Origin: Candidatus Zixiibacteriota bacterium | GTDB taxonomy: Bacteria; Zixibacteria; MSB-5A5; GN15; FEB-12 | NCBI GenBank assembly: GCA_024280215.1 | Contig: JAJRQO010000017.1 | Location: 1-64,000, forward strand | Length of the DNA stretch: 64,000 nt | Reading direction: 5' to 3' | The notes under the pieces: generated by a model | Databases searched by the model: none | Told to the model about the DNA's origin: nothing | The model's input: only the letters and a program-made list of their open reading frames with translations | In this document: one piece after another, positions 1 to 64,000 of the stretch | Position numbering within the stretch: the first letter of the stretch is position 1 | How the letters are laid out: each line of letters begins with the position of its first letter | Position numbers and translations under genes: made by a program

Positions 1-490
1 ATTCGTTTATAGCGGAAAAAGAGTGAAAAAAGCGCCTTAAAAAAACTTTTTATATAGGGAACGAACCCATTTTAAGACTGAAAGACAAGGATTCCTGCCT
101 TGCATCGTATTTGTACCGACAGGGCATTGCCCTGTCTAATTTACTGGATCCCGTGTCAAGGGACTGTTGAAAAACCTCTTATATTGGAACATACTTCGAC
201 TCCGCTCAGTATGACAAATTATAAGCTGCTGTCTTTCAAGTCACCCTGAGCGGAGTCGAAGGGTCTTGAAAGACTGTTTGGACTTTTTCAACAAGCCCTC
301 AAGCACGAGAAGGGGTTTATCGATTAATGAACGATAGTTGGAATCATTTTGTAGGTTGCTGTTTCAAGTAACTTGTTTACAAGTTGCAGAACCCGACATA
401 AAAAAAAGACAGGTCTCAAAATCGAGACCTGCCTAAAAAATTTATTGTCGAAACTACAGGAGTTTCGACCTACTAATTAGATAAATCTAT
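1..490. repeat. Gene-free stretch built of interspersed repeats
   Basis: No gene is visible. About bases 1-90 are, in reverse orientation, a truncated copy of the roughly 140-bp element also seen near 34.2 kb and 54.5 kb (shared AAATGG.TTC, CATATA and TTTTTTCACTC blocks). Bases 118-136 are the palindrome GACAGGGCATTGCCCTGTC. Bases 194-209 and 246-261 form a 16-bp inverted repeat (CTTCGACTCCGCTCAG and its complement). Bases 447-473 are a GTCGAAACT/AGTTTCGAC hairpin followed by CTAC. A terminator for the neighbouring gene lies at 400-437. Confidence 0.75.
400..437 (-). terminator. Rho-independent terminator of the first lipoprotein gene
   Basis: Perfect 8-bp stem CAGGTCTC (410-417) / GAGACCTG (424-431) with a 6-nt loop. 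Read on the minus strand it is followed by a run of T (the A-run at 400-408). It lies about 60 bp downstream of the stop of the lipoprotein gene. The A/T runs on both sides make it potentially bidirectional. Confidence 0.75.
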
Positions 491-1138
491 TTATAATTTT
501 GTAGTACCTTCAAGCATACCAATCATTGCTTCAGCCATTGCATTGGCAGTTTTAGCAGGACCTGTAAGTTTAAAAAAGATATTACCAAGTGGTGCTTCGA
601 GTACTGCCCCAACCATTGTGTAATTTTCTTTTTTAACCGACGCACCGGACATCATACCACCAGCATTGTAAGCACCTTTAACCTGAATCAAATGCACTTT
701 CATTCCATCGACAGTCATCTCACCTTTTTGCACAAACGTATGAGGATCGGCACCTTCCGCAAGTTCCATCTGACCAACCCATCGATCAAGATTTGCTTGA
801 ATAGCTCCGCCGCCACCTTCACCAAAATAGAAAGCAGTAACTGTTGCTGAATCTGCTTCACCTTCAATACCAGAGAAGGCATAACTTGCATTACGCATTC
901 CCGATGCACCAAAGTCAGTCCATTCGGATGCTGGAACAAATTTTACTCCTGCTAATTCAACCGCGGTTCCACCCAATGTAAAGGCGACACCAGAAGATTC
1001 TAAATTAAAATCGCCAGCAACAGCAGTTGCAGCTGTGCTTTCAGATTTAGCTGACGATTCATCAGCTTTTTTACCACATGAGACAATAAGCATTGCCATA
1101 AGTGAGGTCACAACGAGTAGTTTGAAAATTGTTTTCAT
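491..1138 (-). CDS. Putative exported lipoprotein, unknown function
   Basis: 215 residues. The N-terminus is a lipoprotein signal: two charged residues, a hydrophobic core and a lipobox ending ...IVSC at residue 21, so it should be lipidated and anchored to a membrane facing the periplasm. A Ser/Ala-rich linker (about 25-42) follows, then a domain rich in Gly, Ala and Met that I do not recognise. No catalytic motif is evident. It is monocistronic, with a strong terminator immediately downstream. It could be an envelope stress or surface protein, but nothing in the sequence assigns a function. Confidence 0.8.
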   Translation of the reverse strand: MKTIFKLLVVTSLMAMLIVSCGKKADESSAKSESTAATAVAGDFNLESSGVAFTLGGTAVELAGVKFVPASEWTDFGASGMRNASYAFSGIEGEADSATVTAFYFGEGGGGAIQANLDRWVGQMELAEGADPHTFVQKGEMTVDGMKVHLIQVKGAYNAGGMMSGASVKKENYTMVGAVLEAPLGNIFFKLTGPAKTANAMAEAMIGMLEGTTKL

Positions 1139-1250
1139 CTTTAATTCCTTTATTTTATCAACTATGTTATCAACATTTCATGAGCCGTAATAGTACACAA
1201 TCATTTTAAAAATGGCAAGAAAAATGAAGTTACAATTTGATGAATCAAAC

Positions 1251-1285
1251 AAAAAAAAGACGAAAGTTAAACACTTTCGTCTCAA
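1251..1285 (-). terminator. Terminator of the DUF1579-like gene
   Basis: Perfect 9-bp stem GACGAAAGT (1259-1267) / ACTTTCGTC (1273-1281) with a 5-nt loop, followed on the minus strand by eight T. It lies about 20 bp past the stop codon of the gene at 1304-1858. Confidence 0.8.
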
Positions 1286-1303
1286 TAGTTTACCATGATG
1301 TTA

Positions 1304-1858
1304 CTATTTTTTTGTATATTTTGCTTTGCCACTTATTAGAAATGTTTTCCCACCATCATGTGACATATCAATATGCCAGTCAAAAGATGTTTTGGTTTCA
1401 TTGTATGTTAAGACTCTTGAAACCACTTCAGAACCATCTGGCATTTTTTCAATACCAGATAAAATAGTTGAATCACCCACTTTGTGACCTGTATAATAAC
1501 TCATTCGGGCAGCCATATTATCGGTCCAAATAGATTGGTATTGTTTGTTCACACGGTCATAAGTTTCAACAAGTTTTCCAACATACTTCATCCCCATCAT
1601 TGAACTGGTGTAGTCCATTTCAAGTGTACAACCATCAACAGAAAAACTATAGACAGCAGTTGCATTTGATTTCATCCAATCGGCTTCAGGGGACATTTTA
1701 AACTCTTGGACGACATCCCATTCTCCGATAAGCCAGTTGAGTGCTTTGATTTCATCAGGTGCTCCCATCGGTGGCATCTCATTTTGTGCGACAACTGATG
1801 AATAAGCTGCCAACAACATAACAGCAATAATTAACATAATACATGTGCGAAATTTCAT
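1304..1858 (-). CDS. Exported DUF1579-family protein
   Basis: 184 residues with a cleavable signal peptide (cleavage probably after the VVA at about 22-24). The mature part has the hallmarks of DUF1579: an LxWLIGEWDV-type opening (about 41-50), a CTLEMDY strand, a YDRVNKQYQSIWTD block and a late FDWHIDM strand. The fold of the family is a lipocalin-like beta barrel of unknown ligand. The start is supported by an AAGGAAG ribosome site 5 nt upstream. The gene stands alone, with a strong terminator. Confidence 0.75.
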   Translation of the reverse strand: MKFRTCIMLIIAVMLLAAYSSVVAQNEMPPMGAPDEIKALNWLIGEWDVVQEFKMSPEADWMKSNATAVYSFSVDGCTLEMDYTSSMMGMKYVGKLVETYDRVNKQYQSIWTDNMAARMSYYTGHKVGDSTILSGIEKMPDGSEVVSRVLTYNETKTSFDWHIDMSHDGGKTFLISGKAKYTKK

Positions 1859-1967
1859 ACTCTTCCTTTCGGTTAAATTATTTTCCAGATAGATATAAGA
1901 TGTTAAGTGAATTACAAAAACGCAATCATTTTTTGGACTATTTTAGTCTATTTTATGTTTTGTATGA

Positions 1968-3185
1968 TTAGGCTGATTTACCTGCGATAAAACCAGTTGA
2001 CCATGCTGCCTGAAAATTAAAACCGCCTGTTATACCATCTATATCTAAAATTTCACCTGCAAAAAAGAGATTTTCACAAAGTTTGCTTTGCATAGTTTTT
2101 GGGTCAACTTCTTTAAGAGAGACTCCACCACACGTGACAAATTCATCTTTAAAAATACCTTTCCCCTCAATTTGAAATTTACTATTACCGATTTTTTCAG
2201 AAATTTGGTTGATTTCTTTTTTTGAGAGGAGCCCCCAAGTTGCTTCATTGGAAAAATATAAAAATGAAATCAAGGATTTCCAGATGGACTTTGGAAAATC
2301 AAATGGATGGTGATTCAATATTTTTTTATTGGGAGAATTAGATTTAATTTCTTTGAGAAGTTTTATAATTTCATCTTGATGTAAATTGGGGGCAAAGTTT
2401 ATTCTAAGTTCTGTTTTATAATTTAATTCAAATAATTCTCTGGCTGCAAAGGCGGAAAGTTTTAAAATAGCAGGACCACTCAAACCCCAATGGGTCACGA
2501 CAATTGGTCCTGTTTGTTGATATGATTTTTTACCAAAATTGAGTGATGCTGTCACTGCTTGACATGAAACTCCAGAGAGTTCTTTGAGTCGCTCATCAGG
2601 AATTTTAAAGGTAAATAATGACGGGGCTGTTGTGATTTTAGAATGTCCAAAAGATTCGGCAAGTTTATAACCGATTTTTGATGAACCCGTTGCCAAAAGT
2701 AGAGAACTAAATGTTTGAAGAGTTTTACTATTATCATCAATAGTAAAACCATATTGATTTTTTTCAATCGATTGAATGCGGCTTTTAAATTGTATCTGAA
2801 TTTTATGTTTTTCAATTTCTGACATAAAACAATCAATAATGGTTTGCGACGAATCAGTTGTTGGAAACATCCGCCCATCTTGTTCCGCTTTGAGCTCCAC
2901 ATTTCTTTCGAGAAAAAACTCTACGATATCTTTTGGTTGAAAGAGATAAAACAACCGTTTGAGAAAACGAGCACCTCTTGGGTAGTTTTTGATTAACTCT
3001 TCAGGCTCAAAGCAATTGTGGGTAACATTGCATCGTCCTCCGCCTGAGATTTTTACTTTTTGTAAAAGTGAAGAACTGGCTTCAAAGACTCTGATATTAT
3101 CAAATTGATTTTGTTCGGCAGCTTGAATAGCAGCGAAAATACCAGCGGCACCACCACCTATTATGGCAAGAGATTTTTGAGGCAA
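1968..3185 (-). CDS. NAD(P)/FAD-dependent oxidoreductase, HI0933/YhiN/BaiN family
   Basis: 405 residues, the usual length of the HI0933 (YhiN) flavoprotein family. It has an N-terminal Rossmann dinucleotide motif GGGAAG (10-15), the family signature GGGRCNVTH (about 48-56), an internal CGGVSL segment and the C-terminal FAD-contact block GEILDIDGITGGFNFQ (about 375-392). Members are cytosolic flavoproteins of mostly unsettled substrate; gut homologues (BaiN) reduce bile-acid enones, which cannot be assumed here. The SET-domain gene lies 4 bp upstream on the same strand, so the two are probably co-transcribed. Confidence 0.88.
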   Translation of the reverse strand: MPQKSLAIIGGGAAGIFAAIQAAEQNQFDNIRVFEASSSLLQKVKISGGGRCNVTHNCFEPEELIKNYPRGARFLKRLFYLFQPKDIVEFFLERNVELKAEQDGRMFPTTDSSQTIIDCFMSEIEKHKIQIQFKSRIQSIEKNQYGFTIDDNSKTLQTFSSLLLATGSSKIGYKLAESFGHSKITTAPSLFTFKIPDERLKELSGVSCQAVTASLNFGKKSYQQTGPIVVTHWGLSGPAILKLSAFAARELFELNYKTELRINFAPNLHQDEIIKLLKEIKSNSPNKKILNHHPFDFPKSIWKSLISFLYFSNEATWGLLSKKEINQISEKIGNSKFQIEGKGIFKDEFVTCGGVSLKEVDPKTMQSKLCENLFFAGEILDIDGITGGFNFQAAWSTGFIAGKSA

Positions 3186-3189
3186 TCTA

Positions 3190-3693
3190 TTATTTTCTTT
3201 TTTTGGTAGTTTTTTTCTTCGACTTAGGTAGTTCTGTAACTTTTAAAATAGTTCCACGGCATTTTTTTGTACCACAATGACACGGATACATTTCAATAAG
3301 TTCCTGAGTAAGCGGTGGTTCCTGTTCAAAAGCATAATCATAAAAAAGCTCGGTACCAGGTTGAATAGTCTTTATCGCTTCAACAAAAATCCGACCCTCT
3401 TCATCTACTGCTTCGCAATTAGGGTCGCATGAATGGTTGACATACTTAGCGTCGTTGCCAATCCGTCCCGCATCAATAGTAACTTTGTCGTCAATAGCAA
3501 ATAAAAAAGTATGATGCCTGTCCATGCTCTCATCATCATAACGCAAGGTCTCTTCTTCGGGTGAAATCCGTTCGCCGATATATTCAATAATCCGTTGCCC
3601 TTTTCTTATTTTTTTTACAGCAAAAACCCCTTTGCCTTGAATCACAGAATCACGCACTTCAATACTGTCACTTGATATATATTTAAAATACAT
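3190..3693 (-). CDS. SET-domain lysine methyltransferase with post-SET motif
   Basis: 167 residues and essentially a bare SET domain. The GKGVFAV opening is at 20-26, the cofactor/catalytic NHSCDPNC knot at 86-93, the substrate-channel FYDY at 117-120, and a cysteine-rich post-SET zinc site CHCGTKKC at 138-145. The tail is strongly basic (KSKKKTTKKRK). The expected reaction is S-adenosylmethionine-dependent protein-lysine methylation; the bacterial target is unknown. SET plus post-SET is the architecture of eukaryotic histone methyltransferases and is found sporadically in bacteria, usually attributed to transfer. It is the first gene of a pair with the flavoprotein. Confidence 0.88.
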   Translation of the reverse strand: MYFKYISSDSIEVRDSVIQGKGVFAVKKIRKGQRIIEYIGERISPEEETLRYDDESMDRHHTFLFAIDDKVTIDAGRIGNDAKYVNHSCDPNCEAVDEEGRIFVEAIKTIQPGTELFYDYAFEQEPPLTQELIEMYPCHCGTKKCRGTILKVTELPKSKKKTTKKRK

Positions 3694-3798
3694 AGTTCTA
3701 ATTTTACCTCAAATTTTATTTATTAAAATCTCAACTTCACTAATATATATAGAAAAACAGATTGACCAAATAGTTTTTTCATCAAGGAACAATCTATC

Positions 3799-4938
3799 TT
3801 ATTGCGAAGGCAGTTTTGGAATTTTCAGAGAGAAAAGCATATCGACAAAAACAATAGCTGCACCCGCTAAAAATGTCGTTTCATATCCAAATTTTATCCA
3901 GAGAATACCGCCAACTATTGGGATGACAACAGCGGTAATATGGTTAGCAGTCATTCCAAATGAAAGACAACCTGTGATATCTTCTGTTGGGGCGATTTTA
4001 CGGAGGTATGATCTAAGTGCCAAAGAAGAACCAAACAACATATTGTCAATGACATAAAGGAACATCAAAAGCGGGAGATAGCTTACATAGGCATATCCGC
4101 AAAAAATAAAGACGAGAAAAAAAGATGATCCTACTAAAATAATTTTTTCACCAAACTTGTCAGAAAGGAATCCGATAATACGTGATGTAAAAATCGTAAT
4201 GAAGAAATTAGCAAACATCAAAATAGATATAACAGTAATATCCAAATCGTAATTTTTTACCAGTAAGAAAATTGCAAACGTCGTAAAAATATGACGGCGG
4301 CACCCTCGTAAAAATGAAAGAATATAATAGAGAGTATATTTTTTCTTTATTTTAATTTTACGGTTTTCTTCTTTACCTCTATTTGATGGTAAGGCGTAAC
4401 TTAAATATGCCCCGATTGTCAAGACAATCCCACCGATGATAAAATAAATCATTTTGTAATCTAAAACAAATGTAAGAAGTACTATCAGTCCAGCACCAAC
4501 AAGTCCCGCCATTGATTCGTATGATTGCAGTTTCCCCTGTACTTTACCAAGTTTATGATTCTCAGCAAGAAGCAAAAGTTGTGACGAGTTGGTTGGTTCA
4601 AAATAATGGAAGCCAAACGACATAAGCATAGTTGCACCAGCAAGCATGAGCAATGAAGATGAAAGTCCGCAAAGAATAAGACCGAGTCCGACAACAACTA
4701 TAGAGACCGAAGCTATTTTTGATTCGGTAAAATAAATTGCCAAGGCTCCGACACCGAACGCGAGCAAACCTGGAATTTCACGTACCGATTGGATGACGCC
4801 AACATCAACAGATGATGCGTCGAACATATCAACGGCAAAATTATTGAAAAGTATTCTCCATGCAGAGAAACCACCCCACATGATAACAGCTGAAAATGTA
4901 ATAGTTGCAAATGATATTTCTTTGATTTTCAAATTCAT
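3799..4938 (-). CDS. Major facilitator superfamily transporter
   Basis: About 379 residues with roughly twelve hydrophobic segments separated by short loops and a basic cytoplasmic loop in the middle (KGKEENRKIKIKKKYT, about residues 200-215), the 6+6 layout of MFS permeases. The conserved loop between segments 8 and 9 (GFLSDKFGEK) is the MFS G-x-x-x-D-R/K motif. The substrate cannot be told. I prefer the ATG at 4938 to an upstream TTG at 4974; neither has a convincing ribosome site. Confidence 0.82.
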   Translation of the reverse strand: MNLKIKEISFATITFSAVIMWGGFSAWRILFNNFAVDMFDASSVDVGVIQSVREIPGLLAFGVGALAIYFTESKIASVSIVVVGLGLILCGLSSSLLMLAGATMLMSFGFHYFEPTNSSQLLLLAENHKLGKVQGKLQSYESMAGLVGAGLIVLLTFVLDYKMIYFIIGGIVLTIGAYLSYALPSNRGKEENRKIKIKKKYTLYYILSFLRGCRRHIFTTFAIFLLVKNYDLDITVISILMFANFFITIFTSRIIGFLSDKFGEKIILVGSSFFLVFIFCGYAYVSYLPLLMFLYVIDNMLFGSSLALRSYLRKIAPTEDITGCLSFGMTANHITAVVIPIVGGILWIKFGYETTFLAGAAIVFVDMLFSLKIPKLPSQ

Positions 4939-4994
4939 AGATGATAGTATAGAGTGAAAAAGTTTGAATATCAATTAAGTAGAGTAAATAAAAA

Positions 4995-6860
4995 TTATTT
5001 TTTCTTCAGAAGTAATACTCCATCAAAAGTATTTATAAAGAATAATTGTCCTGAATTGACACCAATTTGAAAAAATACAATTTTTGCTTCATAATACTGA
5101 CCTATAAAATTAAAACTTAAATATTGGGGATCAAGCGAATCTATATTTTTTAATTCTGATAATTCTTTGAGAGTATCAGTTAAATTTATTTCACCAAGAT
5201 CATCAAATGTTGATAATGAATCGCCAATGTACAAAGCAAATGTATTACTTTCTTGATTTACTTGAATGAAACAATCAAGGGAATCCATCAAAAATTTGTA
5301 TGGTTCTTCATTAATATATACACTTGAAAGGTTATAAAATTTGTCAAACTCTGAGATATTTATCGGTAGAGATTTATCAGTGAAAAAAACAAAATACTTT
5401 GCAGCATCTTCTGAACTCCATCTGTTAATAAATTCAAATCCTAACATAGGGCAGATGTCATTTGCACTACTTCCAAACTTGTCTCTACTTACACCACTAC
5501 CCTCGATTTCTTCTTCACGGTCTGTTGAGTACCTTAACAAGATTGTATCATCTATCCAGTTATCAAATGATTCAATACCATGTCGTTCCACTAAATAATC
5601 AACAATCGAACTCATCTCTTTACGTGAGTCAAAATCAGGGGCTTCATCTGGTGTAACAAGCTCTCCATCGACAAGTAAATTGTTTTGAATAAGAAGATAT
5701 TCCAACCGTGTCTGTTGAGAAATTTTTGAAATAGGTGAAACTGAAAAGGCAGAAATAAATGCCAAGAGTAAAATAACTATTGGAATGATCCGAATATCTT
5801 TTAATTTTGAAATTACAAAATAGAGAACTACGACTGCAAGCCCTATTGCCATAGCAAGAACAAGAAATCGTGCTTCGGTAATGCCATAGTCTGAAATTCG
5901 TTGTAAGATAGCCATAAAGAGCATCACGACAAGTGGTACTAAGGCACGAAAGAACCACGTTGAAAAAACTTGAATCCATCTGTTTTCTTTTAATTCTTTT
6001 AATTCTTTTAATTCTTTTAATGGGTGTAAGAGTAAAAGCGATAGTATAGATACAACCGAATACCAAAGCACCAAGTTTGAAACCCATCCGACTGGCCAGT
6101 TCCATTCGATTAATATCTTCGCTCCATAGGTGTACAAAATAACAAGATATAACCCAACAAGCGGTAGTAATACATATTGTGTGAAAACTTTGAGACCTTT
6201 TGGATAGCTAATGTCAGAATCTAACGAATCTAAATTTTCAGGAATTTTGGACATAAATATAAGAGGATGAAAAAACAGTGAAACAACAATCCAAATTTGA
6301 AAATAATGTTTTGGATCAATTTCAATTTTAAAAAGTAAGTGTAATGCCCCTAATGCGATACTAAGCCCAATCCCCATCACATGAGTATAGAGAGTCGCTG
6401 TTAAAAAATTCAAGAATAGTGATTTGTTGTATTGCCAAAAGCCATGCCTATTACTTTTATTAAGAAATGGAATTATTGCATTTAAAAACAGACACCCAAG
6501 ATATAAAAGTGAATACTGAATAGCATATTTTTCTAATTCAAAAAGATCTTTAGATAATAAATAATAATATAGAATCAGAAAGAAAAATCCAATAGTTTGC
6601 AATCGTATTGATTTCCAGAATTTCCAACGAAACCTTTCTGAGTACATCCGCATTGAAATAAAAAGTGGAAGCCCTAACAATGCTATCGAAAATAATTTTT
6701 GTAGCTCATATTCTTGGGCAATAATATCAATATCAACTAACCAAAGCCCGACAATGGTAGCAGTAAGTATTGAAATGAAAGCAAAGGGAAATCTTTTACA
6801 AGATTTGATTACTGATATAATTAAGTTATCAATTGAAGGAAAATTTTGTAATAGATTCAT
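4995..6860 (-). CDS. DUF4153 multi-pass membrane protein
   Basis: 621 residues. The N-terminal 370 residues contain about ten to twelve transmembrane segments in the pattern of DUF4153 proteins; the C-terminal 240 residues form a soluble, probably extracytoplasmic domain. The function of the family is unknown. Between two membrane segments there is a short KELKELKELKE stretch encoded by four perfect copies of a 9-bp unit (see the repeat at 5985-6020). No operon partner is obvious; the MFS gene lies downstream. Confidence 0.75.
   Translation of the reverse strand: MNLLQNFPSIDNLIISVIKSCKRFPFAFISILTATIVGLWLVDIDIIAQEYELQKLFSIALLGLPLFISMRMYSERFRWKFWKSIRLQTIGFFFLILYYYLLSKDLFELEKYAIQYSLLYLGCLFLNAIIPFLNKSNRHGFWQYNKSLFLNFLTATLYTHVMGIGLSIALGALHLLFKIEIDPKHYFQIWIVVSLFFHPLIFMSKIPENLDSLDSDISYPKGLKVFTQYVLLPLVGLYLVILYTYGAKILIEWNWPVGWVSNLVLWYSVVSILSLLLLHPLKELKELKELKENRWIQVFSTWFFRALVPLVVMLFMAILQRISDYGITEARFLVLAMAIGLAVVVLYFVISKLKDIRIIPIVILLLAFISAFSVSPISKISQQTRLEYLLIQNNLLVDGELVTPDEAPDFDSRKEMSSIVDYLVERHGIESFDNWIDDTILLRYSTDREEEIEGSGVSRDKFGSSANDICPMLGFEFINRWSSEDAAKYFVFFTDKSLPINISEFDKFYNLSSVYINEEPYKFLMDSLDCFIQVNQESNTFALYIGDSLSTFDDLGEINLTDTLKELSELKNIDSLDPQYLSFNFIGQYYEAKIVFFQIGVNSGQLFFINTFDGVLLLKKK
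5985..6020 (-). repeat. 4 x 9-bp minisatellite inside the DUF4153 gene
   Basis: Four exact copies of TTCTTTTAA on the plus strand, in frame with the gene and encoding Lys-Glu-Leu repeats in a loop between membrane segments. Because the unit is 9 bp, copy-number change would lengthen or shorten the loop without breaking the reading frame. Confidence 0.9.
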
Positions 6861-7211
6861 AGAACACTCTCAAATATTCTTACTTTAAATCAATTTATCT
6901 TAGGTATAAAAACTATTGTTATATTGTACTTGTCAATCTAAAAGAAGTGGAATTATATAATGCACGGGTGCCCCATCCGCTTGCGGTGGGATGGGATAAA
7001 CCCCATTTGTTAAATCTCTTTTCATACTTCATGAACGAATATATCGAATAGATTGTCAATTATAAAAAATTGATACACACTTTCCACCTTGGCGGACTCA
7101 GTTTTACAGACTTAAGTATGCGGAGAACTTGGGATACATATCAAACTTTGTTATATGAAAAATTATAATAATATTAGGGAATTGAGTGCTAATAAAGCTT
7201 ATATTAATAAG
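6861..7211. other. Intergenic region with one hairpin repeat
   Basis: No gene is visible. A hairpin repeat lies at 6972-6995: CCCATCC and GGATGGG as outer arms, with CCGC/GCGG as an inner stem. The rest is AT-rich and shows nothing I can name. The tRNA follows immediately. Confidence 0.6.
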
Positions 7212-7300
7212 CGGAGAGGCAGGGATTCGAACCCTGGATAGAGGCATTCCCCTATAACGGATTAGCAGTCCGCCGCATTCAGCCGCTCTGCCACCTCTCC
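7212..7300 (-). tRNA. tRNA-Ser (anticodon GCU)
   Basis: Read on the minus strand, the acceptor stem GGAGAGG (7300-7294) pairs with CCTCTCC (7219-7213). The D-arm region is typical, the anticodon loop CTGCTAA carries GCT (7264-7266), there is a long class II variable arm, and the T-loop is GTTCGAATC. Length is 89 nt with discriminator G and no encoded CCA. The long variable arm and the anticodon identify it as the AGC/AGU serine tRNA. Confidence 0.97.
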
Positions 7301-7323
7301 GAGGTAAATCGTTAAGCAAGGTG

Positions 7324-7351
7324 AATATACATTTTCTTTTGGGAATAACAA
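7324..7351 (-). promoter_or_regulatory. Candidate sigma-70 promoter for tRNA-Ser
   Basis: Minus strand TTGTTA (7351-7346), 16-bp spacer, TATATT (7329-7324). It ends about 23 bp before the mature 5' end of the tRNA, leaving a short leader for RNase P. Motif match only. Confidence 0.45.
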
Positions 7352-7372
7352 GTGATAAATAGTCTGAGACGA

Positions 7373-8782
7373 CTATTTGCCGACATATTCTGAGATATAA
7401 ATTTGACCGTTTTCTTGACGAACGACACATTTTTGTCCTTCGGTGTTAAACTCACGGTAAACAAGTCCAAACGATGCTTTCACTCCAGGGTAGACAATTT
7501 TTTCTGCTACAATTTGGGCATCATCTAATTTTTTCAATTCGATTTTAATAGTTTCTATTTCTTCATCAAGTTTTTTCAGATTCTCAGGCAAATCGGTATT
7601 AAATTCTTTAAGCTTATTCATGACTTCAACTTTATCAGCAGGTAATTTATTATCGAGTTTTAAACGAACTAAGCCAACGAGCACTTCTTTAATACGCTCT
7701 CCATCGGCAGTCAATCGTGCTTGCTCTTGTATACAATCATGATAATTTTTCATAAGTTCAGCGTTATATGCTACAACAAGTTCAGTAAAAGTTCCAGATT
7801 CAGAACCTAAGTAACTCGCTCTAATCTCTTTTTTTGCTTTTGCAACCCCACCAACAATTTTACCTTTAGGACCTTTGACAATAATATTTCCTTGTGATTC
7901 AATATGACAATTGATGGCTTCTCCACCAATTATAACATCTCCTCCAGCAATTATTTTTTGTCCCTCTGCAAATTTGACATAAATTTCACCGCCCGCTTTC
8001 ATAACACCATCACCTTTGCCAAAGAAACCACCTTTGACCATAATATTACCTTTAACATCTAAATTGGCATCTTGCACATTGCTGTTGACTTCTAAGTCAC
8101 CATCTGTTTTTATAGAAAATCCTGTCTTCACAGTCCCATTCACCCGAACAGAACCACGACAGTCAAGATTTCCGACATTAAAATCAACATCTCCTTTAAT
8201 CAGCATAACATCATTGACAGAGACTTTGTTGTAAAGGAACACAATCGCTCCAGAACATTTTGCTGTAAGAGTATTACCATCTTCCGAAATTTCAGTATTA
8301 GCACCATTTTTAAACGGTAAATTTCTTCCATCAGGCCCCTGAATTTTCTTACCAAAGACATTGGTACCAGGAATACCAGACTGTGCAGGAATACGAGTAA
8401 CTAAAACTCCTCCTTCTTCAACATTTTGAATAAAATTTATATTTTTATAATCAATATGTCCGTCATCATCGACTTGTGGTTTGTAATCCCGAGCAGTATC
8501 AAAATGAAATTTGAAAACTGAATTGTTTCCACGTTTTGGTTTTTCACCATCAGCAATTTTTGTTGGATTATTATAAATATTATCTTTTAAGATAGTGTGA
8601 ATAATTTCTTCATTGATACCAAAGACAATGCCTTCGTCATCTATCGCTGACATAATTTCATCAAATGTCGCTGGAGATTCATTTGCGAGTGGCTTCTTAA
8701 TAATAATACTCACAGACATAGAATCTTTAGCAACAGTAATCTGAAATTTAACTTGTGTATTGGTCGTTTTTGAAATACTCAT
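7373..8782 (-). CDS. FapA/DUF342 domain protein
   Basis: About 469 residues. The N-terminal 150 residues are a variable domain. The middle (about 150-330) is the FapA (DUF342) right-handed beta-helix, with repeated turns such as GDVDFNVGNLDCRGSVRVNG and GGDVIIGG. The C-terminal part is a predicted coiled coil (about 345-430) followed by a short beta segment. FapA proteins are often found with flagellar/motility genes; their exact role is poorly defined. I chose the second ATG (8782) because the GGAG ribosome site would otherwise lie inside the reading frame right after the first ATG. The response regulator gene upstream ends next to it, so the two are translated together. Confidence 0.85.
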   Translation of the reverse strand: MSISKTTNTQVKFQITVAKDSMSVSIIIKKPLANESPATFDEIMSAIDDEGIVFGINEEIIHTILKDNIYNNPTKIADGEKPKRGNNSVFKFHFDTARDYKPQVDDDGHIDYKNINFIQNVEEGGVLVTRIPAQSGIPGTNVFGKKIQGPDGRNLPFKNGANTEISEDGNTLTAKCSGAIVFLYNKVSVNDVMLIKGDVDFNVGNLDCRGSVRVNGTVKTGFSIKTDGDLEVNSNVQDANLDVKGNIMVKGGFFGKGDGVMKAGGEIYVKFAEGQKIIAGGDVIIGGEAINCHIESQGNIIVKGPKGKIVGGVAKAKKEIRASYLGSESGTFTELVVAYNAELMKNYHDCIQEQARLTADGERIKEVLVGLVRLKLDNKLPADKVEVMNKLKEFNTDLPENLKKLDEEIETIKIELKKLDDAQIVAEKIVYPGVKASFGLVYREFNTEGQKCVVRQENGQIYISEYVGK

Positions 8783-8794
8783 AGGAATCTCCAT

Positions 8795-9199
8795 TTAAGT
8801 AATTTCATTATTCACTTTATTCGAAGAAAGTAAACGCCAATATGCACGTTCTACGACTAATGAAATCTCATAACTCTTAAATGGTTTTGTAATATATTCA
8901 TCAGCACCTAACAAAAGGGCATCTTTCACAGTATATGTATCTCCATATGCTGTCATGATTATAATTCCTAACCCTTCATATTCACTTTTAATATTTTTTA
9001 ATAATTCAAATCCATTCATTCGCGGCATCTTCATATCAGATATAACAATGTCCACTTTATTGTTACTAAGTTTTTCAAGAGCATTAACACCATTAATTGC
9101 AGTTATAATATTATAACCTTCACGTGAGAGAATTTTCCCAAGCAAATCACGCATCATCTCTTCATCGTCAACAACTAATATTGTAAAATTGTTCTTCAA
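8795..9199 (-). CDS. CheY-like single-domain response regulator
   Basis: 134 residues, one receiver domain and no output domain. Acidic pocket D11/D12, phospho-acceptor D55 in VISDMKMPRMNG, switch Thr in IIMTAYGD and conserved Lys in YITKPF. The start is TTG (9199), supported by AAGGAA about 8 nt upstream. It probably acts by protein-protein contact. It lies between a second receiver protein and the FapA-like gene. Confidence 0.93.
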   Translation of the reverse strand: MKNNFTILVVDDEEMMRDLLGKILSREGYNIITAINGVNALEKLSNNKVDIVISDMKMPRMNGFELLKNIKSEYEGLGIIIMTAYGDTYTVKDALLLGADEYITKPFKSYEISLVVERAYWRLLSSNKVNNEIT

Positions 9200-9232
9200 A
9201 ATAAATTCCTTATAATATAACTGAAAGAGAAA

Positions 9233-9649
9233 TTAGCGGGTTAAAGTTGATGTTAACTCCGAAATAAAACTTTCAAGCATAATCGGTTTATACATTACTC
9301 GGCAAGCCCCTAAAACACCCGCTTCATTAATAAGTTTATCAGTTGCATTTCCTGTTATAATCATAATAGGAACTTTTGGAGTGATTTTTTTCAACTCTAC
9401 CAAAACATCCAAGCCAGAGAGCTCTGGCATAATAAGATCAAGAGTAATCAAGTCATATGATTTCTTACTTGCTTTTTCAATAGCTTCATTTCCATCATTT
9501 GCAAGTTCGACAGAAAAAGCATCCGTCAATTCACAAAAATCTTTAAACACTTCTTGAACCCATTTTTCATCATCTACAATAAGTACTTTAAATGGCTCAC
9601 CTCTATCTTGTGCCAATTGGTTCAGTTTGTCAAAATTAACTAAGGTCAT
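9233..9649 (-). CDS. CheY-like response regulator with N-terminal extension
   Basis: 138 residues: a 20-residue N-terminal extension, then a receiver domain. Acidic pair D26/D27, phospho-acceptor D71 in LITLDLIMPELSG, switch Thr in MIITGN and Lys in VMYKPI. There is no DNA-binding or enzymatic output domain. It is the first gene after a good sigma-28-like promoter and is followed by a second receiver and a FapA-like protein, which suggests a motility-class signalling unit. Confidence 0.92.
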   Translation of the reverse strand: MTLVNFDKLNQLAQDRGEPFKVLIVDDEKWVQEVFKDFCELTDAFSVELANDGNEAIEKASKKSYDLITLDLIMPELSGLDVLVELKKITPKVPIMIITGNATDKLINEAGVLGACRVMYKPIMLESFISELTSTLTR

Positions 9650-9684
9650 ATTTCACTCTTGAATTTATGAGTTATCTTCATACA

Positions 9685-9706
9685 TAAGAGAGTGATTTCT
9701 CTCTTA
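9685..9706. promoter_or_regulatory. Inverted repeat in the leader of the response regulator gene
   Basis: Perfect 8-bp arms TAAGAGAG (9685-9692) and CTCTCTTA (9699-9706) with a 6-bp centre. It lies between the sigma-28-like box and the start codon at 9649. There is no T-run on the minus strand after it, so it is not an ordinary terminator; it could be an operator or a leader hairpin. Confidence 0.5.
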
Positions 9707-9712
9707 ATATTT

Positions 9713-9739
9713 ATATCGGTCAAAATTTCAAATTGCTTA
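9713..9739 (-). promoter_or_regulatory. Candidate sigma-28 (FliA) promoter
   Basis: Minus strand TAAG (9739-9736), 15-bp spacer, ACCGATAT (9720-9713). The flagellar sigma-28 consensus is TAAA-N15-GCCGATAA, so the spacing is exact and the -10 differs at two positions. It would drive the response regulator/response regulator/FapA-like genes. Motif match only. Confidence 0.5.
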
Positions 9740-9765
9740 GATTGATAATTTATCCAGCTTCAAGG

Positions 9766-10119
9766 CTAAATCTTGTACTCACCTTTAACACCAAGTTCAT
9801 CAAGTATTTGCCTACATTGCGAGAGGATGGAATTCAACTTTACTTCAAGTTGATCTGAACTAAATTTCCCCGAGGGGACATCATACACCATCGTTTCTTT
9901 ATTTTTAGCCGCATTTATAATACGAGTTAATTCCTGGCCGACTTTTACAGCACCATTAACCAATTTTATAAACTCTGGTTCCATTTTTGAAAGCTGCTTG
10001 GAGTCATTTTTACTTTTTGCTAAATAAATTGCGAGATTGACAGCGATTTCTTTTACTTCTTCGTTTAAGTTTTCAACAATGTCAATAATGTCATTATTAT
10101 TTCCAAAAGTTTTGTTCAT
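9766..10119 (-). CDS. Small helical protein of unknown function
   Basis: 117 residues, almost entirely predicted helix, no signal peptide and no membrane segment. I recognise no family. It begins 4 bp after the stop of the GAF/H-box gene and is followed, after a 116-bp gap with its own promoter, by two receiver proteins. Its size and helical content are compatible with a phosphotransfer or scaffold role, but there is no conserved HPt histidine motif, so that is only a guess from context. Confidence 0.6.
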   Translation of the reverse strand: MNKTFGNNNDIIDIVENLNEEVKEIAVNLAIYLAKSKNDSKQLSKMEPEFIKLVNGAVKVGQELTRIINAAKNKETMVYDVPSGKFSSDQLEVKLNSILSQCRQILDELGVKGEYKI

Positions 10120-10123
10120 ATTT

Positions 10124-10951
10124 TCATCGACCTACATCTGTAAGAGGTTTGGTAGTTCGTTTATTCAAAATAGAATTTAAATTCAAGATTTTATTATTTG
10201 AATCATTGATTCTCTTTGCGGCAGTTTCTATTTTTTTTAATCTTGAAAGTGTTTTTTGGTTAAAATTATTTTTTCCTATAAGAAGACATTGTAAATTCCC
10301 AATAATAATTGAAAGAGAGTTATTAATACCATGAATAACTTCTGAAGTTTCATTCGAAATTTCATCTATTGTACAATCAGCGACCACTTGTTTTTTTAAT
10401 GATGTCATGTATTCAATCGATTCTTGATGAGTTTCATTTACTGAATTATATTTTTTCAATAAGCTGTAATGTTTCATAAGAAGTGACAATAATGGTGCAA
10501 CAGATTCAATCGTTTTAATATCTGCTTTAACAAATTCATTCTTAGTAAAGCTACCCAAATTGATAACCCCATATAGCTTCTCATCTTTTAATATAGGAAC
10601 TGATAAAAACGCAGCAAAATCTGTTTCAGGGTCATAACTTTTCATCTTAGTACGGTCAGCAATAATTATTGCATGGGCAGTATCAGCAGACCAACCTGAG
10701 AGTCCATCGCCAGATTCAATTTGTAGACCTGTTAAAATTTCAACATCTTGATTGTAGTAATCAACTTTTTCTAATTTATTGTTTTTTTCATCAAGTAAAT
10801 ATATTGTTCCCGCATCAAATTTCAAATGTTCCTTCAATAGCTCAAATACAGCATCAAACAAATTGTCTGAATCAACATCAATCAACATGAGAGAATCTAA
10901 AAGATTACCATCTTGCTTAGTTTTTCTATTTGTCATATCTAAAGCAGTCAT
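10124..10951 (-). CDS. GAF-domain protein with an H-box but no kinase ATPase domain
   Basis: 275 residues. A GAF sensory domain (about 20-160; GLSGW, SVPIL and YGVINLG strands) is followed by a helical linker and a helix pair resembling the dimerisation/phosphoacceptor domain of histidine kinases, with H207 in HGINNSLSIIIGN. The usual acidic residue right after His is Gly here, and the chain ends about 70 residues later, so the whole HATPase_c domain (N, G1 and G2 boxes) is absent. It could be a phosphotransfer hub or a regulator that dimerises with a kinase elsewhere. Two receiver proteins lie just downstream. Confidence 0.8.
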   Translation of the reverse strand: MTALDMTNRKTKQDGNLLDSLMLIDVDSDNLFDAVFELLKEHLKFDAGTIYLLDEKNNKLEKVDYYNQDVEILTGLQIESGDGLSGWSADTAHAIIIADRTKMKSYDPETDFAAFLSVPILKDEKLYGVINLGSFTKNEFVKADIKTIESVAPLLSLLMKHYSLLKKYNSVNETHQESIEYMTSLKKQVVADCTIDEISNETSEVIHGINNSLSIIIGNLQCLLIGKNNFNQKTLSRLKKIETAAKRINDSNNKILNLNSILNKRTTKPLTDVGR

Positions 10952-10952
10952 A

Positions 10953-11558
10953 TTATCTTAAACCTAAATACACTTTAGTTTTCTTTTTTAGCTCAACAAC
11001 AAATTTATCTTCAAGCTTACTGAAAAATCTAATTTTTTCTGGAGCAGTAAGATGCAAATCAGGGTCATTGATATCATCATCCATAGTAGCTTGAAAAATC
11101 CGAGAGCTTTTTTCTTCGACTCTAAACTGTTTTGCAATCAGTAACTTTCCTCTATCAACATCGAATAGACGAACTTCCCCCTCTATCACGCCGTAGGTTT
11201 GATATTTGTGAAATACGAGTGGAATATGGAAAGACTTTCTTTTCTCAATTCTTTCGCTTTGGACATCAACAATCATAATAAATCGCCCACCAAACTCTTT
11301 ACCCCACTCAAGCAATAATTCATTATTATAAAAATCCTCAGGGAATTCAGGAATAGTTATTTTATCATCTTGAATCATCTTAACACGCATATTAGCTTGC
11401 CTTGAAAAAGATTGCAAAATTTTTGAGTCTAATTTTGAATTCGTCCATGGAATTTCTGGTGTAAATACTTTTATCGCAATTTGTTTATTCACAGAAACAG
11501 CCTGCAACGCTACAACAGAAATAAATAGGACAAAGACAGCCACTACATATTTTTTCAT
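10953..11558 (-). CDS. Exported protein of unknown function
   Basis: 201 residues with a clear signal peptide (hydrophobic 5-20, AxA-like site near LQAVS). The mature part has mixed beta strands (FGGRFIMIVDVQSERIE, YGVIEGEVRLFDVDRGKLL), reminiscent of periplasmic proteins that build a small alpha/beta domain, but I do not recognise the family. It sits between a PilZ gene and the GAF gene with spacing of 15 bp and 1 bp, so it is probably co-transcribed with the motility-associated block. Confidence 0.75.
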   Translation of the reverse strand: MKKYVVAVFVLFISVVALQAVSVNKQIAIKVFTPEIPWTNSKLDSKILQSFSRQANMRVKMIQDDKITIPEFPEDFYNNELLLEWGKEFGGRFIMIVDVQSERIEKRKSFHIPLVFHKYQTYGVIEGEVRLFDVDRGKLLIAKQFRVEEKSSRIFQATMDDDINDPDLHLTAPEKIRFFSKLEDKFVVELKKKTKVYLGLR

Positions 11559-11573
11559 ATCAATCTACTTTTC

Positions 11574-12074
11574 TTATTTTTTAAACAAATAGTTTTCAAG
11601 AGTTTCATGAATACTGTCATGAAAATTTGTTACATTCTCTTGTAAAATTTCAATTTCAGGTTGAGATAAACGATCTTTCAGCAATTCTGGAGATAAGAAT
11701 TCTATACCAACAAGATTACTTTTTTCGTCGATATCAATTCGTTTCACTATACCCAAAACCGAATCAATTGACTCGGTGTCTTGTATCGTAAATTTCATCA
11801 ACAAGAAATCACGCTCAGCTACAGCTTCGTTTATGTCTATTAAGACTCCATTTGCGGAAATATTTAAAATAGTTCCTTCAATAGTGTAGGTCATTTCATC
11901 ATCAATATTCTCAAGTTTATCTTTGAGATTTCGAATTGAAATTGGAGCAGAAATTTCCACTCGAACGAATCGTCGTTTGTTCTCTTTTTGTAGTTTAAAC
12001 GGTTTTTTTACAAGCACATCTGAATCATCAATTTCGATATCTGAGATATACTTTACTTTTGTTTTGTCACTCAT
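11574..12074 (-). CDS. PilZ-domain protein (c-di-GMP receptor)
   Basis: 166 residues: a short N-terminal region and one PilZ domain. It has both ligand motifs: RRFVR (RxxxR) at about 34-38 and NISANG ([D/N]xSxxG) at about 74-79. PilZ proteins bind cyclic di-GMP and alter flagellar, secretion or polysaccharide machinery. The gene is the third of three consecutive PilZ genes, 3 bp after the previous stop. Confidence 0.9.
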   Translation of the reverse strand: MSDKTKVKYISDIEIDDSDVLVKKPFKLQKENKRRFVRVEISAPISIRNLKDKLENIDDEMTYTIEGTILNISANGVLIDINEAVAERDFLLMKFTIQDTESIDSVLGIVKRIDIDEKSNLVGIEFLSPELLKDRLSQPEIEILQENVTNFHDSIHETLENYLFKK

Positions 12075-12077
12075 TAC

Positions 12078-12836
12078 TCACTCCTCCCTTTCTGATAAAT
12101 CTTGTGCTAAGAATTTATCAAATCGGTTTCTATGTTTGATAGTGTAATCAAAGGCTTTAGGTGGTATTTTTTTCATAACTAATGATGAAAAATAATTTTC
12201 TTTTTGTTCATTTATGATAAATTGGATTCCTAATTGATAATTAAAGCTATTAATTGATTGTGAATGTTTCACTTGCCCAATAAGCAAACTTGGCAGATGT
12301 TTATTGGCATAGTCAATATTTATGAGCATAAATGTTTTGTCAGTAATTTTAGATGGTATAGGTAATAAAATTCCACCACTTGAAATATTAAGTGCTTTTA
12401 CCTCTAACCATCGAAGTTTCGACATGTCTGACTCTATTATTCTTTGTACAGGTAAAATTGCACATCGAACATGACCATTGTAAGGGTATCGTTTAAACAT
12501 TCTTCTGCTCAGTGGAACAACATTTTCATCGAGCAAAATATTAACTCTTCCACTTATAGTTCTATATAGTTTTGCTTTCGAAGATAATCTTTGACCTTTG
12601 TAATCAAATTGTACTACCACGGTTTGATCATTGTCAATTTGGCACAGATCGCTATTTTCGCCTGAGCGGTCTAAGGAAATTATATTTTCATGCACCATAA
12701 CAACTTTTGTATATAATGATTTATTGTCTAATTGACTTGAAAGTACTAACATCTCTCTGCCTACTAAAATTGATAATTCTAGATTGACAGATTTCATACT
12801 ATTGTTAGTTCCACCAGTTTGTTGAGTCGTTATCAT
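12078..12836 (-). CDS. PilZ-domain protein (c-di-GMP receptor)
   Basis: About 252 residues. An N-terminal beta-rich domain like the YcgR N-domain precedes a PilZ domain with the RxxxR motif in RRMFKR and the second motif NISSGG. I place the start at the ATG at 12836, one base after the stop of the upstream PilZ gene and about 10 nt from AAAAGGA; an upstream in-frame start at 12884 would overlap that gene by 47 bp. Expected to sense c-di-GMP. Confidence 0.87.
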   Translation of the reverse strand: MITTQQTGGTNNSMKSVNLELSILVGREMLVLSSQLDNKSLYTKVVMVHENIISLDRSGENSDLCQIDNDQTVVVQFDYKGQRLSSKAKLYRTISGRVNILLDENVVPLSRRMFKRYPYNGHVRCAILPVQRIIESDMSKLRWLEVKALNISSGGILLPIPSKITDKTFMLINIDYANKHLPSLLIGQVKHSQSINSFNYQLGIQFIINEQKENYFSSLVMKKIPPKAFDYTIKHRNRFDKFLAQDLSEREE

Positions 12837-12837
12837 G

Positions 12838-13572
12838 TTACAAAAGTCCTTTTTTCCTTTGTTCAATTTGTTGGTTAAATACAAATGAAATCAATTTTTC
12901 TTGATCAGTTGTGCTGAAACTGTTAGACAATCCTTTAATCATACCAATCGGAAGATTATTCTCATAACCTGATATTTCATGGGTTGGAATAAGAGCAACA
13001 CCACTCAACCGAGTTTGATTGTCCAAAAGAGTTCGATGCGATTGTCCTAAAACTGGTAGGCAAATATCAAGCTCTTCAAAAAGCTGAATCTTCATAAGTA
13101 GTATTGAATCTTGTTTGACAAAATCTTTTGTCTCAAGTAAAAGTCCACTTCCGCTTATATCCCAAGAATATGAACGGTGCCACTCTTGATTTTCTTTATA
13201 CATCTTATGAAAAAGTGTATACTCAACAGGTGTTGAATAGACAACACGAGCAAACTCTCTTCTTTGAATTCTTCTCACAAAAACAGGATGCGATAAAACA
13301 TATCTTTCAATTCCATCAACATTTTTTTTATGAATTGTTGAACGGAAATGATAAATAGCATCCGATTTTGTTACTGAAATAATTACGTTGCAATTATCTC
13401 TCAGCAACACTTCACCCTTCAAAATTTCTGGCTTTGTGATTTCCATTCCATCTTCAACAAAATCCTCAATCCGTGCTGTATAAACTCCAGCATTGATATC
13501 ATCTGATGTTAAGATTTCAATTTTTTCCCAAACAATTAATGGTTCGGGAATTTTTGGAATAGATAATTGCAT
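12838..13572 (-). CDS. YcgR-like PilZ-domain protein
   Basis: 244 residues. The N-terminal domain (about 1-90) resembles the YcgR/flagellar brake N-domain. The PilZ domain (about 95-215) has the c-di-GMP motifs RREFAR and DISGSG. Proteins of this build bind the flagellar motor and slow it when c-di-GMP is high. It lies 6 bp after the DUF2225 gene and directly precedes another PilZ gene, downstream of fliA. Confidence 0.88.
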   Translation of the reverse strand: MQLSIPKIPEPLIVWEKIEILTSDDINAGVYTARIEDFVEDGMEITKPEILKGEVLLRDNCNVIISVTKSDAIYHFRSTIHKKNVDGIERYVLSHPVFVRRIQRREFARVVYSTPVEYTLFHKMYKENQEWHRSYSWDISGSGLLLETKDFVKQDSILLMKIQLFEELDICLPVLGQSHRTLLDNQTRLSGVALIPTHEISGYENNLPIGMIKGLSNSFSTTDQEKLISFVFNQQIEQRKKGLL

Positions 13573-13578
13573 GCTACT

Positions 13579-14760
13579 TTATGCTCCAGCTTTAATGACT
13601 GCCATATTTTCTTTACCCTGTTCAATCGCAAGCTCCAAAATTTTTCTGGCTAATGCGATACGGGAACGATCATTTCTATTTTGATAAATAAATTCCTGAC
13701 CATGTTTGATAGTGCTATTAAAATACTCACGAGCGGACTCATGGTCGCCTACTCTTCGAGAAAGTTCAGCAATCAAATATGATGCTTGAATCTGTTGATT
13801 CCCAGGAGTAATCTCCCGACCAGAAGCAAACGCTTCTTTATAAAATTGAACAGATTTTTTAAGAGCTTCTCGCTCATCAGTCACTATGTTTGGATTCAAT
13901 TTTTTCTGTGTTGCTAAAAAGTCAACAAAACTACCACCATTACCAAACCCAGCACTACCACCTTCACCTGAAGATGATTGATCCTGGTATTCGTTTGACA
14001 ATGTTGTCAAAGAATCAACAGAGTTTTGTAAATTAGCAAATGATGTTTGGATGTCAGATATTTTGTCTGAGAATTGTCCTTTGTACGGAACCATCATTGC
14101 CTTAACATCGGCAGTTAAATCAGGTGTTTCAAAATGAGCTGAGATATGACGAGTATATTTTGAAAATTCATCAGTTGATTCGTTAAGAGAATTTTTAAAC
14201 ACTGACAAATAGTTTCCTATTTCTGTAAGCATTCCTTTGACAAATTGTTGATTCGGATTCACATCGCTATCTAAATCTCTAAAGAGCCAACCAATACGCA
14301 GATAGAACCGTCCAAGGTCTAAATTACTTTTATGATCAGAGAACATTTCATCTATAACCAATAGTTGTAATTTTACAATTGCTGATTCATTTGGATATTC
14401 TCCAACATTGATTGCTTCTCCCATAGCTCTGATAACAGAATCTGCTTGAGATAATTGTTCAAGATGTCTTTCTTTTATTGTTTTTAAGCGATATGAACGA
14501 AATGTATTATCTTTCTTCCAATCTTTAAAACTGTTATTAAACTCTCTTGTATAGTAACAATTGTCACACACTGCTGTAAAATATACAAGTGGGTTGTAGC
14601 TCTGATAGCGAGGGTATTTCCATTTTATATCAATAGGGCAGAAGTCTGTATCTCTGCCACCCTCCATAAATGATCCAACTTTAATAGTCTCGAATTCATT
14701 TATCGTTTTGCATAAAGGGCATTCTACCTTTGATAGAAAAAAAGGATTCTCTGTGGACAT
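13579..14760 (-). CDS. DUF2225 protein with zinc-ribbon-like N-terminus
   Basis: About 393 residues. The N-terminus has two Cys-x-x-Cys knuckles (CPLC near residue 14 and CDNC near residue 65) typical of DUF2225, followed by an alpha-helical, TPR-like body. A Gly/Ser-rich linker (about 265-280) separates the last TPR-like helices. The function is unknown; it is cytoplasmic (no signal). The second ATG (14760) is preferred because GGAG lies 7 nt before it and only 1 nt before the first ATG. Confidence 0.82.
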   Translation of the reverse strand: MSTENPFFLSKVECPLCKTINEFETIKVGSFMEGGRDTDFCPIDIKWKYPRYQSYNPLVYFTAVCDNCYYTREFNNSFKDWKKDNTFRSYRLKTIKERHLEQLSQADSVIRAMGEAINVGEYPNESAIVKLQLLVIDEMFSDHKSNLDLGRFYLRIGWLFRDLDSDVNPNQQFVKGMLTEIGNYLSVFKNSLNESTDEFSKYTRHISAHFETPDLTADVKAMMVPYKGQFSDKISDIQTSFANLQNSVDSLTTLSNEYQDQSSSGEGGSAGFGNGGSFVDFLATQKKLNPNIVTDEREALKKSVQFYKEAFASGREITPGNQQIQASYLIAELSRRVGDHESAREYFNSTIKHGQEFIYQNRNDRSRIALARKILELAIEQGKENMAVIKAGA

Positions 14761-14782
14761 AGTCATTCTCCGTATGTTTATA

Positions 14783-15214
14783 TTACTTATTATTCAAACT
14801 TAATAGTGCTAATTCTGATTCTGAAACGGGTAAATTTCTTTTAATTTTTTCGTGTGTCGCTCCAGCAAGAAGCATTTTTTTTGCAAGACTGATTGCTTCC
14901 TTGCGGCTCATCCGACTACTTGTTTCAGAAATAACATTTTTTACTTCTGTTTTTTGTAAGACGGTTGATTCTGATTGTTCATTACCAAAAGCAATAAATT
15001 CTACTTTTCTATCTGATGAAGGTTCAATAGCTTGAGGTTGCCGTATAGCATGTAATAAATTTTGTTTATCAGAAACAACTTCTTCAAATGTAGGTACTGA
15101 TTTCTTTTTTTGCATCATCGCATAACAAATTATAGAAATAATTCCCGCAAGCAGATAACCACCTGCGTTGATTGCCATATCGATTAAAAATTCTTGTGAA
15201 AGTTCCATTTTCAC
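14783..15214 (-). CDS. SwrB/DUF2802-like membrane-anchored flagellar accessory protein
   Basis: 143 residues: one N-terminal membrane segment (about 12-33), a charged middle, and a C-terminal helix-turn-helix-like tail (EAISLAKKMLLAGATHEKIK then SESELALL). That tail has the shape of the C-terminal motif in DUF2802/DUF6115 proteins, which include Bacillus SwrB. It is also in the position of swrB, just after the sigma-28 gene at the end of the fla operon. SwrB promotes assembly of the flagellar export apparatus; the assignment here rests on motif shape plus synteny. Confidence 0.6.
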   Translation of the reverse strand: MKMELSQEFLIDMAINAGGYLLAGIISIICYAMMQKKKSVPTFEEVVSDKQNLLHAIRQPQAIEPSSDRKVEFIAFGNEQSESTVLQKTEVKNVISETSSRMSRKEAISLAKKMLLAGATHEKIKRNLPVSESELALLSLNNK

Positions 15215-15224
15215 TTATCCTTTA

Positions 15225-15602
15225 TTATGCTTTAAAGTCAACATGTTCAGCACGAGAGTCGTCATCATCGTTTCCATTTTCTGATTTTTCTTCTGACTCT
15301 TCATGTTGTTCAATTTGTTTATCTTCACTTACTTCTTCTTCATGCAAGATGAGTATATCTTGTTGCTCTTCTTGCTTGTTCTTATCTTCTGTTTCTTCTT
15401 CTGACTCTTCATTATCGTGAAGCAGAAGCAAATCTTCTTCGTGTTCATCATGTTCTTTTTGAAGTTCTTCTTTCATCTTATCTTTTAAGACATCAGAAAA
15501 ACAATTTTTCTTCTTATCCTTGTTAGTGCGATCAGACGGTTTTAACCGTTCTGTTGTCGAAACGCCGGGAAGATTATGAACTTTGTTTAGTAATTCATCC
15601 AT
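15225..15602 (-). CDS. Very acidic low-complexity protein
   Basis: 125 residues, over one third Glu/Asp, probably unstructured. A short motif appears twice: EDLLLLHDNEE and QDILILHEEEV, about 28 residues apart, each a hydrophobic patch ending in Leu-His in an acidic background. No signal or membrane segment. A strong ribosome site (AAAGGAG, 8 nt) supports translation. It lies between fliA and the SwrB-like gene. Unknown function; a chaperone-like or binding-peptide role is only a guess. Confidence 0.65.
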   Translation of the reverse strand: MDELLNKVHNLPGVSTTERLKPSDRTNKDKKKNCFSDVLKDKMKEELQKEHDEHEEDLLLLHDNEESEEETEDKNKQEEQQDILILHEEEVSEDKQIEQHEESEEKSENGNDDDDSRAEHVDFKA

Positions 15603-15625
15603 CTTAGCGGCTCCTTTTCAATTTT

Positions 15626-16498
15626 TTAACCAGTTAAAGCGAATTTCTCTCGTACCATGTTTCTCAGTTTCATAACTGCCTTTGTATGAATCTGCGAGAC
15701 ACGTGATTCAGAGATAGTCATTACTTAGCCGATTTCTTTGAGTGTTAGCTCTTCAAAATAATAGAGAGCAATAACAAGTTTTTCCTGTTTAGTTAGTTTG
15801 TTAATCGCTACTCCTAAAAATGATTTTAACTCTGCTTTTTCTAAATCACCTAAGACTGAAACTGTTTCATGGTCAATCACCGTTTCAATCCTCGGCACCT
15901 GGCGGTTATCATCTTCGCGATAGATAACTTCGTCCAAAGATAAAATATGTGTTCCAGAAATATCACCCAAGGCAGCATGCATTTCTGGCATAGTAAGGTT
16001 CATTTGTTTTGCAAGCTCTGTTTTCTCAGGTTTTCTACCATGAATATTTTCAAGAGCTGTTAAGGCTCTATCAATTTCACGTGCTTTAGCACGAGTAGAA
16101 CGAGGTACCCAATCCAAGGCACGAAGTTCATCCAAGATTGCACCACGAATTCGAGTAACTGCATACGTTTCAAATTTAACGCCTCTTGCAGGATCGTAAT
16201 TTTTAAAGGCTTCAATCAAACCAATTACACCTGTTGAAACTAAATCATTGATTTCAACTGAGCGTGGAAAACCCATCGCCATTCTTGTAGCAACATTCTG
16301 AACAAGCGGAACATATTTATCAAGAAGTTTACGGCGACGTTCTGGAGAACGGTCATTCCAATAACGAGTCCATTCCTGAGGTGAGACATCCCACTTCTTG
16401 ACCCGTTTTGGTTTTACAGGCGTTTCCAGAGCTTTTGAGACCGTAGTTTGTTTAGCCATTTTGCTTTTTTTCTTCTTTTCTTTTAGTGTGCTAACCAT
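15626..16498 (-). pseudogene. fliA: Flagellar sigma-28 factor fliA interrupted by an in-frame TAA
   Basis: The intact frame runs 257 residues: a Lys-rich N-terminal extension, sigma region 2 (LVSTGVIGLIEAFKNYDP, FETYAVTRIRGAILDELR), region 3 and the start of region 4 (LYYFEELTLKEIG). It then meets TAA at 15727-15725. The same frame continues without shift for 32 residues reading VMTISESRVSQIHTKAV and onward, the canonical sigma-28 recognition helix, to a proper TAA at 15628-15626. Homologues have Glu, Gln or Ala at the stop position, so a single base change (for example GAA to TAA) explains it. The truncated product lacks the -35-binding helix. Confidence 0.88.
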
Positions 16499-16505
16499 AA
16501 GAATG

Positions 16506-17363
16506 CTATCCCTTTATATCGGCTACTGCCGTAGTTTTATTTATTCGTTTGAATGAGTTATTTGTAAAAGATGTCCTTGCAGACCCTAAAAGCTTGTGAG
16601 CCAAAACGTTAAGCTCTTTAAATGCAGATGAATTTGGATTTGATTCCGAGATAGTTTGTTGAGATGCAACCGCTTTTCGGAAATCATCACTTTCTGAGAG
16701 AAATCCAAAATACTTTGGCACTGATTCGACAAACCGTTCGGCTACCGCACAAAGCTTGGAATAAATATATTCAGCTTCGTCTGATTGTGCCGCTCGGTTG
16801 ACTAAGAAACGACATTCAAGTTGAGGGTTGATATCGTGTAAATATTTAAAAAGTCCGTAGCTGTCGGAAATCGATGTAAGTTCTGGAACCAATACGGTAA
16901 GAACCATGTCAGATGCATACGCCATGACGGATGCATGTTTGTTTACACCCGAACTATGATCGATTAAAACAACATCATACTCAGTAGCTTCTCTTCGAAT
17001 TCTATTCATACATTCGGCGATTGTCGGAATATCTATTTCATCAAAAAGAGAAATCGAATTTACCGATGCTATGAGAGATATGTTTTTTGAAATTTCTATT
17101 GATGATTCTTTAAGTGAAAGTTGTCCGGTGGCAAATTGTCTAAATCCATAATCAACAGAAAGATTTGCCAAAATATGTTGATTACCAAAATTTACATCAG
17201 CATCAATAATCAGAACCCGCTTGCCTAAGTGGGTTAATACATCAGCGAGATTATTAACAATGACAGATTTACCAACTCCACCTTTTCCAGAGAGAACCGA
17301 AATAATTTTGTTTTCTTTCCGTCTTACGGCATTAGTTGCTTGTTTGAGTTGTAATCTATTCAC
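16506..17363 (-). CDS. flhG: FlhG/FleN MinD-like ATPase, flagellar number regulator
   Basis: 285 residues. ParA/MinD-type P-loop with deviant Walker A SGKGGVGKS (25-33), the DADVNFGNQH Walker A' region and the VLIDHSSG Walker B-like segment. The N-terminus carries QLKQATNA, like the FlhF-activating helix of FlhG. It controls FlhF and so the number and position of flagella. Its start overlaps the end of flhF by 8 bp and it precedes fliA. Confidence 0.93.
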   Translation of the reverse strand: MNRLQLKQATNAVRRKENKIISVLSGKGGVGKSVIVNNLADVLTHLGKRVLIIDADVNFGNQHILANLSVDYGFRQFATGQLSLKESSIEISKNISLIASVNSISLFDEIDIPTIAECMNRIRREATEYDVVLIDHSSGVNKHASVMAYASDMVLTVLVPELTSISDSYGLFKYLHDINPQLECRFLVNRAAQSDEAEYIYSKLCAVAERFVESVPKYFGFLSESDDFRKAVASQQTISESNPNSSAFKELNVLAHKLLGSARTSFTNNSFKRINKTTAVADIKG

Positions 17364-18516
17364 TTGCCACCTCGGATTGTAAAATTTGGTTTACAAGTTC
17401 CGCTGCCTGAGGCCTGTGTAAAAGTCCAATACCACCAAGGGTATCTGTTGTATAAATAATTTTTAAACCAAATGTATGAGCAGCAGTAATAAGAGTACCA
17501 AGACAACTGGTCATGTCAGTTTTTGTAATGACAAGATGGGTTGCATTGATGGTCTTCATCTGTTCTTGAAATAACACAACATCTTTGGAACGCATGATTG
17601 CCGAGAAGACAGCAATGCGATAGTTCGTTTTGATAGCATCAAGTTTGTCGTTGATAGGAATGATATTTTCAACAATGTTTGGGAGAGCCACAGTATCAAT
17701 TAGAGTAATCGTGTTATTATTTTTTGCTGATTCTTCAGCGTTTCGATTATCCGCATAGTCAACACCCAAGATTTCTGCATATGCAGCAGTTTCATCGTAT
17801 GCCCCCATTTTGACATCGTCCAAAGTTATCAACGTAACTTTTTTCTTTTCTCTCATGACAAGAGTTGCAGCAAGCTTACCCATGACAGATGATTTCCCCG
17901 CTCCTGCTGGACCTACAACAGCAAGTTTGTCACCATGTGATAGAGAAAAGTCTTCGGTAGTGTAACCAATAATTTTTTCAGCCAATTTCATTTTGACGAA
18001 TGCCATAGTAGAATCCGCACTATCGTAAGTTTCTTGTAATTCAGTTATAAATTCATTGATAAACTCTGCTGAAAAATCATGTGACAATAATTGTTCATAA
18101 ACATTTTCAAATGGAGCATACATTGATTGTTGTTCTTTCGAACCAGTCTCAAGAAATGTGTTTATTTTTAACTCAAGTTTTTCATATCGTTTTTGCCAAA
18201 CATCATCGGTCGATTGATGGTTAATTTCTGGAGTTGGTTTTAGTGTAGGTTCAGGAGTAGGTACAATCGATTGGTCTTCAAGTTCAGGTGCTTCAATCAC
18301 AATTGCTCTTGGAGCTGTAGTTGTTTCATCTGGGAAAATTTTGGATGTTTGTCCAACAGTTGGATTTTCAAGACACGCTGTCACTTCATAGACAACTCTA
18401 CCTAAAGAGCCTTCCTGTTGAGTCGTTTTGAGAACAATGGCATCTCCACCCATCTCTTCACGAACTCTTTTTAATGCTGCAGAAGATGTTTCTGCTCTGA
18501 ATGTTTTAATTATCAT
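17356..18516 (-). CDS. flhF: FlhF, SRP-type GTPase for flagellar placement
   Basis: 386 residues. The N-terminal B domain (IIKTFRAETSSAALKRVREE) leads into a Pro-rich linker with PTPEPTLKPTPE, then the N and G domains with P-loop GPAGAGKS (202-209), LITLDDVKMGAYD and the TKTDMTSCLG specificity element. It recruits the first flagellar components to the membrane. It overlaps flhA by 11 bp and flhG by 8 bp, so translation is coupled. Confidence 0.93.
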   Translation of the reverse strand: MIIKTFRAETSSAALKRVREEMGGDAIVLKTTQQEGSLGRVVYEVTACLENPTVGQTSKIFPDETTTAPRAIVIEAPELEDQSIVPTPEPTLKPTPEINHQSTDDVWQKRYEKLELKINTFLETGSKEQQSMYAPFENVYEQLLSHDFSAEFINEFITELQETYDSADSTMAFVKMKLAEKIIGYTTEDFSLSHGDKLAVVGPAGAGKSSVMGKLAATLVMREKKKVTLITLDDVKMGAYDETAAYAEILGVDYADNRNAEESAKNNNTITLIDTVALPNIVENIIPINDKLDAIKTNYRIAVFSAIMRSKDVVLFQEQMKTINATHLVITKTDMTSCLGTLITAAHTFGLKIIYTTDTLGGIGLLHRPQAAELVNQILQSEVASE

Positions 18517-20584
18517 CGTTTAACCTCACCATCCCGGTCGAGACCAGCTCAACATCAGGTAAAATTTCGTTATATGAAACCACAGCAAGTGACGGACATG
18601 ATGCTTCGACTAATCGACGCAGAGCAAGCCTGATATTTGGTGAACAGATACAGACTGGGACATACCCAGCTGACTGCATTAAGTCTGACTGTGATTTAAT
18701 TTTTTCTATAAGTATCTCTGTCATAGCAGGATCCATCACAAGCATCAAGCCTTGTTTGGTGTTCTGCACAGAGTCTGCTAATTGCTGTTCTATTTGTGGA
18801 TCTATTGTAAAGACATTTACTTTTCCTGATTTATCACGGTAGAGGTCGGTAATTTGACGCTTAAGTGACATGCGTACATATTCTGCTAAGACATCGGAAT
18901 CTTTTGTGACGCTGATATAATCAGAGGTTGTTTCCAAAATTGTTGCTAAGTCACGAATCGGAACTTTTTCAGAAAGTAAAGAAACAAGCACTTTTTGCAA
19001 TGAACCGAGTGGTACTATTTCAGGAATAACTGAATCGACCAAGGCTGGATAATCTTCTTTGAGAGTATCAACCAGTCTTTGTACATCTTGCCTTGAAAGA
19101 ATTTCAGATGATGCCCCTCGGATAACTTCTGTTAAATGTGTTGCCACAACTGCAGAAGGTTCAACAACCGTGAATCCTTTTGCTTCAGCGATTTCTTTTA
19201 AATTTGGAATAATCCAAGTTGCTTTTAAACCAAAGGCTGGGTCGATTGTATCAAAACCATCAAGTTTATCATCAACAAAACCAGGGTTGATTGCTAACAA
19301 ATGATCAACCATCAACTCAAATTTTGCAATCGTGATGCCCTTGATTTTTACCTGATATTCATTTGGTGAAAGTTGGACATTGTCACGAATACGTACTGAA
19401 GGAACAATCACACCAAGTTCGGTTGCAAGTTGTTTCCGAATAGTTCCAACACGACTTAGTAAATCGCCACCCTGTTTGACATCAACAAGTGGAATAAGCC
19501 CGTACCCAATTTCAAGTCCTAATGAATCGACTTTGAGTAAATCTTCAGTACGTTCTTTTGGTTTCTCTTCTTCGGTTTGTTTTTCTTTTTGTTCTTGTTG
19601 TTCTACAGCAGCAATTTTTTCTTGTTTTGCCGCTTCACTTGACATATATCCAACACCACCAACAATGGCACCTAATACCATAAAGGTAAATGTTGGCATA
19701 CCAGGCATCATTCCGAATAAGAACAAAACAACGGCCGCAACCATAATTGCTCGTGGTTGTCTGGTTAGCTGCTGAGCAAGTTCTGTCCCCATGTTTGATT
19801 CAGAGGTAGAACGGGTAACAATAATACCCGATGCAGTAGAAACTAATAGTGATGGGATCTGTGTGACGAGCCCATCACCAATCGAAAGGAGCGAATACGT
19901 TTTTATCGAATCCGCAAAAGACATATCATTCATGGCGATTCCGATAATGAATCCACCAATAATATTTATCAACGTAATTAAAATTCCTGCGATAGCATCA
20001 CCACGTACAAACTTCGATGCACCGTCCATTGCCCCATAAAAATCAGCTTCACGAGCAATCTCTGCACGACGGTTACGAGCATCTTCTTCTGAAAGAATAC
20101 CCGCATTTAAATCAGCATCAATAGCCATCTGTTTACCAGGCATCGCATCCAATGTAAAACGTGCCGAGACTTCAGAAATACGACCAGCACCTTTGGTAAT
20201 GACAACAAACTGAATAATGACCAAGATGATAAAGACAATAAAACCAACAACGTAGTTTCCCTGTACAACAAAATTACCAAATGAATTGATAACTTCACCC
20301 GCATACGCTTCACCAAGAATAAGCCGAGTCGATGCGACGTTGAGTGACAGACGCAAAAGCGTAACAATCAAAAGCATCCCAGGAAAGACTGAGAGTTCAA
20401 GCGGTTTGTTGACATAGAGAGTTGTCAGTAAAATGACAATTGAAAATGTAATATTAAATGCTAAAGCAAAATCGAGTAGGATTGTCGGTATCGGAATAAT
20501 AAGTACCGCAATAATACCGATAAACCCAACTGCTAATAAGACATCGGAACGGGAAGATAATTTTTGTAACATGCTTTCTTGCAT
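18506..20584 (-). CDS. flhA: FlhA, flagellar export gate
   Basis: 692 residues, the usual length. About eight N-terminal membrane segments, the conserved FHIPEP cytoplasmic loop (RFTLDAMPGKQMAIDADLNA and following), a charged linker (about 320-345, rich in Glu, Gln and Lys), then the C-terminal four-subdomain export platform. It forms the nonameric export gate with FlhB, FliP, FliQ and FliR. It starts 2 bp after the flhB stop. Confidence 0.97.
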   Translation of the reverse strand: MQESMLQKLSSRSDVLLAVGFIGIIAVLIIPIPTILLDFALAFNITFSIVILLTTLYVNKPLELSVFPGMLLIVTLLRLSLNVASTRLILGEAYAGEVINSFGNFVVQGNYVVGFIVFIILVIIQFVVITKGAGRISEVSARFTLDAMPGKQMAIDADLNAGILSEEDARNRRAEIAREADFYGAMDGASKFVRGDAIAGILITLINIIGGFIIGIAMNDMSFADSIKTYSLLSIGDGLVTQIPSLLVSTASGIIVTRSTSESNMGTELAQQLTRQPRAIMVAAVVLFLFGMMPGMPTFTFMVLGAIVGGVGYMSSEAAKQEKIAAVEQQEQKEKQTEEEKPKERTEDLLKVDSLGLEIGYGLIPLVDVKQGGDLLSRVGTIRKQLATELGVIVPSVRIRDNVQLSPNEYQVKIKGITIAKFELMVDHLLAINPGFVDDKLDGFDTIDPAFGLKATWIIPNLKEIAEAKGFTVVEPSAVVATHLTEVIRGASSEILSRQDVQRLVDTLKEDYPALVDSVIPEIVPLGSLQKVLVSLLSEKVPIRDLATILETTSDYISVTKDSDVLAEYVRMSLKRQITDLYRDKSGKVNVFTIDPQIEQQLADSVQNTKQGLMLVMDPAMTEILIEKIKSQSDLMQSAGYVPVCICSPNIRLALRRLVEASCPSLAVVSYNEILPDVELVSTGMVRLNDDN

Positions 20585-20585
20585 C

Positions 20586-21656
20586 TTAGTTTACCTTCTT
20601 CCCTTTGAGTTTGTATACATGAGCTAAAATCTCAGCAACTGCTTTAAAGAGATTTTGAGGAACCATATCACCGATAGAACAAATTTTGAACAATGCTCGT
20701 GCGAGTGGTTTATCTTCGATAACTGGAACACCATTATCTTTGGCAATTTGTTTAATTTTCTGAGCAATTTTCCGTTCACCCATAGCAAGTACATAGGGAG
20801 CATCACCTTTTTCAGCATCATACTTCAAAGCAACAGCGATATGAGTTGGGTTTGCAACGACAACATCAGCCAGCGGCACAGCATCCATCATGCGTGAACG
20901 AGCCATGTCACGTTGGACTTGTCGAATACGAGATTTTAACTGAGGAGAACCCTCGGTATCTTTATGTTCATCCCGTAAATCTTGTTTTGACATCTTGATA
21001 GATTTCTCGAATTCATATTTTTGATAAGCATAGTCAAGAACTGAAATGATAAATATCACACCACCCATTTTGAGTGCCAGCCCAAGAGTCAATTTTCCCA
21101 TGATTGTCGCAAACTGTATTATCGACATATCTGGTAACAGGAAGAATGATTCAAACTCCCCTTCAATTGTTTTATAAGCGACAATACCAATAACCGTCAA
21201 CTTGATAGAATCTTTAAAGAACTTTACTAAAGACTTCATCGAAATTATTTTTTTAGTTCCTTTGATAGGATCAAGCTTTTCAAATTTTGCTTCTAATGCT
21301 TTAGGAGTAATTTTAAATCCAACCTGAGCAACGTTCACGGCAAATGCAACAACCATCAGAAGAGCAAACAGAGGTCCTAACAGAATAAAAAATTTGAGTA
21401 GAGAATCACCAAAGACAGTAATAAATGTCGGGTCAGAGAGAGCAATCTCAGGAGCATTGGTCATTGTATGACGCATCAGTTCCATGATTTTGTTCGCCAT
21501 AAATGGACCCATCATGTAGATTGATAAAAAACCTAATCCAAGCACAGCAGCAGCATTCAAGTCCATCGACTTGGCAACTTGTCCTTCTTCACGTGCTTTC
21601 TCGCGCCGCTTCGACGACGCCCGTTCGGTTTTATCTTGTGAGTCTTGTTCTGACAC
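20586..21656 (-). CDS. flhB: FlhB, export switch protein
   Basis: 356 residues. Basic N-terminus, four membrane segments and a cytoplasmic domain with the autocleavage motif NPTH at 269-272, identical in position to the Salmonella/E. coli protein. The switch changes export from hook to filament substrates together with FliK. It is adjacent to fliR (1 bp) and flhA. Confidence 0.97.
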   Translation of the reverse strand: MSEQDSQDKTERASSKRREKAREEGQVAKSMDLNAAAVLGLGFLSIYMMGPFMANKIMELMRHTMTNAPEIALSDPTFITVFGDSLLKFFILLGPLFALLMVVAFAVNVAQVGFKITPKALEAKFEKLDPIKGTKKIISMKSLVKFFKDSIKLTVIGIVAYKTIEGEFESFFLLPDMSIIQFATIMGKLTLGLALKMGGVIFIISVLDYAYQKYEFEKSIKMSKQDLRDEHKDTEGSPQLKSRIRQVQRDMARSRMMDAVPLADVVVANPTHIAVALKYDAEKGDAPYVLAMGERKIAQKIKQIAKDNGVPVIEDKPLARALFKICSIGDMVPQNLFKAVAEILAHVYKLKGKKVN

Positions 21657-22448
21657 TTAGACATTCCCTATCGAATAGAGTAAAGTTTTCGTTCCAGTAT
21701 CGAAATAATGGAGCGACTGTTGGATGACGTAGGTAAACATTGGAAGAGATAGTCCCATAACGACAAGACCTACCGCAATTTTTATTGGCATACCAACAAA
21801 GAATACATTCATCGTTGGCATTGTTTTCGAAATAGTTCCTAAAGCGATATCAGTGAGATAAAGTGTGATAACCACTGGAGCGGCAATTTTAAAAGCGATT
21901 ACAAAAATGTACGCAGAGTATTTTATCATCATCTCGCCGACTTCACCAGACATCTGAAAATTACCTGGTGGTATCACTGCAAAACTTTCAACCAATGCGT
22001 TGATGACCAGATGATGTCCGTTGATACTGATGAAAAAGAGAAGTGCGATGATATACCAAAAGCGACCGATTATTGAAATCTGGGTCTGGTTTGATTGATC
22101 AAATACCTGAGCAAACATAAAACCCATTTGGTATCCAATTATTGCCCCCGCAATCAAAACACCATAAAAAAGCATTCTGAATAAAAGCCCGATTATGAAA
22201 CCGATTAAAATTTCATTAAAGACTAAAGATACAAGATCAAAATTTGACTTGATTGCTTGATAGCTTTCAGGATTTGGAATGGTAGAGGTGATAAGTAGCC
22301 CAAACATAACAACCAGCCCAACTTTTATCATTTTTGGCAAACCCTTATCACTAAAGACAGGTGCCATGATAAACAGACCAGAAGTACGGATAATGATAAG
22401 AAAAAAAATAATTATCTTATCAGAGCTGTAATTAATAAATTCAAACAA
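21657..22448 (-). CDS. fliR: FliR, flagellar export apparatus membrane protein
   Basis: 263 residues with about six hydrophobic segments and the family pattern (FRTSGLFIMAPVFS-like opening and the GFIIGLLFRML loop). The start codon is TTG at 22448, with AAGGA 8 nt upstream. Unlike its neighbours it is separated from fliQ by 214 bp that contain no gene. Confidence 0.94.
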   Translation of the reverse strand: MFEFINYSSDKIIIFFLIIIRTSGLFIMAPVFSDKGLPKMIKVGLVVMFGLLITSTIPNPESYQAIKSNFDLVSLVFNEILIGFIIGLLFRMLFYGVLIAGAIIGYQMGFMFAQVFDQSNQTQISIIGRFWYIIALLFFISINGHHLVINALVESFAVIPPGNFQMSGEVGEMMIKYSAYIFVIAFKIAAPVVITLYLTDIALGTISKTMPTMNVFFVGMPIKIAVGLVVMGLSLPMFTYVIQQSLHYFDTGTKTLLYSIGNV

Positions 22449-22662
22449 GTCAAAATTCCTTAGAATACGGGTTATTCGACTATATGTATCACAAATCGTA
22501 TGCCAAACGATTTAGCTCATTTTTTGAATTTTAACTCACTGTAAGACTTAAGGTTATGTTTTTAAAAAAAGTATGTGGTGGGATATTCGATTTTGATTGT
22601 GGAAAATATTACCAGCTCTGTTGGAAAAAAGTTCAATTGCCCCTTTTAATTCATTCATATCT

Positions 22663-22932
22663 CTACCCGACTAATGTAGGTATCATTTCAAACATATGTC
22701 TGGTAAAATCTATCGCCAAATTTGTCATCCATGGTAAAAATATCAGCAGTGCAACAGCAACAGCAACGATTTTTGGGATAAAAGTCAACGTCATTTCTTG
22801 AATTGATGTAATCGCCTGAAAGACTGAAACAGTCACACCGACAACTAAAGCTGCAACAAGCATAGGAGCTGAAAGAAGCAACACCATTGAGAGTGCTTCA
22901 CGACCGATTGATACTACAGTTTGTGGATTCAT
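22663..22932 (-). CDS. fliQ: FliQ, flagellar export apparatus membrane protein
   Basis: 89 residues with two transmembrane helices and the family core VFQAITSIQEMTLTFIPKI. It packs with FliP and FliR into the export channel. AGGAG is placed 9 nt before the ATG. It follows fliP by 16 bp. Confidence 0.95.
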   Translation of the reverse strand: MNPQTVVSIGREALSMVLLLSAPMLVAALVVGVTVSVFQAITSIQEMTLTFIPKIVAVAVALLIFLPWMTNLAIDFTRHMFEMIPTLVG

Positions 22933-22948
22933 AAATTTTAACTCCTAT

Positions 22949-23701
22949 TTATAGATGGAATGATTCCACCAATGATTTTATAAGTAAGTACCAGCCATCA
23001 ACCAATACGAACAGCAATATCTTAAATGGTAACGACACAATAACTGGCGGTAACATCATCATACCCATCGACATCAAGACCGATGCAACGACCATGTCAA
23101 TAACCAAAAATGGTATGAATAATATAAATGCAATTTGAAATGCGGTTTGTAATTCTGAAATCACATAACCTGGAATCAAGACATGCAGAGGTAAATCTTC
23201 AGGCGACTCAGGACGATCAATTTTTGCTATATCTACAAAGAGAGCTAAATCTTTTTCACGGGTTTGCGTAAGCATAAATTCTCTAAATGGACCGACAGAT
23301 TTTTCAAACGCCTCTTCCTTACTGATCTTTTCTTCAAGATATGGTTTAATACCTTCGTTGTATGATTTATCAATAACAGGTGACATCACAAAGAAAGTCA
23401 GAATCAACGCCAATGCGATTAACAGTTGCCCAGGTGGCATCTGTTGAATACCCATTGCCTGACGTAAAAATGAAAGTACAACAGTAAAACGAATAAACGA
23501 TGTCACCATAATTAAAATAGATGGTGCCAAAGTAAGTACCGTCATCAGTATAACAATTTGCAGTGTTGTTGAGAGATCTCCACTATCAGCAGATTCCCCT
23601 ACTTCTATTGAAACTTTGGGAAGGGTCTGTGCGATAAGATTGACAGAGCTTAATGCTATTACACTTGAAGCTGAGATAAAAAGTCTCAGTAACTTTTTCA
23701 T
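22949..23701 (-). CDS. fliP: FliP, flagellar export apparatus membrane protein
   Basis: 250 residues, with a cleavable signal peptide and four later membrane segments. Signatures: SFIRFTVVLSFLRQAMGIQQMPP (seen as two adjacent blocks at about 65-87) and the C-terminal VIDMVVASVLMSMGMMMLPP. It forms the pentameric core of the export gate. Confidence 0.96.
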   Translation of the reverse strand: MKKLLRLFISASSVIALSSVNLIAQTLPKVSIEVGESADSGDLSTTLQIVILMTVLTLAPSILIMVTSFIRFTVVLSFLRQAMGIQQMPPGQLLIALALILTFFVMSPVIDKSYNEGIKPYLEEKISKEEAFEKSVGPFREFMLTQTREKDLALFVDIAKIDRPESPEDLPLHVLIPGYVISELQTAFQIAFILFIPFLVIDMVVASVLMSMGMMMLPPVIVSLPFKILLFVLVDGWYLLIKSLVESFHL

Positions 23702-23768
23702 ATCCTATATCTTTCTTTAAGTGACGTCCATGTCACCGACAGTATCCGATACTGTCGAAATTATTTAT

Positions 23769-24374
23769 TTATACTTCAACCTTTTGAGTTGATTGTACGG
23801 TCAACAGTGATTTTATTTTATCACCATTGGCAAATGCTTTCATCTTTACTGATGCTGAGCTCAACATATTTTGAAATGCGTCTGGTTCAATTTCAACTTC
23901 AATACCTCGCATAATTTCTTCTGTTTCTTCCGAATCCATTTCAGTTAACATCGAAATTTGGTTTTCTGTTGATGCAACCAAGACTGATTTTCCAGCAACC
24001 CGTACAAGTGAAATTGTTTTTTTAGGACCGATATATGTCGTCTCGAGTACTTCTAAAATATTATGCTTTTTATTACCTGAATATTTTTTACCCATCATAC
24101 GTTTGAGAATAAAAACTCCAAGATAGATAGATAAAATAACAACCGCCAAAGCACCACCAACTTTTAACATCGATGGCATAGATGAAGATGCGTAGCCATT
24201 ATATGTTGGTTGATCTGCATTGGTTGGAGCTTGCTCTACAGTAGTAGGAGGAGTTGAAACTTCGCTTTCCGCTACAACTTGTCTTGAGTTTATCCCCAAA
24301 ACACCAAGTAAAGCAAAAGCGATAATTGCCAAAACCATCAATTGTGATTTTTTAGGAAATTTATTTTTCTTCAC
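23769..24374 (-). CDS. fliO: FliO, flagellar export assembly protein
   Basis: 201 residues. A first hydrophobic stretch (about 10-32), a Thr/Pro/Ala linker, a second membrane segment (about 72-95) and a FliO domain with the ILEVLETTYIGPKKTISLVRV block typical of the family (given as adjacent blocks). FliO helps assemble the FliP ring. The start overlaps the fliN stop by 14 bp. Confidence 0.88.
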   Translation of the reverse strand: MKKNKFPKKSQLMVLAIIAFALLGVLGINSRQVVAESEVSTPPTTVEQAPTNADQPTYNGYASSSMPSMLKVGGALAVVILSIYLGVFILKRMMGKKYSGNKKHNILEVLETTYIGPKKTISLVRVAGKSVLVASTENQISMLTEMDSEETEEIMRGIEVEIEPDAFQNMLSSASVKMKAFANGDKIKSLLTVQSTQKVEV

Positions 24375-24936
24375 CTAATGCCTTCAATCTTTCTTCAGGA
24401 GTTAAGAGCTGTGTAATACGAACGCCGAAGTTTTCGTCAATAACAACAACCTCACCTTTGGCAACCACTCTTTGGTTGACCAATAAATCTACAGGTTCAC
24501 CAGCAAGTTTTGCAAGTTCGACAATTGACCCAGGCCCTAAGGCTAAAATATCTGATATAGACATTTTTGTCCGACCTAATTCAATAGCAACTGGCAAATT
24601 GACATCCATGAGCATATCAATATTTTTTGTTTCAGGTTTTCCAGCAGGTTCAGATAAATGTTGGAACTCAACATCTGAAACCGATTGAGGTTCTTTCGAT
24701 GGAAAATCAATTTCTCCTAAATCAGCACCACCATCTTCTTCTGGTAGATCCTCAAGCATAGCAAGCATTGCTGCTTCAGCATCATCTTCTGAGGCATCAT
24801 CTTCATTGACAATTTTGTTAGCATCTTCTACTTTTACTTCTTCAGAAGCAACTTCAACGGCAACATCCTGTTGTTCGTTTTCAGCTTGAGACTCTTCAAT
24901 GTTCTCAGGTGTGTTAATATCTTTTTCGTCAGTCAT
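24361..24936 (-). CDS. fliN: FliN, flagellar switch protein
   Basis: 191 residues. The N-terminal 105 residues are an acidic low-complexity extension; the C-terminal SpoA/FliN domain (about 108-190) has VNLPVAIELGRTKMSISDIL, GSIVELAKLAGEPVDLLVN and the final GVRIT. It builds the C-ring base with FliM and FliG and takes part in switching and in docking export substrates. It overlaps fliM by 1 bp (TAATG). Confidence 0.93.
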   Translation of the reverse strand: MTDEKDINTPENIEESQAENEQQDVAVEVASEEVKVEDANKIVNEDDASEDDAEAAMLAMLEDLPEEDGGADLGEIDFPSKEPQSVSDVEFQHLSEPAGKPETKNIDMLMDVNLPVAIELGRTKMSISDILALGPGSIVELAKLAGEPVDLLVNQRVVAKGEVVVIDENFGVRITQLLTPEERLKALGEEK

Positions 24937-25973
24937 TAGTTTGTGACCTCCATATTTTCATTCACATTTAACTCTTCACTATAATCCGGTTCGCCTTCTT
25001 CAAAGAATTCCATAACTTGGAATGCTCTTTTTTTGCCCGAAAGCCCTGGACTTCCTATGTATTTTTTTCGATGATTGACATAAATATCAATTGGTTCAGA
25101 ACTTTTTTTCTCCGAAGGAATAATATCACCAATTCTGAGACTTAAAAAATCTTTTACCTTAATTTCTGTATCTAATAACACTGCAGCAACTTCTGCTTCT
25201 ACATTTTTCAAATTGAACAAATTCAGAACTTTATCTGCTTCAAGATTTTTCTTTTTGGTCGCATCAATCCAGTTTTGAGCGGAAAGTTTTGTAATAATTG
25301 GTTCAAGTGCGACATACGGATAACAGACTGTAAGGAGTCCAGTTGATTGAAACAATTTTATTTGGAACGAGACAACTACAACAGTTTCACCTGGTGGAAC
25401 AATCTGAATAAACTGCGGGTTTGTTTCATAACTTTTTTGATCAACTTTGATTTTTACAATATTTTCCCATGAACGTTCTAAATCATCATATAATTTTAGA
25501 ACAAGACGAGACATAACTGATTTTTCAATACCTGTCAGTTCACGTTCCGTCTCCAAAATTTTTCCATTACCACCAAACATTCTATCAATAAATGCAAATG
25601 TCAAAGTTGGGTTAAAATCAACTAAGTTCACCGCATCAAGTGGATCAGCACCAAAAGTATAGGTACACGATGGTGTCACAAGTGACATGATAAATTCTGA
25701 ATATGTAATCTGATCAACTGAGACTAAGTCAACGTCGACAATTGTTCGCATCATAGCAGATAATGTCGAGGCATAATGACCTGCAAAGTTATCATGCATA
25801 TTTTCAAGAGTACGAATCTGATCTTTTGAAACTCTGTTCGGATGCTTAAAGTCATAAGCAATAACCGAACGCAATTTATCATCATCGTAACTTTCCTCTT
25901 CAACAATATCATCTCCTGTCGATACCGTTGTTAGTAGAGCATCTATCTCATCCTGTGATAGTATTTTTGCCAC
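24936..25973 (-). CDS. fliM: FliM, flagellar switch protein
   Basis: 345 residues. It has the N-terminal CheY-binding peptide (LSQDEIDALL, residues 5-14), a central CheC-like domain with FIDRMFGGNG, and a C-terminal SpoA domain. The preserved CheY peptide implies that chemotaxis or response-regulator control of the motor exists even though no che operon is in the window; the two single-domain receivers at 8.8-9.6 kb are possible partners. Confidence 0.95.
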   Translation of the reverse strand: MAKILSQDEIDALLTTVSTGDDIVEEESYDDDKLRSVIAYDFKHPNRVSKDQIRTLENMHDNFAGHYASTLSAMMRTIVDVDLVSVDQITYSEFIMSLVTPSCTYTFGADPLDAVNLVDFNPTLTFAFIDRMFGGNGKILETERELTGIEKSVMSRLVLKLYDDLERSWENIVKIKVDQKSYETNPQFIQIVPPGETVVVVSFQIKLFQSTGLLTVCYPYVALEPIITKLSAQNWIDATKKKNLEADKVLNLFNLKNVEAEVAAVLLDTEIKVKDFLSLRIGDIIPSEKKSSEPIDIYVNHRKKYIGSPGLSGKKRAFQVMEFFEEGEPDYSEELNVNENMEVTN

Positions 25974-25985
25974 TGTGCAAATTCC

Positions 25986-26549
25986 TTATTGTAAAACAAA
26001 GTCCGTATAATAGACACCAGCTAAATCTTTAGTGTGCATTAGTTTTGATAAACGTTTTTTTATCTGATAGCGAACAATCTCTTTTTGTTTGGCATCAGTT
26101 AATTCCGCAACTGTCTTTGAAGAAAGTATTGTAATCAATGCATCCCGAATTACAGGTTCTCTTTGAACAAATTCCTCTTGGAGTTCCATAGATTCAATTT
26201 CAAAACCAAAAGAGACAGATAAGAATCGTGAACCGCCAGTACCTGCCGGATTAATAACAATACTTTCGATTGAATAAATCAGCGATGAAACTTCTTCACC
26301 CTCTTCATTAACCATAGGTTTCTTTTCTTTTTCTTCTTCATGCTTTTCTGTAGCTTGCTCAGTACCGTCGCCTTCTTCACCCTCAGGTGTATCAGCCATC
26401 ATCGGTTTAATCACAAACAAAGCTAGTGCTATCCCAATAACTATCGCACCAACTCCAATACCACCAAATAAAATGAGTTTGTTACCACCTTTTTTCTTTG
26501 GTTCTTCTGGTGTTCCACCTTCTACTACTGTTTTATCTTCTTCAGCCAT
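25986..26549 (-). CDS. fliL: FliL, basal-body associated protein
   Basis: 187 residues: a short cytoplasmic tail, one membrane segment (about 26-48), an acidic linker and a periplasmic FliL domain ending in LAGVYYTDFVLQ. It supports the stator and motor torque. It overlaps flbD by one base (TAATG) and lies 12 bp before fliM. Confidence 0.92.
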   Translation of the reverse strand: MAEEDKTVVEGGTPEEPKKKGGNKLILFGGIGVGAIVIGIALALFVIKPMMADTPEGEEGDGTEQATEKHEEEKEKKPMVNEEGEEVSSLIYSIESIVINPAGTGGSRFLSVSFGFEIESMELQEEFVQREPVIRDALITILSSKTVAELTDAKQKEIVRYQIKKRLSKLMHTKDLAGVYYTDFVLQ

Positions 26550-26779
26550 TAGTTACTCCCATTGGAGATATTTTCAGTATCCGAGCTTTCAACTCGGATA
26601 CTGCTTATTTTATTTCTAAACTCTGTTACCAATTGAATGATGAGACTTGTAGATTCTTTGACCATTATTTTCTTACCTGTGGTAAGAGAAATAATTGTAT
26701 CAGGAATTGCTTCGACAAACTCAATGAGGTCTGAGTTTACGACAAGTTTGGTATCATTTAATCTGGTAACTGTTATCAT
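26549..26779 (-). CDS. flbD: FlbD/SwrD family small flagellar protein
   Basis: 76 residues. The family core MITVTRLNDTKLVVNSDLIE and the IISLTTGKKIMVKES block are clear. In Bacillus the homologue SwrD increases motor torque. Its place between flgE and fliL is the conserved one. Confidence 0.92.
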   Translation of the reverse strand: MITVTRLNDTKLVVNSDLIEFVEAIPDTIISLTTGKKIMVKESTSLIIQLVTEFRNKISSIRVESSDTENISNGSN

Positions 26780-26786
26780 TTATTTA

Positions 26787-28751
26787 CTACCTTTTAATAT
26801 TCACTAATTCTTCAAGCATTGAATCGGAAGTGGTAATAATCCGAGAGTTTGCTTGGAACCCACGCTGGGCGGTAATCATGGTCGTAAACTCCTGAGCGAT
26901 ATCAACAGACGATGCTTCCAAAGCACCCGATGAAATCAATCCAGAAACTGTTGACCCTGCAACACCTTCAATAGCTTCGCCAGAGTTTGCCGATGTTTGA
27001 AAACGTGACATTCCCGCTTTACGTAAACCAGCTTGGTTGGAAAAGTCAGCAAGAGTAATTTGTGCTAATACTCTGGTTACACCATTTGAGAAGAAACCAG
27101 AAATATTACCAACTTGGTCAATTGCAATTTTATCAAGTAACCCAAGACCATAACCATCTTGTGCAACGATTGATGCAGTATGTCCACCTGGAGATTCAAA
27201 ACCTGTTAAACCATCAAATCCGTTAGGAGAACCAGCATTGACTGTTAACGAAATTGTGTCGGCTCCATTGCCTGGATCAATTGTCATTGAGTTTGCTCCA
27301 CCATTGTAGGCGAATGAATTCAACGATGCGTCACCGTTAAATTGTACAAATCCTGATTGACCAGATGTGATATTTTCACCATCTAATGCTGATGCTTCCC
27401 ATTCCCATCGGTTATCTAAACCTGATTTGAAAAATTCAAGTGATAAAATATGTTTGGCACCCAATGAGTCAAAGACTGCAATAGACGTCGAGTGTGATGT
27501 GTCCGCAGTTTCAATGACAAGTGGATTTGTACCTAAAGGACCAGTCTCTAAAAGACCACTTTCGGCTTTAATCTCTACTCCACCACCACCTAAACCTGTA
27601 AGACCAACAACAAACCCTGTCGCTGGATCAATTTCTAAATCCAAAATAGATTCAAAAGGTCCCGAAGCTGCTCCAACACCGTGTGAAGGAGTAAAACTGT
27701 CGGTAGCAACGTATGTAGAAGCTGCTCCACCTGTTGATAAAATAGTGGAGCCTATTGTTGCTCCAAAAACTCTATCAGATATATTGCCAGCTACGCCAGC
27801 AGATAATTCAATATTATAATCAGATTCTGAACCTGCAAAATCACGAGTGATAACAAATTCACCTGATACTTCATCGATTTTAGCAGAAATACCCTGAATC
27901 TTATTTACTTGAATCAATAATTCACCAATTGTAGTATTTCCATCACTAACATTAACATCTTCTGTTCGTGTACTATCAATAGTAATTGTCATATCAGAAA
28001 AATCAGTAACGCCTAAGTCTGCTAAAGTTGTACTGGTAGTTAGTAACGCTGGAGATAAAGCATTTGAACCTGTTATAGAAGTTTGTGTTGCTTGAGTACC
28101 CTCAATGATAACAGAATGAGTTCCACCAATACCATCAGCTGCTAATCCACTAACCAATGTAACACCTGAAACACTCGCACTCAGTAATGTTGGGTTCGCA
28201 GTTGTTGCCGTTGAATCAATATTATTGGAAAGAGTTACTTCTTCTGTCGAACGTGCAGGGTCTTGTTGACCAAATGGTATCGTAATCGGACCAGTAGTCG
28301 CAAGTGATGGAATAAGTCCTGCTGAGTCAGCATTTTTACCAAGAACAAACATACCAGTAGCTGGGTCAACTAAATTAGCGTTGGAATCAAATCCAAAGGC
28401 ACCTGCACGAGTATAAAATTTATTACCGTTGGTATCACCAAGAACAAAAAAACCAGAACCTTGAATCGCAAGATCAGTAATCTGACCTGTCGTTTCAAGA
28501 CCACCTTGTTGGAACAAAGTGTCAATAGCAGCTACCTGCATACCAAGACCAAGTTGAACAGGATTAGTACCACCTGATGTAGCCGATGGACGACCAGCAC
28601 CTTTAAAAGTTTGTACCAGTGCTTCCTGGAAATTCACACGACTGGCTTTATAGCCAATTGTATTAATGTTTGCGATGTTGTTACCAATTACATTCATACG
28701 AACCTGATGATTTTTCAGACCGGATACACCGGCAAATAGTGAAGCCATCAT
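26787..28751 (-). CDS. flgE: FlgE, flagellar hook protein
   Basis: 654 residues, longer than the roughly 400 residues of enteric FlgE because of extra domains in the middle. The N-terminal rod motif (LFAGVSGLKNHQVRMNVIGN then NIANINTIGYKA) and the C-terminal motif (GALEASSVDIAQEFTTMI, AQRGFQANSRIIT) are canonical. The AAGGAGGTAA ribosome site lies 10 nt before the first ATG and is partly inside a hairpin (see 28757-28778). Confidence 0.95.
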   Translation of the reverse strand: MMASLFAGVSGLKNHQVRMNVIGNNIANINTIGYKASRVNFQEALVQTFKGAGRPSATSGGTNPVQLGLGMQVAAIDTLFQQGGLETTGQITDLAIQGSGFFVLGDTNGNKFYTRAGAFGFDSNANLVDPATGMFVLGKNADSAGLIPSLATTGPITIPFGQQDPARSTEEVTLSNNIDSTATTANPTLLSASVSGVTLVSGLAADGIGGTHSVIIEGTQATQTSITGSNALSPALLTTSTTLADLGVTDFSDMTITIDSTRTEDVNVSDGNTTIGELLIQVNKIQGISAKIDEVSGEFVITRDFAGSESDYNIELSAGVAGNISDRVFGATIGSTILSTGGAASTYVATDSFTPSHGVGAASGPFESILDLEIDPATGFVVGLTGLGGGGVEIKAESGLLETGPLGTNPLVIETADTSHSTSIAVFDSLGAKHILSLEFFKSGLDNRWEWEASALDGENITSGQSGFVQFNGDASLNSFAYNGGANSMTIDPGNGADTISLTVNAGSPNGFDGLTGFESPGGHTASIVAQDGYGLGLLDKIAIDQVGNISGFFSNGVTRVLAQITLADFSNQAGLRKAGMSRFQTSANSGEAIEGVAGSTVSGLISSGALEASSVDIAQEFTTMITAQRGFQANSRIITTSDSMLEELVNIKR

Positions 28752-28756
28752 AATAT

Positions 28757-28812
28757 GGTTACCTCCTTGAGGGTAACCGGAATTTCCCTATCAAAATAGA
28801 GTCCAATTCCGG
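28757..28812 (-). promoter_or_regulatory. Tandem hairpins over the flgE ribosome site
   Basis: Two adjacent perfect hairpins share a junction. The first has arms GGTTACC (28757-28763) and GGTAACC (28772-28778) with an 8-nt loop; on the mRNA the Shine-Dalgarno AAGGAGG runs from the loop into the stem. The second has arms CCGGAATT (28777-28784) and AATTCCGG (28805-28812) with a 20-nt loop. The first could mask the ribosome site of flgE. Neither is followed by a T-run. Confidence 0.6.
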
Positions 28813-28850
28813 AATTAAATTATTAGTTATTGTTTTCTTTTCTTTTTTCA

Positions 28851-29255
28851 TTAGATAATCACCGCTGAATCTATCGAAGTGACAATACCTTCGCGTAAAT
28901 TATCTTTATCAAATGCCGTAATGATTGTTCTGTTTTCAACAGAGACAACAAATGCGGTATCATCTGAGAGTATCAATGTTTCTTTAGATCCTTTTTGTGA
29001 TGCTTTGTCAACGGCATCAGCAATTGCGTTAAGTTTATCAGCACCTAATTCAATACCGCGTGAGTAAAGACGTTGTGAAGCATGTTTGGAAAATGATATA
29101 TCACGATCCCCTGCTAACTCTTGTGAAAACATTTCTTTGAATGATTTTTCACCAGTCTGTTGCAGTTTATCTGTAGGTTTATTTCTGTCAGCAATCTCAA
29201 TCAAATTGATTGGACGCTGATAGTTATTTATTTTCATACCACTTCCTATGCTCAT
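28851..29255 (-). CDS. TIGR02530-type flagellar operon protein
   Basis: About 134 residues. The C-terminal domain has the family pattern FSKHASQRLYSRGIEL, then ENRTIITA and the ending IDSAVII. Members are always found between flgD and flgE; the function is unclear. Of three possible starts I prefer the ATG at 29255, which is 8 nt from GAGGT; a later ATG at 29237 with AGGA is also possible. Confidence 0.82.
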   Translation of the reverse strand: MSIGSGMKINNYQRPINLIEIADRNKPTDKLQQTGEKSFKEMFSQELAGDRDISFSKHASQRLYSRGIELGADKLNAIADAVDKASQKGSKETLILSDDTAFVVSVENRTIITAFDKDNLREGIVTSIDSAVII

Positions 29256-29268
29256 CTTCATCTACCTC

Positions 29269-30084
29269 TTATGGGTTCCAAGTAACCGAACGGTCATCAG
29301 AACTATCGGTGTCATCTGTTGTTCCTGATGTATCAGTAGTACCTGTGGAACCTGTATTCCCAGTAGAACTTGTATCATCAGTATCATTATCTGTTGAGGT
29401 GTCAAAAGAACCAACATCTCCAACCGCAGTAATTGAACCAAGAGGAATTTCTGTTCCTTGGATGCGTAAGAATGCTGCACCATCACGATAGATTACTGAT
29501 TCAACGGTACCAGTTAGTGAAAGGTTTGGAGTAAACGAAGTACCATCGGAACGTGAAGCAGTCGCTTCAATTGTGTAGTATCCTTCTTCAACTCTGTTCC
29601 CAGTACTATCGTTACCATCCCACTGAATAGAATTAACACCAGCATCAAGGTTACTTTGTTTTAGAGTAGTCACCGTATTACCGTTAACATCCTTAACAGT
29701 AAACTCAACTGAATCAACACTTGTCGTGAGACTATAGTTGATAACCGCAGGTTTATCATGATTATAATATATACCACTATAACTTGCCTGTGCATCTTTT
29801 CCAATTAATCCAGATGCCATCACATTGTTTAATGATTGCATTTGAAGAAAATCTAAGTCATTAGATTTATCTATACCGTCAGCAATATTATTCATCTGTT
29901 CCAAAGTTGAGAACTGTGCCAACTGTGCAATAGATTCTTCATTAGACATTGGTTCAAGCGGATCTTGATATTGCATCTGTGCAACTAACAATTGCAAGAA
30001 ATCATCTTTTCCAAGTTCCTGCATCGACCCTGTGTCTCTCACACTACCATCAAGATTTGTTGCGACTGGTGATATAAATCCCAT
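29269..30084 (-). CDS. flgD: FlgD, hook cap / hook assembly protein
   Basis: 271 residues. The N-terminal motif (LGKDDFLQLLVAQMQYQDPL, then EESIAQLAQFSTLEQM) is the FlgD signature; a FlgD Ig-like domain follows (QWDGNDSTGNRVEEGYYT). The C-terminal 45 residues are a Thr/Ser/Asp/Gly low-complexity tail, unusual for FlgD. It caps the growing hook. It lies 11 bp after fliK. Confidence 0.93.
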   Translation of the reverse strand: MGFISPVATNLDGSVRDTGSMQELGKDDFLQLLVAQMQYQDPLEPMSNEESIAQLAQFSTLEQMNNIADGIDKSNDLDFLQMQSLNNVMASGLIGKDAQASYSGIYYNHDKPAVINYSLTTSVDSVEFTVKDVNGNTVTTLKQSNLDAGVNSIQWDGNDSTGNRVEEGYYTIEATASRSDGTSFTPNLSLTGTVESVIYRDGAAFLRIQGTEIPLGSITAVGDVGSFDTSTDNDTDDTSSTGNTGSTGTTDTSGTTDDTDSSDDRSVTWNP

Positions 30085-30094
30085 AATAAAACTC

Positions 30095-31552
30095 CTATGC
30101 TAAATAGTTCACCGAACCAGTTGACAATGTCTGTGCTGATGACTTGACTGGTTGTTGAACCTTTTCTATTTCGTTTCGTTCAAATTGATTTAAATCAATA
30201 TTTTTAAATGACATTTTTCTCTGCCATTGCTGTTTCTGTTGGTATTGTTCGTTTTGATTCTGTTGACCATCAAGAGTGACGTCAATTTTATCAACATTAA
30301 TATCAATCTTTTGTAATTGGTCTACCAATTTTGACATAGAACTGTCTAAGGCCTGCTTAGCATTCACAGATGTCACCATCAGTTTAGCACGTAATTTTCC
30401 ACCATGGAAACTCAAACTTAGTTTTGCTGGTCCGAGATTTTCTGGATTCATTTTGATGACTACCGCCTGAGAATTTGGACGAAGAACGGATTTGATATTT
30501 TCAGGAAGTTGCATCCGCACATGTTTAACATCTTCTTTAACTTCTATGTTTTCAGCAGAATCAGTACCAATAGCGTTAAAGCTTGTCATAATTTGTTCAT
30601 TGCTCTGATTTAGAGCTTCACCATTAAGTGATAATTGTTGGTTAGCTTTTGAAACATTATTTACGAATCGACCATTAGCATCAACATTCACTTTTTCAAT
30701 GAGACCATTATTTAATTGAGGCTTCAAAGTTTGTACTTCATCAAACAGACCACTCTCATCAAGCACAGCTGCTTTAGGATGAGAGGTAGTTGTTTGTAAT
30801 TCGTTAATTTTTATCTGATTTTGCTTCAACGATGCTTTTAAAACAGTAGAATTTTGTTCACCTACCAAGCTAATTTCAACTGGCTTGAGTACATTCTGTG
30901 ATAATTTTGCTTCGCTGGATTTTATTTCAATACTTTGTATATCAACTTTTTCTATCATAGATTCTAATTTTTTAAGATAAGAAGAATCCTGTATCGCAAC
31001 TCTATCTTGAGTACCATTCAAACTGTTATTTTGCATGGAGTCTATAGGAAGTGTCACCGTCAGTTGTTTTCCGTTGGTTCCTTCAATTGTCAAAGCAACT
31101 TTAGAATCAACAATTTCTTTTGAGAGTACTTTGTACTGACCATTTTCAAGTTCGACATTTTGTTGGGCAAGAATTTCTTTAATATTGATATTCTGTGTTG
31201 ATTTGTTTTGAGGCATCATTTCCTGAAGTTCTTTGTTAAACATCTTCACATTTTCAGCAACTTCAGCCTGCCCCATCATATCATCTTCTGAAACAAGACC
31301 AAGCAAATTATTTGATTCTGCTGTTTCCATTTGTTGCGGCATAACTTGTTGATTCACTTGACCAGAACCCAAAAGCTCAGGAGCTACCGATTGTAACATA
31401 TTACCAAATACCATATCAAATGATGGTTCGGTAGATTCTCCACCTTGAACATCTTTCTGTTTTGTTGGTTCAATCAGACCAAACTGATTGTTGACAGTTG
31501 CGCTTGGATTCCCAAGCATAAGATCAAATATGTTTACGTTCGTGTTAGTCAT
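30095..31552 (-). CDS. fliK: FliK, hook-length control protein
   Basis: 485 residues, Gln/Asn/Ser-rich with low complexity over most of its length as usual for the molecular ruler. The C-terminal FliK domain (about 360-440) has MNPENLGPAKLSLSFHGGKL and a helix that contacts FlhB. The tail is Gln-rich. It acts with FlhB (NPTH) to stop hook export. It lies 2 bp after the motE-like gene. Confidence 0.9.
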   Translation of the reverse strand: MTNTNVNIFDLMLGNPSATVNNQFGLIEPTKQKDVQGGESTEPSFDMVFGNMLQSVAPELLGSGQVNQQVMPQQMETAESNNLLGLVSEDDMMGQAEVAENVKMFNKELQEMMPQNKSTQNINIKEILAQQNVELENGQYKVLSKEIVDSKVALTIEGTNGKQLTVTLPIDSMQNNSLNGTQDRVAIQDSSYLKKLESMIEKVDIQSIEIKSSEAKLSQNVLKPVEISLVGEQNSTVLKASLKQNQIKINELQTTTSHPKAAVLDESGLFDEVQTLKPQLNNGLIEKVNVDANGRFVNNVSKANQQLSLNGEALNQSNEQIMTSFNAIGTDSAENIEVKEDVKHVRMQLPENIKSVLRPNSQAVVIKMNPENLGPAKLSLSFHGGKLRAKLMVTSVNAKQALDSSMSKLVDQLQKIDINVDKIDVTLDGQQNQNEQYQQKQQWQRKMSFKNIDLNQFERNEIEKVQQPVKSSAQTLSTGSVNYLA

Positions 31553-31554
31553 TT

Positions 31555-32337
31555 TTATTTTTCAGCTATCGTTATCATTTTTTTAGAAAGTGCTGCTGCT
31601 CGTTTAGCTGGTAATAGTTGTAAAACTAAAGCAGCGTTTTTACTTTTCATTCTTGGAAGAAGTGCGACGACTGTATTGTCATCCAAATTCATCATCAGTT
31701 TTGCGACCGCACGCGAATCCATACCATCATACAGTTTTGCTAATTGGCTGGTTCTGTTTGATTCGGCATGTTCAATACGAATAATTTTTGCGTCTACTGA
31801 TTTTTCCATTTTAAATAATTCTTTTTCACGAGAATCTAATTCTATTGTGCGTGTTTTAATTGCTAATTTTTCTTTTTCAATCCAACTCATCTGTTCAAGT
31901 GAATCTTCAACGGACATGCCATCTGCTTCACTTAATTCTGAATCAGTCGGGGTATATTCAAGTGTTGCTAAATTGGCAACAATTTTTTCAATCGCTTTCG
32001 AGTCAAACTCATCCTCATCAAATTCTGGATAATCATCTTCATTTTGAGCATGTTCATCATCAACTTCTGAATCATGAGAATCTTCTTTCGAAACATGTTT
32101 ATCTGAATTTTGCTCAACTTGAGAAGAGTCAGCTTTTTCGTCAGAATGTTCTACATCTGCAGTCGACGAATCTTTGAGCATAAATGCGACACCAAATGCG
32201 ATACCGCCGATTAAAACCAAGCCTCCAACGCCAAACATGATATACTTCATCAAGTTACTTTTTGGTTTTGATTCATCTGTTGCCTTCGCATCAGCTGATT
32301 CTGGTGTGGTTTCTTCTTTTTTCTTATCTTCTGCCAT
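31555..32337 (-). CDS. MotE/YlxF-like flagellar protein with MgtE-N domain
   Basis: 260 residues. Cytoplasmic acidic N-tail, a single membrane segment (about 30-52), a long acidic linker, a coiled coil (about 150-200; EKEKLAIKTRTIELDSREKE) and a C-terminal MgtE N-domain-like bundle (AKLYDGMDSRAVAKLMMNLD, then LLPRMKSKNAALVLQLLP). This is the layout of MotE/YlxF/FlbB, a chaperone-like partner of the stator protein MotB. It is in the ylxF position before fliK and is the first gene of the operon here. Confidence 0.85.
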   Translation of the reverse strand: MAEDKKKEETTPESADAKATDESKPKSNLMKYIMFGVGGLVLIGGIAFGVAFMLKDSSTADVEHSDEKADSSQVEQNSDKHVSKEDSHDSEVDDEHAQNEDDYPEFDEDEFDSKAIEKIVANLATLEYTPTDSELSEADGMSVEDSLEQMSWIEKEKLAIKTRTIELDSREKELFKMEKSVDAKIIRIEHAESNRTSQLAKLYDGMDSRAVAKLMMNLDDNTVVALLPRMKSKNAALVLQLLPAKRAAALSKKMITIAEK

Positions 32338-32386
32338 TGTTTATCCAAAAATTATGCATTTATTCTAACTTTTCATCTTCCTGTAA

Positions 32387-32402
32387 AGCAGTAGCCATGC
32401 CA
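32387..32402 (-). promoter_or_regulatory. Candidate sigma-54 promoter of the flagellar operon
   Basis: Minus strand TGGCATGGCTACTGCT. It has GG and GC elements with exactly 10 bp between them, as required for -24/-12 promoters (consensus TGGCACG-N4-TTGCW), with two mismatches. It lies about 50 bp upstream of the first gene. Motif match only. Confidence 0.4.
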
Positions 32403-32548
32403 AAGCCAAAGGCTTATTTATAACTTATTACAGAGTTGTCGTTTACGAGAGATATTGATTTTTTGATGAGTTGAGTAAAAAGTTGAAATCTGGAATTATT
32501 TTCCCGATTGAATGGAAGAAATGAGCCGAAATTGAGAAAATTTGATTC

Positions 32549-32569
32549 ACATCACATAGAATGTGATGT
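32549..32569. repeat. Perfect inverted repeat between mtaB and the flagellar operon
   Basis: ACATCACAT (32549-32557) and ATGTGATGT (32561-32569) with a 3-bp centre, 2 bp beyond the mtaB stop codon. There is no T-run directly after it on the minus strand, so it could be a weak terminator or an operator. The half-site orientation is opposite to that of CRP. Confidence 0.6.
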
Positions 32570-32571
32570 TT

Positions 32572-33870
32572 CTAAATTAGATCTCCCTCAATATAGTCCG
32601 AATGCGATGTGGTAATCTTGACTTTATAGACTGATTTATCAGGAGTGATAGAATTTGGCAGTTTGACCTTGAGATAATTGTCTGAAACACCAAAATAATG
32701 CCCATCAGGCTGCAATTTATGTTCTGAAATGACATCCAAAGTCTGACCTATTTGACGTTTGAGGGCGTTTTCTTTGATTTTGTTGGAAATACGGGTTAGA
32801 TAAGCATTCCGTTCTTTGATAATGCGAGGGTCAATTTTGTCAGACATCTGCGATGCGGGTGTTCCCTCTCGGTCAGAATAGCTGAAAACATGCAGATAAT
32901 CGATCAGCCCCGACTCTACAAGTTTTGCCGTTCGCATGAAATCCTCATCAGTTTCACCAGGGAAACCAACGATCACATCAGCCCCTATAATAGTGTTCGG
33001 TACCGCTTTTTTGAGAAGTTCAACCCGGTTGATATATCGTTTTTGATCGTATGGACGAAGCATCTTTTTGAGAATCTGAGATGAACCCGCCTGAAGTGGC
33101 AGATGCATATGACGGCAGATTCGTCCGTTTGAGTCAGCATACATCTCAATAAAATCATCCCGAACAGTTTGCGGTTCAATCGATGAGACCCGCAATCTAT
33201 ATAAATCTGTCTCTGCCATGATATGTTTACAAAGCGAAGTCAGATTTTTCATACGTGGTTCTTGATTATTTTTATAATGACCAATATGTACCGCAGTCAG
33301 GACAACTTCATTATAGCCATTTTCAACCAGCATATTTATTTCATCGATAATGTCAGTGGCAGCACGGTTTTTGATTCTCCCTCGCACGGTTGGAATTATA
33401 CAGAATGAACACCATTGGTTACAACCGTCGGAAATTTTCAGCCATGCTCTATTATGATCAAAAAAATCGGTGACCATTGTTGAACAAGATTTGTCTGGCT
33501 CCTCGGTAAAAAGATCAGGAAATTTAGCTGGGACAATGGTAGCTATATCATCTTTTTGGGCGTTGTTGACAATCAAGTCGACCGCTTCCATCCCCTCAAC
33601 CAAGGCAGGGTCATTGTCCACATAACAGCCAGTCACGACAATTTTCGAGTTTGGGTTCTGACGAGAGGCACGACGAATCATCGCCCGACAGTCAGCATCG
33701 GCTTTGTGAGTGACAGTACAGGTATTGATAATATAAATATCGGCAGCTTCTTTTTGATTTGCCCGCTCGAATCCGTAGGGGTAGAGCTGGGCGGCGATTT
33801 TTTCGGACTCATATTGGTTGAGCCGACATCCGAGAGTCTGGACTGATATTTTTTTAGTCTTGTTTGCCAT
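32572..33870 (-). CDS. mtaB: MtaB, tRNA t6A37 methylthiotransferase
   Basis: 432 residues. N-terminal MTTase domain with TLGCRLNQYES and two further cluster cysteines (INTCTVT, VVTGCY), a radical-SAM domain with SDGCNQWCSFCIIPTVRGR, and a C-terminal TRAM domain (from about residue 370). It adds a methylthio group to t6A at position 37 of tRNAs reading ANN codons. The Asn-tract MiaB alternative is less likely because of the QTLGCRLN opening typical of MtaB. Confidence 0.93.
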   Translation of the reverse strand: MANKTKKISVQTLGCRLNQYESEKIAAQLYPYGFERANQKEAADIYIINTCTVTHKADADCRAMIRRASRQNPNSKIVVTGCYVDNDPALVEGMEAVDLIVNNAQKDDIATIVPAKFPDLFTEEPDKSCSTMVTDFFDHNRAWLKISDGCNQWCSFCIIPTVRGRIKNRAATDIIDEINMLVENGYNEVVLTAVHIGHYKNNQEPRMKNLTSLCKHIMAETDLYRLRVSSIEPQTVRDDFIEMYADSNGRICRHMHLPLQAGSSQILKKMLRPYDQKRYINRVELLKKAVPNTIIGADVIVGFPGETDEDFMRTAKLVESGLIDYLHVFSYSDREGTPASQMSDKIDPRIIKERNAYLTRISNKIKENALKRQIGQTLDVISEHKLQPDGHYFGVSDNYLKVKLPNSITPDKSVYKVKITTSHSDYIEGDLI

Positions 33871-34726
33871 AGTTTGCTAATATACGTAAATAATTCGGTT
33901 TGTGGAGCGGTTTTTTAGTATTGTGCTTTTGTAGGGTTCGGGCATGCCCGAACCGCCCAATTTGTACCGACAGGGCATTGCCCTGTCTTGAGGAACAGGC
34001 ATGCCAGTTCCCTACATTATAAAAACACACCTTTTACCGACTTTTAAAAGAGGGGAAACAATTATAAAAACATAAAAATCACTCTATTTGATGTCATTCC
34101 GTACCTACAAACCCCTTCCCCGACTTGATCGGGGATCCAGTATATTAGACAGGGCAATGCCCTGTCGGTACATTATTTGAAATGGGTTCAGTCGCATATA
34201 AAACATCTTTTTTCCTTATTTTTATTGTCCCTTTTTCATCATTAATAATTCCCCCGCAGGGGGTTATGGCGAAATGGCTTTGCCTTACAAAATGGCTTAA
34301 AGCCATTTTTGTTTATACTTATTGTAGACTTTTTGGACATGCTCTTTTCTCTCATATTTAATGTTCTTCCATTCTATATGGAAAATTAAGTAACTGCGTT
34401 TTATATGTAGTTAATTTGTTACTGTACTGGATTCCGCCTTTGGCGGAAAGGAGTTGTGGAGAATCGGTATCTCTTTTCAAAAAGTGAAAAAGATACTTTG
34501 TTAATAAAAATAATATCTCAATCTATGAATTATTTTCAATACTTCAAACTCTCCTCTCCGCTGAAAGCGGAGTCCAGAATATTTCAATATTCTGTGTACT
34601 AAATAATCATAAATTTTATCCTAATAAATCAAAATTGGCATAACTTGTTTCTGCACTGGATTCCGGCTAAAGCCGGAAAGGAGTAGTGGAGAATCGAGCC
34701 TCAACTCAAAAATTGAAAATGAGTTT
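33871..34726. repeat. Repeat-dense intergenic region
   Basis: No gene is visible in 856 bp. From 33931 (GTAGGG) to 34014 (CCCTAC) there is a composite element with three hairpins: GGTTCGGGCATGCCCGAACC (33935-33954), GACAGGGCATTGCCCTGTC (33969-33987) and GGAACAGGCATGCCAGTTCC (33992-34011). Next come a CCCCGA/TCGGGG hairpin (34118-34134), an inverted copy of the GACAGGGCA palindrome (34148-34166), a roughly 140-bp element (about 34189-34329), and two copies of a TGGATTCC-hairpin-GGAAAGGAGT element (about 34427-34480 and 34653-34720). Confidence 0.8.
34189..34329 (+). repeat. About 140-bp interspersed element, copy 1
   Basis: It begins AAATGGGTTCAGTCGCATATA, passes through GCGAAATGGCTTTGCCTTA, ends with the hairpin AAATGGCTTAAAGCCATTT and then an AT-rich stretch ending TTGTAG. 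The same order of blocks occurs at about 54487-54640 and, truncated and inverted, at the left end of the window. Confidence 0.8.
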
Positions 34727-34936
34727 TTATGATTTTTTGATGATAAATGGCAGGGCGGTCAACAACAGACCGACTGTAACAAGCCAAAATGTGTTTGATA
34801 TAAAGTATGGGACAAGCACCAAAGCGATGCCACAACCAAGAGGGATTACTGCTCGTTGTTTACGACCATAGATAAATAATCCGCCTCCGATAGAGCCGAA
34901 AATCAATCCGTAAAATAATAGTGAGGTGCTTTCCAT
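34727..34936 (-). CDS. Small two-helix membrane protein
   Basis: 69 residues, nearly all hydrophobic: two to three short membrane helices with a basic loop (GRKQRAVIP) and a KKS end. Similar small proteins are widespread in databases under vague names (for example 'amino acid transport protein') without experimental support. Translation start has only a weak AAAG ribosome site. Function unknown. Confidence 0.6.
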   Translation of the reverse strand: MESTSLLFYGLIFGSIGGGLFIYGRKQRAVIPLGCGIALVLVPYFISNTFWLVTVGLLLTALPFIIKKS

Positions 34937-34963
34937 AAAGTGCTTTCTGATTTGTTCATGACT

Positions 34964-34990
34964 GTCGAAACCGCAGGGGTTTCGACCTAC
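34964..34990. repeat. GTCGAAACC hairpin repeat, copy 2
   Basis: Arms GTCGAAACC (34964-34972) and GGTTTCGAC (34978-34986), followed by CTAC. It matches the hairpin at 447-473 except that the T-A pair at the top of the stem there is C-G here: both sides changed together. Confidence 0.8.
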
Positions 34991-35072
34991 TTAGCTTAAG
35001 AAAGAATGATTATAAGCTGTACAATTGATTGAAATCAATATTATTAGGGCAATAATTGTAAAATAATATCTT

Positions 35073-35396
35073 CTATTCTTCATCTACAACTTCCCCATCG
35101 TCCTCTTTTTTGGCTTCTAAGCATTTGCTCAGCGGGGTAAACATAAACAGTATCAGCACAAAGGCTGGGATAAAAAATGGGAGATAAAAAGTGATAAGTG
35201 GTGGCATAACCGAAGTTTCGGTCGGCATTGCACCTGATGGGTTGCCGTATTCGAGCCATCCGCCATTGCCATCTGCAGCCCAATAGTTTTCTCCCGCCAT
35301 AAAATTGTAAGAATCACCATAAATGCCCTGAAGAGTATAGCCAACCAGAAAATAGAGTGCAAACAGCACAACGAGTAGTATTATGTTTTTATTCAT
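35073..35396 (-). CDS. Small membrane protein of unknown function
   Basis: 107 residues: a membrane segment near the N-terminus (about 4-24), an extracytoplasmic loop with Trp/Gly/Asn (about 30-62), a second membrane segment (about 67-88) and an acidic C-terminal tail. I recognise no family. It stands alone. Confidence 0.65.
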   Translation of the reverse strand: MNKNIILLVVLFALYFLVGYTLQGIYGDSYNFMAGENYWAADGNGGWLEYGNPSGAMPTETSVMPPLITFYLPFFIPAFVLILFMFTPLSKCLEAKKEDDGEVVDEE

Positions 35397-35739
35397 AGCT
35401 CAATTACCCAAAAAGATAGCAGATTGTCAAATTTTAAATTTCAGTATAAAAGGTTAAAGATGAGATTGCCACACTTCATCCGCTTATTGCGAATTTCGTT
35501 CGCAATAACGAATGGGAGTTTTTCAATAAGCCATTTACTGTTTGGTCAGGTCCTGACTCGCCCTGGCGGGTTGTGACCTGACCATTCACCTGTCAGTTCT
35601 CAATTTGCAAGCAAATAAGGAACTGACAGAACAGAAAGCAGACATACCTGTTCCCTTCAATACAAGAACGTTAAATTTATCGTTGCCCACGACCGATGAC
35701 TCTTGTATACTACATGCAAATCAAATAAGGAGTTTTTAA
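35397..35739. repeat. Intergenic region with nested hairpins upstream of ppa
   Basis: No gene is visible. About 35460-35515 resembles the GATTGCCAC...TTCG...GCAAT repeat family. Then come two nested hairpins: GGTCAGGTC (35544-35552)/GACCTGACC (35575-35583) enclosing CGCC/GGCG, and CTGTCAGTTC (35590-35599)/GAACTGACAG (35620-35629) enclosing TTTGC/GCAAA. The ppa promoter follows. Confidence 0.75.
35683..35711 (+). promoter_or_regulatory. Candidate sigma-70 promoter of the pyrophosphatase gene
   Basis: TTGCCC (35683-35688), 17-bp spacer, TATACT (35706-35711); an AAGGAG ribosome site follows at about 35727 and the ATG is at 35740. Confidence 0.55.
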
Positions 35740-36273
35740 ATGGGCAACCCGTGGCACGATGTATCCCCTGGTGACAATATAGACGAATCATTTATTTCAA
35801 TAATTGAAATTCCAAAAGGTTCAAAAAATAAATACGAACTACACAAAGAGACTGGGATGCTCTTCGCCGACCGAGTTTTGTACAGTTCGGTGCATTATCC
35901 AGCCAATTATGGTTTCATCCCTCAAACATACTGCGACGATGATGACCCTCTGGATGTATTGGTACTTTGTCAGGAACCACTCGCCTCGCTATGTCTGGTT
36001 GAGTGTACTCCAATTGGTATGATTACTATGTCTGATGAAAAAGGTCAGGATGACAAGATTATCGCCGTGCATCGCTATGACCCAGCCTATAATTCGTATC
36101 ATGATATATCAGCATTACCTCCTCATGTTATGAAAGAATTGCAACGGTTTTTTGAAGATTATAAAAAGCTTGAACATAAAGAAGTGGTCATTGATAATTT
36201 ACGTGGACGACTTGATGCGATAAATACTATCAAAGAAGCAATAGCCTTTTATGATAAGAAATTTAGAAAATAA
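35740..36273 (+). CDS. ppa: Inorganic pyrophosphatase (family I)
   Basis: 177 residues, typical for bacterial family I enzymes. Signature residues are present: EIPKGSKNKYE (substrate Lys/Glu), the metal-binding DDDDPLDVLVL block and KGQDDKIIAV. It hydrolyses pyrophosphate to phosphate in the cytosol using Mg2+. It has its own promoter and a strong ribosome site, and stands alone. Confidence 0.96.
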   Translation: MGNPWHDVSPGDNIDESFISIIEIPKGSKNKYELHKETGMLFADRVLYSSVHYPANYGFIPQTYCDDDDPLDVLVLCQEPLASLCLVECTPIGMITMSDEKGQDDKIIAVHRYDPAYNSYHDISALPPHVMKELQRFFEDYKKLEHKEVVIDNLRGRLDAINTIKEAIAFYDKKFRK

Positions 36274-36283
36274 ATATTTTTTT

Positions 36284-36363
36284 TAGACCCTTCTACTCCG
36301 TTCAGGGCAACTTGAAAGAATTAACTTTTTATATGTCATACTGAGCGGAGTAGAAGTATGTTC
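36284..36363. repeat. CTGAGCGGAGT inverted repeat, copy 2
   Basis: CTTCTACTCCG (36290-36300) and its complement within CTGAGCGGAGTAGAAG (36341-36356) bracket about 40 bp. It is homologous, in opposite orientation, to 160-300, where the same stems read CTTCGACTCCG/CGGAGTCGAAG; the G-C pair there is T-A here on both arms. Confidence 0.75.
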
Positions 36364-36415
36364 ATAACAGATATTAACGTACCTTGTAAAAAAGATAATT
36401 TTATCGGAGGTTTTC

Positions 36416-36976
36416 ATGGCTAAAGAAAACAAAGAGTACCCAACCCAGCCATCATTTATTGGGAAAAAAGTTTATCTCAGAGCTGAAACAGTCGAGGACG
36501 CCAAACGTCATTTAGACTGGTTCAACAAATCTGAACCACATTCTATGACGGTTCATCCTTTGCCATTTACCAGTGAATCTGATATTGTTGACCGTTTTAA
36601 AAAGATGGAAAAGTCAGCATATAAACAAGCCTTTGCAATTATTCTCTCTGAAGATGACTCGCATATTGGAAAAGTATCCTTTTTCAACTACAACGATGTC
36701 AACCGTTCAGCAGAACTTGGTATATTGGTCGACCAACATTTTCGTAATAATGAATTTGGTAAAGAAGCCTTACAACTTTTGATTTCATTCTTGTTTGATT
36801 TCAGAAATTTAAACAAAGTTTACGCTGAAACTGCTGAATTTAACACACCAACAATTCATCTATTGGACTCACTTGGATTTCAAAAAGATGGAACCCTCCG
36901 GCAACATCATTATTTTAATGGTGAGTACTATAGCAAACATGTCTATTCTTTGATACGCTTTGAAAAAGACTGGTAA
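36416..36976 (+). CDS. GNAT-family N-acetyltransferase
   Basis: 186 residues of the RimJ/RimL/SpeG-like group (Acetyltransf_3). YLRAETVEDAKRHLDWFN opens the fold; the acetyl-CoA-binding region is ELGILVDQHFRNNEFGKEAL, and NTPTIHLLDSLGFQKDGTLR is the usual C-terminal part. The substrate (protein N-terminus, polyamine or other) cannot be told. It has GGAGG 5 nt before the ATG, and a weak AATGCC/GGCATT hairpin with T-run follows the stop. Confidence 0.9.
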   Translation: MAKENKEYPTQPSFIGKKVYLRAETVEDAKRHLDWFNKSEPHSMTVHPLPFTSESDIVDRFKKMEKSAYKQAFAIILSEDDSHIGKVSFFNYNDVNRSAELGILVDQHFRNNEFGKEALQLLISFLFDFRNLNKVYAETAEFNTPTIHLLDSLGFQKDGTLRQHHYFNGEYYSKHVYSLIRFEKDW

Positions 36977-37020
36977 TGCCTGAAGGCATTTTTATTCATT
37001 TTAAAATATCTATAGATAAA

Positions 37021-37052
37021 AAAAGACGGACATAATATAGTGTCCGTCTTTT
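37021..37052. terminator. Bidirectional terminator between the acetyltransferase and pyrF
   Basis: A perfect 12-bp stem, AAAAGACGGACA (37021-37032) and TGTCCGTCTTTT (37041-37052), with an 8-nt loop and A/T runs on both sides. It can end transcription of both convergent genes. Confidence 0.88.
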
Positions 37053-37076
37053 TCTTTATATATTGGTTAAGAAATT

Positions 37077-38648
37077 TTATCGATTGTTTCGATTATGTCG
37101 TCTTGATTGAAAATCGTTTTTATGATTATTCTGCTGATGATTTCCATTCTGTGAAGAACTATCTTTGTGTTGAGATGAATTCTCTTGTTGAGTCGAATCA
37201 TTATTTTTAGGTGTTTCGTTATTAGAATTTAACTCACCATTTTGCTGTTTTTGCTTTTGTTCCTGCAACGCTTTCAGACGACGTTCCTGCTCTTCACGGT
37301 TCCTTCTCATTACCTCAGGATTTGGGGCTAAGATCGGAGGAGGTGTTGGAAGTGGAGGTGGAGTTTTTTTCGGTTCACTCTGTTCAACAGCCTTATCAGC
37401 TTCGACAGATTTAAACTGCTCAACAGGTTTAGAAATTTCTACAGGTTTTGCTGGTTCATCTGATTCCTGTTTGGTTGATTGAGTTTCAATCTCAGATTGT
37501 TGTACCGTTTCTTCTACGGGAGTTGGTATCGGAGGTGGTTGAATTTTTGGAGGAACTATTGGTTCAGGTTTCATTGGTTGCGTTTCTTGCTCTTGCACTG
37601 GCTGTTTTACCGTTTCTTGTTCAGGAGGCTGTGGAAGAGGCTGAAATTTCGGCGGTACAATTGGTTCAGGCTTCATCGGTTGAGTCACTTGCTGCTCTTG
37701 CTTAGGTTGTTCTTGTACAGGTGGTGGAGTAAATCCCTGTACTTGAGTTTTTGTAGATTCTTGATGGTCAGGTTGCTGCTTTACAGGTTCTTCTTTTGTA
37801 ATTTCCTGTTGAACAGACGGAGTAGTTTCGGTATATTCGCCAGCTTTAATTTTTTGTGAATCTCTGTTGAGTCTAATAAGTTCGGCTTGAGCTTTTTCGG
37901 CATAATCGGCACCATTGGATGCATAGAGAACTGAACGAGAGACATTGATGACCGCAGGTTTGGTGAAATTGTCAGTTCCATAAAGAAGTGATTTCTCCAA
38001 AGAACCGCCTTGAGCACCAACACCAGGAATCAACATCGGCATATCTTTAGCAATCACACGTAAATCTCTTAATTGCTCAGGATTGGTTGCACCAACAACC
38101 AAACCGCAGTTATTTTCTTTATTCCAGTAGTCTACTTTTTCAGCAACAATTTCATAGAGAGGTTTTCCACCAACGTCAAGTAGTTGGAAATCTTTTGAAC
38201 CTGAGTTTGATGTTAAACAAAGGACAAAAATCCCTTTATCTTTATATTCCAAAAATGGTCGCATCGAGTCATAACCCATATATGGACTCAAGGTAACCCA
38301 ATCAGCGTTCATTTTTTCAAACATCGCTTCAGCATAAAATGATGCGGTGTTACCAATGTCGCCACGTTTGCAATCTAATATAATCGGAATATCTTTTGGC
38401 ATTCGACTAACTATAGTTTCCAAAAGCGACATACCATCATGACCAAGATGTTCATAGAATGCGAGATTTGGTTTATAGGCACAGACATGGTCTTTGGTTG
38501 CCTCGACAATATTCATAGCAAACTCATACATTCCTTTTATAGAAAGTGCTGAGTCTGGTGGCATTTTTTTAGGATCTAAATCAAGTCCTAAACAGATGTA
38601 TGATTTATTTTTTTCTTGGGCAGCGATTAGTTTCTCAACAGCGGACAT
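37077..38648 (-). CDS. pyrF: Orotidine 5'-phosphate decarboxylase with long Pro/Gln-rich tail
   Basis: 523 residues. Residues 1 to about 265 are a complete type-2 OMP decarboxylase (GLDLDPKKMP opening, catalytic LDCKRGDIGNTA, PYMGYDSM, and PGVGAQGG phosphate loop). It makes UMP from OMP. The following 250 residues are Pro/Gln/Glu/Lys-rich, with QPMKPEPIVPPK repeated twice, then Gln/Asn/Ser-rich sequence and a basic end (RRHNRNNR). The family normally ends near 270. It overlaps pyrD (TGATG), so it is a real part of the pyr operon, not a fusion artefact of annotation. Confidence 0.9.
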   Translation of the reverse strand: MSAVEKLIAAQEKNKSYICLGLDLDPKKMPPDSALSIKGMYEFAMNIVEATKDHVCAYKPNLAFYEHLGHDGMSLLETIVSRMPKDIPIILDCKRGDIGNTASFYAEAMFEKMNADWVTLSPYMGYDSMRPFLEYKDKGIFVLCLTSNSGSKDFQLLDVGGKPLYEIVAEKVDYWNKENNCGLVVGATNPEQLRDLRVIAKDMPMLIPGVGAQGGSLEKSLLYGTDNFTKPAVINVSRSVLYASNGADYAEKAQAELIRLNRDSQKIKAGEYTETTPSVQQEITKEEPVKQQPDHQESTKTQVQGFTPPPVQEQPKQEQQVTQPMKPEPIVPPKFQPLPQPPEQETVKQPVQEQETQPMKPEPIVPPKIQPPPIPTPVEETVQQSEIETQSTKQESDEPAKPVEISKPVEQFKSVEADKAVEQSEPKKTPPPLPTPPPILAPNPEVMRRNREEQERRLKALQEQKQKQQNGELNSNNETPKNNDSTQQENSSQHKDSSSQNGNHQQNNHKNDFQSRRHNRNNR

Positions 38649-39565
38649 CAGTATTTCCTCACTTTTCCGATGAGATCATATATGGAATTGCATTTTTTTC
38701 GTTTCATATATTGTTTTAGTTCTTTTTCAATTTTGACTATCAACATAGGATCAATAAATAGTCCTGTTCCTATTTGTACCGCAGTTGCTCCGCATAATAA
38801 AAACTCGATAACATCTGATGTAGAACGTATACCGCCAATTCCTATAATTGGCAACGAACTATTTGAATATACCGCATGCACCATCTGAAGTGCAACAGGT
38901 TTAATTGCGGGTCCTGAGAGTCCACCTTTATTGTTGGTGATTTTGGTATGCCATGTTTCGGCATCCACAACCATCCCAAGAAGAGTGTTAATCACAGAAA
39001 AAGCATCAGCACCACCCTGTTCGGCAGCTTTGGCAATTTGTACAATCGATGTGACATTTGGTGATAGTTTTGCTATCACAGGTCGATTGAAAACCTTTTT
39101 GACCGCTTTGAGAGATTTTTCAGTCATTATTGGGTCAGCCCCAAACTCCATACCACCTTCGTCTACATTTGGACAACTGATATTGAGTTCAATCATATCT
39201 ACGCACTCTATGTCATTGAGACGTGAACAGACTTCGACATATTCTTCTAATTTAGAGCCAGCGACATTGACTATAATTTTTGTTTTCTGTTTTTTTAGAA
39301 ATGGAATTTTATCAGTAACAAATTTATCTATCCCAACATTGGCAAGACCGATTGCATTGAGCATACCAGATGTTGTCTCAGCAGTACGAGGCGGTGGATG
39401 TCCTAAACGTGGATTGAGGGTAATTGATTTACTGACTAAAGCACCAAGTTTTGATAGTGGAAAAATATCTGCTAATTCTTCACCGTAGCCACAACACCCC
39501 GATGCGGTCATCAGTGGATTGGCAAGTTCAACACCAGCGATTTTTACTTTTAAATCAAGTTTCAT
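38648..39565 (-). CDS. pyrD: Dihydroorotate dehydrogenase B, catalytic subunit
   Basis: 305 residues of class 1B. FMN barrel with NPLMTASGCCGYG, NISCPNVDEGGM, KLSPNVT and GIGGIRS; it lies next to pyrK, which only class 1B needs. It oxidises dihydroorotate to orotate, passing electrons through FMN to the PyrK subunit and NAD. It overlaps pyrF by a few bases and pyrK by 4 (ATGA). Confidence 0.95.
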   Translation of the reverse strand: MKLDLKVKIAGVELANPLMTASGCCGYGEELADIFPLSKLGALVSKSITLNPRLGHPPPRTAETTSGMLNAIGLANVGIDKFVTDKIPFLKKQKTKIIVNVAGSKLEEYVEVCSRLNDIECVDMIELNISCPNVDEGGMEFGADPIMTEKSLKAVKKVFNRPVIAKLSPNVTSIVQIAKAAEQGGADAFSVINTLLGMVVDAETWHTKITNNKGGLSGPAIKPVALQMVHAVYSNSSLPIIGIGGIRSTSDVIEFLLCGATAVQIGTGLFIDPMLIVKIEKELKQYMKRKKCNSIYDLIGKVRKY

Positions 39566-40350
39566 ATAATAATCTCCCCGATTTCAAATACAGGTCCATC
39601 ACAACATACTCTGGCGTGGGTACCATCAGTTTTTTCTTTAACACAACCTAAACAGATACCAAACCCACATGGCATAGGTGCTTCAAGTGAAAGTTGTCCT
39701 GGGATGTTATACTTTAAGCCTATTGCATCGGCAGCTTTGAGCATACCAGTCGGTCCACAGGAGAAAATCCGCATATTAGAATTTGAAGATTTTATAAATT
39801 CTTCGACAGGTTTTGTCACTAATCCTTTTACACCAAATGAACCATCTTCTGTGACAGGGTAAAAATTTACACCAAGTTTATTAAGTCGAGTTTTTTCTAT
39901 TATATCGTCGGTTGTGCGACCACCATAGAAAAAATGAATTGATTTGGGGTCATGCCCTTTGGCGATCATTTCAACAGCAAGATACATAAGCGGCGGAAAA
40001 CCAACTCCACCTGCAATAATTATAGTTTGTTCATTTTTTTTTGGAAATTTGAATGGGACACCAAGCGGTCCGAGCAAGTTTACTTTATCACCTTTTGCAA
40101 GATTTGCTAAAAGAACAGTCCCTTCACCAAAAATTTTAAAGATAATTTCTATCGAACCATTAGAGTCAACTGAGGCTATCGAGAAAGGTCTTCTAAAATA
40201 AACATCTGAGTTTGGGAGTTGCAATTGTAAAAAATGTCCAGGTTTGCATTTTTTTACCGGTACATACGGTTTGAATGTGAAAGAAAAGTAATCGTTTTTT
40301 AAATTTCGTTTTTTTAACAAAAACGTGTCTTCACACGTTGGTTTTATCAT
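39562..40350 (-). CDS. pyrK: Dihydroorotate dehydrogenase electron-transfer subunit
   Basis: 262 residues. FAD-binding ferredoxin-reductase domain (RRPFSIASVD) and NAD-binding part (GGVGFPPLMYLA, CGPTGML), then a 2Fe-2S site made of C228, C233, C236 and C249. It connects PyrD to NAD. It overlaps the upstream TPR lipoprotein gene by 4 bp (ATGA) and pyrD by 4 bp. Confidence 0.95.
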   Translation of the reverse strand: MIKPTCEDTFLLKKRNLKNDYFSFTFKPYVPVKKCKPGHFLQLQLPNSDVYFRRPFSIASVDSNGSIEIIFKIFGEGTVLLANLAKGDKVNLLGPLGVPFKFPKKNEQTIIIAGGVGFPPLMYLAVEMIAKGHDPKSIHFFYGGRTTDDIIEKTRLNKLGVNFYPVTEDGSFGVKGLVTKPVEEFIKSSNSNMRIFSCGPTGMLKAADAIGLKYNIPGQLSLEAPMPCGFGICLGCVKEKTDGTHARVCCDGPVFEIGEIII

Positions 40351-42461
40351 CGTATTTTATCCGGTTTTATCACTCTAAATCTATAAACAAACCAAGATTC
40401 CGATAACTCAGGCGGAATTTTAAGCATGTCAAAAGTCATTGTTGCTATCGACTCACTCGCTTCGCGATCGATTTCTTCATTAGGAGAGCGAATCTTTAAG
40501 ATATAATCCGTAACTTCACCAGAAAAATCAAGTAAGATTTGAAAATATAAGTCTCCTTCCCAATTTGACCGATATGCTTGTTGTGGGTAAATAAATATTT
40601 TTCTTGTTTCAATAGGAGGATTAGGCATATTAATAGCTTTGTCACCCTCAGGGTCTATATAAAGTGAAACCTTTGGGTCAAGATATTCACCTTCTTCATC
40701 AACAGCAGCATCATCATTTTTATTTGCCAACAAATTTTCACTTTGTAAGGTATCAGTACTAAGAGAATCGGTTTGTTCTTCGCGACGTTTTTCACGGTTG
40801 GAAGCTTTGACAATACTCTTTGCCTCATTACCCCAAAATGTATTTGGAAAGGAATCTACAAAAGCATTATAAGCAAAATAGAGTGAAGAATCCCCTGGAG
40901 CATCATATTGTTCCAAAACCCACAAAAGAGCAAAGCGAGCATGTAAGTAGTAGTCAGACTCTGGGTAGTTATCGACGATATATTGATAGTAATAATTTGC
41001 CGAATCTAAATTGTTATCATCAATAAGGAAATCTTCTGCTTTATGAATGTAAAACTCAGCATAGCCTGTATCGGCTGGAGTTCCTTTGAGTCCTAACAAC
41101 TCTAACACTTCAGGAATTAAATCCGATGTTGGAAATTTTTCAAGAACAAGATTGAGAAGTGAATCAGACGTAGTTGTATCGTTTTTATGTTCTTTGTACA
41201 TTTGTGAAAGTGCGATATAAGCCGATGGAGCATCAAATGCTGTTGGAAATGAATCTATTGCATACTGCATTTCAATCATCGCTGTATCAGGTTTATCGAG
41301 TGAAAACCAGTAAAGTTGTGAAAGTTGTATTTGAGTATATGCGGCATCGTCGATATTTTCCTGAGTTGTAGTTGAGTCAATTTCAAGCTTTCGGGCATAG
41401 GTGTCTAATTTTCCTATGTCGGCTGACCGTTGTAAGGCATCTTTCCCAGCATCAGAATTTCTAAATAAGTTTGATGATTTATCATAAAATTCTTTTGCTA
41501 AAATCAGATTATCTTCATCAAATTGTGCCATCAATCCAAGCTGATAGTTAGCTTCTGAGGCAATTTTTTTTCTGTCTTCATCTTTAATAAGCTCGAGATA
41601 AATAGCTTCTGCTTCTTCGTATTCCCCATCATATTCGTACCCTCGGGCAAGAGCTAATTGGAGCGAACCAACCGAATCAAAATAGACTTCTTCTTTTATC
41701 AGAGTATTAATATAATCCATACCATCGTCAATCTTCATCAAATTGTATGCACAGACCGAAGCTGAGTAAAATGCATGGTACTTCTCATTTTTATTTGGAT
41801 TCATACCTGATAGTTGTAAATATGCACTTAAAGCATCATTGAAGAGAAAAAGATTGAAATAGCCATCAGCAATAAATTTTTGAGCGATTTTCTGTTCAAT
41901 AGCATTTCCAAGTGAATCACGAACAGCCAAAAAATATGGCTGGGCATCTAAATACTCATTATTATCATAATAATATTTGCCTAAGCCCATTGCCGCTTCT
42001 GATTTAAATTCTTTAGAATAATCGGCAATGAAAATATTTTCAAAAAGCTCCATGGCAGCTTTTTCTTCTCGAAGTTTCAGCTTTGACTTGGCAAGATAGA
42101 GTTCAGCATCTTTGGTGTATTCCGATTCAGGATAATTTGCCAATAGCTCACGCAGTCTGCGGTCAGCTTTGTTATATTCTTGAGTATGATAATAAGAAAC
42201 ACCTACTACATAGAGAGCATCATCATAGTATTTTGTATTAGGGTTGTTTTCAATAACTTTGAGAGATTTTTCTATCGCCCGTTTGTATTTCTGTTCGCCA
42301 CCTCTACCGGTTGTATATTTATTCTTCTCACGAACTTTTTCGGCTTCGTTGAACGCTTTTTTACCATTGTAAAAAGTGTTGTAATAGACACATCCAGATA
42401 GACAGAGCATAGCTGTCAGGCAAACAAAAAGTGTTATATGTGTTAGTTTTTTATTGGTCAT
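40347..42461 (-). CDS. TPR-repeat lipoprotein with C-terminal TonB-like domain
   Basis: About 704 residues. Lipoprotein signal with lipobox LSGC (about 20-23), then BamD/YfiO-like TPR repeats (for example YYDDALYVVGVSYYHTQEYN, NYPESEYTKDAELYLAKSKL) over about 450 residues, and a C-terminal domain (about 640-704) like the TonB/energy-transducer C-terminal fold (GDLYFQILLDFSGEVTDYIL). It is probably an outer-membrane assembly or gliding/secretion scaffold. I prefer the ATG at 42461 to a TTG at 42470. It is oddly coupled by overlap to pyrK. Confidence 0.82.
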   Translation of the reverse strand: MTNKKLTHITLFVCLTAMLCLSGCVYYNTFYNGKKAFNEAEKVREKNKYTTGRGGEQKYKRAIEKSLKVIENNPNTKYYDDALYVVGVSYYHTQEYNKADRRLRELLANYPESEYTKDAELYLAKSKLKLREEKAAMELFENIFIADYSKEFKSEAAMGLGKYYYDNNEYLDAQPYFLAVRDSLGNAIEQKIAQKFIADGYFNLFLFNDALSAYLQLSGMNPNKNEKYHAFYSASVCAYNLMKIDDGMDYINTLIKEEVYFDSVGSLQLALARGYEYDGEYEEAEAIYLELIKDEDRKKIASEANYQLGLMAQFDEDNLILAKEFYDKSSNLFRNSDAGKDALQRSADIGKLDTYARKLEIDSTTTQENIDDAAYTQIQLSQLYWFSLDKPDTAMIEMQYAIDSFPTAFDAPSAYIALSQMYKEHKNDTTTSDSLLNLVLEKFPTSDLIPEVLELLGLKGTPADTGYAEFYIHKAEDFLIDDNNLDSANYYYQYIVDNYPESDYYLHARFALLWVLEQYDAPGDSSLYFAYNAFVDSFPNTFWGNEAKSIVKASNREKRREEQTDSLSTDTLQSENLLANKNDDAAVDEEGEYLDPKVSLYIDPEGDKAINMPNPPIETRKIFIYPQQAYRSNWEGDLYFQILLDFSGEVTDYILKIRSPNEEIDREASESIATMTFDMLKIPPELSESWFVYRFRVIKPDKIR

Positions 42462-42513
42462 ATTTAGCAATTTCTATATCATTATACTAATCAGAATCAA
42501 TTTGAGATGCAAC

Positions 42514-43254
42514 TTAAATAGCTTTCTTTTCTTCTATCATTTCGACAATTTGAGGAAGTATTTCACCTGATTTGCCAAAAATATGATAATCTGCTATCGG
42601 AGTTATCGGCGTTTCCTCAAGATTTATTTCTACTAAGATTGCTCCATTTTCTTTTGCTGTAATAGGAAGCGATGCGGCTGGGTGCACAACAGCCGAAGTT
42701 CCGATAGAAAAAAAGAGTTCCGCTTTTTCAGAGTCAACATATGCCTGACTGATTATGGTCTCATCGAGCATTTCTCCGAACCAGACAATATCAGGACGAA
42801 TTTTCCCACCACATTTTTTACAACAGGGGATGTTTTTCGGGTCGATGATAATTTTTTTATCAACAATTAAATTACAATCAACACATTTGTTACGGCTGAT
42901 ATTGCCATGAAGTTCTAAGATGTTTTGTGTCTTGGCTATTTTATGTAGCCCGTCGACATTTTGAGTTATGAGAGTAAATTTTTTTGACAGTTTTTCAAGC
43001 TGAGTAATTGCAAGATGCCCAGCATTTGGAAGCACTTTTTCCATCAGATCCCGTCGCCAGTTATACCATTCCCAGACAATCTCGGTGTTTGCCATAAAGC
43101 CTTCAAGCGATGCTAACTCTTCAGGCTTAAAATTTGCCCAGACACCCTCTTTGCCACGAAAGGTCGGTACACCTGACTCAGCCGAGACGCCAGCCCCTGT
43201 CAGGACAACGATGCGATTACAATTTGATGCGAGTTCAGCGATTTTCTTTAACAT
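42514..43254 (-). CDS. cobB: NAD-dependent protein deacylase (sirtuin)
   Basis: About 246 residues. Sirtuin motifs: GAGVSAESGVPTFRG (NAD pocket), TQNVDGLH, catalytic HGN, four zinc cysteines (CVDC and CKKC) and GTSAVVHPAA. It removes acyl groups from lysines using NAD. I prefer the ATG at 43254; a start 18 bp upstream is also open. It stands alone. Confidence 0.94.
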   Translation of the reverse strand: MLKKIAELASNCNRIVVLTGAGVSAESGVPTFRGKEGVWANFKPEELASLEGFMANTEIVWEWYNWRRDLMEKVLPNAGHLAITQLEKLSKKFTLITQNVDGLHKIAKTQNILELHGNISRNKCVDCNLIVDKKIIIDPKNIPCCKKCGGKIRPDIVWFGEMLDETIISQAYVDSEKAELFFSIGTSAVVHPAASLPITAKENGAILVEINLEETPITPIADYHIFGKSGEILPQIVEMIEEKKAI

Positions 43255-43356
43255 TGTTAGAATATATCGCAATCATGATAAAAGACAAGAGTTTATACTT
43301 TTTTTGTAGGTCGCCGTTCAGTTGACTTGAAATCGACCAATAAAAATTTATTTTAT

Positions 43357-45516
43357 TTAAATAAAGGCAGCTTGCTGCTTCTCAAGTAAGACTCGCACCG
43401 ACGACTCGTCGCCAGTCATCAGTGTGAACTTCAACTCGATAGGCTCTCGTGAGACTTTCAAATATAACTGATTAACTATTGTTGTACCTTGGTAAACTTT
43501 TTCAAAGCCACCCTCGGAAAGCGAAACGGTAAATATCGGAAGATGCCATATATTCGTCTTCTGTTGTGAACATAACGCCACGCCAATATCACGATACTGA
43601 TCAACCATCGCAACGCTATGAACATCTTTATGCTCACCGACAGAATCAAGATACGATTTTTTCGGTTGGACGTTGTCAATCAACACAAACCTATCAATAG
43701 CATGTCCCGCCTGAAAATTAAAATTATTTTCAATCCCAAAATTAATATCTATTGGTGTGTCACAATCTGCTGAAATTTTGTAGCTCACATCTATCTGATT
43801 GGAGTCATCTGCGAAGGCAAAAGTCTTTTCAATTGTGCATCCGATAATATCATTTGCTCGTCGTAGGTTTCCATTACGAGTGAGGGTAACTCTGTTACCA
43901 TTTATTTTTGAATGGTATCTTTCAAGCACGAAGTCGCCATGCTCACCAAATGTGTTTGATTTGAATTTTTCAAAATCAACATCGTTTGTAAAAACATGAT
44001 CTATAAAACAGCGTTTGAGATACCAATCCTCAAAAAGAAAATCGGACAACCCTTCCTCTTTAGTCAGGACTAAATCATGAATCGATTTTGACTCGCCCGC
44101 ATTTTCTTCGGTGACGGCTTGTTCGAGTTTGAGATGGTAGCCCTCTTTACGACGGGTAAGAGTGTCGGTCAGTGAAAACTTTTTATCCAAAAGGGACAGT
44201 TCTATCATCGTCCCGCCTGAGTTCGGTTTAAACATCGATGTCAGTTTGTTTGTCTCAACGATAATTTCATCATGTCCATCCGAATCAAAATCGGTAGAAC
44301 TAATCTGTAGTTTCTTATTTACTAATTGTCGCATAAGCGACTCGGCTTCGACCAAGTGTGAATAAATCGCCGCTCGTATATGCGGAAGATACAACCCGCC
44401 AAAAACACCATGCCAATATGGACAATTGCATTGGGCAGCATACAAATTGTCTTGAGCTGATTTATAATTTTTTGACTTTTTATGTGCATCATGTAACGAT
44501 TGTAATTTATTTGAGATATATAGCATTTTTTTGTGCATGAAATTGACCTCTTCATACTTAGTCAAAAATCCCCGCCAATGTCCACCACGCACAAAACGAC
44601 CGTACGCTTCATCTTTGCCTTGGTCTTTTAAGTAGAGCTCAAATTTTTCATACTCAACAAATGGTTTGGCAGGAAGCGACCAATGCAACATCTCGGCATA
44701 CGACGCCGACGGCAGATACGCCCGTCCGACAGGTTCAGAATTTGCTACCTCAGAAAGTGGAACAATCTCAAGCCAGTCTGAATTTTCCATAACAGCATCG
44801 AAAAAGTTTTTCAACCATTTATCTCGATAACAATGTTCAAATGTCTTAGGCCATGAACCAAATTTTTCACCGTCGTCGGCATAGACAACCATGCCATTCG
44901 GATTTTTCTCGGCAAGTTGTTTTAATTCTGCAATCAGCTCATCGACAGTTCCAAATGGTATCAAGTAACGCATTTTTTTTGAAATCGGAAGTAGCGTAAG
45001 TTCTTTCCCCTCAAACTCAGTCACAAATGGACCAGTCAATTGTTCGCTATCAAAGCCAGCGTAAATAAAATGGGTATCATCAACAGGGATAAATTTGACC
45101 CCTGCTTGGTTGAGAATTTTCGGAAGATGTGGCTCCCATATTCGTTCGGTGAGCCAAGCACCATGTGTCGTTACGTCAAAACGATTCTTAATATAGTCAT
45201 CAAGTTTTTCAATCTGTCCGTATGAATCACGTTCTGGAATCGAAACTAAAATTGGTTCATAGTAGCCACCAGTCATCAGTTCGATTTGCCGAGATGCGAC
45301 TAATTTTTGAATCTGTTTGATATATTCTGGTTTGTGCTGTTCCTGCCAGTTCCATAAAATACCTGACTGATGCAGAGAAATTCGGATTTCTTGGTATTTT
45401 GAAAGTAAATCGGCAAATGGTTTGTATGCTCTTTGATGTGATTCATCAAAGACAAAGTCGAAATTTCCGACTGGCTGATGATTATGTAGCCCAATGGCAA
45501 GTTTGAATTTATTCAT
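43357..45516 (-). CDS. GH57 glycoside hydrolase (4-alpha-glucanotransferase/alpha-amylase type)
   Basis: 719 residues. The GH57 domain (about 1-300) has GLHNHQPVGNFD, the nucleophile E124 in WLTERIWEP and the acid/base D214 in YADDGEKFGSWP, positions almost identical to those of the Thermococcus litoralis enzyme (E123, D214). The rest is a beta-rich domain (DUF1925/1926-like) found in that enzyme group. It rearranges or cleaves alpha-1,4-glucans such as glycogen, in the cytoplasm. The exact specificity cannot be told. Confidence 0.92.
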   Translation of the reverse strand: MNKFKLAIGLHNHQPVGNFDFVFDESHQRAYKPFADLLSKYQEIRISLHQSGILWNWQEQHKPEYIKQIQKLVASRQIELMTGGYYEPILVSIPERDSYGQIEKLDDYIKNRFDVTTHGAWLTERIWEPHLPKILNQAGVKFIPVDDTHFIYAGFDSEQLTGPFVTEFEGKELTLLPISKKMRYLIPFGTVDELIAELKQLAEKNPNGMVVYADDGEKFGSWPKTFEHCYRDKWLKNFFDAVMENSDWLEIVPLSEVANSEPVGRAYLPSASYAEMLHWSLPAKPFVEYEKFELYLKDQGKDEAYGRFVRGGHWRGFLTKYEEVNFMHKKMLYISNKLQSLHDAHKKSKNYKSAQDNLYAAQCNCPYWHGVFGGLYLPHIRAAIYSHLVEAESLMRQLVNKKLQISSTDFDSDGHDEIIVETNKLTSMFKPNSGGTMIELSLLDKKFSLTDTLTRRKEGYHLKLEQAVTEENAGESKSIHDLVLTKEEGLSDFLFEDWYLKRCFIDHVFTNDVDFEKFKSNTFGEHGDFVLERYHSKINGNRVTLTRNGNLRRANDIIGCTIEKTFAFADDSNQIDVSYKISADCDTPIDINFGIENNFNFQAGHAIDRFVLIDNVQPKKSYLDSVGEHKDVHSVAMVDQYRDIGVALCSQQKTNIWHLPIFTVSLSEGGFEKVYQGTTIVNQLYLKVSREPIELKFTLMTGDESSVRVLLEKQQAAFI

Positions 45517-45576
45517 TATTTATTTTCTAACTTTATTATTGTTTATACAAAAAATACTATAGTCAGACTATCGGAA

Positions 45577-46503
45577 TTATTTGTTAAATTCTTTATTATC
45601 TAAAGAGTTATAGATTGCGATATAGTTGTCATAACGATATTGCGAAATAATCCGATTAGCGACAGCATCTTTAACGGCACATTTTGGTTCATGAATATGT
45701 ATGCAGGATGAAAATTTGCAATCCCCTTGATAAGCATCAAACTCACGGTAATAAAAGGGTAAATCTCTTTTGTCAAGTTCCCATAATCCCATCACTTTAA
45801 GCCCTGGTGAATCAACAATAAAACCTCCCGATGGAAGTTCATACAATTCTATCGAAGTCGTCGTGTGTTGTCCCTTATTGTTGTATGCTGAAACTTTTTT
45901 TGTTTTCAAATCCAAACCAGGGATTAGTTTATTCAGAAGTGTCGATTTGCCAACTCCCGAATGACCCGCAAAAAGTGTGCGATGGTCGACTAAATGCTTT
46001 TTTAACTCTTCAATGCCTGTATCATTTTCAGCAGAAGTCAAAAAGAGTTCGTAGCCGAGCGAGCGATAATCATTAAAAATCTGCTTGAAATCTTCAGGAT
46101 GTTCTAAATCTGATTTATTGATAACAATAAGCGGAACCATCTGACCAATCTGAGCAGCAATGACAAACCTGTCGATTAAACCAGTTTTGAGTGGTGGATC
46201 TGTTACCGAAACGACAATTCCAAGACGGTCTAAATTGGCGGCGATTATTTGCAGTTTATCTTCGATACCCTTGGATGGGCGACCGAAATTTGATCTACGA
46301 GGCAGGACTTCTTCGATAATGCCACGACCATTTTCAGTCAGCGTAAGCAGGACATCATCACCCACCGCGACAGGCGTGGTCGATTGTGCATCGGATTTGA
46401 CTTTCTGGCGAACTTCGCATTTGATACGGTTTCGTTCTTCGGTTCGCACTTCAAAAAGACGTGCTGATGTGGCAACTACAATGCCTTTTAAAAATTCACT
46501 CAT
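45577..46503 (-). CDS. rsgA: RsgA, ribosome small-subunit-dependent GTPase
   Basis: About 308 residues. OB-fold N-domain, then a circularly permuted GTPase: G4 (NKSDL) comes before G1 (GHSGVGKSTLLNKL) and G3 (DSPGL), and the C-terminal zinc site is C-x4-C-x-H-x5-C (CKFSSCIHIHEPKC). It helps mature the 30S subunit. I prefer MSEFLKG at 46503 over an ORF start 36 bp upstream. Confidence 0.95.
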   Translation of the reverse strand: MSEFLKGIVVATSARLFEVRTEERNRIKCEVRQKVKSDAQSTTPVAVGDDVLLTLTENGRGIIEEVLPRRSNFGRPSKGIEDKLQIIAANLDRLGIVVSVTDPPLKTGLIDRFVIAAQIGQMVPLIVINKSDLEHPEDFKQIFNDYRSLGYELFLTSAENDTGIEELKKHLVDHRTLFAGHSGVGKSTLLNKLIPGLDLKTKKVSAYNNKGQHTTTSIELYELPSGGFIVDSPGLKVMGLWELDKRDLPFYYREFDAYQGDCKFSSCIHIHEPKCAVKDAVANRIISQYRYDNYIAIYNSLDNKEFNK

Positions 46504-46553
46504 ATACCGAAACGTATGACAGAGACTGTCTAATGACAAGCGGAATTTTATGC

Positions 46554-48242
46554 TTATTCAGCATTCGGTTTATTTGGAGAAATAACTAATTTGTAAACCC
46601 GCTTTTTCTTCTCTGTCATAAAGAGGGTAAGATTATCCGACTCATCAAATTCATCAAAGCCTATAAAATCCGTGTATCTCTGAAATACTTTACCGTTGAT
46701 GATTAAGTCTGCTTTGCTGAATTTTTCATCATCATCGTACATATAGCCAAGATGAACGACAATCGACCCATCGGATGAGAAAAGTGGTTCGCTCATATAT
46801 TCATATTTGATTGTATCCTGTGTGGGAGAAATAAAAGACCATGAAACATTTTCAATCTCATTGTCAACTTTCTTATACTCTCTGGAATAAAAATAGAAAT
46901 CCGATGTGATCGGATAAAATTCTCCATAATACTGATGAATATTTGAACTACAAATAAGAGAATCATCAAGAAAAAGATGTTCTGATTCATCACGGTTGAC
47001 AATGACATAAGATAGATGAAGATTATCATCTGAATAACCAAGGTCTGTTATGGAAATCGCTCTTCTGGTATATTGTGCGTCAATTATTTTTTCTTTGTCA
47101 TCAAAAGTTTTTATAAAAAATTTATTCCCTTTTTTGGCTGTAAATGAACATTGGTTGCCATCATTAAATTCAAAAGAAAATGTGGTATCGTACGGTCCAT
47201 AGGTTGTGTCAACTGTTTCGACAAAGTGGTCATAGTTCATAACAGTCTGCATCAGAAATTCATAAGAACTATCAAAAAACATGAAACCATAAATATTTCT
47301 ATAACCACCAAGTTCCTGATAGAAAGAACCAACACTAACATCATTAGTTTGTTTATAATAATTTTTTGATTTTTTTCCAGAAAATTCACCACCGTACATA
47401 CCATTTTTTTCAGTCGCAATCACTAAATAACAGGTATCATTGCGATATGCGGTATATGCGACTTTTTTGGAGTCATCGGTAAAGATAGGACCAATTTTAC
47501 AGTCCTGATATGAGGGTCCTCTGCCGCCATTTATAACTAAAAAACTTTTTCTCCCTTTTTTGACAAGTGAAGCCCAATGTTTTTTATTCGGACTCCATGT
47601 CACAGGGATTGAGCCTAACAATTTGTCAAATTTATATTCGGTTGAATCAACAACGATAATACGACGAGGTTTACTACTGAGCGTGTTCCAGTTCTCTTTG
47701 AAATAGAGCAGATGCGAGCCATCTTGGTTATATTTCGGAAGGATCCATGGATCAAAATCTTTATTGATACGTTGGTTGTTAACATATAGATAAGACTTTC
47801 CTTTTGTCAAAACTCCATAAGCAACATCCTGACAATCTGGCGAAATAGTCGCAAAACCAACATATCTAAAAAATTTCTTTTTAAATGTTGGATAGTGAAT
47901 TGCATAAGTATCTCGTTTTTTAACTCGAATCGCAAAATGTTCTTTCTCATCACAAATAGCTACAACATCGCACTCATCTTCATTGGCACCCAGATTATAA
48001 ATATTGGTTTTGGTTACTTTGTAAGGCAAAATTTCAGCTTTTGTTGTATCAATAATGAGAGTGTCTTTCACACTGAGTGTGTCATTAGTCACAGATGTAT
48101 CATTATTAAATGATGGAGCAACTTTTGTTGAATCTACAATAACTTGCCCCAGTTTGATTTTTGATGAATCTTTTGAAACAGTCTCTATCCCATTAACAGA
48201 TTGTATAATAAACAAACCTATAAAAATAAATATATATTTCAT
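46554..48242 (-). CDS. Exported beta-propeller-like protein, unknown function
   Basis: About 562 residues. A signal peptide (KYIFIFIGLFIIQSVNG) is followed by a Ser/Thr/Asp-rich region and repeated blades with patterns such as DCQDVAYGVLTKGKSYLYVNNQ and GSHLLYFKENW, similar to WD40-like (PD40/TolB-type) propellers. No catalytic motif. GAGGG before the ATG at 48242 fixes the start. It is divergent from the lipoprotein trio and shares a 24-bp palindrome with it. Confidence 0.7.
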   Translation of the reverse strand: MKYIFIFIGLFIIQSVNGIETVSKDSSKIKLGQVIVDSTKVAPSFNNDTSVTNDTLSVKDTLIIDTTKAEILPYKVTKTNIYNLGANEDECDVVAICDEKEHFAIRVKKRDTYAIHYPTFKKKFFRYVGFATISPDCQDVAYGVLTKGKSYLYVNNQRINKDFDPWILPKYNQDGSHLLYFKENWNTLSSKPRRIIVVDSTEYKFDKLLGSIPVTWSPNKKHWASLVKKGRKSFLVINGGRGPSYQDCKIGPIFTDDSKKVAYTAYRNDTCYLVIATEKNGMYGGEFSGKKSKNYYKQTNDVSVGSFYQELGGYRNIYGFMFFDSSYEFLMQTVMNYDHFVETVDTTYGPYDTTFSFEFNDGNQCSFTAKKGNKFFIKTFDDKEKIIDAQYTRRAISITDLGYSDDNLHLSYVIVNRDESEHLFLDDSLICSSNIHQYYGEFYPITSDFYFYSREYKKVDNEIENVSWSFISPTQDTIKYEYMSEPLFSSDGSIVVHLGYMYDDDEKFSKADLIINGKVFQRYTDFIGFDEFDESDNLTLFMTEKKKRVYKLVISPNKPNAE

Positions 48243-48263
48243 AATTCCCTCGTAATCAATCAG

Positions 48264-48301
48264 TTGACATAACAAACATTATGGTATATATATACCATAA
48301 T
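48264..48301 (+). promoter_or_regulatory. Promoter overlapped by a perfect 24-bp palindrome
   Basis: TTGACA (48264-48269), 17-bp spacer, TATATA (48287-48292). The -10 lies within a perfect palindrome at 48278-48301 whose left half is ATTATGGTATAT. The intergenic region is only 98 bp and the palindrome lies near its middle, so a dimeric regulator bound here could control both divergent genes. Confidence 0.6.
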
Positions 48302-48340
48302 AAAATGATTATCAAGTGAATTCACGCAGGGAGAAATACG

Positions 48341-48922
48341 ATGCGCCTACAAAATAAACATATATTATTTCTATCTCTTACCATATCAATCTTTTTGCTC
48401 TTATCATGTACCACCTATCATCTGAAAACCCCTCCAAAAGGTAAAACAGGATCTTTTTATGAAAGAAACTCTGACCAGCTAAAAGCTGATAGCCGTTACG
48501 ATTTTTCTCGTTTAAAAGAAAATTATGGGTTAGTCCTTTTTAGTTATCAAGTAGAAGGAATGACAGGCTCAAGTTTTGGCACTAAACCAGAGATAAAAAC
48601 TGGTATACGTATCTGGGAAGAAAAGTTTTCTGATAAAGATTGGGAAATCAAACAAATAGAAAAAGATGTTGAATTGTGGGGGCAATCTACCTATGCGGGT
48701 AGTTATAGCTCTTCCCAATCGACAAAAGTCAAACTCGAAGTGACATTCCACAAAGGTCGAATTGTCTATGGTGGCAGAATGGTCGCATCGGACATTGGTG
48801 ATGATTTGGATATTGAAATGCATTTTGAAGAAGATTGTAATGAATTTCTCAAAATGTATGAAAATCAACTCAATGGAGTCAAAATAGATACCGCCTTGGT
48901 AAAATTTATTTCTAAATATTAG
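48341..48922 (+). CDS. Small lipoprotein, paralogue A
   Basis: 193 residues with a lipoprotein signal ending LLLSC (about 22). The body shares blocks with the gene at 49194: DSRYDFSRL, YGLVLFSY.xEG, GIRIWEEKF, GRIVYGGRMVASD and EEDC..FL. No known family recognised. First gene of a three-gene group after the palindromic promoter. Confidence 0.8.
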   Translation: MRLQNKHILFLSLTISIFLLLSCTTYHLKTPPKGKTGSFYERNSDQLKADSRYDFSRLKENYGLVLFSYQVEGMTGSSFGTKPEIKTGIRIWEEKFSDKDWEIKQIEKDVELWGQSTYAGSYSSSQSTKVKLEVTFHKGRIVYGGRMVASDIGDDLDIEMHFEEDCNEFLKMYENQLNGVKIDTALVKFISKY

Positions 48923-48935
48923 AGGGAGCTTTGTT

Positions 48936-49178
48936 ATGAATATTTTTATCTTTCTGCAACTTGGTTTAATTCTTACAGGAGCTATTTTTGCTTGGGTTGC
49001 GTCTACAAAAAGAACTCAGCTTCACCCCTACCACTCTAATTGTGATTCTGTACATCTGTTCAAACGTCAAAGCTGGTATACACAAACAGGCTACAAATTG
49101 CATCTAAGCGGATTCTTGATGATTTATGCTGGTTTTCTCTCTGGAGCTATTCATGGTTTTATTACTTTAACTTCGTAA
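48936..49178 (+). CDS. Small two-helix membrane protein between paralogous lipoproteins
   Basis: 80 residues, with membrane segments at about 4-24 and 58-78 and a His/Cys/Asn-containing loop between them. GAGGGAG precedes the ATG. It lies 13 bp after lipoprotein A and 15 bp before lipoprotein B. No family recognised. Confidence 0.7.
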   Translation: MNIFIFLQLGLILTGAIFAWVASTKRTQLHPYHSNCDSVHLFKRQSWYTQTGYKLHLSGFLMIYAGFLSGAIHGFITLTS

Positions 49179-49193
49179 GGATATTTAATACAT

Positions 49194-49832
49194 ATGAAAA
49201 TTCAACAATATGTTTTTGCCTTACTCATCTGTTGTCTGCTTTTCTTATCAACCTGTACAGGATATAAAATAAAAGAACCACCTATTGGAATAACCTATAA
49301 ATTTTACAGTCACAAACCTCAAGAAATCAGACCAAACTCAAAATATGATTTTTCTCGCTTACAAAATGGATATGGGCTTGTGATATTCAGCTACGATTTA
49401 GAAGGATTTAAAGGATATAGGATTGTAAATGTAGCGAATAAACAAGGTCTTCGAATTTGGGAGTATAAATTTATTGATACTGATGAGAATGAAAAAATTG
49501 TTACTGAGAGGGTTAACTTATTTTCCTACAAATCACTCAATAATACTGGTGCCCATTCGGCTTCTGCTGAAAAAGATGTAAAAAAAGATATAGCTGTGTC
49601 ATTTACATTTTTGAAAAATAAAATTGTCTACGGAGGCAGGATATTCGCCTCAGATTATGAAAATAGAGGTAAAATTTTCAATAATTTTGATGAAGATTGT
49701 TCTCAATTTTTGACAACATACTCCTCTTATCTTACAAATATCCCTATAGATACTGTTTTCATGAAAGTCTCAAAACCAAGCCCAAAAGAGAAAAAAGAAA
49801 AAAGGCTATTACGACCGATAAATTTCATGTAA
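49194..49832 (+). CDS. Small lipoprotein, paralogue B
   Basis: 212 residues, with a lipoprotein signal ending FLSTC (about 21). It is homologous to lipoprotein A (NSKYDFSRL, YGLVIFSY, GLRIWEYKF, KIVYGGRIFASD, DEDCSQFL) and adds a basic tail (SPKEKKEKRLLRP). The pair probably arose by duplication around the small membrane protein. Function unknown. Confidence 0.8.
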   Translation: MKIQQYVFALLICCLLFLSTCTGYKIKEPPIGITYKFYSHKPQEIRPNSKYDFSRLQNGYGLVIFSYDLEGFKGYRIVNVANKQGLRIWEYKFIDTDENEKIVTERVNLFSYKSLNNTGAHSASAEKDVKKDIAVSFTFLKNKIVYGGRIFASDYENRGKIFNNFDEDCSQFLTTYSSYLTNIPIDTVFMKVSKPSPKEKKEKRLLRPINFM

Positions 49833-49883
49833 TTTATTTTCATTCTTGCCTAAATAATTGAATTTTTGTATCCTATCAACGGT

Positions 49884-49889
49884 ATAATA
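49884..49889 (+). promoter_or_regulatory. Candidate -10 box of secA
   Basis: A consensus TATAAT 21 bp before the secA ATG, with no well-placed -35 (TTGAAT is 19 bp upstream). Low certainty. Confidence 0.3.
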
Positions 49890-49910
49890 TAAAAAATAGA
49901 TAGGAAAAAT

Positions 49911-52889
49911 ATGCTTGGTAATATAATAAAAAAGATGTTCGGTACTAAAGATGAGCGGGATGTAAAAAAAGTCCAACCTCTTGTAGATGAAATCAATGAA
50001 CACTTCAAATCGTATGAGTCACTCACCGATGAACAGCTGATAGCTAAAACTGACGAATTCAAGAAACGTCTCGCTGACGGCGAAACAACCGATGATATCC
50101 TTCCTGAAGCATTTGCGGTTGTCAAAGATGCTGCCCGTCGTCATTGTGGTAAATCATGGTCGGTCGTTGATATCGATGTTGAATGGAATATGGTGCACTT
50201 TGACGTACAGTTAATTGGTGGTATCGCTCTCCATCAGGGAAAAATCTCCGAAATGGCAACTGGTGAAGGTAAAACTTTGGTTGCGACTTTGGCAACATAT
50301 CTCAATGCTTTAACTGGCAAAGGCGTCCACATTGTGACCGTCAACGATTATCTCGCCCGTCGTGATAGCGAATGGATGGGACAGATTTACGAATTTTTAG
50401 GGCTAACAGTTGGTGTAATTCAAAATCAGATGACCAACGCTCAACGTAAACTAAAATACGAATGCGATATCACTTTTGGGACTGCCAACGAGTTTGGATT
50501 TGATTATCTCCGTGACAACATGGCACAAACCGCCGAAGATAGAGTGCATCGTAATTATCATTATGCAATTATCGATGAGGTTGATTCGATTCTTATCGAT
50601 GAGGCACGTACCCCACTTATTATTTCTGGTACCGTTGAACATTCATCTCATGACCGTTATCGTCAAATGAAACCAACTGTTGCAAATCTTGTTCGCAAAC
50701 AAGCGATGTTAATTAACGACATGATTGGAAAAGCGGAAAAAATTATTTACACCGAAGGCGGTGCGGAACATGAAGAGTTATTTGAAGCGGGTACATTGTT
50801 ACTTGCTGCCAACCGTGGTGCTCCTAAAAATAAAAAATTACTCAAAGTTCTCAAAGAAACTGGAATGAAAAAACTTCTTTCAGATGTTGAGGGCGATTAT
50901 ATCCGTGATAAAAAATTAAACGAAATTGATGACCGTCTCTACTACTTCATAGACGAACGTGAACACTCAATTGCTCTTACCGATTTAGGTACCGAACAAC
51001 TAACACCTGAAGAACAAGCACTTTTTGAAATACCAGATATTTCGACGATGCTTTCAGAACTTGAAGGAGATGATTCTCTTTCCGCAGAAGAACGCCAGAA
51101 AAAATCTGAAGAAGTCTATGCGATGCATTCTAACAAGTCTGAAAAAGTTCACGCCATCAACCAACTGCTTCGTGCCTATTCTCTCTATGAAAAAGATTCC
51201 GAATATGTACTACAAGATGGAAAGGTGATGATTGTTGATGAATTCACAGGTCGTGTTCTTCCTGGGCGTCGTTACTCCGATGGTCTACATCAGTCTATCG
51301 AAGCGAAAGAAAATGTTCGCATTGAAGCCGAAACACAAACCCTCGCTTCAGTAACGTTACAAAACTTCTATCGTATGTATGACAAACTCGCAGGCATGAC
51401 TGGTACCGCTGAAACTGAAGCACAAGAATTTTTTGATATTTACAAAATGGATGTGATGGTGATTCCACCAAATCAGACCATCATTCGTGATGATCAGGAA
51501 GACCAGATTTTCAGAACACGTCGTGAAAAATATAATGCTATTGTCAAAGAAGTTCGTGAACGAAATGAAAAAGGTCAACCTGTCTTAGTTGGTACTGTCA
51601 CTGTTGATGTCTCGGAAACTCTTTCTCGTATGCTCAAGCGTGCGGGTATTAAACACAACGTTCTCAACGCAAAACAACATCAGTCGGAAGCAGAAATTGT
51701 TACCAATGCTGGTAAACTTGGTGGTGTGACTATCGCTACCAACATGGCTGGACGTGGTACTGATATTCGTCTCGGTGAGGGTGTCATAGAATTGGGTGGC
51801 TTACATATAGTTGGTACTGAACGTCATGAATCCCGTCGTATTGATCGTCAGCTTCGTGGTCGTGCAGGTCGTCAGGGTGACCCAGGGTCATCCCTCTTTT
51901 TCCTCTCACTTGAAGATGACCTTATGCGTCTCTTTGGTGGTGACAAACTTGGTTCAATTATGGATAAGCTTGGTATTGAAGATGGCGAAGTTATTGCACA
52001 CAAGATGGTAACATCGGCAATCGAAAGAGCACAGAAAAAAATCGAAGCACAGAACTATGCTATTCGGAAACATACTCTTGAATATGATGATGTTATGAAC
52101 GTCCAGCGTAAATGGATTTATGAGCGTCGTCTTGCCGCTCTTGAGAGAGAATCTATCAAGGATGAAGTAGTAGAACTAATCGAAGAAGTTTTAGAAGGTA
52201 TGATTGATGAGCATTGTCCAGAAAAATCTTATCCTGAAGAGTGGAACCTAAAAGGGCTACAAGAAGACTTGACAAAAACGTATCTTCTCAATGTACAGTT
52301 TAAAGAAGATGATTATAAAAAACTAACTCATGAATCGCTCAAAGAAAATGTCCTAAAAGCGGTCATGCATATTTATACCCAAAAAGAAACTGCCTATGGT
52401 GAAGAAGTCATGCGACATCTTGAAAAATACGCAGTACTCTCAACCATCGATCAACATTGGCGCGATCATCTTGCCGAGATTGAAGAACTTCGAGCGGGTA
52501 TCGGACTTCGGGCGCATCATGGTGCTTTGGGTAAACCGATTGATATTTATAAAAAAGAAGCCTTTGGTATTTTTGAACAATTGATTAGCGATGTTGATAA
52601 AGAAATTGTGAACTTGGTTTACAAACTACAAGTCAATGTTCCTGAAAGTCAAAAAAGTTCAGTTGCTATGAATGCCTCGCATCAAGATGCATCCAACATG
52701 GGTTACGCCGCGGGTCAAGCAGCCGCACAGGCTCAAGGACAAAGTGGTAACAACCCAGTCGCTAAAGCATCACAAGCGGGCAACCAAGCACAGACGATTA
52801 AGAGAGACGCACCAAAAGTTGGTCGCAACGATCCATGTCCATGTGGCTCAGGCAAAAAATACAAAAAATGCCACGGTGCTGCTGGATAA
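49911..52889 (+). CDS. secA: SecA, preprotein translocase ATPase
   Basis: 992 residues. Walker A GEGKT (118-122), Walker B-type [13 protein letters not shown], the second nucleotide-binding fold ([14 protein letters not shown] and [18 protein letters not shown]), the helical wing/scaffold ([14 protein letters not shown]), an Ala/Gln-rich linker and a C-terminal zinc site [14 protein letters not shown] for SecB or ribosome. It drives Sec-dependent export, used by the many signal-peptide proteins here. Confidence 0.98.
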
Positions 52890-52969
52890 AATTTGTCGAC
52901 TTGAACATGTCGAAAGTATTTTCCATAAATATCATTCTCTACTTGATAGGGATTCCAGTAAAATTGTAA

Positions 52970-52994
52970 GGGCGGTTTGCAAACCGCTCTTTTT
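52970..52994 (+). terminator. secA terminator
   Basis: Perfect palindrome GCGGTTTGCAAACCGC (52972-52987), then T-rich TCTTTTTCT. The module GTAAGGGCGG.. resembles the GTAGGG-hairpin repeats, so a repeat may have been recruited as a terminator. Confidence 0.7.
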
Positions 52995-53150
52995 CTATAC
53001 AATAAATTGTTTTCTATGAAATTCATCAAAATTTAGTTTAACCTCTTACTAATAATAATAATTTTAATAATAGTCTAATTAACTACATCTTCATATAATA
53101 CATAAAGAGTATATGACTCACGAAAATAAAATATTTGAATGGAGAAAATT

Positions 53151-53639
53151 ATGTTTATAAAAAAATTAATCTTATCGTTCGTTTTCATTTTAGTTTTACA
53201 AATACCAGTAGTAGCCCAAAACTTTCATGGAAAAGATTCGTCACATGTAAAGCCGATGCATTTAAAACTGCCTGACAATGTAAAATCGGTTGTCATTGAC
53301 GAAATGAATACAATTTCTCGTCTGATGGGATTTCTCCTTGAATATGTAGCCAAAGGAGATGCCAAAAATGCATCATCTACTGCTCTTGAAATCAGAGATA
53401 CCAATCTAAAACAAAAATTCAACTCGCGCGAGATTAAAGAAATTATGAAAATTCTCCCGAAAGGTTTTATCAAGTTTGATCAAAAATTTCATATGACTGC
53501 CAATGATATCGCAGTTGCTGTAGATTCAAATGATTTTAAAACTGCAATAAATTTGTATTCTGAAATGACACAACTTTGTTATAGTTGCCACTCAACTTAT
53601 GCAACTGAACGGTTTAAAAACTTAAAAGAAAAAAAATAA
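53151..53639 (+). CDS. Exported monohaem c-type cytochrome
   Basis: 162 residues with a signal peptide (KKLILSFVFILVLQIPVVAQ). The body is helical, and the single haem motif CYSCH lies near the C-terminus (about 144-148), the arrangement of class II (cytochrome c'-like) four-helix cytochromes. I start it at the second ATG (53151) because GGAG lies 6 nt before it. It is followed, 18 bp on, by the DUF2147 gene. Confidence 0.78.
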   Translation: MFIKKLILSFVFILVLQIPVVAQNFHGKDSSHVKPMHLKLPDNVKSVVIDEMNTISRLMGFLLEYVAKGDAKNASSTALEIRDTNLKQKFNSREIKEIMKILPKGFIKFDQKFHMTANDIAVAVDSNDFKTAINLYSEMTQLCYSCHSTYATERFKNLKEKK

Positions 53640-53657
53640 GCTTAGATCGATAATATC

Positions 53658-54116
53658 ATGAAAAAAATAAAACTGACTACTTTACTTTTACTCACCCTCC
53701 TCTTTTCGTTCTCAATACTTAATGCTACCGATGTAAAACCTGATGACATCATTGGCACTTGGTTGATTGAAGAGGATGACAAACCAATAGAAAAGATTGA
53801 AATTTATAAAACCAACGATTTGTTTTTTGGAAAAATTGTATGGATGTATCAGGAAGATTCCACCGCTTCTCCATTGTTAGATATAAAAAACGGTAAGAAA
53901 GAATTAAAGAACCGTCAATTACTCGGACTGGAAATTTTGAAAAATTATAAATTTGATGGAAAGAAAACCTGGAAAGATGGCAAGCTCTATGCACATCGTA
54001 AAGGGAGAACCGTCTCACCAAAGTTAACCCTTATAGATTATAACCACTTAAAGGTTCAAGTAAAGATTCTCTTTATCAAAAAGACTTTCACCTGGACCCG
54101 CGTGACAACAGAATAA
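53658..54116 (+). CDS. Exported DUF2147 protein
   Basis: 152 residues: signal peptide, then a small beta-barrel-like domain with IIGTWLIEEDDKPIEKIEIY, ILKNYKFDGKKTWKDGKLY and a Trp-Thr-Arg end, as in DUF2147. Members are periplasmic proteins of unknown role. It probably shares a transcript with the cytochrome. Confidence 0.8.
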   Translation: MKKIKLTTLLLLTLLFSFSILNATDVKPDDIIGTWLIEEDDKPIEKIEIYKTNDLFFGKIVWMYQEDSTASPLLDIKNGKKELKNRQLLGLEILKNYKFDGKKTWKDGKLYAHRKGRTVSPKLTLIDYNHLKVQVKILFIKKTFTWTRVTTE

Positions 54117-54321
54117 GTTTCACTTATTGTTAATTCTTCTTTGTAGGGAACTGGTATGCCTGTTCCTAACATAACAAAGTAGGGCAGAACCCTTTAGCGG
54201 TTCTGTCTTTTTAATACCATTTCTTCTAATCCTGTCATTGCGAGTTGAAACTACAACAGCAGTCAAAACGTGGCAATCTTATCTTTTGATGCGGTGTCAG
54301 GAACCCATTCCTGACACTTTT

Positions 54322-54486
54322 AAAATAGCTTCAGTCTCACAGGCTAAGCCTGTTTTATTAATATCCAAGCTCTTTCAAAATGGCTTCAGTCCCACAGGCT
54401 AAGCCTGTTTTATTAATAACCAAGCTCTTTCAAAATGGCTTCAGTCCCACAGGCTAAGCCTGTTTTATTAATAACCAAGCTCTTTC
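54322..54486 (+). repeat. 3 x 55-bp tandem repeat
   Basis: Units start at 54322, 54377 and 54432 and are nearly identical. Each contains AAAATGGCTTCAGTCCCAC, the palindrome CAGGCTAAGCCTG and CCAAGCTCTTTC. The first 14 bases of the unit are also the first bases of the 140-bp element that follows at 54487, so the array looks like an extension of its left end. Confidence 0.88.
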
Positions 54487-54640
54487 AAAATGGCTTCAGT
54501 CCCATATAGAACATCTTTTTACCTCGTTTTTTCACTCCTCTATTTCACTATAAACAAATAGACGATATAGAAATACAGCGAAATGGCTTTCCCTTAAAAA
54601 ATGGCTTAAAGCCATTTTCTGCAATATTAATTGTAGCAAT
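54487..54640 (+). repeat. About 140-bp interspersed element, copy 2
   Basis: Same block order as the copy near 34189-34329: AAATGGCTTCAGTCCCATATA, ACATCTTTTT, GCGAAATGGCTTTCCCTTA, hairpin AAATGGCTTAAAGCCATTT, and TTGTAGCAATTTT. Confidence 0.8.
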
Positions 54641-54727
54641 TTTGTATCTCATCTTCTCTTGTTCCATCATACATGACGAAATTTATGAAAATCCATAGTT
54701 TTTATAAGGTTTTTGCACTACAATAAT

Positions 54728-54780
54728 GTTCACAATTTTGTGACTTTTCTTCTTGACTTAGTTCACAATTTTGTTATCTT
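54728..54780 (+). promoter_or_regulatory. Toxin-antitoxin promoter with direct-repeat operator
   Basis: TTGACT (54753-54758), 16-bp spacer, TATCTT (54775-54780). GTTCACAATTTTGT occurs at 54728-54741 and again at 54761-54774, 33 bp (about three turns) apart; the second copy fills the spacer. Each contains the palindromic core CACAAttTTGTG (second copy imperfect). This suits repression by the HTH antitoxin. Confidence 0.65.
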
Positions 54781-54810
54781 GTCGATAAGTAAAATAAGGA
54801 TATTTTATAT

Positions 54811-55170
54811 ATGCAAGAAATTAGGTTTTACGAAGAAAAGGGTACGTCTCCAGTGCTTGACTGGATAATAAGTCTTACAGAAAAGGCTCAAATCAAGTGC
54901 TTAAGTAGAATTGAATTACTTAAAGAAAAAGGTAATAAATTACGTAGACCTTATGCGGACTTGTTAAGAGATAACATTTATGAACTAAGGATAATTTACT
55001 CAGGAAATCAGTATCGGATACTATATTTTTTTGATGGTACTGAAATTATAGTTCTTACTCACGGTTTTATAAAGAAAAGTAAAACTGTACCTACAAAAGA
55101 GTTGAACAAAGCAGTAAAACGAATGGAAAAATATTTAAAAGACCCTGATAAATATTCAAGTAATGAATAG
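54811..55170 (+). CDS. HigB/Gp49-like toxin of a type II toxin-antitoxin pair
   Basis: 119 residues of the phage-derived Gp49-like/HigB (RelE superfamily) group. MQEIRFYEEKGTSPVLDWI opening, RIELLKEKGNKLRRPYADLL, ELRIIYSGNQYRILYFF, and HGFIKKSKTVPTKEL with the late Lys/Thr/Pro segment. Related toxins are ribosome-dependent mRNases. The toxin gene precedes the antitoxin gene as in higBA; an HTH gene follows by 55 bp. Confidence 0.9.
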   Translation: MQEIRFYEEKGTSPVLDWIISLTEKAQIKCLSRIELLKEKGNKLRRPYADLLRDNIYELRIIYSGNQYRILYFFDGTEIIVLTHGFIKKSKTVPTKELNKAVKRMEKYLKDPDKYSSNE

Positions 55171-55225
55171 GGTTAAACGTTTTATATCTAAAAAAAATTG
55201 CTGAACAAAACAGGAGAATTGCCAA

Positions 55226-55606
55226 TTGTCTAACACACGCAAGGGACTAACGACGGATGCAATTGTGATCCTTAAAAATAGGATTACAAAGGGCAATCCA
55301 AAAAAACTTGAGAAGCTTGAAAAAGAACTTGAGCAAGAACGAATGGCTTTACAAATAGGGCAGGAAATTTATAATCTGCGAAAAAAAGCAAAACTTACAC
55401 AGCAAGAACTTGCTGACATGGTAGGAACAAAAAAATCAGCTATTAGCAGACTTGAGGATGCCGACTATGGCGGTCACTCTATCAATATGCTTTTAAAAAT
55501 AGCTGTAGCGGTTGGGATGAAATTAGAAATAAATTTTATAAAAAGCAAAAGTAAAGCAAAAACAGTTAAGAAGAAAGCAAGAACAATTGCCAGGGTAACG
55601 GCTTAA
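55226..55606 (+). CDS. HigA-like XRE-family antitoxin
   Basis: 126 residues. The HTH (LTQQELADMVGTKKSAISRL, about 69-88) lies in the middle after a helical N-terminus; the tail is basic. It neutralises the upstream toxin and represses the pair. The start is TTG at 55226, 7 nt from AGGAGAA; no ATG is better placed. A strong terminator follows. Confidence 0.88.
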   Translation: MSNTRKGLTTDAIVILKNRITKGNPKKLEKLEKELEQERMALQIGQEIYNLRKKAKLTQQELADMVGTKKSAISRLEDADYGGHSINMLLKIAVAVGMKLEINFIKSKSKAKTVKKKARTIARVTA

Positions 55607-56064
55607 AAAGTGAGTCTTTAAAATAAAAATATCAAGTTCCAAAAAAAGCAAATCTGATTCAGGTTTGCTTTTTTTAATGCCAATCACATTCACTACATCA
55701 TCAACGTAAATCAGAACTCTCCCCTGTTTGATATGGATAGCTGTAAATTTTGTCGGGTTTCTCTCTATTATATTTTGGTAGAATCGGAACGCCGACCTAC
55801 TATAATTGATTTACGAGAGAAAGAAGTGGTGAAAAAAATTTGCAATACCACAAAACAAAGCCAATTCTTTATAACGGTAAGTATGCGATAGTTTTGTATC
55901 GGAATTTTCAAATGTAACAATGTGGATAACTAATATTTTGTAAGAAAAAGAGAGATTGCCACGTCACTTCGTTCCTCGCAATGACTGCTGTAAATTAGGT
56001 TTTTGTAGGGAACTGGCATGCCTGTTCCTAAAAGAAAGGTTCGGGCATGCCCGAACCCTACATA
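55607..56064. repeat. Intergenic region with terminator and repeat modules
   Basis: No gene is visible. After the terminator at 55641-55675, a GATTGCCACGTCACTTCG copy lies at about 55953-55985. From 56005 to 56061 a composite GTAGGG...CCCTAC element holds two hairpins, GGAACTGGCATGCCTGTTCC (56009-56028) and GGTTCGGGCATGCCCGAACC (56038-56057). The rest is AT-rich. Confidence 0.75.
55641..55675. terminator. Terminator after the toxin-antitoxin pair
   Basis: 12-bp arms AAAAAAAGCAAA (55641-55652) and TTTGCTTTTTTT (55664-55675) with a further short inner stem; T-run at the end. Usable from both strands. Confidence 0.85.
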
Positions 56065-56838
56065 TTATTTCACTATACCGCGTTCGGAATTTTTGACAAA
56101 ATCTAAGACAACTTGTACTTCAGGAATAACATCGGTGTCGCTTGTGATTCGTTCTACTGCCTGAGTTGTATTCAATTTGCTAAAGAACAAAATCTTAAAT
56201 GCCGCATTAATCGCACGAACGGCATCTTTTGTGAAGCCACGACGATTGAGTCCGATAGAATTCATCCCGACAACTTTGAGCGGATAGCCACCGACCAACG
56301 CATACGGCGTAATATCCTGTTGTACCCGAAAGCCTCCACCGACCATACAATGAGCGCCGATTTTTACAAACTGATGTACAGGTACCAATCCACCCAAGAT
56401 AGCATGGTCATGCACTTCGACATGTCCCGCGAGGTTGACCGAGTTTGCCATGATTACATTGTCGCCAATCAAACAGTCATGGGCAACATGCGAATACGCC
56501 ATGAGCAGACAATTTTTGCCACACTCAGAACGATTATGATAGGTTGTACCACGATTAAAAGTTACATACTCACGAATTGTTGTGCCATCACCAACGATTG
56601 CTTTAGTTTTTTCACCACCGAATTTTAAATCCTGTGGTTGAGAACCAATTGCAGCTCCATGGAAAACATTGACCCCATTACCAAGGACAGTTCCCTCGGC
56701 TAACAAGACAGACGATTTTATATCGCAGTTGTCGCCAACAATGACGCCATCTTCGACGATTGTGAACGGTCCAATTTTTACATTTTCACCAATCTCCGCT
56801 TTGGGAGAGATGATTGCTGATTTGTGAATTTCACTCAT
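56065..56838 (-). CDS. lpxA: LpxA, UDP-GlcNAc O-acyltransferase
   Basis: 257 residues. Left-handed beta-helix with hexapeptide repeats (IGENVKIGPFTIVEDGVIVG), catalytic His in MAYSHVAHDCLIGDN, GGLVPVHQFVKIGAH and a helical C-terminus. First step of lipid A synthesis. It overlaps the upstream lpxC-fabZ gene by 4 bp (ATGA). Confidence 0.97.
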   Translation of the reverse strand: MSEIHKSAIISPKAEIGENVKIGPFTIVEDGVIVGDNCDIKSSVLLAEGTVLGNGVNVFHGAAIGSQPQDLKFGGEKTKAIVGDGTTIREYVTFNRGTTYHNRSECGKNCLLMAYSHVAHDCLIGDNVIMANSVNLAGHVEVHDHAILGGLVPVHQFVKIGAHCMVGGGFRVQQDITPYALVGGYPLKVVGMNSIGLNRRGFTKDAVRAINAAFKILFFSKLNTTQAVERITSDTDVIPEVQVVLDFVKNSERGIVK

Positions 56839-58223
56839 TTATCTACCACCATTGCCATAAATTCCGCACTTGCAACAAGTTTACCATCGACATACGTTTT
56901 GCCTGCCATTTTACAAATCGAACGTTTTAATGATAACATCTCAAGTTCAAAACGTAATTGGTCACCCGGTATAACAGGTTGACGGAATTTTGCTTTATCT
57001 ATTGACATAAAATATACTACTTTATCTTCAGGATTTTCAACAGCATTCATCATAAGCACCCCACCCGCTTGAGCCATCGCTTCAATAATTAAGACACCTG
57101 GCATGATTGGATGGTTTGGAAAATGTCCATTAAAAAATGGTTCATTAATCGTCACATTTTTCATCGCAGTCACTTTTTTACCAGGTTCAAGATCTAAGAC
57201 TCGGTCAATCAGTAACATTGGATAACGATGCGGAAGCATTTTAAATATGGCATTGATATCATAGACATTGGCATTGCTTGAACCTAACTTTGCCGCGATT
57301 TTTTTCTTCTTGTACAAACTCCGCATCCGTTTTGCCAAAGCAACATTTGCTTTATGACCAGAACGAGCGGCAAGGACATGCCCCTTAAATGGAACCCCGA
57401 TAAGCATTAAGTCACCAAGCAAATCGAGCGTTTTGTGACGGACAGGTTCGTTGTAGAATCTAAGAGGAATATCATTGATGATACCATTTTCACCAACAAA
57501 ACATTTATCTTTTAAGTTAAGAGCTTTGCGAACACGGTCAACTTCAACTTGTCCTAAATCGGAATCATAGATTACGATGGCATTGTCAATACCTCCGCCT
57601 TTGATAAGTCCCGCATCTTTCATCATCTCTACTTCTGAAAGAAAACAAAATGTTCTGGCTGGAGCGAATTCTTCGACAAATTCTTTTTCTAAGTTTACAA
57701 GTGTGGTATATTGTGTGCCGAGGGCAGGGTTTTTATAATCGATTAAAAATGTGATACGTAAATCATCAGATGGTGCAACGACTAAGTCAACTTCACGATC
57801 TGATTCCGAATATGCCATCGGTGTGTCTATTTCGAGATAGAATTTATCAGCATCTTGAGTTTCGATACCCGCCTCAAGCAATTTGTCTACATATGGTTTG
57901 GCGGAGCCGTCACATACGGGAGGTTCTAAATTATCGAGTTCGACAATCATATTATCCAGTTGGAGTCCCGCAAAAGCAGCCAAAACATGCTCGACGGTGT
58001 AGACTTTTGCTTCCCCTTTTTGCAGGGTCGTGCCACGCGATATATCAACGACATGGTCAACATCAGCCTGCACCCATGGTTTATCGGCGATGTCAGATCT
58101 GACAAAGCGGATACCAGTATCGGGTTGAGCTGGTTTAAAAGTCATGGTGCAATTAACGCCCGTGTGTAATCCTATTCCGCTGAGGGAAATTTCTTTTTTT
58201 ATAGTTCTTTGTTTTTCGTACAT
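56835..58223 (-). CDS. lpxC-fabZ: LpxC-FabZ fusion: deacetylase and hydroxyacyl-ACP dehydratase
   Basis: 462 residues. LpxC part (about 1-305) has the zinc ligands in VEHVLAAF and VRHKTLDLLGD, the PARTFCFLSEVE loop and the HKANVALAK His. FabZ part (about 315-460) has MLPHRYPMLLIDRV, the catalytic His/Glu in NGHFPNHPIMPGVLIIEAMA. It deacetylates UDP-acyl-GlcNAc for lipid A and dehydrates 3-hydroxyacyl-ACP. The fusion is typical of Bacteroidetes/Chlorobi and relatives and is a phylogenetic hint. Confidence 0.96.
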   Translation of the reverse strand: MYEKQRTIKKEISLSGIGLHTGVNCTMTFKPAQPDTGIRFVRSDIADKPWVQADVDHVVDISRGTTLQKGEAKVYTVEHVLAAFAGLQLDNMIVELDNLEPPVCDGSAKPYVDKLLEAGIETQDADKFYLEIDTPMAYSESDREVDLVVAPSDDLRITFLIDYKNPALGTQYTTLVNLEKEFVEEFAPARTFCFLSEVEMMKDAGLIKGGGIDNAIVIYDSDLGQVEVDRVRKALNLKDKCFVGENGIINDIPLRFYNEPVRHKTLDLLGDLMLIGVPFKGHVLAARSGHKANVALAKRMRSLYKKKKIAAKLGSSNANVYDINAIFKMLPHRYPMLLIDRVLDLEPGKKVTAMKNVTINEPFFNGHFPNHPIMPGVLIIEAMAQAGGVLMMNAVENPEDKVVYFMSIDKAKFRQPVIPGDQLRFELEMLSLKRSICKMAGKTYVDGKLVASAEFMAMVVDK

Positions 58224-58366
58224 AAGCCTCTGTCTTTAGTTACAGTGAATCCACAAATTATACTGTATGAAAGGCTTGTTCTCAAGTGATTTTTTTAATT
58301 GCAACTGCAAAAGGGACACATTTTGGATGTATCCTCTTCTCAAGGCTGAAATTATGATTTTGTCAG

Positions 58367-58897
58367 CTAATTGCCCGTATATGCGACCGTCAAGACAACA
58401 TCGGAGGCATAATCGCCACCTGTTTGTGAAATTGAGGGCAGAACTGTCCCACCAATCCAGACATTGAGCGTCGCACCTACCCCTAATCTCAGAGTTGCAA
58501 AATTGGCTGGGTCGAGTGTACCTGCTGGGGCTGTTTGTCCACCACCTGTACCATCGTCGTATGAGGCATCGGTATTTGAGAAAGAAACTCTCATAAATGC
58601 AAGCGAATCGACTGTAACTAATGAGTCTGGCAAGCTGATATCAAGGGTAACTTCGGCGTTGGCAACACCTGTAATCGTCCATTCCCCTGCTGAACCGACT
58701 GATGATTTGTCGACAAATTTGTTTATACCTGGAGTGACTGCTCCAAATTGTAGATTGTTCGAACCGACTACCGAAAGTGAGGTCACGACTGTTGCTAATG
58801 CTTGGATTGTCCCATATTCCTGTGCATCGGCAGTCGGTGAAACGACCGCAAAACAAAGCATTAGAGACAAAATAAGTTTAATCAGTTTTTGAAACAT
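58367..58897 (-). CDS. Exported DUF4402-like protein
   Basis: 176 residues with a signal peptide (ending PTADA) and a beta-sandwich domain: LQFGAVTPG, GEWTITGVANAEVTLDIS, LRLGVGATLNVWIGGT and YTGN end, as in DUF4402 proteins, which resemble fimbrial/spore-coat-like surface subunits. AGGAG precedes the ATG. It stands alone. Confidence 0.75.
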   Translation of the reverse strand: MFQKLIKLILSLMLCFAVVSPTADAQEYGTIQALATVVTSLSVVGSNNLQFGAVTPGINKFVDKSSVGSAGEWTITGVANAEVTLDISLPDSLVTVDSLAFMRVSFSNTDASYDDGTGGGQTAPAGTLDPANFATLRLGVGATLNVWIGGTVLPSISQTGGDYASDVVLTVAYTGN

Positions 58898-59196
58898 ATA
58901 ATTCTCCTGTATTTCAAACTGTTCTTTTCGTTCTGAAACAGTACAAATGCAACAGCAATGCCATCGGCGAATGCCGAACTTATCTTGTTGGTAGAGTTAC
59001 TATTAGGGGGAGGTGTCAATTTCTTAATTTACTTAGAATATATGGGATGTTTCGTGGAGTATGGAGATTATCCCATACTGACTGTTTCTTTCAACTTTTC
59101 ATAATGAAACAGTAAGGTTTTCAAACCACATTCCGATACAATTAATAGATAATAGCTGTTCAAAAATTATACAGCTTGTAAACAAAGGATTATACC

Positions 59197-60678
59197 ATGT
59201 GTAAGCATATTGGATATGCTCTTACAACATTGCTGATAGTTTTTTCATTGACTCAAAGAGCTCAATCTCAAACGTTGATTTGGGAAACAAATTTTGGTGG
59301 GATGCTCAACGAAATGGGCAACAGTTGTCAGGTCTTACCTGACAGCTGTATAATAATTTTAGGCTCTACCTACTCGTACGGTTCTGGACTCTCAGATATT
59401 TATCTGGCAAAAACAGATGCTCTCGGGACGCTACTCTGGTCAAAACAATTTGGTGGTGACTCGACTGATTTTGGATATGATGTTCAATCTACAACGGATG
59501 GTGGCTTTATTATTGTTGGCTCGACAACATCTGGCCTTGCATCGCAACAAGTTTATCTTGTCAAAACAGATTCTGCTGGAACTATCGAATGGGAAAAAAG
59601 GTTTGGTGGGACTGGTAAAGAAGATGGGAAAACTGTTCGTCAGACGTATGACGGTGGATATATAATCGCTGGTTCAACTAATTCAATCGGCAACGGATAC
59701 AACGATATGTATCTGATCAAAACCGATTCATTAGGGAATCTTGTTTGGCAACAAGCTTATGGTGGTACAGGTGGTGAGTCTGGATCAGCCGCTCGTCAGA
59801 CACCTGACTCTGGCTATGTGATAATTGGGTCAACAGGTTCGTTTGGTACGGGATATAGTTCTATCTATGTCGTGCGGACAAACGCTATAGGTAATATAAT
59901 TTGGTCTAACACCTATGGTGGAAATTCTGCTGATTTTGGCTACTCTGTTGAGGTGACCGCAGGTGGTGGCTTGATACTGGTTGGCTCTACGGCATCGTAT
60001 GGCAATGGAGAGTCAGACGCATATTTAGTCAAGACTGACCCGTTTGGAAATTTTGAATGGGACGCAACCTATGGAGGTTCTGGTGATGACCGTGGCTACT
60101 CGGTCAAAGAACTTGCATCGGGAAATTTTGTCCTAACAGGTAAGACGGAATCATACTCATCTGGCATAGAAGCATATCTGGTCATGGCTAATCCAATCGG
60201 GACAACAGTATGGACAAATAATTTTGGTGGTTCAAAAACTGATGAAGCCCAGACGGTGACATTTGACGCTAATGTAGATATTATCATCGTCGGGAAGTCG
60301 TATTCCTATTCATCAGGTGGTTCCGATGTCTATCTCTTTAAAATTTTAGGTGATCAAACAACAGATATAAATGAACTGATTCTTTCGGATTATCTGCCTG
60401 ATGGTTTTGAATTAGGGCAGAACTATCCGAATCCATTTAACCCAACGACTTCGATTGAATACTCGATTCCATCACGCTCGGATGTGACTCTTACAATTTA
60501 CAATGTCTTAGGACAGGTGGTATCGTACTGGGATGCATCGTCGCTTCCTGCGGGAAGTTATCGTTATGAATGGGACGGTACCAATGAGAATGGTGGTTCG
60601 GTCGCATCGGGAGTGTATTTGTATCGGTTGACGTATGGAGAATTTGCTTTAACGAAAAAAATGCTGCTTTTGAAATAA
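59197..60678 (+). CDS. Secreted repeat protein with T9SS type A sorting domain
   Basis: 493 residues. Signal peptide, then about seven repeats of roughly 50 residues with the pattern YL.KTD..G...W...FGG, YS..TTDGGFI..GST (beta-propeller-like blades), and a C-terminal type A sorting domain: GQNYPNPFNPTTSIEYSIP (about 407-425) through to KKMLLLK, including the FlgD-like WDGTNENG..VASGVYLYRL segment. Expected to be exported by Sec and then the type IX system, and to be attached to or released from the cell surface. Confidence 0.93.
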   Translation: MCKHIGYALTTLLIVFSLTQRAQSQTLIWETNFGGMLNEMGNSCQVLPDSCIIILGSTYSYGSGLSDIYLAKTDALGTLLWSKQFGGDSTDFGYDVQSTTDGGFIIVGSTTSGLASQQVYLVKTDSAGTIEWEKRFGGTGKEDGKTVRQTYDGGYIIAGSTNSIGNGYNDMYLIKTDSLGNLVWQQAYGGTGGESGSAARQTPDSGYVIIGSTGSFGTGYSSIYVVRTNAIGNIIWSNTYGGNSADFGYSVEVTAGGGLILVGSTASYGNGESDAYLVKTDPFGNFEWDATYGGSGDDRGYSVKELASGNFVLTGKTESYSSGIEAYLVMANPIGTTVWTNNFGGSKTDEAQTVTFDANVDIIIVGKSYSYSSGGSDVYLFKILGDQTTDINELILSDYLPDGFELGQNYPNPFNPTTSIEYSIPSRSDVTLTIYNVLGQVVSYWDASSLPAGSYRYEWDGTNENGGSVASGVYLYRLTYGEFALTKKMLLLK

Positions 60679-60710
60679 TATATTCTTGTTAAGTTTACAC
60701 ACTGCACTAA

Positions 60711-60745
60711 TTGGGTGGGGTCATTGACGACCCCGCCTTTTTTTG
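60711..60745 (+). terminator. Terminator of the T9SS cargo gene
   Basis: Arms GGTGGGGTC (60714-60722) and GACCCCGCC (60729-60737), one G-T pair, 6-nt loop, then seven T. GC-rich stem, strong. Confidence 0.88.
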
Positions 60746-60752
60746 TTAGTAA

Positions 60753-62249
60753 TTAAAATTTTGTTTTTAAAGTTTGTATTGCTTCTTCATTCCCTTGGTC
60801 AGCTGCTTTTTGAAACCATCTTTTTGCTTCAGCTTTATCAACTTTAACACCTTCACCATTCAAAAATGCAACTCCTAAATTATTTTGTGCATTCATATCA
60901 CCTTGCTCTGCTGATTTAATAAATAAATTAATAGCTTTAGATTGATTCGCTTTTACATGTAAGCCAAGACTATACATCATCCCTAAATAACATTGTGCAG
61001 GAGCGTATCCCAAATCTGATGCTTTTTGAAACCATTTGAATGCCATCTTATGGGATTTATCAATCCCCTCACCGTTTAGAAACATAATTCCAATGTTATA
61101 CTGAGCATGAACAAATTCTTGTACAGCTGATTTTCGGTACCATTTGAATGCTTTTTTACGGTCTACTTTAACACCGTTTCCGCTATAATACATTTCCGCT
61201 AAGTTATATTGTGCTTTGTCATAACCCTTATCAGCTGCCAATCGAAACAATCTCAAAGCTTCCTTATAATTTATATCTACAACCTTACCCTCATAGTACA
61301 TTGTAGCTAAATTATATTGAGCATCCATGTGTCCTTGTTCGGCGGCTTTTTGAAACCATTTGAAAGCTTCTTTAAAATTACCTATAATACTATATGTAGT
61401 TGCCAAATTATGTTGAGCATTCATATAACCTTGTTCAGCTGCTAAGAGATACCATTCAATTGCTTTATCGTTATTTGCTTCAACCCCGTTTCCAAAATGA
61501 TACATATTGCCTATATTGTACTGAGCTAATTTATAATTATTTTCTGCTGCTAGAAGATACCATTTGAGTTCTTCATTGTAATCACGTTCAACTCCAATCC
61601 CATTTCCATAGAAATAGCCTAATTGTATCATCGCATCTAATTCACCTAATCCAGCAGCTTTTTTATACCACGATATAGCTTCATTGTAGTTTATTTTTAC
61701 TCCTTGTCCACCTTCGTACAACTGCCCTAAAGCATACTGTGCTTGAGAGAAGTCTTGTTCTGCTGCCATTTTATACCATTTAATTGACTCCTTATAATCT
61801 TGCGACACTCCTTCACCAGCAGCGTAAATCAAACCTAATATATATTGTGCCACCGCCAAATTTTGTTCAGCTGCTAACTTACAAAAAGTTATTCCTTTTT
61901 TATAATCAACAATTACACCTTCGCCAAAAATATACATTTCACTCAAATTGAATTGAGCTTTTGCATACCCTTGTTCAGCAGATTTCTCAAACCATTTGTA
62001 AGCTTCTTTATAGTCAACATCAACACCGTTACCATTCTTATACATATATCCCAAGGAATTTTGTGCTTTATCAAGCCCACTATCGGCTGCTACTCTAATT
62101 AATGGAAGAGCTTCTTTATAGTTCTCTGCTTCGATAAATTCATAACCAATATTAAAATTTTCTTCAGCAGTCCTTGATATGTTAGATGTATCGCATGAAA
62201 TCGTTATTAACATAATTACGATTATTAGTTTATAAATTTTATTTTTCAT
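60753..62249 (-). CDS. Sel1-repeat lipoprotein
   Basis: 498 residues with a lipoprotein-type signal (IVIMLITISC at about 19). About thirteen Sel1-like repeats of 36 residues follow, of the form A.YNLG.MY..G.GV..DY.EA..WY..AAEQG. Sel1 proteins form superhelical scaffolds for protein binding; a surface or periplasmic adaptor role is likely. GGAGA lies 10 nt before the ATG. Confidence 0.93.
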   Translation of the reverse strand: MKNKIYKLIIVIMLITISCDTSNISRTAEENFNIGYEFIEAENYKEALPLIRVAADSGLDKAQNSLGYMYKNGNGVDVDYKEAYKWFEKSAEQGYAKAQFNLSEMYIFGEGVIVDYKKGITFCKLAAEQNLAVAQYILGLIYAAGEGVSQDYKESIKWYKMAAEQDFSQAQYALGQLYEGGQGVKINYNEAISWYKKAAGLGELDAMIQLGYFYGNGIGVERDYNEELKWYLLAAENNYKLAQYNIGNMYHFGNGVEANNDKAIEWYLLAAEQGYMNAQHNLATTYSIIGNFKEAFKWFQKAAEQGHMDAQYNLATMYYEGKVVDINYKEALRLFRLAADKGYDKAQYNLAEMYYSGNGVKVDRKKAFKWYRKSAVQEFVHAQYNIGIMFLNGEGIDKSHKMAFKWFQKASDLGYAPAQCYLGMMYSLGLHVKANQSKAINLFIKSAEQGDMNAQNNLGVAFLNGEGVKVDKAEAKRWFQKAADQGNEEAIQTLKTKF

Positions 62250-62306
62250 TAGACATATCTCTCCATTTTTTTTTTACCATATCTTATAAACGACATATTT
62301 GCATTG

Positions 62307-62401
62307 ATTGTCAATTTTAAAGATGAGATTGCCGCATCACTTCGTTCCGCGCAATGACAGGGCTGTATGACTTTCGGCAGACGAGGACGTCTGCCATGCA
62401 C
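62307..62401. repeat. About 95-bp direct repeat, left copy
   Basis: Runs from GATTGTCAATTTTAAAGATG through GATTGCC..ATCACTTCGTTCC and ends with the hairpin GGCAGACGAGGACGTCTGCC (CGTCTGCC second arm). A nearly identical copy lies at 63298-63392 in the same orientation. Confidence 0.88.
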
Positions 62402-62432
62402 ATTTGGAAAATTAGGAATTATTTATGTTAGA

Positions 62433-63232
62433 TTAAAATTTATCAATGAAATAATTTGTAATTGGATTATCAAATGAATAAATATAATTATCAACAAACG
62501 CAACAAATCCAAACTGTTTTGAAAAATAGAATTCAAACGAACCATCAGTTCTTAAAGGATCATAATACCCCGATATTTGAATACGCATGAGATCAGTAAA
62601 TATTCTTCCATTGTACTCAAGCTCTTCACCTAAACTAATTATTATCAAATTACTATCAGTTACAAATGGGTCGTTACCATTAATATATGATGACCCAGAA
62701 ATAATTTCGTTCGTATCAAGTATATTTTCAAAAATATGCTCCGCAAAAGAATTTAATATTTGAAAATCTAATTGGCTGTTCTCTCTTACAATAAAATTAA
62801 ATTTATACACTGGAGATGGTGGAAACACTATATCATCTATCCAGAAATCAAACTTATAATTTTTACTATAGGCAAAAACTGAATCGGCATATTTAAAAGA
62901 ATAAGTATTTGATGAAATATCCGTTGAAGTTGAACAAGCAAATACTTGATAGTTATATCTCGGATATCTATTCCAACATCATATACATTATTACCGTTTA
63001 TGTCTACAAACGGTTCGCCAAGTGAAAAATCCCAATACATAAAAGGTTCTGGGCGAGCATTAAGAGAATCTTGTTCATGAGCCAATATATAAAACTTTGT
63101 TGTATCAAAATGTATGTAGTCAGAAAATTGATAGACAAGTGGAGTGGGTGGTGGATCGACAATTTTTGTTGAATCGGAACAAGAGATTATGAGAATAAAA
63201 GTTAGAAAAAATAAAAATAAAAACTTCGACAT
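62433..63232 (-). pseudogene. Frameshifted lipoprotein gene
   Basis: Two overlapping pieces make one gene. The 5' piece encodes a lipoprotein signal (MSKFLFLFFLTFILIISC) and a domain to about ...NNVYDVGIDIRD, where the frame turns into unlikely sequence and ends at 62837. The 3' piece, in another frame, is open from about 62975 (YNYQVFACSTSTDISSNTYS) to 62433 (ending NYFIDKF). A single frameshift near 62965-62980 would join them into about 265 residues. GGAGG 6 nt before the ATG at 63232 fixes the start. Unknown family. Confidence 0.75.
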
Positions 63233-63256
63233 GAAACCCCTCCTAAAGGAATTCAA

Positions 63257-63619
63257 AATTTAAAATCAACAAGTATATTATAGTCTTTTCTCTCTTGGTT
63301 GTCAATTTTAAAGATGAGATTGCCACGTCACTTCGTTCCTCGCAATGATAGGGCTGTATGACTTGCGGCAGACGAGGACGTCTGCCATGCACAGCACTGG
63401 CTTGTCTGTTCCGAGAGTAGACAGTTAAAAAAAGTCAGGTCTCGGAAAGACGGTATCTACGAAATTTTATTTTGAAAAATTTGTTGGGTTTCTTACAATT
63501 ATATTTTTTATAGAATCGGAACGCCAACCTACAACTGGATTCCCAATCAAGTTGGGAATGACATTGTGCCAATGTACCCTTCGACAAGCTCAGGGTAACG
63601 ATTTTGAACATAAAGATAT
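63257..63619. repeat. Intergenic region with second 95-bp repeat copy
   Basis: No gene is visible. The 95-bp direct repeat occupies 63298-63392. Related pieces follow: GGATTCCC..GGGAATGAC near 63537-63562 and a CCCTTCGAC..GCTCAGGG fragment near 63573-63598. Confidence 0.75.
63298..63392. repeat. About 95-bp direct repeat, right copy
   Basis: Right copy of the repeat at 62307-62401. The two are 991 bp apart and bracket the frameshifted lipoprotein gene. Confidence 0.88.
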
Positions 63620-64000
63620 TTATGCGACGGCGGAGGTGCGTTCGAGCATGCCATCTTTGAGTCTGATGATTCTATCGGTTTTATCGGCAAGCGACATGTC
63701 GTGAGTAATCATGACAACTGTCTTGCCCATCTGATGCAACTCATCAAATATTTTAACAATCGCTTCACCCGATGCGGAGTCAAGGTTGCCCGTTGGTTCA
63801 TCGGCTAATATAATTTCGGGATCATTTGCCAAGGCACGTGCAATAGCGACCCGTTGCATCTCACCACCAGACATCTCGGTCGGTTTGTTATTAATCTTTT
63901 CGCCAAGTCCAACTCGGTTGAGCAATTCTATGATTCTTTTTTTCCGTTGTTTTCCATTTGTCTTAGCAAAGAGCATAGGAACTTCTACATTTTCAAAAGC
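63620..64000 (-). CDS. ABC transporter ATPase, LolD/MacB type (5' end beyond window)
   Basis: The gene runs off the right edge; about 126 C-terminal residues are present. It has [10 protein letters not shown] (the Q-loop following segment), the signature [15 protein letters not shown], Walker [13 protein letters not shown] and the switch His in VVMITHD. The [11 protein letters not shown] stretch is typical of LolCDE/MacB-type exporters that act on lipoproteins or extrude drugs. The Walker A and the permease gene must lie outside. Confidence 0.9.

Follow-up and report, generated by a model that had tools for sequence, protein, structure and literature searches.

Among the described systems closest to the GAF-DHp protein reported here is PhyT (PhyP) of Sphingomonas melonis, whose DHp has the His and the Asn at +4 without the acid at +1 (HRxxN) and which works with a stand-alone receiver (PMC5898713), as we propose for GAF-DHp. 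With this signature and a degenerate ATPase, PhyT was first taken to be a phosphatase and is described as moving phosphate between two response regulators and as showing no phosphatase activity in vitro (PMC5898713). Spo0B and ChpT are dimeric DHp phosphotransferases thought to be derived from histidine kinases (PMC5898713; for ChpT, PMC3433190). The HisKA phosphatases CrdS, NtrB, and EnvZ have Asn or Thr at +4 and a DHp that docks receivers; kinase activity of HisKA proteins depends on the +1 acid, which the phosphatase does not need, and phosphatase activity depends on the Asn at +4 and is aided by a His that is not essential to it (PMC3510030). CrdS with this acid changed to Gly (E372G) is still phosphatase-competent, and DHp by itself suffices for phosphatase activity in NtrB and EnvZ (PMC3510030). 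In the split kinase CheA3/CheA4 of Rhodobacter sphaeroides, the acceptor and the ATP-using parts are on two proteins, with a phosphatase on the acceptor (PMC3591291). Lastly, the FliA-FapA submodule of flgV operons has the sigma-28, FapA, and FlhG neighborhood seen here, but lacks GAF-DHp, receivers, and HEL117 in the portion of PMC11607428 that we draw on.

GAF-DHp differs from each of these. PhyT is membrane-bound, retains a degenerate ATPase, and acts in the general stress response, whereas GAF-DHp has a GAF sensor and no ATPase. Spo0B and ChpT retain an ATPase-like C-terminal domain; to our knowledge, neither has a GAF domain or is a flagellar-operon gene. GAF-DHp shares with all three a His without a working kinase domain, and their degenerate ATPase-like domain is absent from it; in relatives, a neighboring protein (HK596, below) has one. 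CheA3/CheA4 is of the CheA type with a P1 domain, whereas the protein here is of the HisKA type. CrdS, NtrB, and EnvZ are full kinases, unlike GAF-DHp, which has the corresponding Asn (Asn211).

Gene order at the locus

The window, meaning the whole stretch of 64,000 nucleotides analyzed, carries the entire cluster on its minus strand: FlhA, FlhF, FlhG, a FliA-type sigma factor, small and conserved proteins, and three PilZ-type proteins, then a 201-aa protein, GAF-DHp, HEL117, two stand-alone receivers, and FapA. A sequence-only reading of this DNA had described a GAF protein without an ATPase domain, a helical 117-residue protein, two output-less receivers, and a FapA protein placed downstream of flagellar genes, and each of these elements was recovered:

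7373 to 8794 (frame) or 7373 to 8782 (from the likely start, ATG 8782), minus strand: FapA (FapA 8e-63, FapA_N 3.9e-48)
8795 to 9199, minus strand: REC2, stand-alone receiver with intact phosphorylation residues (Response_reg 4.1e-31)
9233 to 9649, minus strand: REC1, stand-alone receiver with intact phosphorylation residues (Response_reg 4.4e-24)
9713 to 9739, minus strand: sigma-28-like promoter footprint before REC1, core kept in 4/4 genus members
9766 to 10119, minus strand: HEL117, 117-aa helical protein resembling a chemoreceptor tip
10120 to 10123, minus strand: junction between GAF-DHp and HEL117, 4 nt
10124 to 10951, minus strand: GAF-DHp protein, 275 aa, no ATPase domain
10151 to 10369, minus strand: DHp helical hairpin of GAF-DHp, residues about 195-267 (HisKA 0.002; AlphaFold2 model)
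10319 to 10333, minus strand: H-box HGINN, with His207, Gly208 at the place of the acid, and Asn211 at +4
10478 to 10873, minus strand: GAF domain of GAF-DHp, residues 27-158 (Pfam GAF_2 1.8e-15)
10953 to 11558, minus strand: conserved 201-aa protein upstream of GAF-DHp, without a Pfam match
11574 to 13572, minus strand: three PilZ-type proteins (domain search)
15725 to 16498, minus strand: FliA-type sigma factor, frame ending early at TAA

The FapA gene, in which Pfam finds both the FapA_N and FapA domains, lies just outside the region 8795-10951 given at the outset. In the FliA gene, an in-frame TAA at 15725-15727 (minus strand) after 257 codons cuts off the last 32 codons, which belong to the sigma-4 region and run on in the same frame past the TAA; the frames of genus relatives are 290-294 residues long. 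The TAA may be a sequencing error or a real loss.

Domains of the GAF-DHp protein

Behind its GAF domain, GAF-DHp has a HisKA match at residues 203-261 that falls below the Pfam cut-off for the window protein taken singly (E=0.002, 18.5 bits against 26.9), while HisKA is matched at E<=0.01 in 24 of 28 family members (best 2e-11). The phosphoacceptor-type His of DHp is present as His207, in an H-box that reads H207-G208-I-N-N211, so that Gly208 stands in place of the +1 acid needed for autokinase activity. No HATPase_c match was found by Pfam in the gene; the protein stops right after the DHp hairpin, and HEL117 starts 4 nt past the stop. The kinase-like His followed by Gly and the missing ATPase domain thus stand as first read. 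An AlphaFold2 prediction from six sequences (mean pLDDT 76) gives the GAF domain, a single helix at 142-225 that includes His207, and a helix at 232-267; a fold search with this model retrieved mainly GAF domains among the matches listed.

Relatives with a full HATPase domain in the same gene would, according to the sequence-only reading, have made this a truncation. None were found: all 70 matches above 125 bits in the phylum lie in open frames of 260-385 codons, which are too short for GAF, DHp, and ATPase together, so these are not truncated kinases. Three observations rule out a full kinase that was truncated or frameshifted: these short frames across the phylum, the lack of an ATPase match, and the 4-nt gap to the next gene. 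GAF-DHp is a real, conserved protein and no truncation.

A second GAF-DHp protein without an ATPase domain (323 aa, HEVNNP) is encoded at locus L111, positions 3881-4852, on the minus strand of contig C24 of genome G000. In most relatives, too, HisKA-region matches are found apart from the flagellar cluster, within frames some 245-300 codons long. Separately, a 113-codon frame at G000:C26:19125-19274 has a HisKA match only (51 bits), with no HATPase on that contig among the matches listed.

Distribution in two phyla

The GAF-DHp family profile reached contigs of Candidatus Zixiibacteriota and Candidatus Neomarinimicrobiota. In the former, matches above 125 bits occur in 70 of 132 genomes, every one without a kinase half, and FlhA is found in 104 of the 132. 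In the latter, 35 of 245 genomes (the genome group around G132) match at E<=1e-30, again with no kinase half; FlhA is found in 42 of the 245, and all 35 genomes with GAF-DHp are among these 42 (Fisher p=9e-36, ignoring ancestry). Within the window's order (61 genomes), full-length GAF-DHp is present in 39, HEL117 in 56, and HK596 above 170 bits in 28, some of them partial; GAF-DHp and HK596 occur together in 22 and neither occurs in 16. GAF-DHp is an old family, conserved in two phyla. In many relatives a kinase or pseudokinase gene adjoins it, and the window genus has none.

GAF-DHp, the FliA-type sigma factor, and PilZ are also kept in seven genomes in which FlhA was not matched (G066, G067, and G103-G107), and the module is therefore not a strictly flagellar one. 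The loci concerned, L167-L171 (family f13) and L172 and L177 (family f6), have the appearance of a non-flagellar version of the module. In f13, such loci also retain HK596 in intact form, together with a receiver and HEL117.

Partner kinases

In many relatives, a PAS-GAF-DHp protein of about 596 aa (HK596) is placed between GAF-DHp and HEL117, usually accompanied at this junction, in the loci read, by a third receiver. Among 38 HK596 proteins read beside GAF-DHp, the His is present in all, and recognizable ATP boxes are absent from 34; the four with intact boxes all belong to f13. Pfam agrees, with HATPase matches of 2e-18 to 5e-24 in 3/3 f13 proteins tested and a significant HATPase in 0/3 tested from f15, f16, and f17. 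An alignment of 11 HK596 members likewise gave no significant HATPase, with two of the 11 matching at best E=0.025. A search over the 61 order genomes found no HK596 in the window's genome or genus. The partner kinase is intact in f13, a pseudokinase in most relatives, and gone from the window genus.

Relocation of the ATPase half elsewhere in G000 was considered and rejected. The best HK596 match there scores 112 bits and falls in another kinase, of 469 aa, that carries a HATPase of its own. A 591-codon GAF frame on contig C18, at first suspected to be a relocated HK596, reads as GAF-GAF plus a C-terminal region, putatively a SpoIIE-type phosphatase.

A split histidine kinase would have an ATP-using partner encoded nearby. 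The window cluster holds no ATP-using partner gene, whereas in 17 of 20 Neomarinimicrobiota loci read, a PAS-DHp-HATPase kinase is encoded directly upstream of GAF-DHp. HATPase was matched at E 6e-19 to 6e-23 in three of these PAS kinases and at 1.7e-11 in a fourth, whose ATP boxes look degenerate. Five of the 17 have lost their own +1 acid (L185 HS, L191 HT, L192 HA, L194 HQ, and L195 HQ); four of the five keep ATP boxes, those of L192 look degenerate, and the adjoining GAF-DHp reads HE in each case. PAS kinases without the acid beside a GAF-DHp of the HE type would suit phosphorylation of GAF-DHp by its neighbor.

Ahead of the PAS kinase, the flagellar operons of Neomarinimicrobiota carry a protein of 89-107 aa (L178:6823-7134, L180:8449-8766, L182:7423-7743, L187:8730-9011, and L195:8768-9034), with a partly common pattern of GRIV or the like followed by LRI.GYNI or the like. 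The HK596 of genome G009 (L106) carries Asp where the H-box His would be, and no full GAF-DHp ortholog was found in that genome.

Conservation of the H-box residues

Across 37 GAF-DHp sequences of the order, the His is kept in 32, the Asn at +4 in 34, and the +1 acid in 28, while Leu at +6 and Gly at +11 are each kept in 37/37. Gly after the His, noted at first sight in the window, holds there but not as a family trait: it is limited to the window genus (4/4), and the family mostly reads HE (one member, L073, has the H-box HRINN). Where HK596 is present (n=20), His is found in 16, Asn in 19, and the acid in all 20; where it is absent (n=17), His is found in 16, Asn in 15, and the acid in eight, being lost in nine. 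Loss of the acid is associated with absence of HK596 (Fisher p=0.0002; p=0.054 within family f1 alone), an association that is confounded by ancestry. These counts leave out L100, and the tree, on which the minimal losses are six for His, six for Asn, and nine for the acid, leaves out L175, L176, and L100, for doubtful alignment or an in-frame stop. Since His and Asn persist without HK596 while the acid is kept in only eight of 17, His and Asn are held and only the kinase-specific acid is released. For the window protein, the residues indicate that kinase activity is excluded, with His and Asn both still held.

It could be that GAF-DHp is a decaying remnant which lost its partner kinase and is drifting toward loss, and the 16 of 61 order genomes lacking both genes, the repeated loss of the acid, and the in-frame stop in the G054 copy (L100) would fit such a course. 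Given the full-length frames, the conservation of His, Asn, Leu, and Gly described above, and the tight operon spacing, we regard decay as very improbable.

GAF-DHp might otherwise be a non-catalytic sensory or dimerization partner, its DHp pairing with an adjoining kinase, pseudokinase, or receivers and carrying the GAF signal only. This is how one could see the many genomes in which it adjoins HK596 or a PAS kinase, and the f13 loci, where an intact kinase stands beside a His-less GAF-DHp in four of five (the fifth kinase is split over frames). However, the window genus and 13 other order genomes keep GAF-DHp without HK596, with the His and Asn frequencies given for these 17, and we think this role unlikely.

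Outside the order, the residues vary more. The His is present in 4/4 members of f15; f16 keeps the Asn in 5/5 and the His in 0/5; f13 and f6 together have the His in 0/7; and f17 is degenerate or poorly aligned. In f13, f16, and f6 the His is thus gone in 12/12 members, and in six of those 12 the Asn is gone as well, so GAF-DHp must there have a role needing neither. A rule that the His is required only once the partner is dead failed, as f16 has a dead partner and has nevertheless lost the His in 5/5.

The f16 pattern speaks for the possibility that GAF-DHp is a dedicated phosphatase only, a kinase-minus, phosphatase-plus DHp that strips phosphate from REC1 and REC2 with His207 merely assisting. 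The H-G-x-x-N signature is that of the phosphatase-active CrdS E372G, and in NtrB and EnvZ the DHp alone is enough (PMC3510030). Against this, the His is found in 16/17 genomes without HK596, beyond what an optional residue would need, and PhyT, with a similar signature, is reported to be without phosphatase activity in vitro (PMC5898713). We consider an exclusive phosphatase role rather doubtful.

The receivers and their upstream region

Both receivers retain their phosphorylation residues, and the acceptor Asp is present across the order in 39/39 for REC1 and 35/35 for REC2. A spacer of 116 nt precedes REC1 and contains TAAGCAAT-N11-ACCGATAT (9739 to 9713, minus strand), which we take to resemble the sigma-28 consensus. 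Within it, CTAAGCAA and CCGATA are invariant in 4/4 genus members, and the rest of the spacer is poorly conserved or poorly aligned. For the window alone the shuffle result is weak, as 8 of 60 mononucleotide shuffles were equally good, and an exact sigma-28 pattern scan of the window returned nothing at the REC1 spacer. A scan of upstream regions, controlled by mononucleotide shuffles alone and run with a pattern picked after viewing the window sequence, had a mixed outcome. A hairpin-forming inverted repeat (9685-9706) lies between the element and the REC1 start codon; it scored as terminator-like on the plus strand, and such sites are no commoner than in shuffles.

HEL117 and a possible link to CheA

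The helical protein was first read simply as helical. It is indeed present, and we add that it resembles a chemoreceptor tip. A HEL117 profile (28 members) retrieved chemoreceptor cytoplasmic hairpins from the PDB (best E=3.4e-6), including an ungapped match over the hairpin tip of 2ch7 (E=3.7e-6). Pfam MCPsignal is matched at E<=0.1 in 8 of 28 members (best 3.2e-7); scored singly, the L158 protein reaches 16.5 bits, short of the 34.6 required by Pfam, and no match at E<=0.1 was obtained for five f2 members. The predicted model is poor (pLDDT 60.7). The likeness to an MCP signaling domain consists of the ungapped tip match and the CheW neighbor in f2, whereas HEL117 is 117-135 aa long, with no membrane, ligand, or methylation region recognized. 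An HPt-like role was ruled out, as the HEL117 alignment has no conserved His.

Family f2 has a CheW-like gene immediately after HEL117 in 5/5 loci read (Pfam CheW in 3/3 tested) and, by coordinates, in 6/6 genomes having HEL117. The window's genome has a CheA-like gene on contig C40 (HATPase and CheW domains) as well as CheW proteins. However, CheW was not matched in 8 of the 56 genomes that carry HEL117, and five of these eight are at least 96% complete, which rules CheA out as a donor for all; as a possible phosphate donor reached via HEL117, it is a lead for some genomes only.

Proposed mechanism and significance

GAF-DHp seems to act most like the PhyT-type and HisKA-phosphatase proteins while, by the comparisons above, belonging to neither. 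As far as our searches reach, it is new in architecture and flagellar setting, and none of the publications listed by open-access literature searches deals with the module. With no ATPase and no +1 acid, GAF-DHp could not phosphorylate itself, so the phosphate must come from elsewhere, and GAF-DHp probably relays or removes what another kinase has made. The residue roles in HisKA proteins and the PhyT precedent favor a GAF-gated DHp node that exchanges and/or drains phosphate on REC1 and REC2, phosphate that an outside donor would supply. We therefore read GAF-DHp, with even confidence, as a DHp node without a kinase half, conserved within a flagellar/sigma-28/PilZ module and performing GAF-gated phosphotransfer and/or phosphatase work on the two receivers. 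Weighing against this reading are the loss of the His in f13, f16, and f6, the confounding of the acid association by ancestry, the weak HisKA match of the window protein, and the HEL117 genomes without a CheW match.

In this GAF-gated node, the GAF domain would sense a small ligand or partner, and the long helix would relay the signal to a dimeric DHp bundle and set its state; this bundle would dock REC1 and REC2. His207 could then move phosphate from receiver to receiver, as in PhyT and Spo0B, and/or Asn211 could position an attacking water to remove it. The donor would lie outside GAF-DHp: the adjoining kinase in relatives, and here an unlinked kinase, possibly CheA recruited via the chemoreceptor-tip-like HEL117. 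The comparisons above establish the domain composition, the conservation, the history of the partner, and the intact receivers, and from them we infer dimerization, docking, transfer or phosphatase chemistry, ligand, donor, and output. The comparative data agree with the earlier proposal that GAF-DHp is a docking or transfer partner of a kinase from outside, but the residues appear to support a phosphatase role equally, and sequence cannot separate the two. More speculatively, and with a rather low expectation on our part, the locus may be a two-component/chemosensory hybrid in which HEL117 serves as a soluble mini-chemoreceptor tip, joined in some relatives by CheW, and recruits CheA to the two flagellar receivers, and the kinase-less, GAF-gated DHp relays or drains their phosphate; living genomes of the order and its relatives would then show the steps from a kinase-DHp pair to a kinase-free relay.

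These families offer a natural series, with an active partner kinase, a pseudokinase, or no partner, for testing the function of DHp after the kinase half is gone, and the series could show whether proteins that lose the acid needed only by the kinase have turned to phosphotransfer or to phosphatase activity. The locus points to an unstudied layer of flagellar control, with receivers, FapA, and a chemoreceptor-tip-like protein, in uncultured phyla.

Follow-up and report, generated by a model that had tools for sequence, protein, structure and literature searches.

Reading frame and flagellar neighbourhood of fliA

The window (the whole stretch of 64,000 nucleotides analysed here, part of an assembly of 42 contigs that is 96% complete) carries on its minus strand the gene for the flagellar sigma factor sigma-28, fliA, whose frame contains an early stop codon (Table 1). 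The frame opens with an ATG at 16498 and finishes with a TAA at 15628-15626, and a further TAA occurs at codon 258 alone of its 290 codons. Read directly, the minus strand from 15740 to 15719 is CAAAGAAATCGGC-TAA-GTAATG, and the tail after the premature stop reads VMTISESRVSQIHTKAVMKLRNMVREKFALTG, corresponding to sigma-28 region 4.2. The first-pass annotation had described a frame open on both sides of the TAA, followed by 32 codons that spell region 4.2 up to a proper stop. Both points were confirmed, as TAA is found at codons 258 and 291 only, and the tail is assigned to region 4.2, with Pfam matching region 4 in the read-through frame.

Table 1 Features of the fliA locus and adjoining flagellar genes (window coordinates)
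Feature	Position	Strand	Remarks
fliA (sigma-28) frame, 290 codons + stop if read through	15626..16498	-	Sigma-70 regions 2, 3 and 4; structure matches
fliA 5' part, 257 codons + premature stop	15725..16498	-	Regions 2, 3 and first half of region 4
In-frame TAA, codon 258	15725..15727	-	GAA in three congeners; one G-to-T change
Tail, 32 codons, region 4.2	15629..15724	-	Relaxed selection not seen
ATG, two codons past the stop	15719..15721	-	Conserved internal Met in 28/28 readable relatives; no Shine-Dalgarno-like sequence upstream
Terminal TAA of fliA	15626..15628	-	Same position as in congeners
Scaffold helix of the region 4.2 helix-turn-helix, residues 253-260	15719..15742	-	Interrupted by the stop; sister model
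Recognition helix, residues 264-286	15641..15709	-	Wholly past the stop; sister model
flhG/ylxH-like gene, upstream of fliA	16506..17363	-	Intact
flhF	17356..18516	-	Intact
flhA, flhB, fliR, fliP, fliO-like, fliN, fliM, fliL, flgE, flgD and neighbours	18506..30084	-	

The block from flhA to flgD, in which gene names were partly assigned by reading the sequences, contains no mid-gene stops when compared with sister contigs, and the earlier description of the rest of the flagellar operon as intact therefore holds. The main flagellin gene is likewise open, and its start codon is preceded at about 230 bp by a sigma-28 type promoter, TAAA-N15-GTCGATT (L068 1254-1280). Sites closely resembling it occur in the congeners G001 and G002, and in other relatives a TAAA-type box with GCCGAT stands at the same place upstream of flagellin, both observations resting partly on reading by eye. 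A genome-wide scan for the sigma-28 promoter pattern was not enriched over scrambled patterns, so support for this promoter comes from its positional conservation. No Pfam match was obtained for FlgM, and the literature searched held nothing on motility in this phylum. In the sister G002, the second flagellin-like gene (L142, G002:C15, 13559), which is related to G000:C6:405-1175 of the present assembly, is likewise interrupted by a mid-gene stop.

Across the whole assembly, fliA is the sole good match to sigma-28, the other match being an ECF-like ORF of 220 amino acids. No second sigma-28 copy was found, which extends to the entire assembly the initial remark that this was the only flagellar sigma-28 gene seen. 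An rpoD-type housekeeping sigma gene was not found in the assembly, although relatives have one, and its absence probably reflects an assembly gap.

Domain architecture and structural position of the stop

When read through, the fliA frame matches the Pfam domains Sigma70_r2, Sigma70_r3 and Sigma70_r4, the last over residues 231-280 (E = 2.5e-18); the truncated ORF retains only half of Sigma70_r4 (residues 231-257, E = 1e-6). The product is about 60-93% identical to the FliA of relatives, its closest relatives are flagellar sigma-28 proteins, and its top matches among solved structures are 6pfv and FliA 6pmi. Known FliA/sigma-28 factors have in common with the gene described here regions 2, 3 and 4 (as solved for the Aquifex-type 1RP3, FliA 6PMI and the related 6PFV), an ESRVSQ.H recognition helix, a position adjoining flhF-flhG, and a flagellin promoter of the TAAA-N15-GCCGAT type. 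Unlike them, the assembled ORF stops at residue 257, short of the recognition helix, and a complete region 4.2 is absent from its translation.

To place the stop within the fold we used a structure model of an intact sister protein (L003; mean pLDDT 65, about 85 around region 4), in which the helices of region 4 span residues 237-248, 253-260 and 264-286. The first-pass annotation had located the TAA in the recognition helix, which proved wrong, since residue 258 of the sister model falls within the scaffold helix, with the whole of the recognition helix downstream. Aligning FliA 6PMI, whose residue at this site is Ala, gives the same placement.

Comparison with relatives

The search for fliA covered 40 related genomes, the near relatives being metagenome-assembled genomes (MAGs) of Candidatus Zixiibacteriota. 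Sigma factors were present in all 40, and none of the fliA matches in these genomes contained an internal stop. Codon 258 is a sense codon in each of the 28 relatives in which it is readable, encoding Glu in 26 (GAA or GAG) and Ala in two (GCG), and it is GAA in all three congeners. The comparison with sibling genomes, which had been proposed as a check, thus shows the TAA to be private to the present genome and, given the sense codons of the relatives and the GAA of the congeners, to be a single G-to-T change. Because 28 of 28 readable relatives carry on through this codon with Glu or Ala, chance is excluded.

Besides the stop, fliA has nine private amino-acid changes, compared with 10 and 7 in two sisters. 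Against these sisters, the part preceding the stop has a dN of about 0.05-0.06 and a dS of at least 1; for the tail, dN is 0.03-0.04, a rough value given its length of only 32 codons. The dN of fliA is similar to or below that of neighbouring flagellar genes. Since constraint on the remainder of the gene, including the tail, matches that in the sisters, there is no long-standing decay, and an old pseudogene was rejected. Among 116 columns invariant in the other sequences, fliA departs at one residue, P115T (window 16154-16156), where all aligned relatives have Pro; the solved 6pfv also has Thr at this position. The locus combines what a nonsense allele would be expected to show, namely a sense codon in relatives, a single-base change and an otherwise intact gene. 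The mutation is therefore either very recent or not real.

Background of mid-gene stops and decoding capacity

Searching ab initio for interrupted genes proved too insensitive and missed fliA itself, and a homology comparison was used instead. About 1.24 Mb of the present genome was compared with pieces of two sister genomes (L038-L042 on G003:C45 and L111-L130; L131-L150 of G002), counting stops at 10%-95% of the length of genes of at least 150 amino acids with 70% identity and 90% coverage. Over about 50,000 codons from about 133 loci of the present assembly, no gene but fliA has a mid-gene stop, which indicates a clean assembly. The count is six for one sister draft (about 60 loci, about 23,000 codons) and eight for the other (about 108 loci, about 40,000 codons), and noise may thus be a feature of such assemblies. 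The sister stops include all three stop types, occur mostly once per gene and affect roughly 5-10% of the compared loci. Single in-frame stops are therefore ordinary in draft genomes of this genus, of which the present genome is the cleanest. Among the private single-base changes, G>T/C>A is not over-represented, so that there is no signature of DNA damage, and this origin of the TAA was set aside.

With regard to decoding, all 37 tRNA genes detected with Rfam in the whole assembly could be typed, and none has a UUA anticodon. The match of RF1 exceeds the cut-off of its family, and a further release-factor match, which is weaker, is probably RF2. A selenocysteine tRNA gene (L110 198-294) is also present, and it reads UGA.

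Origin of the premature stop

We lean slightly towards the TAA being a very recent single-base null allele of the only fliA in this lineage or strain, as suggested by the sequence comparisons above. A G-to-T change would have turned the Glu-258 codon, GAA in the congeners, into TAA, and translation would then end at residue 257. The truncated FliA is predicted to keep its core-binding and -10 regions and to lack both the last part of the scaffold helix and the entire -35 recognition helix. Without these parts it should be unable to initiate at sigma-28 promoters, that of flagellin among them, and cells with the TAA allele would get no further than the early flagellar parts and would be non-motile. 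Such a change would resemble ordinary loss-of-function mutations in flagellar regulators, in which a single nonsense change leaves the structural genes intact, except that the only source for the fliA case is a single draft assembly, from an uncultured bacterium. The literature searched offered no direct precedent for a nonsense allele of fliA arising in nature.

The absence of other decay, which fits a recent null allele, would also be seen with an error. Were the TAA a mistake of base calling or of the consensus, or a minority allele that the assembler had picked up, fliA would be intact in the living population, and we consider this a substantial possibility, short of an even chance but almost as likely as the recent null allele; our weighting of the two is a matter of judgement, not computation. 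An error of this kind would be in keeping with the intact and constrained state of the remaining fliA and of the flagellar system, and with the many single mid-gene stops of three types in the sister drafts, which suggest that noise may be common. It sits less well with an assembly far cleaner than those of the sisters, where only one of about 133 loci is interrupted, and with private differences in which damage-type changes are not in excess. A wrong base would nevertheless be compatible with the data, which come from a single draft assembly.

Two further explanations accept the stop as real and the protein as functional. It is very unlikely that a working FliA is still made, whether through read-through or through a restart at the ATG beside the stop, with the stop acting as a translational dimmer on late flagellar genes, and each of these two routes taken separately is less likely still. 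Read-through would give a regulated, low-level supply of full-length FliA and could draw on the frame being open on either side of the stop and on a tail without relaxed selection, but the latter is expected anyway from a very recent mutation. Moreover, both release factors recognise TAA, the search for tRNA genes turned up no suppressor, and the stop occurs in none of the 28 readable relatives and so gives no sign of a conserved recoding site, a possibility that we rejected. Restart at the ATG three bases past the stop (15721-15719), which is near enough for termination-reinitiation, would yield two cooperating FliA pieces, somewhat like SigO/RsoA of Bacillus, a two-part sigma factor split between domains. 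In fliA, however, the break falls inside one helix of the helix-turn-helix in the sister model, which makes it unlikely that a 31-residue piece would fold or bind, and it is seen in no relative. Directly past the stop, the GTA-ATG is the conserved Val-Met of the protein, not an evolved restart, the ATG encoding an ordinary Met in every readable relative. Read-through and restart are thus unsupported, given that no UUA tRNA was found, that the ATG is a conserved Met and that no Shine-Dalgarno-like sequence precedes it. Reassignment of TAA to an amino acid is the least probable reading, to the point of being negligible, and was rejected. It has only the open frame in its favour, and against it stand a terminal TAA shared with the congeners at their end position, RF1 together with an RF2-like match, the missing UUA-anticodon tRNA, and a single internal TAA in about 50,000 codons. 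The first-pass annotation had correctly dismissed reassignment and treated TAA as a normal stop, which no tRNA found here would read. Of the three options that it had left standing, a recent nonsense mutation and an assembly error are supported by the comparisons, which argue against read-through or re-initiation.

Neither the recent null allele nor the error requires a novel mechanism, both being ordinary events of kinds already known. If the base is right, the window would hold a fresh null allele with -35 recognition and late flagellar expression lost, in a strain whose motility has just been lost while every flagellar part seen here is kept; events of this type are common in bacteria. If the base is wrong, fliA is intact, and the case warns against taking lone in-frame stops of draft metagenome genomes as biology without reads.

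Other features of the window

Two adjacent ORFs on the same strand at 62433-63256 resemble one secreted protein broken by a frameshift. At 37077-38648, a pyrF-like protein carries a long, low-complexity C-terminal extension rich in Pro and Gln.

Follow-up and report, generated by a model that had tools for sequence, protein, structure and literature searches.

The hairpins found in this Candidatus Zixiibacteriota genome and the transposases that adjoin them very probably constitute a REP/REPIN-RAYT system. In the window (the whole 64,000-nucleotide stretch of contig JAJRQO010000017.1 that was analysed) and elsewhere in the genome, hairpins of what we call family A are, with the same high confidence, best explained as non-autonomous REPs, many of them joined head-to-head into REPINs/BIMEs, that RAYTs (TnpA-REP, single-strand transposases of the HUH type) mobilise in trans. 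The basic REP/RAYT biology has already been described for other bacteria, and these are elements of a known kind; here, several families coexist in an unusually rich mosaic, and the detail on its assembly is the partly new part of the present case.

In a family A REP, a GTAG foot precedes a hairpin with a stem of 8 bp and a loop of 4 nt. Stems are GGAACAGG, GGAACTGG, GGTTCGGG, GGTTCAGG or GGTTGAGG, and loops CATG or CTTG. Family A shows the features by which GTAG REPs and REPINs are recognised: a GTAG (or variant) foot immediately 5' of a short palindrome, a copy number in the tens to hundreds with chiefly extragenic copies, and an associated cognate RAYT gene. The GTAGGG hexamer alone occurs about as often in the window as chance would predict (9 matches versus 8.1 expected). 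Genome-wide, the pattern GTAGGGNNCNGGCATGCCNGNNCC yielded 66 + 64 matches when up to 3 mismatches were allowed; leaving a loop base open and allowing up to 2 mismatches yielded 97, and the reversed-pattern controls gave 0 in both cases. As some near-palindromes are counted on both strands, a fair figure is about 90-100 family A copies in the 3.03 Mb genome. Only 2 of the 62 family A clusters are genic (one being a weak match, the other the copy within a RAYT gene), and their clustering along the genome is weak, with 60 of 98 20-kb bins empty versus 53.7 (sd 3.0) and a mild excess near contig ends. Perfect hairpins were few in 400 kb of sampled stretches; with the window included (464 kb), 46 hairpins lie in 54 kb of intergenic DNA versus 9 in the rest. 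The nucleotide preceding the foot is T in 97% of cases, and each of the two positions before it is T in 78% (background 30%), so that the conserved part extends to a TTT before GTAG. Folding of seven elements as single-stranded DNA (the family J element left out) gave z = -3.2 to -5.5 relative to shuffles, and the only feature over the Rfam gathering score in the window is a tRNA.

The GTAGGG-bounded elements reported in the initial annotation are real and lie where it placed them, save that the first ends at 34015 instead of 34014 (Table 1). They had been attributed to one element family; the hairpins belong to several. Thus, only the outer two of the three hairpins in the first element are family A REPs, the middle one belonging to family D, and while the module at 54143 is indeed family A, its neighbour is a family E REP. 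The two CCTAC hairpins, described there as simpler, form a separate family, B, with a different RAYT. The copy numbers of all families, A included, come from pattern searches of the genome and are not an unbiased census, as the patterns were taken from the window or from RAYT flanks and palindromic matches may count twice: family B (GTAGGTCGAAACC..) has 34 matches (0 in the reversed control), and there are 51 for family D (GTACCGACAGGGCATTGCCCTGTC; both strands of some palindromes included, or about 40-50 copies), 24 for family E, 33 for family F (GTAGAGGCGTTACATGTAACGCC; foot often at both ends) and 30 for family C, with 0 in each control.

Table 1. REP hairpins and composite units in the window.
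Feature	Position	Strand	Remarks
Composite REP trimer A(GGTTCGGG)-D-A(GGAACTGG), GTAG feet outward	33931-34015	.	Three more copies at unrelated sites, arranged and oriented alike
Family A REP, TTC class, loop CATG	33931-33954	+	Pattern search
Family D REP within the spacer, foot GTACC, stem GACAGGGC	33964-33987	-	Family D search
Family A REP, AAC class, loop CATG	33992-34015	-	Pattern search
Family A REPIN, head-to-head doublet with 9-nt spacer, 3 nt past lpxA stop codon	56005-56061	.	
Family A REP, AAC class	56005-56028	+	Pattern search
Family A REP, TTC class	56038-56061	-	Pattern search
Family A REP, single, loop TATG	54143-54166	+	Pattern search
Family E REP (GTAGGGCAGAACC..), single	54179-54207	+	RAYTs of G002 (L040) and G014 (L046) have this stem in their flanks
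Family B REP (GTAGGTCGAAAC..)	447-473	-	Family B flanks RAYT of L001
Family B REP	34964-34990	-	Family B search
Family D REP	113-136	-	Family D search
Family D REP	34148-34171	+	Family D search
Family J long REP (GTAGGTCGGCGTTCCG..GAAACCCGAC)	55752-55800	-	Matches RAYT flanks in L004, by eye
Family C REP, foot GTGCA, stem GGCAGACG	62376-62401	-	Family C flanks RAYT of L002
Family C REP	63367-63392	-	Family C search

The window contains other repeats besides. A dispersed repeat of about 160 bp (143-303) is 95-97% identical to copies in L095, L228, L234, L241 and L268; it adjoins a family D REP and looks like a larger MITE-like repeat. Copies of a second one, also about 160 bp, are found at 34180-34350 and 54484-54660 and in L106, L240 and L115; they are 77-80% identical and contain AAAATGGCTTAAAGCCATTTT hairpins. 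At 54317-54504, a 55-bp unit with the hairpin CACAGGCTAAGCCTGT is repeated three times in tandem, and 54811-55606 contains a RelE/HigB-like toxin gene (Gp49, PF05973) with an HTH antitoxin-like gene after it.

A search of the genome with the PF01797 (Y1_Tnp) profile retrieved five proteins, and a search with one of them added two, giving seven Y1 (HUH) transposases of the RAYT type. All six that were tested against NCBIfam receive the name "REP-associated tyrosine transposase", four of them over the cut-off and the two family A RAYTs below it (E ~1e-16 to 1e-17). Each of the seven adjoins its own hairpin family. The RAYT of L005/L065 (C40:91314-91817) has GTAGGGAACAGGCATGCCTGTTCC-7 nt-GGTTCGGGCATGCCCGAACCCTAC upstream and GGTTCAGGCATGCCTGAACCCTAC downstream; it is bordered by a GTAGGGAAC../..GAACCCTAC doublet, the same kind of unit as the REPIN at 56005-56061, and this RAYT, of subclass 2.4 / group 4, very probably serves family A. 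Its sister in L090 (C40:88163-88645), located 3 kb away and 49% identical, probably serves family A as well; it has a CTTG-loop family A REP upstream and another one in frame within the gene, read VGNRLACS. The RAYT of L119 (on C13) has a family F REP on either side and a further one in frame within the gene, read GVTCNAST. The remaining RAYTs pair with family B (L001), family C (L002), a CCCCTTGGGG hairpin (L003) and family J (L004, a match made by eye). Downstream of the RAYT of L002 (G000:C42) there are also about five direct repeats of GGACGTCTRCCTTGCACTTGTTAG. No RAYT was found beside family D or E in this genome; family E borders RAYTs in genomes G002 and G014. Placement of three RAYTs in group 4 / subclass 2.4 relies on near matches to the motifs NH[IFV]H, WQ and YIxNNP, not on a tree: they read NHIH, WQ and YMQNNP in L005, NHLH, WQ and YIRNNP in L090, and NHIH, WQ and YIQNNP in L119. 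A REP lies in frame between HUH and Y in L090 and L119, and none does in L005.

Same-genus genomes carry 48 (G002), 34 (G003) and 1 (G001, where the family is nearly absent) family A copies, those of G002 and G003 mostly with loop CCTG; such pairs as can be seen in the lists for these two genomes likewise look heterotypic, as described below for this genome. Collinear stretches of G002 and G003 share about 71-84% nucleotide identity with it. Directly after lpxA, where this genome has a family A REPIN, G001, G002 and G003 each have another sequence with other hairpins. Upstream of mtaB, about 40 nt by the start codon are conserved with G003, in which the element at 33931-34015 is missing. As both elements are absent at syntenic places, they are lineage-specific insertions or replacements. 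No target-site duplication was detected (mean 0.13 nt versus 0.15 in shuffled sequences), and complementary flanks prolonging the palindrome are not in excess over shuffled flanks. The initial annotation had proposed a non-autonomous mobile or structural element family instead of random palindromes, to be checked by copy counts, insertion sites and a search for a RAYT-type Y1 transposase; the copy number, the lineage-specific sites and the RAYTs adjoining the same hairpins all bear this out. The pairing of RAYTs and REPs is not strict, as no RAYT of the L005/L090 clade was found at E <= 1e-8 in G002 in spite of its ~48 family A copies, which may reflect RAYT loss, an assembly gap or service by another RAYT. 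The family A REPs of G002 may have outlived their RAYT.

Hairpins selected at gene ends as terminators or as mRNA stabilisers, and immobile, would account for part of this distribution: 51 of the 62 clusters are located between unidirectional or convergent genes, the element after lpxA starts almost at the stop codon, and REPs of other bacteria are likewise found near gene 3' ends (PMC3733652). We nevertheless consider this very unlikely, as the unpaired GTAG foot and the TTT are conserved while a T-run directly past the hairpin is not, the same sequence flanks the RAYT and is found in copies within a RAYT gene, and the hairpins at one and the same syntenic gene end differ from species to species. 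A secondary RNA role, in addition to mobility, is quite possible.

Comparison of the L005 RAYT with 84,980 species genomes identified 80 loci from many phyla, with 79 readable genes. A GTAG/GTGG-tagged hairpin is present within 400 nt of the gene in 39 of these 79 cases and inside the gene in 51, the embedded hairpins being nearly all located 9-51 residues past the HUH motif. The density of tagged hairpins per kb reaches 1.69 in the flanks and 1.89 inside the gene, versus 0.24 more than 500 nt away (7-8x). In 16 of the 25 loci having both, the embedded stem agrees with a flanking stem in 7 or more of 8 letters, compared to 3.7% for other loci. Such an association bears on the idea that the hairpins are structural or nucleoid sites maintained by the host (BIME-type gyrase or IHF binding) and that RAYT adjacency is incidental. 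BIMEs elsewhere do bind host proteins. However, neither the one-to-one matching of RAYTs and REPs for seven RAYTs nor the match between embedded and flanking stems in unrelated phyla would be expected if adjacency were incidental, which makes this explanation scarcely probable. REPs inside RAYT genes of subclass 2.4 (Bertels group 4) have already been published, and the present data extend this observation. A reading of REPs within the RAYT gene as new was rejected, the same location between HUH and Y being already described (PMC6006769).

The inverted doublet is the favoured unit of GTAG REPINs, and family A pairs within 80 nt are all head-to-head with feet outward (16/16), though the majority of copies consist of one hairpin with one foot and CTTG-loop REPs are nearly all single. 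That MITEs of a DDE transposon, with GTAGGG/CCCTAC as the terminal inverted repeats at which a double-strand transposase cuts, would produce such inverted ends and dispersed non-autonomous copies is hardly a credible alternative, given the missing target-site duplication, the majority of single one-foot hairpins and adjoining transposases that are Y1 HUH and not DDE. The close pairs of family A REPs are also heterotypic in all 16 cases, with one GGAAC-class and one GGTT-class hairpin (in one pair, the right-hand partner is degenerate in stem and foot), a rule that would avoid the long perfect palindrome formed by a homotypic head-to-head pair. Paired hairpins are separated by 7-9 nt in 11 of the 16 pairs and by 37-43 nt in the other five, which contain a third hairpin. 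This middle hairpin comes from a separate REP family with its own foot: family D in four of the five, at the same position and orientation relative to the ends and with unrelated flanks, and family E in one. Moreover, A-D doublets in which D starts 28-30 nt after A occur at ten places, and there are 18 A-D associations within 100 nt versus 2.4 expected under uniform placement in intergenic DNA. Family D also follows B and F-like REPs, after an AT-rich spacer of 4-5 nt. This supports mosaic assembly, although the simplest interpretation is that a small number of composite units were inherited from common ancestors. The earlier suggestion that cassettes were exchanged thus holds insofar as modules of more than one REP family are combined in set arrangements (A-D at ten places, A-D-A' at four), but the varying stems of family A itself follow a fixed two-class rule instead of free exchange. 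As a separate observation, two paralogous genes (L100 and L239, on G000:C18 and C40) are 88% identical up to a GTAG that supplies their TAG stop; homology stops there, and what follows is a family A REP in one and a family D REP in the other, as though an exchange had taken place at the foot.

Other RAYTs bind single-stranded REPs, depending more or less strongly on the GTAG foot, and cleave with a tyrosine at CT or CA beside the hairpin (PMC8266576); as this chemistry is established for them, we infer the same for the present RAYTs. When DNA becomes single-stranded, for example on the lagging-strand template, the REP hairpin would form, and the RAYT would bind its stem-loop and foot and cut beside the foot via covalent tyrosine chemistry. 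Joining of the cut strand elsewhere would copy or move whatever unit two outward feet enclose. For the family A system, cleavage, strand transfer and activity at the present day are thus presumed. Foot-delimited REPINs may, in addition, act as carriers: hairpins of other families (e.g., D, for which no RAYT was found in the genome) would travel within, or make up one half of, units mobilised by the RAYT of another family, and composites would be built from modules of separate transposase systems. We advance this only tentatively, as a possibility that we do not favour at present.

Several known systems resemble this one. Like the REPINs of Pseudomonas fluorescens SBW25 (Bertels & Rainey 2011, PMC3116915), the elements are inverted REP doublets with outward conserved ends, intergenic and RAYT-linked, a proposed replicative unit; unlike in SBW25, the two halves always belong to different stem classes, the spacer is only 7-9 nt, and other REP families are found inside it. 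RAYT group 4 / TnpA subclass 2.4 (Quentin et al. 2018, PMC6006769), which has long REPs and REPs inserted into the tnpA-REP gene, shares the motifs NH[IFV]H, WQ and Y..NNP, GC pairs at the stem base, double-foot REPs and the in-frame REP between HUH and Y; a point of difference is that the present genome has three such RAYTs and three REP (sub)families. With the GTAG-tagged REP superfamily (Di Nocera 2013, PMC3733652), the elements have in common the GTAG tail, a 6-13 bp stem with a short loop, the predominance of HH dimers, the location near gene 3' ends, and several families with repeat-specific RAYTs in one genome. We do not claim that stem and loop match any of the 24 families listed there, and the extended TTTGTAG foot and the mixed-family composites at fixed spacing set the present elements apart. 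E. coli BIMEs are also mosaics of alternating REP types, whereas the modules here come from separate RAYT systems and are not variants served by one RAYT. A limited literature search found no published REP description for the order of the host.

With its seven RAYTs and their distinct REPs, this 3 Mb genome provides a compact natural set on hairpin recognition by RAYTs; two of the seven are sisters whose REPs are distinguished mainly by the loop (CATG versus CTTG). The system is also suited to asking whether a REP doublet can carry foreign hairpins. This is the most interesting remaining point: if the carrier reading is true, foot-delimited doublets would be composite mobile elements.
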